DNA of 35,198 nucleotides from Campylobacterales bacterium (lineage in GTDB: Bacteria > Campylobacterota > Campylobacteria > Campylobacterales > Sulfurovaceae): positions 1 through 35,198 of the forward strand of contig JAJRRK010000071.1 of assembly GCA_024279555.1 (NCBI GenBank), written 5' to 3'. The position numbers were made by a program, and so were the translations under genes. Each line of letters starts with the position of its first letter. Position 1 is the stretch's first letter. Below, one piece after another: positions 1 to 35,198 of this stretch. A model generated the notes under the pieces. It was not told where the DNA came from. It saw only the letters and a list, made by a program, of their open reading frames with translations, and did no database searches.

Positions 1-63
1 ATTATACATCAACCTTTATTGAATCTATGTTAAAATCCATGCAACCCAAGTGAAGGAGAGACA

Positions 64-579
64 ATGCGTATGATCGCATGGGCAGTTGTATCTGCCGCAC
101 TGTTGACTGCCTGTACGAACACGGAGCAGGAAGCACTCCTTGCACAGTATCAGAAGAACAGACACTACCATAAACAGCTTCTCAAGACAGAGAAGGTACA
201 ACTTTATGATGGCAATCTGACCAAAGTAGCATTAACCGCAACCTACCTCAATCCTGCTTCGTCTGAACAAAATGCTACAGAGGATGAACGTTTCATCATA
301 GGGCTCTATATGGAAGATGCCCTTGAAAAGAGTGGTCACTATGACTTTAACCTTTCTCTTGACGGGGAAGCACCCAGAGAAGTTCTGCCGCTTACACATA
401 GAGACAGCAGGCTTAAAAACCTCTCTTTTATCTCGGAATGGAACCACTATTTTCTTGTGACATTCCCCCATATTTCCAAGAATAGGTTCAAACTTGTATT
501 TGAGAGTGAAACATATGGAAAAGGGGAGCTGGACTTTGCCAAGAAGGCAAAATATATTTTCTCAAAAAAAGCCTTCTGA
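64..579 (+). CDS. hypothetical lipoprotein
   Basis: 171-aa ORF with signal peptide and lipobox-like LLTAC; RBS-like GGAGAG just upstream. Confidence 0.7.
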   Translation: MRMIAWAVVSAALLTACTNTEQEALLAQYQKNRHYHKQLLKTEKVQLYDGNLTKVALTATYLNPASSEQNATEDERFIIGLYMEDALEKSGHYDFNLSLDGEAPREVLPLTHRDSRLKNLSFISEWNHYFLVTFPHISKNRFKLVFESETYGKGELDFAKKAKYIFSKKAF

Positions 580-581
580 GT

Positions 582-1868
582 CTATTTCCTGAAACGGTCT
601 GTCAAATAGGGGTCGGTAAGTGTTTTGATAAACGGAAGCAGCCTCATCGGTTTGCCCAGTTTGTTCATGTAGATGACGTAGTTGGTCAAAACACGCTTGC
701 CGTACTCTCTTGCCTCGACATTACTCATCTTTTCCATACTTAGATAGGGCTCAAATGGTCCGGGTCTGAAATTGCCACGTTTACGGATAAGTTTTTTGGT
801 AAAGCCTATGCCGCCATTATAGGCGTAAGCGATGAAAAGCGGATGGTAGAGATATTTGGTGAGATAATCAAGATGATAGTTTGCATAGTCGATTGCCTTG
901 TAGGGGTTGAATATCTCATCATAGTCGATGCGTTCTCCTTTTTGTTTGGCGACATGGTCGATGAGAAACGGCATAAACTGCATCATCCCCAGTGCAAAGG
1001 AGCGAGAAACGGCAGAAGGAACAAAGCGGCTCTCCTGTCTTGCAATGGCATAGATAAGTGCCTGACGTTCGATGGGAAACCGCTTCATGAAATCACGATA
1101 GGGCATGGGGAAATAACTTTTGGTGTAATTACATGCACGTGCTTTGATATAGGTATGCATACCGATGGTCTCCTGTGATTCACAATCTTCGGCAAGATCA
1201 TCCAGATCGACATTTCCAGAGAAGAGTTTCCGCTTTATTTTTGCCCAGTCAATGGGATCTTCGGCATCGATGCCCCACACACTTTTTTGGGAGACCTTCG
1301 GGGTGATGATCGTTCGGGGATACTTGTCTCCCGTCATATCTGCTGCCAGAAGAGTGTACATATTGATATGATAGCTTTGTTTCAATTTGAGCAGATAGCT
1401 TTTGTTCTTCGTTACCAGATAGAGCCAGAAAAGGGCTTTGTCCTTCTCCCAACGCTCCTCATAGATACGGTAGGCGGAATTGAAGTATTGCGCGGCGAGT
1501 TTAAGCTGCCGCTTCTGTACCATGGAAATCCCTTTTTTAAAGGCGAAGTTTCCCTGTGCACGGTTTTTCCATGTGTCAGCATCACCATTTTTGTAGCGGA
1601 TGGGTGTGGGTTTGAAACTGGGGTATGAGCCTGTTTTTTTCCGATAGGCTGTTTTCAGTTTCTTGTTCAGGGAGTTGGCTTCCCGGATGATGGCGCGTGC
1701 TTCGGCGGCAGTGGTACTGCGCTGTCTGAGAAAACGCCAGATGTAGTAGTCCTTTTCAACGCTCTGTGGCATACTGTGTATCTGACTGTAGGAGAAGTGT
1801 TTTGCCTGCAAGAGGCTCCCCGCCAGCAGTAGTATTGTCAGCAAAGTAATGAAAGAAGGGTGTCTCAT
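582..1868 (-). CDS. lytic murein transglycosylase (Slt family)
   Basis: Signal peptide plus C-terminal SLT motifs: ALIYAIARQESRFVPSAVS, ALGMMQFMP, AYNGG. Confidence 0.9.
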   Translation of the reverse strand: MRHPSFITLLTILLLAGSLLQAKHFSYSQIHSMPQSVEKDYYIWRFLRQRSTTAAEARAIIREANSLNKKLKTAYRKKTGSYPSFKPTPIRYKNGDADTWKNRAQGNFAFKKGISMVQKRQLKLAAQYFNSAYRIYEERWEKDKALFWLYLVTKNKSYLLKLKQSYHINMYTLLAADMTGDKYPRTIITPKVSQKSVWGIDAEDPIDWAKIKRKLFSGNVDLDDLAEDCESQETIGMHTYIKARACNYTKSYFPMPYRDFMKRFPIERQALIYAIARQESRFVPSAVSRSFALGMMQFMPFLIDHVAKQKGERIDYDEIFNPYKAIDYANYHLDYLTKYLYHPLFIAYAYNGGIGFTKKLIRKRGNFRPGPFEPYLSMEKMSNVEAREYGKRVLTNYVIYMNKLGKPMRLLPFIKTLTDPYLTDRFRK

Positions 1869-1873
1869 CCGTT

Positions 1874-2152
1874 TTATCCAAACACAAGTTTCATCATAAA
1901 AAGGTCAATGAACTGCAGCCCGAAGATGATCACCAGTGGCGAGAGATCAATACCACCTATGATCAGAAACGGGAACCTGCGCCTGAGCCAGTAGTAAACC
2001 GGCTCTGTCAGACGGTAGAGTACCTGAACGATGGGGTTGCTCGGATCGGGTCGCACGAAACTCAGCAGAGCAGAAATGATAACCACCCAGATATAGAGTG
2101 TGATGACCATATGGATAATGTTGACAACTGAATAGATGAATGCGTCTATCAT
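1874..2152 (-). CDS. YggT family membrane protein
   Basis: 92 aa, two hydrophobic segments, FVRPDPSNPIVQVLYRLTEPVYYWLRRRFP motif typical of YggT. Confidence 0.9.
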   Translation of the reverse strand: MIDAFIYSVVNIIHMVITLYIWVVIISALLSFVRPDPSNPIVQVLYRLTEPVYYWLRRRFPFLIIGGIDLSPLVIIFGLQFIDLFMMKLVFG

Positions 2153-3408
2153 GAGATTACCTCCAGTAAATAAGATCGGATATAAGGATAGATATCCTGT
2201 AGATCAGGTCCCTGCTGTACCCCTGTCAGCAGCAGACGCAGCGGTGTTTTGAGCTTTTCGCCCTGAAGTCCTGTAGTTTGGGTGACATACGCCTGCAGCT
2301 CCTCGAAGGTCTCGAACATCGGTGCGTCGAGGAGTACCTGCTGAATTTGGCGCATCTGTTTTCTCCAGACACCTTCAAATGACTTGGGTGCCAGGATAGG
2401 GCGTATTTTGGCAGCGAGTTCGTTGATGGTACTTGCCTCTTCGAGGTAGAGTTTTGCCAGTTTCCCGATGTCCGCATCGGCAAAACCAAAGAGCGTAGAG
2501 AGCTGTTTGTCATCCATCATCTGTAGATGCGCACGATTGATAGTGTGCAGTTCTTCAAGCTCGAAAACCACAGGTGTTTGGGGTGCATCTTCGAGTTTAA
2601 ACCATTCGATCGCTTCGGGAAAATAGAATATCTCTTTGGGCACATCGGTCGTGCTCAGAAGCAGCAGGTAGTTGATGATGGCATCGGGGATGAAGCCCTC
2701 GGCAAAGAGTCGCAGGAGCGAAAACGTGTCATCCTCGGCGAGTATCGTCCCCTTTTTGTTCACCAGTGAAGCGAGGTGTGCGTAGTGGCAGACTTCATTG
2801 TAGCCGAGCATCTCTTTGATGTAGACCTGCTTTGCGGTAGATTGTATCTTCTGGGCACTCTCAATGACCAGATCCACCCCGCTGAGCATATCAGCACAGG
2901 CAGCGGCAAAGTCGGAAGTGGGGGAGGCATCGCTGCGAAGGATGACAAAACTGTCGATCTCGTCGGGTGCAGTGATCACTTTGCCCTGTATCATATCGTG
3001 ATAGACGACACGCTCTTGCGGCTTTTGTACCCTGACGACAAATGATTCGCCACTCTCTTCGAGTCGGTTGTAGTCGCCTTTGTCACGTGAGAGACATTCA
3101 CCGTTACACTGATCACTTTTGCAGGTACAGACAAAGGCTTTCCCTTCTTCGAAAAGCCGGATAGCGAGGGTCTGATGAAGGTGTGTGTGTTCGCTCTGAT
3201 GATGGACACGGTCGTGGATGACAGCAAACTTCTCGAGAATCTGCATGATCTCGGTATCCTTGCCTTCGATAACTGCTTCTTTGTTCGTGTCGTTGATACG
3301 TACGAGAAACGGTACATTTTTCTGTTTTGCCACAAGGTAGTTGACCAGTGCGATACGTAGTTGGTCGATGTGCATATCACCTGTGGGTGAAGGCGCGAAT
3401 CTCAGCAT
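2149..3408 (-). CDS. glutamyl-tRNA synthetase-like protein with eroded catalytic signatures
   Basis: MLRFAPSPTGDMHIDQLRIAL start (internal Met of the 428-aa ORF); class I GluRS fold extends through EGFIPDAIINYL; overlaps the yggT-like gene by 4 nt. Confidence 0.85.
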   Translation of the reverse strand: MLRFAPSPTGDMHIDQLRIALVNYLVAKQKNVPFLVRINDTNKEAVIEGKDTEIMQILEKFAVIHDRVHHQSEHTHLHQTLAIRLFEEGKAFVCTCKSDQCNGECLSRDKGDYNRLEESGESFVVRVQKPQERVVYHDMIQGKVITAPDEIDSFVILRSDASPTSDFAAACADMLSGVDLVIESAQKIQSTAKQVYIKEMLGYNEVCHYAHLASLVNKKGTILAEDDTFSLLRLFAEGFIPDAIINYLLLLSTTDVPKEIFYFPEAIEWFKLEDAPQTPVVFELEELHTINRAHLQMMDDKQLSTLFGFADADIGKLAKLYLEEASTINELAAKIRPILAPKSFEGVWRKQMRQIQQVLLDAPMFETFEELQAYVTQTTGLQGEKLKTPLRLLLTGVQQGPDLQDIYPYIRSYLLEVIS

Positions 3409-3546
3409 CTGTTCCTCTCCGGAAATAAAGTACATTATTATAGGCTTTTTTGCTTTGGAAAATGATAGTCCACCAAGGTAAACAGAACAATAAGCACAGA
3501 TTGGTTAAAATACACCCTTATTATCGCAGATACAAAGGGTCTATAT

Positions 3547-5808
3547 ATGGCAGCAAAAAGCAAGGATTTCCTACGCAGGATCGTCGAAGAGGATCTGGCT
3601 TCGGGAAAATATAAAGAGATCGTAACACGCTTCCCGCCTGAACCCAACGGTTTTCCACACATCGGACATGCCAAGTCCATTACCATTAACTTTGGGATTG
3701 CCAAAGACTACAACGGACGCTGCCATCTGCGTATGGACGACACCAACCCCACCACGGAAGATACCAAATATGTCGAAGCGCTCAAAGATGCCGTCGAGTG
3801 GCTTGGTTTCAAGTGGGATGGGGATGTGCGTTATACCTCCGACTACTTCGACAAGCTCTACGCCTATGCCATCGAGCTCATCAAAATGGGGAAAGCCTAT
3901 GTCGACAGCTTGGATGAAGAGACGATGCGCAAGTTCAGGGGTACCGTTACCTCCCCGGGGAAACGCAGCAAGTATGCCCAGCGCAGTGTCGAAGAGAACC
4001 TTGACCTGCTCGAACGTATGAAGAACGGTGAGTTCGAGGAGGGTGCCCATGTACTGCGTGCCAAGATCGACATGGCATCGCCCAATATGAAGATGCGCGA
4101 TCCGCTGCTCTACCGTATCCGGCATGCGCACCACTACCGTGCAGGAGACAAGTGGGCGATCTACCCTATGTATGACTTTGCACACTGCCTTTCAGACTAT
4201 ATCGAGGGGATCACCCACTCGTTCTGTACACTGGAGTTTGAGAACAACCGGGAGATCTACGACTGGGTCATCGACACCTTGGGCCTGCCTCCGCCGCGTC
4301 CCTACCAGTACGAGTTCGCCAGACTCAACATTAACTACACGGTGATGAGTAAACGAAAACTGCTCGAGTTGGTAGAAAAGAAGATCGTCAACGGCTGGGA
4401 CGATCCGCGTATGCCGACTATTGCGGGGTATAGGCGAAGAGGGTACACCCCCGAGTCTATCCTCACTTTTTGTGATCAGATCGGTATCGCCAAAGCCAAC
4501 TCGGTCGTGGATGTCTCGCAGCTTGAGTTCTGTATCCGGGATGATCTCAACCCCAAGGTGCCGCGTGTGATGTGTGTGGTCGATCCGCTCAAGGTGACCA
4601 TCGTCAACTATGAAGGCAGTGAAGAGATAGGTGCACCGTACTATCCGCACGATGTCCCCAAAGAGGGCTCGCGTATCATGCCGTTCTCCAAAGAGATCTA
4701 TATCAACCGGGAGGATTTCAGCGAAAATCCGCCCAAGGGGTACTTCCGTCTGACTCCCGATCAGCCGGTACGCCTGAAGTATGCCTATATCATCACCTGT
4801 AAAGAGGTGATCAAAGATGCGGAGGGGAACATCACCGAGATCAAAGCGGAGTACCACCCCGACTCCAAAAGCGGATCAGACACCAGCGGTATCAAGGTCA
4901 AGAGTGCGATCCAGTGGGTAGAAGCCAACAGCGCCAAAAAGGTGGAACTACGGCTTTATGACAGACTCTTCTGTGTCCAAGCACCCCAAGGGATTGAAGA
5001 TATCAATCCTGACTCACTCAAGATCGTCAAAGATGCGCTCATCGAACCGGCGGTCATCACCGAAAAACCTGACGTGCGTTTCCAGTTTGAGCGGGAGGGG
5101 TACTTCTTTGCCGATCCTGTTGACTATAGCGATGAGATGCCTGTTTTCAACAAGATTGTTTCTCTCAAGGATTCATGGGCAAAAAAGAGTAAGGCGCCCG
5201 AAAAACCCAAAGCCCAAAAGCAGAAGACAGCCCCCAAAAAAGCACAGGTTGAGGGAGAAGTGGCTCCAATGAGTGAAGCGGAGCAGGCGCGTTACGACCG
5301 CTACACCAAAGCACTGCAACTCAAGAGTACCGTTGCGGAGATGATCGCCAGAGATGAAAAACTCTCAATATTTTTCGAAGAAGCGCTCAAAGCCTATCAT
5401 GCTCCCGTAAACATTGCCAATATCGTAGCCAATGAAGTCTCAAGGGAGATGAAGCAGCAGGAAAAACTGCTCTTTTCGCCCCAACAAGTTGCGCAACTGG
5501 TAAAAATGATCGATGATGAGACCATCTCGACCAAGATCGCCAAAGAGGTATTTGAAGTGATGGCGCAAAGCGGAGAGGATCCCGAAGCAGTCGTCGCGTC
5601 AAAAGTACTCAAACAGATCAGTGACCCTGCCGAGATCCTGCCGGTCATTGACGAAGTGATCGCCCAAAATCCTGATAATGTGCAAAAATACAAAGAGGGC
5701 AATCAAAAACTGTTCGGTTTCTTCGTCGGACAGGTACTCAAAGCGACCGGGGGCAAGGCAAATCCGAAAGTGGTTAATACACTGGTGAAACAGCAGCTTG
5801 AGGTTTAG
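3547..5808 (+). CDS. glnS: glutaminyl-tRNA synthetase with C-terminal YqeY/GatB-tail domain
   Basis: PPEPNGFPHIGHAKS (HIGH) and VMSKRKL (KMSKS) intact; C-terminal NIVANEVSREMKQQ...ISTKIAKEVFEVM...VGQVLKATGGKANPKVVNTLVKQQL matches the YqeY/GatB tail. Confidence 0.93.
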   Translation: MAAKSKDFLRRIVEEDLASGKYKEIVTRFPPEPNGFPHIGHAKSITINFGIAKDYNGRCHLRMDDTNPTTEDTKYVEALKDAVEWLGFKWDGDVRYTSDYFDKLYAYAIELIKMGKAYVDSLDEETMRKFRGTVTSPGKRSKYAQRSVEENLDLLERMKNGEFEEGAHVLRAKIDMASPNMKMRDPLLYRIRHAHHYRAGDKWAIYPMYDFAHCLSDYIEGITHSFCTLEFENNREIYDWVIDTLGLPPPRPYQYEFARLNINYTVMSKRKLLELVEKKIVNGWDDPRMPTIAGYRRRGYTPESILTFCDQIGIAKANSVVDVSQLEFCIRDDLNPKVPRVMCVVDPLKVTIVNYEGSEEIGAPYYPHDVPKEGSRIMPFSKEIYINREDFSENPPKGYFRLTPDQPVRLKYAYIITCKEVIKDAEGNITEIKAEYHPDSKSGSDTSGIKVKSAIQWVEANSAKKVELRLYDRLFCVQAPQGIEDINPDSLKIVKDALIEPAVITEKPDVRFQFEREGYFFADPVDYSDEMPVFNKIVSLKDSWAKKSKAPEKPKAQKQKTAPKKAQVEGEVAPMSEAEQARYDRYTKALQLKSTVAEMIARDEKLSIFFEEALKAYHAPVNIANIVANEVSREMKQQEKLLFSPQQVAQLVKMIDDETISTKIAKEVFEVMAQSGEDPEAVVASKVLKQISDPAEILPVIDEVIAQNPDNVQKYKEGNQKLFGFFVGQVLKATGGKANPKVVNTLVKQQLEV

Positions 5809-5812
5809 CCGG

Positions 5813-6376
5813 TTAGAAACGCTTATGCCTTACGCCGCCAACCTGCATACGGATCGGCTCTTCTTTATGTAATTGTGATGGCATTGTTACGGTTTTAGGC
5901 AGTGCTTTTGATTTGGTATATTCAGTCTTGATACCCTTTTCATCGACAATAGTCAGTTTGTTATTGTCCAGGAAGGTAATGGTGTTGATGCGAATAGGGT
6001 TGCCTCTCAGGCGTGCCTGATAGGTGCCTGCCAACAATTCGAGAGAGCGTTGGGTAATTGTGCGAGAGACCTCTTTTGCAAAAGGCACCTCTATTTTTTG
6101 GATGACCACCACAAGGGTTGTCACATAGCGTTTCCAAATACCTGAAGCCTTTACCTGCAGATCTTTGATGAAGTGTTCGCCTTTTTTGAGGTTGACCAGA
6201 ATGGTAATGTCGAAGGTGTGATCGGCTTTGAGATTGAGAAACTCTTTTTCCGTGACATGGGTACGGTTTTCGCTGGTCGAAGTGGTGATAGTCTGCCAGT
6301 TACCCACGGTCATGTCATGGACGGGCTCTGCATGAAGCAGCAGAGCAAGAGAAACAAGCGTCAAAAGATGTCGCAT
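5813..6376 (-). CDS. hypothetical exported protein
   Basis: 187-aa ORF with N-terminal signal peptide MRHLLTLVSLALLLHA. Confidence 0.65.
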   Translation of the reverse strand: MRHLLTLVSLALLLHAEPVHDMTVGNWQTITTSTSENRTHVTEKEFLNLKADHTFDITILVNLKKGEHFIKDLQVKASGIWKRYVTTLVVVIQKIEVPFAKEVSRTITQRSLELLAGTYQARLRGNPIRINTITFLDNNKLTIVDEKGIKTEYTKSKALPKTVTMPSQLHKEEPIRMQVGGVRHKRF

Positions 6377-6385
6377 CGTCGCTTC

Positions 6386-7123
6386 CTATCCGAGATACTG
6401 TTTGAGGGTATATTGCATATCCTCATCCAGATCCAGATTTTTGTACATCCACTGCAGGTAGCCCATGTCTTCCCGTGAGATCTCTTCGATGTCGCGGTCT
6501 TTGTATTTACCGAACTTGAAGGTCTTAATGAGCACCGGCGTTTTCGTCAGCTCTGCCATCTTCTGCATCGGGTTGACGCCGGGAAATTGCTCCTGTATCA
6601 GCTGTACCAGTTTTGAGAGCAGCAGTTTCATGACCAGCACATCACCAATGGCATCATGTGCTTTGATGGTGATACCGAGTTTTTCCGCCTCCTGCGCTTC
6701 GGTCTTGTAAAGCTCAAGCGCATAGCGCAGGTATTGAAGCCTGTGGTAGGGCATGTCAGGCAGCAGGTGTCTGGCGCAGCGTACGGTATCGATAAGTGTA
6801 TAGCGGTTGGTAAATCCCTCTTTCTCCAACATGCCCAGATCAAAACCGATATTGTGGGCGATAAGATAGTTCTCTTCACTGTTGTATGTTTCGACTTTCT
6901 GGGAAAAATCGGTTTTGCTGAAGGGGGGCTTGTTCTCTATGACCTCCGGTGTGATGTTGTGCACTTCCATCGCTTCGATGCTGATGGGTACGGATGTGGA
7001 ACAGAGTTCGTCAAAGACTTCGATGTTCTCTCTGTCATGCACGATCATCGCGCCAACCTGGATGATACGGTCATTTTCCTGATTACCTGTGGTTTCTGTG
7101 TCGAAAAGTACATAAACTGCCAT
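6386..7123 (-). CDS. DnaQ-like 3'-5' exonuclease with C-terminal ExoX-like/DUF3820-type module
   Basis: YVLFDTETTG (ExoI), LIAHNIGFDLGML (ExoII), HDAIGDVLV (ExoIII); C-term FKFGKYKDRDIEEISREDMGYLQWM. Start set at internal MAVYVLFD. Confidence 0.88.
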   Translation of the reverse strand: MAVYVLFDTETTGNQENDRIIQVGAMIVHDRENIEVFDELCSTSVPISIEAMEVHNITPEVIENKPPFSKTDFSQKVETYNSEENYLIAHNIGFDLGMLEKEGFTNRYTLIDTVRCARHLLPDMPYHRLQYLRYALELYKTEAQEAEKLGITIKAHDAIGDVLVMKLLLSKLVQLIQEQFPGVNPMQKMAELTKTPVLIKTFKFGKYKDRDIEEISREDMGYLQWMYKNLDLDEDMQYTLKQYLG

Positions 7124-7234
7124 AGTGGATGATCCTGCTGTATTTGAAGTAGAGAAATCATACCCAATTTCCTCTGATACTCCAAATTCAATCACTCATG
7201 GTATAATATCTCCAAATTAACACAGGAGTCCCTC

Positions 7235-7684
7235 ATGACCGTAGATGAAATAATGATTGAACACATGATGAGCCCGAAGAATTATGGGACACTGCCTCTT
7301 GCCAACGCCGAAGGGATCGGAAAGAACCCGCAAAATGGCGAGAAGGTCGTCATCTATATTCATGTCAAAGAGGATGAAGCAAAACCCTATATCGATGACA
7401 TTGCATTTAAGGCCATTGGGTGTACAACGACCATCGTCGCCGGTTCGATGCTGACCGAGGAGGCAAAAGGACTTACGCTTGACGGTGCACGCAACCTTGT
7501 TGCCGCGACGATGGAGCTGTTGGAGAAGCTCCCCCCTGAAGATGCCGCCTGTTCGGAGATGGTCGCCCTTGCCATCAAGGCGGCGGTCGATACCTACGAG
7601 AAGCGAAAAGAGGAGAGTGACTACCCCGCCATCACCTATCAGGTCACCAATGACTGTACCCCCAAAGAGGAGAACGCCCAATGA
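7235..7684 (+). CDS. IscU/NifU-N-like iron-sulfur scaffold homolog (one ligand Cys missing)
   Basis: HMMSPKNYGTL, FKAIGCTTTIVAGSMLTE, LPPEDAACSEMVALAIKAAV match IscU/NifU-N; the first motif reads NPQNGE instead of a CGD-type motif. Confidence 0.85.
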   Translation: MTVDEIMIEHMMSPKNYGTLPLANAEGIGKNPQNGEKVVIYIHVKEDEAKPYIDDIAFKAIGCTTTIVAGSMLTEEAKGLTLDGARNLVAATMELLEKLPPEDAACSEMVALAIKAAVDTYEKRKEESDYPAITYQVTNDCTPKEENAQ

Positions 7685-8517
7685 AGACCGTACTGATCAA
7701 AACACACGAGGCATGGCTGGAGATGCTCATGGCAGGGTTCATGAGCCATACGCAGAACAAGCAGGTGCTCTTTGATTTTTCTGACATACTGTTCCGTCAC
7801 TTCACATGGGTAGAACAGGAGTTGATCCGTTCGGGTGAAGCATACGACTACAACAGAGACAATATTCCCATTAAAGTAGAACGGTTGAGCCATATGCTCA
7901 AAGCGATCATCTCCCGCCTGCTTGAACTGGAACTTCAGCTTGTAGGCATGGAGAACAAAGCCTTGGCATCTCGCATCAGAACAGACATTACTTACATGGT
8001 CGATGTACTGCATGAGATGAATGATGAAGTGATCACGGCGTTCAATATGGAGCGGAAACTCCCCGGCATCGAACTGACAGAAGAGGCCACAGACGCTTTG
8101 ACTCTCTTTTTGTTCGATGAGAGTTATAAAGAGTATGAGCTCATCATGATTTACAACTATCTCAAGGCACACAGTGACGATGCGTTCCTCAACCGCATCT
8201 TCCAGATACTCATCGACGAGAGTGTGTTCCATTTGCGACAGTTTGGCGACATGATGGCGAAAATGGGCATACTTGCCGTGCCGAGGGTCGTAATGCGCGA
8301 GCTCTATGAAGTTGAAGATGTCGTAGCGTTCCTCAAAGCCGGTATTGAAGAGGAACTTGCCGCCAAAGATGAGTGCAAGAAGCTCTCCGAAGCGGTTGCA
8401 AAGGACTCCAAGCAACTGGCGAAGTTCTTTGACTTCATCAACTATCAGGAGAACTACCATATAGAGTTGATGACCGAAGCACTGGCACACTACAGTAAAA
8501 AGGAAGAGAATGGGTAA
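7681..8517 (+). CDS. ferritin-like (putative diiron four-helix) protein, probably two repeats
   Basis: Helical protein with LFRHFTWVEQEL, DESYKEYELIM, DESVFHLRQFGDMM, YQENYHIELM (E/H patterns of ferritin-like folds); ATGA overlap with upstream gene. Confidence 0.6.
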   Translation: MKTVLIKTHEAWLEMLMAGFMSHTQNKQVLFDFSDILFRHFTWVEQELIRSGEAYDYNRDNIPIKVERLSHMLKAIISRLLELELQLVGMENKALASRIRTDITYMVDVLHEMNDEVITAFNMERKLPGIELTEEATDALTLFLFDESYKEYELIMIYNYLKAHSDDAFLNRIFQILIDESVFHLRQFGDMMAKMGILAVPRVVMRELYEVEDVVAFLKAGIEEELAAKDECKKLSEAVAKDSKQLAKFFDFINYQENYHIELMTEALAHYSKKEENG

Positions 8518-9328
8518 AAAGCACTTTACCTCCGTGGTTTCATCGTATTTTGGCACATTCGCCTCCAAACGATTTCCCTCTATCATTCAGCATATCATCA
8601 ACAGCAGCTATGTGAAGCTTATGGGGCTTGATATGTCCGAGTTCAGAGAGCCTGCAAGTTATGAGACACTCAATGCGCTCTTTACCCGTCCACTAGAAGT
8701 CCCCCGTCCGCTTCCCGAAGACCCGCGCGCGCTTATCAGCGGTGTGGATGCGCTTGTGACAGATTATGGAACGGTCAGTGAGGGGAAAGCCTACCAGATC
8801 AAAGGAATGTCCTATAGTATAGATCGGCTCTTTGGGGAGTACCACAAAGCCGCTGCAGAGTGGATGGAGGGCGGAACGTTTATGAACTTCTATCTCTCAC
8901 CAAAGGACTACCACCGTTACCATATGCCCTTTGGTCTGAAGATACATTCGCTCACCCATATTCCCGGGAAGCTCTATCCGGTCAATTTTCCGCTCTTGCG
9001 CAACAAGCAGGATCTTTTCATTGAGAATGAGAGGGTGATCATCGAGTGTGAGGACGAAAAGGGTCGTATGCATATACTGGTGCTTGTCGGTGCGCTCAAT
9101 GTCGGCAAGATGGTCGTGACATTTGAGCCACGGGTCAATACCAACTCGGATATCACCGAGCCGCAGCACTATACCTATGAAGATCTAACGCTTGAGAGAG
9201 GAGTACTTTTGGGCTGGTTTGAGATGGGCTCTACACTTTTGCATTTTGCGCAAAAAGATGCCGTTGTGATAGAGCTTGCCATCAATCAGAAGGTCAAGTT
9301 TACCGATGTGATCGGAAGTGTGAAATAG
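8510..9328 (+). CDS. psd: phosphatidylserine decarboxylase proenzyme
   Basis: NFYLSPKDYHRYHMP, NERV, VGALNVGKM, FEMGSTLLHF (GST cleavage motif). Confidence 0.93.
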   Translation: MGKKHFTSVVSSYFGTFASKRFPSIIQHIINSSYVKLMGLDMSEFREPASYETLNALFTRPLEVPRPLPEDPRALISGVDALVTDYGTVSEGKAYQIKGMSYSIDRLFGEYHKAAAEWMEGGTFMNFYLSPKDYHRYHMPFGLKIHSLTHIPGKLYPVNFPLLRNKQDLFIENERVIIECEDEKGRMHILVLVGALNVGKMVVTFEPRVNTNSDITEPQHYTYEDLTLERGVLLGWFEMGSTLLHFAQKDAVVIELAINQKVKFTDVIGSVK

Positions 9329-9358
9329 ATATTATAAAATATTAAAAGGATTTTCAAG

Positions 9359-10291
9359 ATGTTGACTGTCAAAGAGATACAGGAATATGCACAGATACGC
9401 ACCAAAGCAAGGGCTTACCTGTGTTACATCCTAAGCAGAAATATCGCCCACAGTATCGGTAAAGAAGAGGGTGTAACCCTCGATATGGTCATTGGAAAGA
9501 TCAAGAATCTTCAGGAAGTCATACCGCTGGCGGAAGTGATCTATGCGCTTGACGGCAACGGTATTCAGATTACCGAGAATATCTCTTCCAATCCAAAACT
9601 CAACGGTATCGGAAAGGGGGAAGACAGAAGCGACCGTGCCTATTACTACCGTACGCTCAAAGAACACCGCTGTATTCTGACCGATCCTTATCCGTCACTG
9701 GAGACGAATGAGTTGGTGGTCACGGCATCGTTCCCTATTTACGATACGAACAACCGTCTCGTTGCGATCATTTGTGTGGATATTACGCTTAAAAACATTC
9801 TGAGAATGATACACCCGAGCTCTGTTGACTCCAATTTCGGTGTGGCGAGTAAATGGGTCTATGCGGCGTTCTCCGTTGCACTCATGGGGGTAGCACTTTT
9901 ACTTTTCATTAAGGGAATCGCGAGTTTCCTGCATTTTGGCATAAATATTTCCAACATCGACATCAACGAGGTGTTCAAGTCCACCATTTTGCTGACACTC
10001 TCTCTTGCCATTGCTGACCTGGTCAAGGCGATCATGCTCGAAGAGGTACTCGGACGGGAGAAGAAGCACGGTGTAACCGAAGACGAGACCCACCAGACGA
10101 TGGTGAAGTTCCTCGGCTCGATCATCATTGCGCTCTCCATCGAAGCGTTGATGTTGGTATTCAAGTCCGCACTCATCGACCCGACCAAGATCGAGTATGC
10201 GGTCTATCTGATTGTGGGGGTCTCTTTCCTGCTGGTGAGTCTGTCCCTTTATATCAAGTTCAGCCGTCCTGATGCAAAGCATAAAAAGTAA
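9359..10291 (+). CDS. Cache/PDC sensor-domain membrane protein without recognisable output domain
   Basis: N-terminal PDC-like region (SDRAYYYRTLKEHRCILTDPYPSLETNELVVTASFPIYD.NRLVAIICVDI) followed by several TM segments. Confidence 0.7.
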   Translation: MLTVKEIQEYAQIRTKARAYLCYILSRNIAHSIGKEEGVTLDMVIGKIKNLQEVIPLAEVIYALDGNGIQITENISSNPKLNGIGKGEDRSDRAYYYRTLKEHRCILTDPYPSLETNELVVTASFPIYDTNNRLVAIICVDITLKNILRMIHPSSVDSNFGVASKWVYAAFSVALMGVALLLFIKGIASFLHFGINISNIDINEVFKSTILLTLSLAIADLVKAIMLEEVLGREKKHGVTEDETHQTMVKFLGSIIIALSIEALMLVFKSALIDPTKIEYAVYLIVGVSFLLVSLSLYIKFSRPDAKHKK

Positions 10292-10298
10292 ATAGCCG

Positions 10299-10931
10299 AT
10301 GGTAAACAAAGAACTGATCATCTTCGATATGGACGGGACGCTGGTGAATTCATCGATCACCATCGCCAACGCCATCAATTATGTGCGAAAGCAGCTTGGT
10401 TTCGAGCCGATGGATGCTGCATACATTCTTTCAAAGGTCAATGACCACACCATCAACCCCGCACAGCTCTTCTACCACACAAAAACCTTCGAGCGCGACC
10501 ATGAGCGGTGGTTCTCCGAGTACTACACACGGCACCATGACAAAGAATTGGTGCTTTACAACGGCATCGAAGCGTTGCTGCAGGAGCTCAAACACAAGGG
10601 ATTCAAACTGGCCGTAGCGACCAATGCCTACCGCCGTTCTACCATCGAGTCGCTCACCCATCTTGGCATCTATGTCTACTTCGATGCCATCGCCTGCTAC
10701 GATGATGTCCATAAAGGTAAGCCCTATCCCGATATGCTGTTGAAACTGTTGAAAGAGTTGAATGTCCCCAAAGAAAAAGCGCTCTTCATCGGAGATGGTC
10801 CCCGGGATGAGCAGGCGGCAAAACGCGCCGGCATAGACTACATCATGGTCGATTGGGGTTTTACCGACCACGCCGAGGACAAAAAAGTGGTGACGAGTGT
10901 GGAAGAGCTGAGAAAGATCCTGCTGGGTTAG
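10299..10931 (+). CDS. HAD-family phosphatase (phosphoglycolate phosphatase-like)
   Basis: FDMDGTLVNS, VATNA, GKPYPDMLL, FIGDGPRDEQAAKRAGI motifs. Confidence 0.9.
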   Translation: MVNKELIIFDMDGTLVNSSITIANAINYVRKQLGFEPMDAAYILSKVNDHTINPAQLFYHTKTFERDHERWFSEYYTRHHDKELVLYNGIEALLQELKHKGFKLAVATNAYRRSTIESLTHLGIYVYFDAIACYDDVHKGKPYPDMLLKLLKELNVPKEKALFIGDGPRDEQAAKRAGIDYIMVDWGFTDHAEDKKVVTSVEELRKILLG

Positions 10932-11260
10932 ATGTCATCCCTGTAGACATCGGTGATATCAAAGTCATAGTCGGGTTCTATGGCAGGGACATCAGGCAGG
11001 GAGTCTGGGTCAACCTCATGGGCTTTGAGATCGTACTCGTCCCCCTGATAGAACTTCTGCTCTTTGGCATACTTTTTTTCACGTTCCATCTGCTCTTTGA
11101 TCTTGGCTTCTATCTTTTTCTTCTTTTCGGCAGCGTTCTCTTCTTTTTTGGGTTTGGTTGTATTGGTCTCTTTGGTCTGCTTGGCTGTAGCATTTGTCTC
11201 GGCGGCAGGCAGTGTAGTCACAGATAGCAGTGCGGCAAGGATGAGAGGAGTGTATTTCAT
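10928..11260 (-). CDS. hypothetical exported charged protein
   Basis: Signal peptide MKYTPLILAALLSVTTLPAAE then Lys/Glu-rich region; convergent 4-nt overlap with HAD gene. Confidence 0.6.
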   Translation of the reverse strand: MKYTPLILAALLSVTTLPAAETNATAKQTKETNTTKPKKEENAAEKKKKIEAKIKEQMEREKKYAKEQKFYQGDEYDLKAHEVDPDSLPDVPAIEPDYDFDITDVYRDDI

Positions 11261-11537
11261 AAATTGACCTTATGAATATAATTTGTATACATTATACATT
11301 AAAAAGGATGCTTTTTCAAGAATCACTGGGTAATTTAGGAAGATTATACCATTCATTAGGTAAATCGGGTTTATTACGCTATACTGCCACTCTAATTGAA
11401 GCGCCTATCGGTCAGCACTTTCTTTTTTAGAGCACATGAATCATCTTCTGCTCCACACTATCAATCACACAACTCAGCCTGGGACCGACCCGGAAATACT
11501 TCGGTAGGTTTTGTTTATATTACAAGGCAAACTATTT

Positions 11538-12794
11538 ATGCAAACATTTCAAGAACTCAAACTCAACGACGCACTCCTCAAAGCGGTAAAAGCAGAGGGG
11601 TATACCACACCCACACCCATTCAGGCACAGGCGATCCCTACGATTATAGCGGGAAAAGACGTACTGGCTGCAGCACAGACAGGTACGGGGAAGACAGCCG
11701 GTTTCACACTGCCGCTACTGCAGAGGCTTTCAACCACTGCTCCCAAAATGAAGAAACTTCAGATCCGTGCACTGGTACTTACCCCGACTCGGGAACTCGC
11801 CGCACAAGTACATGAGAGTTTCAAGACCTACGGCAAACACCTGCCGTTCAAGAGTATGGTCATCTACGGTGGGGTAGGTGTCAACCCGCAGCTGGCACAG
11901 CTGAGAAAAGGGGTCGACGTGGTCATTGCCACACCGGGAAGACTACTGGACATCGCAGGGCAGCGGGGTATCGACTTCTCCGCACTGGAAACACTGGTAC
12001 TTGATGAGGCGGACCGTATGCTTGACATGGGATTCATCCACGATATCAAAAAGCTGATGAAACTGATGCCCAAAGAGCGTCAGACGCTGCTTTTTTCCGC
12101 GACCTTCTCCAAAGAGATCAAAGCGCTCGCTTCCGGACTGCTCAAAGATCCTCAACTGATCGAAGTGGCACGGGAGAACACTACCGCTGCGAAGATCAGC
12201 CAGGTGGTACACCATGTGGACAAGAGCCGTAAACGGGAATTGCTCGCGCAGCTCATCAAAACGAAGAACTGGGAGCAGGTACTGGTCTTTACCCGTACCA
12301 AACACGGAGCGAACAAACTGACCAAGCAGTTGGAGGACTCCGGCATCCGGGCGGCTGCCATCCACGGGAACAAGAGTCAGGGGGCACGTACCAAGGCTTT
12401 GGCTGAATTCAAATCAGGCAAGATACGTGTACTGGTAGCTACAGACATCGCCGCGCGTGGTATCGACATAGACCAGCTGCCGCATGTGGTCAACTACGAG
12501 CTCCCCAATGTGGCGGAAGACTACGTACACCGTATAGGGCGTACCGGCAGAGCAGGGCAGAGCGGTGAGGCGGTCTCACTGGTCTGTGTGGACGAGCATA
12601 AACTGCTGCAGGACATCGAGCGTTTCACCAAACAGAAGATAGAGAAGGTGGAGATAGAAGCGTTCAGACCTGACCCGAGCATTAAAGCCGAACCGATCCA
12701 GAACGGTAGAGGAGGAAAGTCAAGAGGAAGAAGCGGCGGCTCTTCTCCACGTAACGGAAGACAGGGGAGCAGAAGGCAATCTCAGACAAGATAG
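11538..12794 (+). CDS. rhlE: DEAD-box ATP-dependent RNA helicase, RhlE-like
   Basis: [49 protein letters not shown]-terminal [11 protein letters not shown] tail. Start at MQTFQEL. Confidence 0.92.
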
Positions 12795-12801
12795 TCTGGC
12801 G

Positions 12802-13936
12802 CTACTCCTCTTTAAATTCTATCTCTTCCTCTTCCGCCTGCTTCTTGGCGGTATATTCAGCACTCAGCGTAAACATCAATTTTAGATCGGCAGGGCTTGT
12901 TGCATACTGATAAGCCTGTGCCTCGGTGATCTTGTCGGCAAGTGTCAGCTCGAAAAGCGCACGGTTGAAACTGACAGAACCAAAGCTGATACTCTCTTTC
13001 TCGATCGCATCGGGGATCTCGTTGTCTCTGTGGCTTCGTATGAGCTCCTGCACAAGCGGTGACTTGAACATCATCTCTACTGCCGGTATCATGTTACCGT
13101 CGGTTCCTTCGATCAGACGCTGTGAGATCGTCGCCTCGAGTGTTGATGCCAGTACGAGCCGGACACGGTTCTGCTCACTGGTGGGGAAAAGCCCAATAAG
13201 CCTGTCGATAGTCTCTTGTGCATTCAGGGTATGCATGGTAGAGAAGACCAGGTGTCCCGTGTTGACCGCTTGGACGATCGCTTCGGCTGTCGCCATATCT
13301 CGTACTTCTCCGACCATGATGATATCCGGATCTTCACGCATTGCTGCACGCAGTGCTCTGGCAAAACTGTGTGTATGGGTTCCCAGTTCACGCTGTTCTA
13401 TGATGGACTTCTGATCATGAAATACATACTCGACAGGATCTTCTATGGTGATGATGTGGCGTGGATGTTTGGCATTGATATTCTCCAATATCGTCGCCAG
13501 TGTCGTTGTCTTACCGCTTCCTGTTGTTCCGGTCACAAGAACCAGTCCACGCCGCAGGTCGACAAGCTTTTTGAGTGCAGAGGGGAGGTTCATCTCTTCA
13601 AATGTCTTGATGATATCGGGAATGAGTCGGAAGGCAATAGCTATCCCGTTGACATGTAGAAAGATATTGAAACGGAACCGGTAATGGTTATCCAGTTTGT
13701 AGGCACCGTCATATTCACGTTTTTTCATGAATGTCTCATAGGTGTCTCCGGTTAGAAGTTCGACAAGATCTATGAGTGTCTTTTCACTGGCAATCTCTTC
13801 TGAAAGTTTGACAATATCACTCTTAAGCCGGGCATGCAGCGGACTATTGCTTTTTGATGTGCAGATCAGCCCCTTCGATCGATATGAGCATATAGAGCCA
13901 GCGGTCAAGTATCTCTTTGGTCTTCATGTTTGTCAT
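12802..13936 (-). pseudogene. PilT/PilU-type retraction ATPase, frameshifted near N-terminus
   Basis: Walker A VTGTTGSGKTTTLAT, Walker B DIIMVGEVRD, Asp/His boxes. The N-terminus MTNMKTKEILDRWLYMLISIEGADLHIK lies in another frame (start 13936) joined at the T5 run 13851-13855. Confidence 0.8.
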
Positions 13937-14059
13937 CTCTCCGTCCTTTTTTGTGGTCTTTTTACTATCATAACGAAATTTTCTGATCAATGTAAAGCTT
14001 TCTTTCCGAAAATACAAAAGAAGATATAATACAGAATAAAAAGATGAGGAGGCAGAAAA

Positions 14060-14824
14060 ATGCAGGACCGTTATGTAGCCGATGTCGGTGATTTTGGTAA
14101 ATTTCAGCTCTTTCGCTATCTTTTCCATCATTCACAGAGTCCGCTTGACGGTAAGGGACTTGCACAGATCTGGTTCTTGCATAAAGGGGAGGGGGAGCGT
14201 AACAACGATGGTCGGTACATCGATTACTTCGAGCGTATGAGTGGTACAGATGAGTACCTTGAACACTCACTGATGGATCTACTCATGCGTGGCAGACGTG
14301 AAGTCGAAGAGCTTGAACGTCTCAAGCTACTGCCCAATGCAACATTTTTCTACGATGAAGTGCCAAGACCCTATGAAGACAGGCTGTCATGGTTTGAACG
14401 GGCACTCTGGTTCGCGCACAAAAGCGATGTAGTGGCTGTGGCACCGGACAATGGTATGGCACTGCGCTGCCTCAGAAGTGAAGGGCGTTTTGAAATGCTG
14501 CACGCAGACCGTGACTACCGCCAAAAGGTCTATCCGCAGAAATATATCTTTGCTGATGAAATAGGGCGCTTGTTCAGTCTGCCAACGACTGAAATACTCA
14601 TTGTTTACCAACATCTTGGACGCTGTATGAGCCATGAGCGCCAGACTACAGTACTCAAAGAGCAGCTTTCACAAACCTATCGTCATGTTGCGGCGATCAA
14701 GCATACCCCCTATAGTCCGCGTGTTTTTTTCTTTCTTTGTAAAAGTGAGATCATTCTTGAGAACCTTCAGTACCGTTTGGATCAGTTCACAGAAGAGTAT
14801 GGTACATTTTGGAAATGTTGTTAA
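14060..14824 (+). CDS. conserved hypothetical protein (QDRYVADVGDFGKF N-terminus)
   Basis: 254-aa ORF, RBS-like AGGAGG upstream; N-terminal DRYVADVGDFGKFQLFRYLF resembles a widespread unnamed family. Confidence 0.7.
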   Translation: MQDRYVADVGDFGKFQLFRYLFHHSQSPLDGKGLAQIWFLHKGEGERNNDGRYIDYFERMSGTDEYLEHSLMDLLMRGRREVEELERLKLLPNATFFYDEVPRPYEDRLSWFERALWFAHKSDVVAVAPDNGMALRCLRSEGRFEMLHADRDYRQKVYPQKYIFADEIGRLFSLPTTEILIVYQHLGRCMSHERQTTVLKEQLSQTYRHVAAIKHTPYSPRVFFFLCKSEIILENLQYRLDQFTEEYGTFWKCC

Positions 14825-14883
14825 CATCCAATTAATACAATACCAGTATTATGCATGTACACCAAACATAAAAAAGGAATATA

Positions 14884-15480
14884 ATGATGATCAAAAAAAT
14901 AACACTAGCCTCGGTAGCGGCACTGGCGCTGATGACCGTGTCGGCTCAGGCAGAGATGAAATGCCAGGCAGGAAAATGCGGTGGAGCAATGATGCAAAAG
15001 GGTAAAGCGTCTGCTAATCCTAAAGCGATGAAAATGCGCAAGAAGCGTATGGGGTCGCCATTTCTAATCAAGCATGGTTTGCCACATTATACAAAGATGC
15101 TCATGAAAAGCTGGGACGATCCAAGGCTCAACCTAACTGAAACACAGAAGAACAAGCTTCTGGAAGTACGAAAAGCGACGATGGGCAGTGTTGGGAAACT
15201 CAAGCCTGAAGTCATGACACTACGCAAAGAGATCATTGCCTCCAGCAGAGCGGGTGCCAAGGCAGAGGAACTTAAAGCAAAGGTAGAAAAACTTGCTCAT
15301 CTCGAAGCCGAAGCGACCATGACACACCTCAAGTGTATTGAAGACACCAAAGCGGTATTGAGCAAAGAGCAGATAGCATACCTTATGCAGCAGCAGAAAA
15401 TAAAACATCAGAAGCGTAAAGCCATGATGCAAAAGAAAGGTATGAAGTGTGCAGCCGGTAAATGCGGCGGTGCCAAATAG
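14884..15480 (+). CDS. Spy/CpxP-like (LTxxQ) periplasmic protein with Cys-rich ends
   Basis: Signal peptide ...SAQA; LNLTETQKNKLLEVR and LSKEQIAYLMQQQ; MKCQAGKCGGA near N-term and MKCAAGKCGGAK at C-term. Confidence 0.75.
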   Translation: MMIKKITLASVAALALMTVSAQAEMKCQAGKCGGAMMQKGKASANPKAMKMRKKRMGSPFLIKHGLPHYTKMLMKSWDDPRLNLTETQKNKLLEVRKATMGSVGKLKPEVMTLRKEIIASSRAGAKAEELKAKVEKLAHLEAEATMTHLKCIEDTKAVLSKEQIAYLMQQQKIKHQKRKAMMQKKGMKCAAGKCGGAK

Positions 15481-15570
15481 GGTACTCTTATAGTAGGGTA
15501 CTATACAAAACGGTCTGATGTACCTCTGTGTGCATGTGACCGGCCATCATTCAGGTAGAAGGAGAAACAG

Positions 15571-16014
15571 ATGAACCGACACAATTTTATCGGTGTGACA
15601 CTTTTTGTCTCCATACTGGTATTCAACCCCGCTGTTGCACAGACCACAGAAGAGGCACGTACTCCCTATACGCTCAAACAAACACAGGTACTTTCCGAAC
15701 AGATCGCATCAGCACTGTACGATAAAGGACTTGAAGCCGAGGCCGCACAGAAGATTGCCAAAACATTCACCGCAACCAAAGAGCATGAGTTGGCGCAAAA
15801 GGTTCAGGTTTTTGTAGATCACTGTACAGAGATCACTCATGAACAAGTGCTTGCATATCTGGCAAATGAGGCCTTGCACCGAAACACTGTTTCTCTTGCA
15901 CGTTATGATGAACTGCTTCAGATATACAGTAAGATCACACAGCGTACAGCACCAAAAGATATACAAGCACAACTGCAAAAGATCGCTGCGCTCAACAGTC
16001 AGGCTTTCGGATAG
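15571..16014 (+). CDS. hypothetical exported protein
   Basis: Signal peptide ...FNPAVAQ; RBS AAGGAGA upstream. Confidence 0.65.
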   Translation: MNRHNFIGVTLFVSILVFNPAVAQTTEEARTPYTLKQTQVLSEQIASALYDKGLEAEAAQKIAKTFTATKEHELAQKVQVFVDHCTEITHEQVLAYLANEALHRNTVSLARYDELLQIYSKITQRTAPKDIQAQLQKIAALNSQAFG

Positions 16015-16035
16015 ATCATATCCGAAAGTTTCTCT
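16004..16035 (+). terminator. intrinsic terminator
   Basis: CTTTCGGATA (16004-16013) / TATCCGAAAG (16019-16028), 10-bp perfect stem, 5-nt loop, followed by TTTCTCTT; overlaps the preceding stop codon. Confidence 0.75.
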
Positions 16036-16467
16036 TGTACATGTAAACGTATATGATACTTCTTGTATCAGTAATCCATATTGGTTAACATAATATAAAT
16101 TCTATTAAAAAAGTCTATCCCTTCTCTTACTCCTGCCAGGATCCTACTGTCTACCTGTATTTTTACTTGCAAAATTGCACATACACATCAAGAATGTTTT
16201 CAATCACCCCAAATAGACAAATATGATTTGATTGTTATATGGCAATTATTTTAGTAATGGATTGAACAAGCCTAAAGACAAACTAGTATCGACTTTTTTA
16301 GAACCTTACTCATAATCAATGTAAAACTTAATACTTGTAATATTAATAATATAATCATATTAAAAAAGTATTACGGGTGCCTTTTTTGTAAAGAAGCAAG
16401 AAAATAACAATAGACACTAGATGTTCCTCCACAAGGCACGCAATACAGGGGCTTACAGTGAATTATG

Positions 16468-16481
16468 TTAACAAATGTTCA
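16468..16481. promoter_or_regulatory. degenerate member of TGAACA-N2-TGTTCA operator array
   Basis: TTAACAAATGTTCA, 12/14 match to TGAACAAGTGTTCA. Confidence 0.5.
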
Positions 16482-16510
16482 TTTAATGGTATTTGATTTA
16501 ATGCACTATA

Positions 16511-16524
16511 TGAACAAGTGTTCA
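16511..16524. promoter_or_regulatory. putative TetR operator 1
   Basis: TGAACAAGTGTTCA palindrome (6-bp arms, 2-nt centre). Confidence 0.75.
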
Positions 16525-16552
16525 CAATAAAAATATTCACATTGCTATAAAA

Positions 16553-16566
16553 TGAACACTTGTTCT
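16553..16566. promoter_or_regulatory. putative TetR operator 2
   Basis: TGAACACTTGTTCT. Confidence 0.75.
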
Positions 16567-16586
16567 TAAAAAAAGATTCTCCTCTC

Positions 16587-16615
16587 TTGACTTATGAACA
16601 ATTGTTCACTATAAT
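16587..16615 (+). promoter_or_regulatory. sigma70-type promoter with operator 3 in its spacer
   Basis: TTGACT (16587-16592), 17-nt spacer, TATAAT (16610-16615); perfect palindrome TGAACAATTGTTCA at 16595-16608. Confidence 0.8.
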
Positions 16616-16633
16616 TACACCAAAGGAGCTGCA

Positions 16634-17290
16634 ATGAACGATGAGAGCGTCAATACTCCCCTTTCCAAAGGGAGCAAAACTAAAGCAAAAATACTCAAAC
16701 ATGCCCTGAAACTCTTTTCTACCAAGGGGTACAAGGCAACAACGGTAAGAGACATAGCAGGATCGGTAGGCATTAAACAAAGCGCCCTCTATAACCACTG
16801 TAAGAACAAAGATGAGATACTCGAAACACTTATCAGCGACCTTACCTCCTCTGCAATCGTGACCTTATTTGACAATAAAGATGCCCAAGAGCTCCATAGA
16901 CAGGGGAAATCGCTTTTGATGAGTATTGCCACTACCTTCAAGCTTTTGAGCTTTGACAGGCAGAATGAGGCGCTTTTCAAGCTCTTGATGCAGGAGATCT
17001 TCCGAAATGAGCGCATTCGGGAGATCTATAACGAGCATTTCTATCAGGAGAATGTCAAAAAGCTCTCAGGTCTCTTCTTTCAGATGATGCAGGAGGAGAT
17101 GATCAAGTCATCAGACCCCCTACTGCTGGCAAATGAGTTCTTTTCACCGCTTTTTTTCTACCAAATGCAGGTTTCTTTGCTAAAATTAGACAAAAAATCG
17201 ACCTCTTCTGTGGTAACTCTCTTTGAGAAGCATGTCGACTATTTTTGGGACAACATTAGAGTGGATAGCTCTCCAGATACACTATTTTAG
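16634..17290 (+). CDS. TetR/AcrR-family transcriptional regulator
   Basis: N-terminal HTH: ILKHALKLFSTKGYKATTVRDIAGSVGIKQSALYNHCKNKDEIL; RBS AAAGGAG. Confidence 0.93.
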   Translation: MNDESVNTPLSKGSKTKAKILKHALKLFSTKGYKATTVRDIAGSVGIKQSALYNHCKNKDEILETLISDLTSSAIVTLFDNKDAQELHRQGKSLLMSIATTFKLLSFDRQNEALFKLLMQEIFRNERIREIYNEHFYQENVKKLSGLFFQMMQEEMIKSSDPLLLANEFFSPLFFYQMQVSLLKLDKKSTSSVVTLFEKHVDYFWDNIRVDSSPDTLF

Positions 17291-17343
17291 TAATATAGTA
17301 AAAAATATTAAAACAAATATATAATCAATATTAAGGAATATCA

Positions 17344-17961
17344 ATGCAAAAATACAATGATGATCTCTTTGCCCACAAGTCCAAAAGTTGGGATATGAGC
17401 TCAAGACGGGTCAAAAATGCACAGGCGATCGCTGAACTAATAGTAAAAAATATAAAACTAAATAAAGAGATGGAACTGATGGACTTTGGTGCCGGTACCG
17501 GTCTCTTGAGTTACTTTGTCGCACCATTTGTCAAAAAAATAGTGGCAGTTGACAACTCCCCTTCCATGCTGCGGGAGTTCAAAAACAAATGCAGCGAGTT
17601 TGCCTGTGAAACAGAAGTGTTGGAGCATGATCTCAGCGAGAAAGCACTTGAGCGGGAATTTGACGGCATTATCTCGTCCATGACCATCCACCACATAGAG
17701 GACACAGCTGCCCTCTTTCGCAGATTGTACACTATGCTTAAACCCGGCGGTTTCATCGCCATTGCTGACTTGGACACGGAAGACGGCAGCTTCCACAGTG
17801 ACAATACAGGGGTATTCCATCACGGGTTTGACAGGAAAAGACTTGAAGAGACAGCGAAAGAGGCAGGTTTTGGGAAGATACACTTCGATACTGCTTCGAC
17901 CATTGAAAAACCGCATCGTGACTTCACGGTCTTTCTTATGACGGCGGAGAAAGATAGATGA
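17344..17961 (+). CDS. class I SAM-dependent methyltransferase
   Basis: LMDFGAGTGLLSYF motif I, AVDNSPSML, LKPGGFIAIADL. Confidence 0.88.
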   Translation: MQKYNDDLFAHKSKSWDMSSRRVKNAQAIAELIVKNIKLNKEMELMDFGAGTGLLSYFVAPFVKKIVAVDNSPSMLREFKNKCSEFACETEVLEHDLSEKALEREFDGIISSMTIHHIEDTAALFRRLYTMLKPGGFIAIADLDTEDGSFHSDNTGVFHHGFDRKRLEETAKEAGFGKIHFDTASTIEKPHRDFTVFLMTAEKDR

Positions 17962-18566
17962 TGCGCTATGTATGGCTTGCCCTGTTTGCAGGTACGCTGG
18001 TATGGTCAGGCATTCACCCCAAAGATCAGTTCACCTGGTTCCTTGAAGTCCTTCCCGCCCTGATCGGGTTTGGGTTGATTGTAGCGACCTACCGCACCTT
18101 CCCGCTCACACCCCTGCTCTATACGCTCATATTGATTCATATGATCATCCTGATGGTGGGCGGACACTACACCTATGCGGAGGTTCCTGCCGGTGAGTGG
18201 GTCAAAGAGCTACTGCACCAGAGCCGAAACAACTACGACAAGCTGGGGCACTTTTTTCAAGGGTTCGAACCAGCGATTCTGGCACGAGAGATACTGATAC
18301 GCAAGCAGATCGTCAAACCGAGTCGGATATGGCTGAACTATATTGTGCTGAGCATTGTACTGGCGTTCTCTGCCTTCTATGAACTCATCGAGTGGTGGGT
18401 GGCACTGGCAACGGGTGAAGGTGCGGATGCGTTTCTGGGGACACAGGGGTATGTGTGGGATACGCAGTCAGATATGATGTGGTGCCTTGTCGGAGGCATT
18501 GCTGCCCTGCTTTTGCTGAGCAGATGGCACGACAGACAATTGGAAGAATTAGGAATTAGGAATTAG
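17958..18566 (+). CDS. DUF2238/YjdF-like integral membrane protein
   Basis: Multiple TM segments; LGHFFQGFEPAILAREILIR, FYELIEWWVALATGEGADAFLGTQGYVWDTQSDMM; ATGA overlap with upstream gene. Confidence 0.85.
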   Translation: MMRYVWLALFAGTLVWSGIHPKDQFTWFLEVLPALIGFGLIVATYRTFPLTPLLYTLILIHMIILMVGGHYTYAEVPAGEWVKELLHQSRNNYDKLGHFFQGFEPAILAREILIRKQIVKPSRIWLNYIVLSIVLAFSAFYELIEWWVALATGEGADAFLGTQGYVWDTQSDMMWCLVGGIAALLLLSRWHDRQLEELGIRN

Positions 18567-18578
18567 GAATTAGGAATT
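18546..18578. repeat. heptanucleotide tandem repeat GAATTAG, about 4.7 copies
   Basis: Four exact GAATTAG units (18546-18573) plus GAATT; contains the stop codon of the upstream gene. Confidence 0.95.
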
Positions 18579-18607
18579 TACGGTGCGCGTGGTTGCGCTC
18601 CGTATTT
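18579..18607. terminator. candidate terminator between convergent genes
   Basis: TACGG-T-GCGC / GCGC-T-CCGTA hairpin followed by TTTAAT. Confidence 0.5.
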
Positions 18608-19166
18608 AATGCTTTTTGATTTCTGCGACGATGACACCTCTGAGATCACCCTCTTTGAATCCTACGGCATGGTCGTGTGGATAAGCACTCTCAAGTGCCT
18701 CTTCTATCTTTGGAGACAGATCGCTTCCATGGCATTTGAGACAGACTTTTTTGGTCACAAGCGGCTTGTATACACGTGTGGTATCACCTACTTCAACCAC
18801 TTTGATGTCTTTAGGTGTGAAGGTTTTGGCTGCGATCGCGTCTTCATACTCCTTCATCACTTTCTCATCCGTTTCATCAGGTGTGTTGACCTTGTCATTC
18901 CTGACTTTGAGTGCCGTTCTTCTGACCTTGGCGTATTTTGGCAGTTTGGCATTGACCTCGTTGGTGATCTTGTCGGCACTGCCGGTACAGAATGCCAGTG
19001 CAGTCAGTCCGCTTGGGTCTTCCTTCATCTTCGCCTTGAGCTGTGTTTTGAGTGCCCCGCCAAGCATCTTGATGTATTTGATGCCCTCCTGCTTGACATT
19101 CTCCTGTGCGTAGGCAGTGCTGCCGAGGATCAGTGTTGCGCTCAAAAGTGTTGTGATTCTTTTCAT
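18606..19166 (-). CDS. DUF3365 (Tll0287-like) periplasmic heme protein
   Basis: Signal peptide; CLKCH heme-binding motif; AFCTGSADKITNEVN, DLRGVIVAEI. Confidence 0.82.
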   Translation of the reverse strand: MKRITTLLSATLILGSTAYAQENVKQEGIKYIKMLGGALKTQLKAKMKEDPSGLTALAFCTGSADKITNEVNAKLPKYAKVRRTALKVRNDKVNTPDETDEKVMKEYEDAIAAKTFTPKDIKVVEVGDTTRVYKPLVTKKVCLKCHGSDLSPKIEEALESAYPHDHAVGFKEGDLRGVIVAEIKKH

Positions 19167-19221
19167 GTTTGTTCTCCTGAAAATGATTTGTCTGATTATA
19201 GGAAAGTTTCTTTAACCGGCG

Positions 19222-20148
19222 TTAAATTCCAATACGAACCGCGGTAAGAAAAAGATACTGTTTGCCGGTGATCATGACACGGTAACGCTTCTGCTGTAGA
19301 TACTTCTTTGCAAAGATGATATCTTCAAGCACCACGCCCATCTCGCTGAAGTTGTAGTGGGCTGCTTTAGCACCGTAGACCAACTCCCCGTCACGCCATC
19401 TGGCATTTGGAAATCCGAGTATTAGTGCAGAGTTCTCTCTCAGATGCTTCTGTACCAGTTCCATCAAAAAGGGTTTATATGCGATGCCCGGACTCTGGAG
19501 TGTCCCTATGGAGATAAGCAGGTCAAACCTGCCGAGTCCAAGCGTCTCGAGTGCATTGATGTCTGCATAGTGAAAGTGGACATTCGGTTCGGGAAATGCC
19601 GCTTTTGCCATTTCTATAGCACTTTTGCTGTGATCGATACCGCACAGTTCTTTCTTCTCATAGTTGTCAGCATCAAGCATATTGCGTATGACTTCGAATT
19701 CATCTGCCCTGTTGATACCAAGGTCGAGTATGCGCCCTCTTCGCTCCAGCCCCGCATGGATAAGCGCTTCTTTGTAGTAGTGGTAGAAAGTGGGTTCTTC
19801 CATTTTGTGTATCTGTGAAAAAGGAGAGTTGCTGCCGTATTTCTCTTCTCCTGAAAATGTACCGGTATGAAAGGAGTTTTTACCCAGTTTTTCAAAGGTT
19901 AGGTGAAGCAGTTCCCCTTTCCCCTTCTGAGGTACGAGCATACGGCATCCCAGTAGTTCGGCAAGTTCCATCCATGCACGGAGGCTACGGTAAAGGTAGC
20001 ACTGCTTCCCGACATGTACCTTTGTTCCGGCATAGACACCCCTAAAAAGATCAGGGTCGAGCACCTGAAAGTCTACCTGAGCGCTTTTTTCGAGTGCAGA
20101 CAAAAGAATATCAATAATTTCAGATATAGGTTGCGTGCTAAAAGTCAT
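19222..20148 (-). CDS. class I SAM-dependent methyltransferase domain protein
   Basis: RILDLGINRADEFEVIRNML (divergent motif I), CGIDHSKSAIEMAKAAFP, FDLLISIGTLQ. Confidence 0.75.
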   Translation of the reverse strand: MTFSTQPISEIIDILLSALEKSAQVDFQVLDPDLFRGVYAGTKVHVGKQCYLYRSLRAWMELAELLGCRMLVPQKGKGELLHLTFEKLGKNSFHTGTFSGEEKYGSNSPFSQIHKMEEPTFYHYYKEALIHAGLERRGRILDLGINRADEFEVIRNMLDADNYEKKELCGIDHSKSAIEMAKAAFPEPNVHFHYADINALETLGLGRFDLLISIGTLQSPGIAYKPFLMELVQKHLRENSALILGFPNARWRDGELVYGAKAAHYNFSEMGVVLEDIIFAKKYLQQKRYRVMITGKQYLFLTAVRIGI

Positions 20149-20225
20149 TGTACCATTATATACGCCGTAGATTAAGGTGACATATCATACCATACTTTCA
20201 TATTTATAATTCCAAGGAATACGTT

Positions 20226-20618
20226 ATGAAACACTTGCTTATGTTCCTGATTCTGCTTGGCAGTGCCAATGCGGGAGCATCTTCTCTCTATGAGACTTCA
20301 CTCTATACCGGTACACTCTTTCTGTTTCTACTGTTGCTTGGTATGGTCATTTATATGACACGACGTGCGTCTCAGGACAAAGAACTGCTTAAAGAGAAAG
20401 AGGCGAAGATCACATGGCTGCGCCAGATCCATGCTGAAAATGAACAGAAACACCTTCAAAAACTCCAGGAACTGGAGAAGGAGATACTGAAACTGACCCA
20501 TACCATTGAAAACCTTGAAGTGAAGCTCAAAGAGGGAACCAAAAATCAGGTCGTTGCAAAGATAGAGGCGCTCCACAATCAGAGAGAAGCCATACGCAAG
20601 CAAAAAGAGGCATCATAA
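20226..20618 (+). CDS. hypothetical exported/membrane coiled-coil protein
   Basis: Signal peptide, one TM segment, then heptad-rich charged region. Confidence 0.65.
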   Translation: MKHLLMFLILLGSANAGASSLYETSLYTGTLFLFLLLLGMVIYMTRRASQDKELLKEKEAKITWLRQIHAENEQKHLQKLQELEKEILKLTHTIENLEVKLKEGTKNQVVAKIEALHNQREAIRKQKEAS

Positions 20619-20621
20619 GCT

Positions 20622-21287
20622 ATGGAACACAAACGAGCGGAAACAGCCCCTGTCACTCTTGGGAGCAACGAACTCCAAATCGATAAAGAGCAGGCAAATA
20701 CGCCTAATGCCCATGCTGCAGCACAGGTTGCTGTGGCGTTGGGTATGCTTGAGAGCCGATATCGGGAGAATGTTGCATCCTATGCGGAAGTACTGCATAA
20801 GGTGAACCATGAGATTGAGATGGCAAAAATAGAACTTACACAGTTCAAAGAGCAGAAACGCCCCTATGACGATGATTTGACACAAATGCTAAAAGAGATA
20901 GACCATGAACTGAAGCTGCTCGAGCATCTTACTCAGCGATGGATGCAGGATGCCGGTGTGATCCGTGAACTCTCCAGAGAGATGAAGCATCTGGCTAACC
21001 CCGGAGAGATGGCAGACCGGCTGGCATACAGAGAAGAGAACCTGATGGCTCTGGATGAGGAGATCGCCGCTTTGGAACTGAACCTCCTCAACCATGAACT
21101 CGAAAAAGAGAACCTGCAGTTGAAGATTGAACCTATCGAGCAGAAGATACGCAGTGTCGAAAAACGCATTGCAGAGCTTGAGTCGGAAAAGCGCTATATA
21201 GAGTCGGCACAATTACATAAGATCACGCAGGTTGTCTCTCCGGAAGAAAATGCTCTGCTTGAAGATCTCAAGAGTGGGAAGCACTAA
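20622..21287 (+). CDS. hypothetical coiled-coil protein
   Basis: 221 aa, extended heptad-like Glu/Leu/Lys-rich helices; starts 3 nt after preceding stop. Confidence 0.65.
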   Translation: MEHKRAETAPVTLGSNELQIDKEQANTPNAHAAAQVAVALGMLESRYRENVASYAEVLHKVNHEIEMAKIELTQFKEQKRPYDDDLTQMLKEIDHELKLLEHLTQRWMQDAGVIRELSREMKHLANPGEMADRLAYREENLMALDEEIAALELNLLNHELEKENLQLKIEPIEQKIRSVEKRIAELESEKRYIESAQLHKITQVVSPEENALLEDLKSGKH

Positions 21288-22000
21288 AGGATTTTTTGGG
21301 ATCTCTTTTCCATGGTCGTTTCATGCAGCAGCACGATCTCGTACTCGAGATGATCGAGAGGATAGGTTTCCATGAGGTGTTTCATCTCACTGTAACCCAG
21401 TACATTTCGCCCCGCCCCTACCCCGCTTCGTTTCATGTAGCGGAACATCTCTCTGACTGAGTCAAATCCCAGCGTGTAATGCAGCAGTTGTATCTTTCCG
21501 CCAAAGTGACTGTTTAGAAGTGATATGACGGTTTCCCTGTCGCGAAGTATAGGGGAGAGTCCGGCAGTTTGATAGAGTGTTTTGAAGGTACCGGATGTGA
21601 AGATCGCCAGTGAGACGGGGGCATTCATCGCAGCAATAGCCTCCAGTGTGGCATTAAGGTCAGTAGCCCACTGTAAAGCAGAAGCAGAGACAATGCGTTC
21701 GAAACGGTGCCCTTCGAGACCTTTGAAAGCATCGGGGGTATTGAAGTCTCTTTGAAGCAGGATTACCCCATTCTTTTTAGGATGCAGTGTTAACATACCT
21801 TCGGCAAAATCCATGCCCACGAATGTCTCTATCTGCCAGTCGATCGCTTTGAAGAGTGTTCCGTTGCCGCATCCGATATCGAGCAAACGGCGCGGAGTAT
21901 CGTCTATTTTTTTCAAAAGTTCCTGTACGACCTTCTTTTGAATGACATTGACCTCGTCATAGGCTCTGGCATTCTGGGAGAACTCTCGCTGGATTTTCAT
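21284..22000 (-). CDS. BioC-like SAM-dependent methyltransferase
   Basis: FSQNARAYDEVNVIQKKVVQELL, RLLDIGCGNGTLF, GMDFAEGML, RIVSASALQWATDL; start at MKIQREF. Confidence 0.82.
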   Translation of the reverse strand: MKIQREFSQNARAYDEVNVIQKKVVQELLKKIDDTPRRLLDIGCGNGTLFKAIDWQIETFVGMDFAEGMLTLHPKKNGVILLQRDFNTPDAFKGLEGHRFERIVSASALQWATDLNATLEAIAAMNAPVSLAIFTSGTFKTLYQTAGLSPILRDRETVISLLNSHFGGKIQLLHYTLGFDSVREMFRYMKRSGVGAGRNVLGYSEMKHLMETYPLDHLEYEIVLLHETTMEKRSQKIL

Positions 22001-22170
22001 GATATGGTCATGCCTTAGGTTGGTTTGGGGTATTATACGATTGTTTATGTTAGAAGTATGGAATGTGATAAGCCCTTCCCCACTTAAAAAGGGAGAAGAA
22101 TGTTTCTGCTTTGGAAAGGAAGAGTAAACATTTTGTAGGAAAGGGTTAATGAAATTATACATATTTAATG

Positions 22171-22192
22171 TTAATCGCATGTTAATCGTATG
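22171..22192. repeat. tandem 11-bp direct repeat upstream of flavoprotein gene
   Basis: GTTAATCGCAT GTTAATCGTAT. Confidence 0.8.
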
Positions 22193-22253
22193 ACATTTTT
22201 ATGATATTGTTGTTTTTTATACATGATTTGTCAGTGGAAATGAAGGGAAAAAT

Positions 22254-23495
22254 ATGGTACAGAAATATGATGTGATCGTAGTCGGCTCCGGTGCTGCCGG
22301 TATGATGTCGGCTATTGTGGCGTCAAGAAACGGACGGCGGGTGTTGTTACTGGAGAAACTCTCCCGTATCGGGGCGAAGCTCAAGGCAACAGGTGGCGGC
22401 CGCTGCAACCTTACCAACACACTTGACAATGAGAGCTTCATGTCAGCTTTCGGAAGGGATGGCAAGTTCATGATGCCGGCCCTCAATGCATTCGACCATA
22501 AAGCGCTCACAGATTTTTTCAGCCAGATCGGTGTACAGAGCCATGCACCCGACGGATTTCGTATCTTTCCCGTCACGCACAGCTCCTCTACCATCATCAA
22601 TGCCCTCGAATCGGAGATGGATCGTCTTGGTGTAGAGGTACTGTGCTCGCAACGCGTTGTCTCTCTGGAGTATGACAGAAAGAGGGTCATGGGCGTGCGT
22701 ACTCAGAGTGATGTTTTTTTTGCTTCCAGAGTGATTATCGCTACAGGCGGCAAGGGCTACCCAATGCTTGGTACCGAAGGCGACGGCTACCCGATCGCCG
22801 AATCGGTCGGGCATACAGTCACCCCGCTTCATCCTGCGATGATGCCGTTGAAAACCAAAGAGAAATGGGTCGAAAACTGCCGAGCAGACACCATAGCAAA
22901 GGTTGAGTTGCGTGTTAATATGAAAAAATATAAAAAATTGCATGCCAAGGGGGATCTCATCTTCACCAAAGAGGGTATCCGCGGTCCGGTGGTACTCGAT
23001 TTCTCCCGTGAGATCACCCCTCTGCTTGCCAAATATGATGAAGTACCGCTGGTGGCGAACTTTACCAAGGGAATGAACGAAGAACAGATACGGGTACATT
23101 TCAAAAAAGCGATCGCCCAAAAGCCGGACATCTCTACCCTTTTACTGCTCAAGACCCTGCTGCCCGAATCTCTGAGTCTGGAACTGTGTAAACTTGCCGG
23201 TACAGATCCCGAGGTCACGCTTGCAAAACAGGAGGGGAAGGCCAGAGACAGGCTCTTCAAACTTCTGGTCTGGACACCGCTTACCGTCAATGGACATGAA
23301 GGGTTCAAAATGGCAATGATCACACGCGGCGGTGTGAGCCTCAAGGAGATCGATCCCTATACCATGGAGAGCCGAAAGCTTAAAGGACTCTATTTTTGCG
23401 GTGAAGTCATGAATCTGGACGGACCCTGCGGCGGATATAACTTGCAGTGGTCTTTTGCTAGCGGCTATCTTGCGGGAAGTGCGGCTTCTTCCTGA
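22254..23495 (+). CDS. HI0933/YhiN-family NAD(P)/FAD-dependent oxidoreductase
   Basis: VIVVGSGAAGMMSAIVASRNGRRVLLLEK, KLKATGGGRCNLTN, FCGEVMNLDGPCGGYNLQWSFASG. Confidence 0.93.
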   Translation: MVQKYDVIVVGSGAAGMMSAIVASRNGRRVLLLEKLSRIGAKLKATGGGRCNLTNTLDNESFMSAFGRDGKFMMPALNAFDHKALTDFFSQIGVQSHAPDGFRIFPVTHSSSTIINALESEMDRLGVEVLCSQRVVSLEYDRKRVMGVRTQSDVFFASRVIIATGGKGYPMLGTEGDGYPIAESVGHTVTPLHPAMMPLKTKEKWVENCRADTIAKVELRVNMKKYKKLHAKGDLIFTKEGIRGPVVLDFSREITPLLAKYDEVPLVANFTKGMNEEQIRVHFKKAIAQKPDISTLLLLKTLLPESLSLELCKLAGTDPEVTLAKQEGKARDRLFKLLVWTPLTVNGHEGFKMAMITRGGVSLKEIDPYTMESRKLKGLYFCGEVMNLDGPCGGYNLQWSFASGYLAGSAASS

Positions 23496-24678
23496 AAGCA
23501 ATGATGAAGCAGGCACCATTGTCTCTGTTTTCAACCTCAATGCTCGCATGGTGTTTGTGTGCGATCTGCCGGCTCATATAGAGACCGATCCCGGTTCCTT
23601 TCCCTTCCTCTTTTGTCGTTACATTCGCTTCAAAAATATCTTCGATGACCTCTTCTGGAATGCCGCCGGCGTTGTCACATATTTCCAGTTTGTCTCCCTC
23701 CTCTGATGCGATCAGCGCAATGGTGACAAGCCTTTTTTCAACGGTATTCTCGATGAATGCATCTTTGGCATTGTTGATGATATTCAGAATAAGATGCTTA
23801 AACTCGTTGGGGTAACCGATGATCTCAATATCATCCTCCTGTATGACTTGAACCAGTATACGATGCTTGAGAATATCATCTTTGGCAAGAAAAAGTGCGG
23901 AGTTGACAATATTGATGAGTTTGAATTTCTCCTGTTCCTTGTTGGGACGGAAGAAGGAGCGGAACTCATCGAGGGTATTGATCATATGGTCTATCTGAAC
24001 CTGCAGGTTCTTTCTGTACTCCTCAATGTAGGCCTTGTCAACGACCCCGTCCTCGAAGTCGTTACGGATCAGCTCACTGTAGAGTGTCAGGGCGTTGAGC
24101 GGCTGTTTCCACTGGTGTGCGACGGAGTCCATCATCTCGCCCATCAGTGCCATCTTCGACTGTTGTATCAGCATCTCTTCATGTGCAAGACGCAGTTCAT
24201 GCTCTTTTGCCTCTTTCGCCCTGGATTTGGCGAGATTGATCGTACGGCGATTGAGATTCTCGACCAATAGCCCTATTTCACCTTTGTCTGCACATTCAAG
24301 CAGCGTATTCTCTGAAGTCATTTGGTCAAGTTGTTTGTTGATCGCTTCAATAGGATTGATAAAAAGGGCTTTGAGCGCAATATAGCCTATGAGTGTCGCC
24401 AGAATAGTCAGCAAGAGGGTCACAAGAAGCATGTTGGCAAAAAGTGCATTGGAATTCTCGATAAGTGACTGGTTGAGGGAACTTATCTCTTTTTTGAGTT
24501 GCAGGTCTTTTACGTTGAATGTCTGCGTATATGTTTGACGGTTTTGAAGATAATCCTGTCTTAATGATAAAAATGCAGCGATGATGCTAATGAGAAAAAA
24601 GATGGAAACAGTGACAAAAAAGCCGATCAGTTTTACTTTCACACTGTTATACCACTTCAACTGTATCCTCTTAAGCAT
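23458..24678 (-). CDS. membrane sensor histidine kinase
   Basis: Two TM segments, SVAHQWKQPLNALTLYSELIRND (H box), NIINNAKDA (N box), DNAGGIP, GTGIGLYMSRQIAHKH. Confidence 0.92.
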   Translation of the reverse strand: MLKRIQLKWYNSVKVKLIGFFVTVSIFFLISIIAAFLSLRQDYLQNRQTYTQTFNVKDLQLKKEISSLNQSLIENSNALFANMLLVTLLLTILATLIGYIALKALFINPIEAINKQLDQMTSENTLLECADKGEIGLLVENLNRRTINLAKSRAKEAKEHELRLAHEEMLIQQSKMALMGEMMDSVAHQWKQPLNALTLYSELIRNDFEDGVVDKAYIEEYRKNLQVQIDHMINTLDEFRSFFRPNKEQEKFKLINIVNSALFLAKDDILKHRILVQVIQEDDIEIIGYPNEFKHLILNIINNAKDAFIENTVEKRLVTIALIASEEGDKLEICDNAGGIPEEVIEDIFEANVTTKEEGKGTGIGLYMSRQIAHKHHASIEVENRDNGACFIIAFRKKPHFPQDSR

Positions 24679-24819
24679 ATTTTGTCTATCTGTCCATTAT
24701 ATCAAACTATAAATTAATATTATCTACCCTTGGTACTTTCTGGAGGTTTTTCCTCTGGCAATACACCAACCGTTAACCAAACTATATTATGATTTTTCAA
24801 AAATCAAAACGGATGCCTT

Positions 24820-26160
24820 ATGTGCTTTAAACGACTCTTCTCCCTTTCGGTACTTGTTCTCTTCTCACTTTCTCTGCTCCATGCAGACTATGTACTTAAA
24901 CCAAGCAAGCGAAAGCCCAGCCGCATCGATCATATGCCCAAGGGGATGGTAGCTGACATGAAGCGCATCCCCCAGGATCCGGCTTACTATGCGAAGCAGA
25001 TTAAGCCATGGCCTAGGATGAGACAGAAACGGGCTGATGAACAGTTCAACCGAAAATACTTCAAACCGTGGACGTTGCGAAAACTTGACATTCCTTTGAA
25101 GGATTTTGGCTGGGAGATACGCTTTGTGAGCAAGAACAAGATATACACTGCATCAGGAAAACCCATTCCCGCTTCAGTCTACAAAAAGTGGATACACAAC
25201 GCCAACTACAGTGCCAAAGACAGCAAACGCTACCATGCCATCACGACAGAACGTACCAATGTGCATGCACTGCCGACCTCACAGGCTTTCTACCTTGATC
25301 CGCGCAAACCCGGAGAGGGGTTTCCTTTCAACTACAACCAGAACTCTGCACTGCACATGAACGTGCCGCTCTATGTCTCACACTTCTCCAAAGACAGAAA
25401 ATGGGCGTTTGTCCGTGCCTCCTACGCTTTCGGGTGGATCAAAGTACATGACCTCGCTTTCGTTGATGACAAATTCATACGCAAATTTAAAAATGGCACA
25501 TACGCCATGACCGTTAAAGACAATTTACGCCTCTATAATGAAAAAGGCAGACCTGTCAGCTTTGTCAAGCTGGGTACACTTTTCCCTGTGGCAAAAGACG
25601 GCAAACGCTATCTTGCGGCAGCACGCAGTGCAACCGGACAGGCGCTTATCAAGAAAGTACAGGTACGCACCCCCGGTATTATCGCCAAAAAACCGCTTCC
25701 CTTCACTGCCGCCAATGTCGCAAAGGTGGCAAAAGAGTTCTACAATGAACCTTATGGCTGGGGCGGTGGGTATGGCTGCCGTGACTGTTCAGCAACGACA
25801 CGCGATTTTCTCGGGGTTTTCGGTATCTTTCTGCGACGGAACTCAAGCAAACAGGCACAGGATGGCCAATCTGTTTACATCAAGGGGATTCCTCCCCGGA
25901 AGAAAAAAAAGAAGATCATCCGTGAGGCAGAGCCATTCCGTTCGCTTCTCTATGTCCCAGGACACATCGTACTTTACCTTGGACAGTATAAAGGTGAACC
26001 GGTCATTATGCACACCTACTGGGGTATCCGCAAGAAGGACGGCAGCAAGCTGGTGACCGGACGCACCATTATTACTACGACAGAACCTGGCAAGGAGAGA
26101 CGCGATACCAAGCCTTCAAGTCGGCTGATCAATACGCTTAAAACCATCGTAAAGTTTTAA
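24820..26160 (+). CDS. SH3-domain, NlpC/P60-type cell-wall hydrolase
   Basis: Signal peptide; YGWGGGYGCRDCSATTRDFLGVFGIFLRRNSSKQAQDG and PGHIVLYLGQYKGEPVIMH. Confidence 0.87.
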   Translation: MCFKRLFSLSVLVLFSLSLLHADYVLKPSKRKPSRIDHMPKGMVADMKRIPQDPAYYAKQIKPWPRMRQKRADEQFNRKYFKPWTLRKLDIPLKDFGWEIRFVSKNKIYTASGKPIPASVYKKWIHNANYSAKDSKRYHAITTERTNVHALPTSQAFYLDPRKPGEGFPFNYNQNSALHMNVPLYVSHFSKDRKWAFVRASYAFGWIKVHDLAFVDDKFIRKFKNGTYAMTVKDNLRLYNEKGRPVSFVKLGTLFPVAKDGKRYLAAARSATGQALIKKVQVRTPGIIAKKPLPFTAANVAKVAKEFYNEPYGWGGGYGCRDCSATTRDFLGVFGIFLRRNSSKQAQDGQSVYIKGIPPRKKKKKIIREAEPFRSLLYVPGHIVLYLGQYKGEPVIMHTYWGIRKKDGSKLVTGRTIITTTEPGKERRDTKPSSRLINTLKTIVKF

Positions 26161-26173
26161 GGGCACCTCTAAT

Positions 26174-26203
26174 ATAAGGTGGTGGTAAACCCACCCTACA
26201 GAG
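26174..26203. repeat. REP-like hairpin
   Basis: AAGGTGGTGGTAAACCCACCCTACAGAG: imperfect GGTGG/CCACC inverted repeat in intergenic DNA. Confidence 0.35.
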
Positions 26204-26223
26204 AAGTTTGATAGAATACGCCC

Positions 26224-26856
26224 ATGAAAAAAGAAAGAAACGAAAATACCCGAAGAGTCAAAGAGAAGATTAAACTCTTCACTACCACCATCATCGCCGG
26301 AGAATTCAAAGGCAAACGTATCGAAATACCTGACATCTCCACTACACGCAGCTCCAAGTCGATTTTGCGTGAGTCGTTCTTCAATACCATACAGTTTGAT
26401 ATCATCGACCGTAATTTCGTCGAGGTTTTCGCCGGCAGCGGTTCTGTAGGACTTGAGGCGCTCAGTCGCGGTGCGGCACAGTGTTACTTCATGGAGTACA
26501 ACAAAATCGCCTTCCGTTCACTGGAGAACAACATCAAACAGACCGACCCCTCACGCTGCCATGCTTTTTATGGTGACAGTTTCGAGAACTTCGAGACGGT
26601 CTACGGACTGGTGAAGCGGCAGGGAGGAAAGACCTATTTCTACTTCGACCCCCCTTTCTCCACCCGTGACGGCATGGACGATGTCTACGACAAGACCATC
26701 GCACTTATCGAGCAGATAGAACCTGATGTGTGTGAAATGGTCGCAGTGGAGCACATGACGAAATTGACCATGCCCGGCAAGATCGGTACACTGGAAAAAG
26801 TAAAAAAGAAAAAATTCGGTCGTTCAACACTCACCTACTACAAACCACAGTCTTAA
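26224..26856 (+). CDS. rsmD: 16S rRNA (guanine966-N2)-methyltransferase RsmD
   Basis: AGEFKGKRIEIP, RSSKSILRESFFNTI, FVEVFAGSGSVGLEALSRGA, YFDPPF. Confidence 0.93.
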   Translation: MKKERNENTRRVKEKIKLFTTTIIAGEFKGKRIEIPDISTTRSSKSILRESFFNTIQFDIIDRNFVEVFAGSGSVGLEALSRGAAQCYFMEYNKIAFRSLENNIKQTDPSRCHAFYGDSFENFETVYGLVKRQGGKTYFYFDPPFSTRDGMDDVYDKTIALIEQIEPDVCEMVAVEHMTKLTMPGKIGTLEKVKKKKFGRSTLTYYKPQS

Positions 26857-26914
26857 CCCTTATCCCTTTACATCCTTCTTGCTCTCGTGCTATAATGAGA
26901 GAAAGGAGGCAATC

Positions 26915-27352
26915 ATGAATCAAAACGAACAGATGAAACGGTACTATGCCCGTTGTGACATGTCACAGATCAAAGGGCATCTCAAAGCACTGCTTGAAAG
27001 AGCACAGCAGGATGTGAAGCAGATCGGGGTGGATGAGATCGATCTTGAGACGATGGTACTCATCGATGTACGGGAACATGACGAATTTGCGTCCGGAGTA
27101 ATCCCTGCAGAAACGGTTTTTACCATTCCTCGTGGCAAACTGGAGTTCGCCGTGGATGAAACACTGGTGGAGATGAGCGAACGTCCCATCGTCTGCTACT
27201 GTCTCAAGGGTGCGCGAGGACTGATGGCGGCGCAGCGTCTTAAAGAGCTTGGGTTCAGCAACGTCGTCAACCTCAAAGGCGGTATTGAAAGCTGGGTCAA
27301 TGCAGGCAAACCCATCAAAAATTATCTCGGTCTGTTTACTCTTGGTGACTAA
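26915..27352 (+). CDS. rhodanese-like domain protein
   Basis: LIDVREHDEFASGVIPAE, VCYCLKGARGLMAAQRLKELGFSNVVNLKGGIESW; start at ATG 26915 preceded by AAGGAGG. Confidence 0.88.
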   Translation: MNQNEQMKRYYARCDMSQIKGHLKALLERAQQDVKQIGVDEIDLETMVLIDVREHDEFASGVIPAETVFTIPRGKLEFAVDETLVEMSERPIVCYCLKGARGLMAAQRLKELGFSNVVNLKGGIESWVNAGKPIKNYLGLFTLGD

Positions 27353-27385
27353 TGCATGGTATAATGGCTGAAAAAAAGAAGCAAC

Positions 27386-28138
27386 ATGACCAAAAAAGAA
27401 GACCACATAGCCCTGTTCATCGACTGTGACAACATTTCACACCGTTCGATCGAGGGTATCATCAACGAACTTAGCAAATACGGCGTGGTGAACATCCGCC
27501 AGGCCTACGGCAACTGGACCAAGGAGAACCTTAAAAACTGGGAAGACAAACTCTTGGAGTTCGCCATCAAACCCATTCAGCAGTTCGACTACTCCAAGAA
27601 CAAGAATGCCACAGATATCCTCATGACCATCGATGCCATCGACCTGCTGCACACCAAAGACATCGATGCGTTTGCCTTTGCCACCAGCGACAGTGACTTC
27701 ACACCTGTGGTGATGCGTGTACAGGCAGAGGGCATCAAGGTATTTGGCTTTGGAGAGAAGAAGACCCCCAAGCCTTTCATGGCAGCCTGTTCGCAGTTCA
27801 TCTTCACCGAGAATCTTGTAGGCAACAGTGACGATGAGAATGCACCCGAAACCCCTGTACAAAAAGAACAGAGAAGAAAGACAGGGAAACAACTCAGGCA
27901 GGACAGCTGGCTGGTGAACCTGCTTCGAACCGCTGTGGAGCAGACAGCAGACGACTACGGCTGGGCAAACCTCGGCTCGGTCGGGCAGTACATCAATAAC
28001 AAATCCTCCTTCTCCCCGCTCAACTACGGTTACAAGAAGCTCAGCTCCCTCATCAAGGAGATCGACCTCTTCGACATCGCCTATGACGAGGTCAGCAAAC
28101 AGATGAGCATTCGGGACAAGCGCTGGAAGAACAGCTAG
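27386..28138 (+). CDS. NYN-domain (LabA-like PIN) protein with C-terminal OST-HTH/LOTUS domain
   Basis: IALFIDCDNIS, NATDILMTIDAIDLL, FATSDSDFTPVVMRVQAEGIKVFGFG; C-term WANLGSVGQYINNKSSFSPLNYGYKKLSSLIKEI. Confidence 0.88.
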   Translation: MTKKEDHIALFIDCDNISHRSIEGIINELSKYGVVNIRQAYGNWTKENLKNWEDKLLEFAIKPIQQFDYSKNKNATDILMTIDAIDLLHTKDIDAFAFATSDSDFTPVVMRVQAEGIKVFGFGEKKTPKPFMAACSQFIFTENLVGNSDDENAPETPVQKEQRRKTGKQLRQDSWLVNLLRTAVEQTADDYGWANLGSVGQYINNKSSFSPLNYGYKKLSSLIKEIDLFDIAYDEVSKQMSIRDKRWKNS

Positions 28139-30189
28139 GCTGGATTTTTCTTCTTCGTATCAGGTGGCACGAATGCCTCTTTGATGAGCCCCGCCTCATG
28201 CAGGAACTGTGAGGGTTTGTACTCGAGTTTTTTGACTTTGTCATATTTTGCCAAAGAGAGGTAGAGTTTGTCCTTGGCGCGTGTGACCGCTACGTAGAAG
28301 AGCCTTCGCTCCTCCTCGATAGAACTCATCATTTTTCGGTTGGGGAAACGACCGTCGACCAGGTCGACCACATAGACCTCCGGGAACTCAAGCCCCTTGC
28401 TGGCATGAACGGTCAGCAGATTGACCCCTTCCCCCTCGCTCAATTCACCGCCGCCAAGTACCATGGCATTGACAAATCGCCTGAGATCCTTGTATTGCCG
28501 TGAAAGATCAAGCAGCAGTCTGGCTTTGCGGATAATGCGCTCTCTGGCGGTTTTTCGCTTCTCTTCGTCTATCTCTCCGTTCTTGAGCCGTCCCCGCTGC
28601 TTGGAGAGAAGTTCGATAATTCCCTCATAGAGTCTTGAAGAGATAACAGTCTGTAGGATCGTAGCCGGATACTGCTCCTGTTCGATGGTCTGCATGAGAC
28701 GGTAGAAGTTGGCGAAGAATTTCACCCCCTCCTGTGTCAGCTTGGGATGTTTGAGCAACGGGTGGCTGTAGATTTCCGGCGGAAGATCGAGATGTTTGAA
28801 CCGGGTAGCAGAACCGATCTCCTGGTCATCATCGAAAAGCCCCAGTTGCACATTCTTTTTCGGGTTGAGCTTGGGCAGCTCTTTTTCAAGGGGATGAAGC
28901 ACTCCGTCCATGAACCTGCCGCGTCCGAAATGGTTGAAGCACTGGAACATCTCTTTGGAGAGTGCCGACCCTATACCGCCCGCATATTCGAAAATATGAA
29001 TGAACGCCATCATATCCTTGGGGTTGACCAGTAACGAGAGAACATCGAGCAGGAACTTGATCTCTTTGGCATCGAAGAAGCTGGTACCCCCCTTACGCTT
29101 ACATGTGATCCCAAGTTCTCTCAGGCTCGCCTCTATCCCGTCCGCCGAGGAGTTGTTACGGAAAATGACCGCAATGTCGTTGTTGGGTACATGGGTGTGC
29201 TTGATGGAGTGTGCGATCGCCTGATACTGTTCGAAAAGATCATTGTAGATCAGCAGTTTCGGAGAGTAAGCCTTTCCGTGACGCCCCACTTCGAGTTTCT
29301 TGGGGTAGATGCGTTCGTTACGCTCAATAACCCGATTGGCAAGTGAGAGAATGGGTGCAGAGGAGCGGTAGTTTGTCTTGAGGGTAAATACCTGTGCACT
29401 GGGGTAACGCTTCGAAAAGGTAGCAATATTCTCGATGTTTGCCCCGTTGAAAGCATAGATGCTCTGGTCATAGTCACCCACACAGAAGAGCGATCTGGGC
29501 TTGAGTGAGTCGATGAGCGCGCTTTGGAGGGTGTTGGTATCCTGATACTCGTCAACCAGTACTTCATCAAAGGCAATAGTGTTCTCTTCCAGATGGGCTT
29601 TGATACGCAGCAGCAGATCATTGAATGAGGCAAAACCATAGGCGATCTTTTCCTCTTCAAACTCCTCGATGATATGCATATAGGCATCCATCAGCACCTC
29701 ATGTTCGGGATATTTCTCCAAAAACCAGTTGTCAAATCCCTCCAGTGAAGCATTCTGATAGAGTGAATACATCTCATAGAGGTAGGTGGCCGAAAAAGGA
29801 GCCACATCAAGATTCATACGTTCAAAATTTCGCTTTTCGTAAATACTGCGAAAAAGGGTTTTGAGCTCACTGGGCTGTTTGAGTGCCAGATTGGGGTGCA
29901 TCTCTTTGAGCCAGCGGTAGCTGACGGCATGAAAGGTACCCGACTCTATTTGAGAGACCACCTTTTTAGGGAAGAAGCGCTCCAGACGGGCGATCATCTC
30001 TCCCGCAGCCTTGTTGGTAAAGGTCAGCAGCAGGATCTTCGAGGGTTCTAGCCCGCTTTGGAGCAGATGGGCAATCCGCCCGACGATGGTCGAGGTCTTG
30101 CCTGTTCCGGCAGAGGCAATAATGAGATTGTGTCCAAGAGGTGCGGTGGCAGCACTCAGCTGCTCGTCATTGAGGGCTGAGAGCGGCAC
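28135..30189 (-). CDS. UvrD/Rep-family ATP-dependent DNA helicase
   Basis: IIASAGTGKTSTIVGRI, FTNKAAGEM, VDEYQDTN, GDYDQSIYAF, NYRSS, TVHASKGLEFPEVYVV, VTRAKDKLYLS. Confidence 0.93.
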   Translation of the reverse strand: MPLSALNDEQLSAATAPLGHNLIIASAGTGKTSTIVGRIAHLLQSGLEPSKILLLTFTNKAAGEMIARLERFFPKKVVSQIESGTFHAVSYRWLKEMHPNLALKQPSELKTLFRSIYEKRNFERMNLDVAPFSATYLYEMYSLYQNASLEGFDNWFLEKYPEHEVLMDAYMHIIEEFEEEKIAYGFASFNDLLLRIKAHLEENTIAFDEVLVDEYQDTNTLQSALIDSLKPRSLFCVGDYDQSIYAFNGANIENIATFSKRYPSAQVFTLKTNYRSSAPILSLANRVIERNERIYPKKLEVGRHGKAYSPKLLIYNDLFEQYQAIAHSIKHTHVPNNDIAVIFRNNSSADGIEASLRELGITCKRKGGTSFFDAKEIKFLLDVLSLLVNPKDMMAFIHIFEYAGGIGSALSKEMFQCFNHFGRGRFMDGVLHPLEKELPKLNPKKNVQLGLFDDDQEIGSATRFKHLDLPPEIYSHPLLKHPKLTQEGVKFFANFYRLMQTIEQEQYPATILQTVISSRLYEGIIELLSKQRGRLKNGEIDEEKRKTARERIIRKARLLLDLSRQYKDLRRFVNAMVLGGGELSEGEGVNLLTVHASKGLEFPEVYVVDLVDGRFPNRKMMSSIEEERRLFYVAVTRAKDKLYLSLAKYDKVKKLEYKPSQFLHEAGLIKEAFVPPDTKKKNPA

Positions 30190-30528
30190 CTATTTGTGTC
30201 CGATGATGTAGTAGGTATTTTTGTTGTCTACTTTTTTGAGTGAGAGTTTGTATTTGTCCGCCCAATGGTTGACCAGTTCGGTAAAAGCTGTAAGGTTGGC
30301 TGCATTGGTGTCGGCATCACATTTGATCTTGAGGTAGTCTTCTGAGTTGGACATGGCGATATAGCCCTTCTCTATGGCAAGCGCATCGGCAAATGACGGA
30401 AGATGGGGAAGGAATTTGTCAAGTCCGTCGGTATTGTCCAAAATGCGGTTGATCTGTTTGAGTGTCTGTTCGGTAACGGAGTATCCAAGCTGTTTCAAAA
30501 GTGCTTCGGGGGTTAGTTCTAAATGCAT
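30190..30528 (-). CDS. hypothetical protein
   Basis: 112-aa ORF starting MHLELTPEALLKQLGY directly upstream of the helicase gene. Confidence 0.6.
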   Translation of the reverse strand: MHLELTPEALLKQLGYSVTEQTLKQINRILDNTDGLDKFLPHLPSFADALAIEKGYIAMSNSEDYLKIKCDADTNAANLTAFTELVNHWADKYKLSLKKVDNKNTYYIIGHK

Positions 30529-30621
30529 GAAAATCCTTGATGGTGTTTGGTAAATCAGAGCCCGATTGTAGCGCATTTTTGTTTAGGTTTTATTAGTATA
30601 GAAACGGAAGTTGTAAGAATG

Positions 30622-30640
30622 GGGTCGTACAAAACGACCC
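30622..30640. terminator. hairpin, possible weak terminator
   Basis: GGGTCGT-ACAAA-ACGACCC perfect 7-bp stem; no strong T tract. Confidence 0.4.
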
Positions 30641-30673
30641 GGTAAGTAGAGGATGTGTTTAGTGTACTTCTGC

Positions 30674-31249
30674 TCAGAAAAGCCTGTCTAAAGGCATATC
30701 GATCTTTTCGATGAGTTCTTTGTAGTGTTCAACGTTCTGGAAAGCCTTTTCATAACGCCAGCGCAGGACGAATTCGATGATCTCGTTCTTCAGTTTTGGT
30801 TCCAGTGTCTCTGCTTTACCGAAATACCCCAGAGAGATGTTCTTCGCTTTTTTCTTTCCGTTTTTGTCCGGCTCATAGGTTATGGCGATCACCTGAATGT
30901 ATTTCCCCTCTCTGACCTGTCCAAAGTCCTCTTCCTTCAGCCCGATACCCGAAAGGTTCATTGCCTTGTAGATAAAAATATTCTCGAAATCAGGCGACTT
31001 TTCATAGATCTTGAGCTTTTCATACAGCTCTTTGACACGGTCTATATTTGCCTGTCTTACATCCTCGGGCACTGCTTTTTTGATCTGCTTTTTTTCGCTT
31101 TTTGGTGCAGGAGAGGAAACCGTTGGCTCTGCTGTTTTTTCTACTCTCTCGTCAGTGATCAGTGTCTGTACCGGTTGGCTTTTTTTCTGTTCAAGCTTCT
31201 CTTCCAGTTTGCTTGTAAGTGCTTTGAGCTTGTCTAAACTGCTTGACAT
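30674..31249 (-). CDS. hypothetical charged protein
   Basis: 191-aa ORF, charged/Pro-containing N-terminal region and folded-looking C-terminal half. Confidence 0.65.
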   Translation of the reverse strand: MSSSLDKLKALTSKLEEKLEQKKSQPVQTLITDERVEKTAEPTVSSPAPKSEKKQIKKAVPEDVRQANIDRVKELYEKLKIYEKSPDFENIFIYKAMNLSGIGLKEEDFGQVREGKYIQVIAITYEPDKNGKKKAKNISLGYFGKAETLEPKLKNEIIEFVLRWRYEKAFQNVEHYKELIEKIDMPLDRLF

Positions 31250-31479
31250 CTTTTCCCTTCATTCGGGGCTTTGTGTGCCCGGATCACTAAATATTAGAAA
31301 ATATAGTACACCAGATTCTCTGACAGTTACTTTAAATTATAGTGAATAATATGAATTTTTCTATTTTTTAATGTAAAAATAGACTTCTTATTTAATATTA
31401 TAAAATATACCGACTCATTCTCCTCCTCTTAACCTATCTTTGGATAAAATCCTATTCCATAATATAAAGAGGAAGAGAA

Positions 31480-32751
31480 ATGGACTATCTACAGATAAAC
31501 GGCGGAAAGAAACTGAGCGGAAGGGTAACCATAAGCGGAGCAAAAAATGCCGCCCTTCCGGTGATCGCAGCAACGATACTCAGTGACAAACCTGTCACAC
31601 TCACCAACCTGCCAAATGTCGTAGATATTCGTACCCTCCTCAAGCTTTTGACCATGCTCGGAGGCAAGGTCGATCATGAAGGCACCGTTGCCCACATTGA
31701 CAACAGTACCATCAACTCCCACAAAGCAGTCTACGAGATCGTCGCGCAGATGCGTGCCTCCATTCTGGTACTTGGTCCCCTGCTGGCTCGGTTTGGCGAG
31801 TGTGAAGTGAGTCTTCCCGGAGGCTGTGCCATTGGTCAGCGTCCCATTGACCTGCACCTCAAGGCGCTAGAAGCGATGGGAGCGACCATCGAGATCAAGG
31901 GCGGATATGTGCATGCCATCGCACCCGAAGGTGGACTCAAAGGTACAAAAATCATTTTTGACACCATTACCGTCGGCGGTACGGAAAACACCCTCATGGC
32001 AGCGGCACTTGCAAACGGTACCACTACCATCATCAACGCCGCCAAAGAGCCGGAGATCGTCCAACTGTGCGAGATGCTTGCCTCAGCCGGGGTTAGCATA
32101 AAAGGCACCGGTACCAGTGAACTGACCATTGAAGGAACAGGCGGTGTACCCTTGACCTTCCCCGAAACCAGGATCATCCCAGACCGTATTGAGGCGGGTA
32201 CCTACCTTTGTGCCGGTGCGATTACCAATTCCGAGATCACCCTTGAAGCGGTAGAACCTGAGCATATCCGCGCAACCATCGACAAACTCGAATCGATGGG
32301 ATTTACTTTTACCATCGGTGAAAACAGCATAACCATACACCCTGCCGAAGTGATCAAGCCGGTCAATATTGTTACGGTAGAGTACCCGGGCTTTCCTACA
32401 GATATGCAGGCACAGCTTATGGCAGTGGCAGTCGTTGCTGAAGGAGAAAGTCTTATTGAAGAGCGGCTGTTTGAGAACCGTTTCATGCATGTGAGCGAAC
32501 TCAACCGACTGGGGGCTGACATCTGGCTCAAAGGCAACACAGCTGCGGTCAAAGGGGTGGACAGACTCTACGGTGCTGATGTCATGGCAACCGACCTGCG
32601 CGCCTCCTCTGCCCTTGTTCTTGCCGGACTGGTAGCCGAAGGCACCACCAATGTCCGCCGCATCTACCACCTCGACCGCGGTTATGACGATCTGGAGGGC
32701 AAACTCGCAGCCCTCGGTGCAGACATCGTACGCAAAAAAGAGCAAAAGTAA
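31480..32751 (+). CDS. murA: UDP-N-acetylglucosamine 1-carboxyvinyltransferase
   Basis: [74 protein letters not shown]. Confidence 0.96.
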
Positions 32752-32757
32752 CTTTCA

Positions 32758-33219
32758 ATGGCACAGGAGATCGAACGCAAGTTCCTCGTCGACACCACCA
32801 AACTCCCACCGCTTCCCCGGCCGCTTATCATCAAACAGGGCTACATTCCTGCCCAAAATGCCACCGTACGCATCCGCCGTACCGATGACCAAGCCTACCT
32901 CACCATTAAAGGCCGCGCCACAGGGCTGACCCGTTCGGAATTTGAGTACCCTATCCCCCCTTCTGATGCCGAAGCAATGCTCGCAGAGCTTTGTGAAAAA
33001 CCCTATATCGAGAAAAAGCGCTATCTTATCAAACATCAGGGGCATACCTGGGAACTGGATATCTTCGAGGGGGAGAACGAAGGCTTGATCATCGCAGAGA
33101 TTGAACTCTCAAGCGAGGATGAAACATTTGAAAAGCCCGAATGGGTCACACAGGAGGTATCAGACGATCCACGATACCGCAACAGCTATCTGATTGGACA
33201 TCCATACAAGACATGGTAA
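32758..33219 (+). CDS. CYTH-domain protein (inorganic triphosphatase-like)
   Basis: EIERKFLV start, VRIRR, YLTIKGRATGLTRSEFEYPIP, WELDIFEGENEGLIIAEIEL. Confidence 0.92.
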   Translation: MAQEIERKFLVDTTKLPPLPRPLIIKQGYIPAQNATVRIRRTDDQAYLTIKGRATGLTRSEFEYPIPPSDAEAMLAELCEKPYIEKKRYLIKHQGHTWELDIFEGENEGLIIAEIELSSEDETFEKPEWVTQEVSDDPRYRNSYLIGHPYKTW

Positions 33220-33237
33220 AATATGCTATAATATTTT

Positions 33238-33549
33238 ATGTTGAAACAAAAAGAACTGATTTTATTTCTCAAAAACTATAATCATACATTGCCTAAAGGT
33301 ATACAGATCACAGGACTGTTCGGCTCCCAGGCAAGAGGTACAGCGGATGCTTATAGCGACATTGATCTTACATATAAGATAGATCATGCCGTTTTCTATC
33401 CTGAAAATGGCTTTAAAAAACTCATTGCGCTTGAAGAGATTAAAAAAGAGCTTGAAAGAGAATTGAAGCATCCGGTTGATCTTATCCCCGAAAATACAAA
33501 AGACCCGCTTTTGCTTGAGAGCTTAAAGCAGGAGAAGATAGCACTGTGA
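33238..33549 (+). CDS. MntA-like nucleotidyltransferase (antitoxin)
   Basis: GLFGSQARGTADAYSDIDL minimal nucleotidyltransferase motif (GS-X10-DxD). Confidence 0.88.
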   Translation: MLKQKELILFLKNYNHTLPKGIQITGLFGSQARGTADAYSDIDLTYKIDHAVFYPENGFKKLIALEEIKKELERELKHPVDLIPENTKDPLLLESLKQEKIAL

Positions 33550-33905
33550 AAAAACGTCTCGAAAAAATACTGCTAAGTATGGATGATATTGACTATTTCA
33601 TTGAACAAAAAGAAGGTAAGATTGTTCCTGCTCTTGAAGATCGTGTACTACGTCCGGCGATTAGAATGAAAATCATCACCATTGCAGAGCAGTTCAACAA
33701 GCTTAAAGAAGAAAATGCTTTCGAGTTACTCAGCCATTTTGGCAAAGAAGATCTTCGTGGACTTAATGCGGTAAGAAACTTTATTGCACACGATTACGAC
33801 AGTGTCGATGATGAAATTTTGGAACTGGTTTTACGCAAACACTTACCCAAAATAAGAAAAACCATTATAGAGTGCATCACTTTCCAAGACACCAATGACC
33901 AATAA
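33546..33905 (+). CDS. HepT-like HEPN toxin
   Basis: RNFIAHDY (RX4HXY) in a helical 119-aa protein; 4-nt overlap with the nucleotidyltransferase gene. Confidence 0.86.
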   Translation: MKKRLEKILLSMDDIDYFIEQKEGKIVPALEDRVLRPAIRMKIITIAEQFNKLKEENAFELLSHFGKEDLRGLNAVRNFIAHDYDSVDDEILELVLRKHLPKIRKTIIECITFQDTNDQ

Positions 33906-33917
33906 GCACTGCCGAAC

Positions 33918-34985
33918 CTACAACGGCTCTCCCCTCAAGACATCCAGCACATTGGTAGCATACGACCCTTTAGGCAGCACGAACGAAAGCTCATAGTGCG
34001 CCCGCTCTTCGATGTACTTCTTTTTGATCTCCGTTACCTGCACCCAGGCGTAGCGTCTGGCGCCAAAGAGTTTCATCTCCTCATCGAACATCTGTTCAAA
34101 ATACCCTGCCAGTCCAGAAGCCCGCTTGGTTTTGCTGCCGGGGATGAGTCCGGTGGGGGCGATGTCTTTGGCGGCAAAGCGTTCGGCTTCTGTTGTCAGA
34201 TCTTCAACTTCAAAGAGTCTGCCATAGGGGTAGTGCATCATCAAATCGCCTTCAAGCAGTTTGTAAAAGCTTGGCTGTTTCTTGACCCCTTTGAGCGAGC
34301 CTTCGGGCAGTCCCATTACCTGCTCAGTCTCTGATTCGGTGAACTTTTCCAGTAGCAGGTTCAGCTCCATGCGTTTTGCCAGCCATTTGTTAAAAAGATA
34401 GCTTTGGTAGGAACCCATCAAAAACTCACGGGTTTTTTTGTCCCGCATCTTCAGTGTGCCCTCAAGCAGTTTTTTACCCTCTTCCCAGTTGTTGCCGTTG
34501 GTGCCGAAACGCTGGTTGCCAAAGTAGTTGGGTACGCCGTTGGCTTTGATCCACTTGAGAACAGAGTCGAGCTTCTCTTTTTGTACGCCAAGTACCTTTT
34601 TGAGGCGTATCTCAAAGCGGTTGCCCTTGAGGTGCCCTACCCGAATTTTGTTGTTGTGGCGGAAGGTGTCGAGTATCTTGATTTTGTCATGGCTGAAGGC
34701 AGAGAGTTTCTCTTCAAGTTTGGCAGGCAGTGAGATGTACTGAATGGTCATGGCATGCTTGTCCTTCAGCCCCGCATAGCCAATATCACGCCGCCTGATG
34801 CCAAGGTGTGTCGAGATGGCATCGAGCATCCCCCATGTGGTCATCTCTTTTTTACGCACCTTCAACACCAGATGCTCCCCCTCCCCCGTAAAGTCATACA
34901 GCGGTATCTCCTCGACAGTAAAATCCCGCGGCGAGGGGTTGAAGACAAATTCATTTTTGATGTTGAGGGGGTAGATGGGCTTCAT
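33918..34985 (-). CDS. truD: tRNA pseudouridine(13) synthase TruD
   Basis: FVVEEIPLY-like FTVEEIPLYDFTGEGEHLVLKVRKKEMTTW, RRRDIGYAGLKDKHAMTIQYISL, GVPNYFGNQRFG; start at MKPIYPL. Confidence 0.93.
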   Translation of the reverse strand: MKPIYPLNIKNEFVFNPSPRDFTVEEIPLYDFTGEGEHLVLKVRKKEMTTWGMLDAISTHLGIRRRDIGYAGLKDKHAMTIQYISLPAKLEEKLSAFSHDKIKILDTFRHNNKIRVGHLKGNRFEIRLKKVLGVQKEKLDSVLKWIKANGVPNYFGNQRFGTNGNNWEEGKKLLEGTLKMRDKKTREFLMGSYQSYLFNKWLAKRMELNLLLEKFTESETEQVMGLPEGSLKGVKKQPSFYKLLEGDLMMHYPYGRLFEVEDLTTEAERFAAKDIAPTGLIPGSKTKRASGLAGYFEQMFDEEMKLFGARRYAWVQVTEIKKKYIEERAHYELSFVLPKGSYATNVLDVLRGEPL

Positions 34986-35172
34986 GGGTACCTTTTTAAG
35001 AGATTGTATTTTATTACCGCACCAACATATAACCTGAAACTTGATGCTGGTGATTTCGTTCATAATCAAGGCAGATTTTTGAAATCCTAGCCGTAGCTAA
35101 GATGAAAAAATCTAACATAGAGTATGGGCGAAAGCACCAGCACCCTTCGGGGAGAACGATAAGAGGCGACCT

Positions 35173-35198
35173 GTGAGCAGATACATTTTCGAATTCCC
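35173..35198 (+). CDS. possible 5' end of a gene truncated by the window (GTG start)
   Basis: GTGAGCAGATACATTTTCGAATTCCC; start overlaps the stop of a short upstream frame. Confidence 0.2.

Follow-up and report, generated by a model that had tools for sequence, protein, structure and literature searches.

The window, by which we mean the whole 35,198-nucleotide stretch analysed here, carries a gene for a TetR-family regulator that is preceded by a promoter, four palindromes and a candidate dif site, and followed by genes for a methyltransferase and a membrane protein. The features are as follows:

16083..16110, minus strand: XerCD-type dif candidate TTTTAATAGAATTTATATTATGTTAACC, with an exact 20-bp core and conserved XerC and XerD arms
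16468..16481, no strand: putative operator 1, TTAACAAATGTTCA (read from the sequence; kept in orthologs)
16511..16524, no strand: putative operator 2, TGAACAAGTGTTCA (read from the sequence; kept in orthologs)
16553..16566, no strand: putative operator 3, TGAACACTTGTTCT (read from the sequence; kept in orthologs)
16587..16592, plus strand: -35 hexamer TTGACT (read from the sequence; conserved in Sulfurovum loci)
16595..16608, no strand: putative operator 4, TGAACAATTGTTCA, a perfect palindrome within the promoter spacer (read from the sequence; kept in orthologs)
16610..16615, plus strand: -10 hexamer TATAAT (read from the sequence; conserved in Sulfurovum loci)
16634..17290, plus strand: TetR-family regulator, 218 aa (Pfam TetR_N, 2.7e-13; AlphaFold2 model)
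17344..17961, plus strand: class I SAM-dependent methyltransferase, the next gene (Pfam; neighbour scan)
17958..18566, plus strand: DUF2238 membrane protein, often the third gene in Sulfurovum (Pfam, 2.8e-59; neighbour scan)

The four putative operators are 14-bp palindromes with spacings of 43, 42 and 42 bp, and the spacer between TTGACT and TATAAT is 17 bp long, of which operator 4 occupies 14. The palindromes and their spacing were found at the coordinates that an earlier, sequence-only reading of this DNA had claimed, as was the last palindrome within the promoter spacer ahead of the tetR-family gene. The motif AAAGGAG is located upstream of the tetR start codon (ATG, 16634). A genome scan revealed only two copies of the perfect TGAACANNTGTTCA in the 1.82-Mb genome; since both fall within this array, it is not a product of chance. 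Chance palindromes were ruled out by this scarcity, together with the site pairs observed in relatives and the spacing statistics given below. An Rfam scan of positions 14800–18000 gave no match. A weakly conserved element, roughly ACG..ATAGGGGCTT, occurs at ~16430–16462, i.e., ~20–35 bp upstream of operator 1, and at the same place in Sulfurovum loci. Elsewhere in the window, an operator-like site with one mismatch (CGAACATCTGTTCA, 34085–34098) lies within truD (33918–35069, minus strand), probably by chance.

The regulator possesses the TetR_N DNA-binding domain (Pfam PF00440, 49.9 bits against a cut-off of 24). The AlphaFold2 model of the 218-aa protein (mean pLDDT 84.5) displays an all-helical TetR-like fold, and the all-helical C-terminal domain of this fold is present according to the model and to Foldseek matches to TetR structures; the structure search with the model returned nothing beyond the generic TetR fold. 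By sequence, the protein belongs neither to the SlmA family (NCBIfam, 29.5 bits for a cut-off of 120) nor to the RefZ family (NCBIfam, 54.4 bits for a cut-off of 180), although the latter was the best score among families. By analogy, it may work in a manner similar to these two proteins even if it is a member of neither family by sequence.

About two dozen genomes of the same genus encode orthologs of this TetR protein with 79–88% identity, and other families of the order have more distant ones (42–51%). We gathered 180 loci, 142 of them distinct, including those of Sulfurovum and of relatives such as Nitratifractor. When sites were counted, with the site rule used, in the 138 distinct loci having at least 190 bp of upstream sequence, exactly four were found in 110 loci, three in 15, two in 7 and none in 6. 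The 367 spacings of ≤50 bp between neighbouring sites fell at 22 bp (11), 31–34 bp (128) and 41–43 bp (228), with none between, which corresponds to 2, 3 and 4 helical turns; the best-fitting repeat was 10.6 bp over the range tried (9.5–12 bp). Mixed arrays also exist (42-34-42, 43-33-43, 43-31-32 and 33-31-22). Because the loci are related, these raw counts are not independent and changes on the tree are a fairer measure. On the tree of 142 proteins, the spacing pattern changed at least 10 times, in every case by whole turns, and the same holds when changes are counted by interval (8, 7 and 3). Moreover, in the 31 loci with an exact 42-42-42 spacing, conservation reached 1.82 bits at the operators and 1.83 bits at the promoter hexamers, for 0.54 bits at the other, AT-rich positions. 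The earlier claim that all sites face the same side of the helix is thus well supported, as the spacing is kept, the linkers are not, and the changes between lineages are whole turns. The geometry of autorepression that it had proposed gains similar weight from the comparison. The array was found to be present and phased in orthologous loci, so that one of the two outcomes named in the earlier reading as refuting it did not occur. Nature itself provides a clean experiment on helical phasing in this series of 2-, 3- or 4-turn spacings, sometimes mixed in one array.

Site pairs 14–34 bp apart were observed in 27 of 60 related genomes, for a reversed control pattern that gave zero in all 60. The listed pairs sit at this tetR, and no pairs occur in genomes that lack a close homolog of the gene, which ties the array to the protein, an association short of proof of binding. 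In a Nitratifractor locus (L140), four sites with an altered core, TGAACAAAAGTTCA, are found 36–135 bp upstream of tetR with spacings of 33, 21 and 32, which are again whole turns, and seem to have changed together. At two further homologs (L133 and L028), dif lies ~100 bp upstream of tetR and the operator array is absent.

The dif candidate, dif being the site at which joined copies of the chromosome are resolved, is located 357 bp upstream of the array. Its 20-bp core is exact and is the sole match in the window at ≤4 mismatches; the site is identical to B. subtilis dif at 21 of 28 positions and to E. coli dif at 18 of 28. Carnoy and Roten predicted dif for S. denitrificans, Sulfurovum NBC37-1 and Nitratiruptor SB155-2 (PMC2731167), and our candidate is near-identical to the predictions for the first two. 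Using the coordinates from that work, the distance from predicted dif to the array is ~0.9 kb in S. denitrificans (G370), ~0.6 kb in Sulfurovum NBC37-1 (G024) and ~0.06 kb in Nitratiruptor SB155-2 (G088).

Across 92 homologous loci, a dif site of one of two unrelated types, XerCD or XerH according to family, lies 43–1849 bp from the array. The XerCD type, with ≤2 mismatches to one core, was found in 82 loci, 43–1849 bp (median 440) away from the first operator, and in the same orientation in 80 of them. The XerH type was found in 10 loci of families f18 (presumably Nitratiruptor-like) and f4, at 46–97 bp, and xerH is nearby in all of the nine f18 and f4 genomes checked. An XerH-type dif was also considered for Sulfurovum and for family f16 (presumably Sulfurimonas-like), where none lies close by and the XerCD type is present instead. 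Among the array loci whose upstream sequence covers 900 bp or more, 13 gave no dif at ≤2 mismatches; some of these have a match at 3–4 mismatches. The variation in the distance between dif and array (from tens of base pairs to almost 2 kb) speaks against the idea that array and Xer complex keep a fixed geometry. In f16, a conserved element upstream of the array was at first taken for dif; judged by eye, it is a putative divergent RNase P RNA gene. In many f16 loci this gene separates the array from dif, at ~45–150 bp upstream of operator 1 in L160–L203.

The locus is positioned opposite dnaA in 27 of 27 tested genomes (0.453–0.496 of the circle from dnaA), all chosen for carrying the locus on a chromosome-scale contig, with several lengths rounded and six records starting away from dnaA. 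One genome with two contigs and a broken tetR frame (G251) was left out of this test. In the closed, whole genome G296, the array at 974 kb lies 12 kb from the peak of the cumulative GC skew (986 kb), and the best dif match adjoins the array near this peak; the window's own genome is in 178 contigs. As an informal control, other tyrosine recombinase matches in these genomes were scattered from ~17 to 94% of the contig. This constant dif and terminus neighbourhood was missed by the sequence-only reading, which is partly supported overall.

In Sulfurovaceae, the methyltransferase gene follows tetR in most loci, often together with DUF2238, as indicated by the neighbour scan, and the methyltransferase is a partner of tetR only in Sulfurovaceae. 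In representative loci of families f16, f18, f4 and f9, tetR stands alone, next to convergently oriented genes that differ from case to case and whose identities were judged by eye. Thus, the downstream genes vary between families and dif remains. As the constant companion across families is dif and not a target gene, we lean towards a function at the terminus. On the TetR tree each family is monophyletic, and the tree follows the families with the fewest possible changes, which fits descent and not transfer.

Single sites scattered over the chromosome were also observed, with 11–16 in each of eight f16 genomes and in G302, mostly on the origin side. The 83 stronger sites are distributed from origin to terminus as 35, 21, 9, 15 and 3 per bin (KS p 2.7e-6). 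This pooled value is optimistic, as it ignores kinship, depends on a split into stronger and weaker sites made afterwards, and comes from nine genomes picked after the counts had been seen, G302 because its sites looked striking. All 118 scattered sites together gave p 1.8e-7. Nearly all examined scattered sites fall inside reading frames, which is weak evidence alone as most sequence in any bacterial genome is coding. In G296, the pattern occurs 16 times including the array, for 5.4 expected (a modest enrichment), and among 63 comparable palindromes its 12 scattered sites take first place for proximity to the origin. In Sulfurovum, no scattered sites were found beyond control level, and most f18 genomes, like those of f4, show the pattern weakly or not at all. 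Since Sulfurovum is without the pattern, action through scattered sites cannot be the general function. A promoter regulon elsewhere in the genome was likewise rejected, given that Sulfurovum has no repeated perfect sites and that the scattered sites of its relatives are mostly intragenic. One 14-mer, TGAACAGTTGTTAA, is found in what is apparently the same gene, 29–48 kb from dnaA, in three f16 genomes (L226, L229 and L248).

We propose that the four palindromes are the operators of the adjacent TetR-family protein, of which four dimers would bind one face of the DNA and probably touch each other. The whole-turn spacing points to contacts between dimers on one face, or to a common partner surface. 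A dimer on operator 4, between the -35 and -10 hexamers, would shut the promoter and the protein would thereby cap its own amount; as operator 4 overlaps the promoter, autorepression is likely. Array and gene together would form an old chromosome-terminus module that several families of the order have kept next to dif. The most probable explanation for this placement would be that the four-dimer complex, beyond its operator role, serves as a landmark of the dif region, with a part in organising the terminus, in segregation or in the timing of division. The sites, the spacing rule, the overlap with the promoter, the conservation, the linkage to dif and the position at the terminus were observed directly; we infer binding by this protein, cooperativity, repression and the terminus function from sequence comparison. 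Weighing against the proposal are the array loci in which no dif was detected, the two homologs with dif and no array, the variable distance and the generic fold of the protein. We put the whole, namely a cooperative autorepressor array and conserved terminus module whose complex acts as a dif-region landmark, at about even chances.

Extended to the Campylobacterota, the proposal would be that four TetR dimers beside dif, with either Xer system, link the terminus to segregation or division, some lineages also reading origin-side sites; in this broader form it is a tentative but substantial possibility. The main and serious rival to a terminus function is inherited gene order, which is able to persist without function. 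The protein would then be a common type of autorepressor, which may respond to a ligand and whose four phased sites make cooperative repression steep, the nearness of dif being a functionless inheritance, and in Sulfurovum the methyltransferase and DUF2238 genes would be repressed along with tetR. Such a regulator, which we consider possible if somewhat doubtful, would account for the promoter spacer filled by operator 4, for the methyltransferase gene behind tetR in most Sulfurovaceae loci and for the lack of scattered sites above control level in Sulfurovum; moreover, the fold resembles that of ligand-binding TetR regulators, and the monophyly of the families on the TetR tree is expected from simple descent. 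It does not readily explain why, in the other families, the representative tetR is solitary with differing neighbours, yet array and dif of either type remain together.

The origin-side single sites of eight f16 genomes and G302, as well as the first rank of the G296 core for origin nearness, would suit a SlmA- or RefZ-like nucleoid factor working through scattered sites, with the array for autoregulation and the terminus position timing expression to the end of replication; SlmA and RefZ are indeed TetR proteins with origin-enriched sites (PMC3573117, PMC6657595). We regard this as unlikely, given that the pattern is missing in the genus to which the window belongs, Sulfurovum, that it is faint or lacking in f4 and most f18 genomes, that the genomes were selected after the counts had been seen, that the G296 enrichment is modest and that the sequence falls in neither family. 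Far less probable still is a mobile element that entered at dif through Xer recombination and carries the locus as cargo. Mobility genes adjoin about one in four proteobacterial dif sites (PMC2731167), but no second dif (≤2 mismatches) turned up in any of the 26 loci that span 9 kb or more, and the TetR tree follows the families with minimum changes.

Ties between terminus and division are known for few bacteria (MatP, ZapT), and in a limited search of open papers we found no link from terminus to division for Campylobacterota. A phased four-site array with its TetR gene beside dif, across two dif/Xer systems, is a candidate for such a role. As is proposed for the locus described here, the MatP-matS and ZapT systems involve a sequence-specific protein at the terminus (PMC7188993). 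However, they belong to other protein families (ZapT is annotated as MerR) and use many sites over hundreds of kb, in contrast to the one compact array here.

Epsilonproteobacteria have dif/Xer and difH/XerH systems, and the dif sites here match those predicted for three genomes; the paper behind these predictions mentions neither an operator array nor a TetR gene (the term TetR has 0 occurrences; PMC2731167). Autorepressed TetR regulators of the AcrR/TtgR/IcaR type share with our protein the TetR N-terminal domain and a palindromic operator over their own promoter. Most such regulators use one or two sites. Unlike the AcrR/TtgR/IcaR type, the present locus has four sites, a strict whole-turn spacing, conservation across families and a link to dif. 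RefZ of Bacillus subtilis is also a TetR-family protein with palindromic motifs (RBMs) at conserved chromosomal positions (PMC6657595), but there five single RBMs lie near the origin, whereas here a phased array lies at dif and Sulfurovum has no scattered sites. Similarly, SlmA of E. coli belongs to the TetR family, and the scattered sites of f16 are reminiscent of its SBS sites, which lie on the origin side and avoid the terminus (PMC3573117), whereas the conserved feature of the locus described here is located at the terminus.
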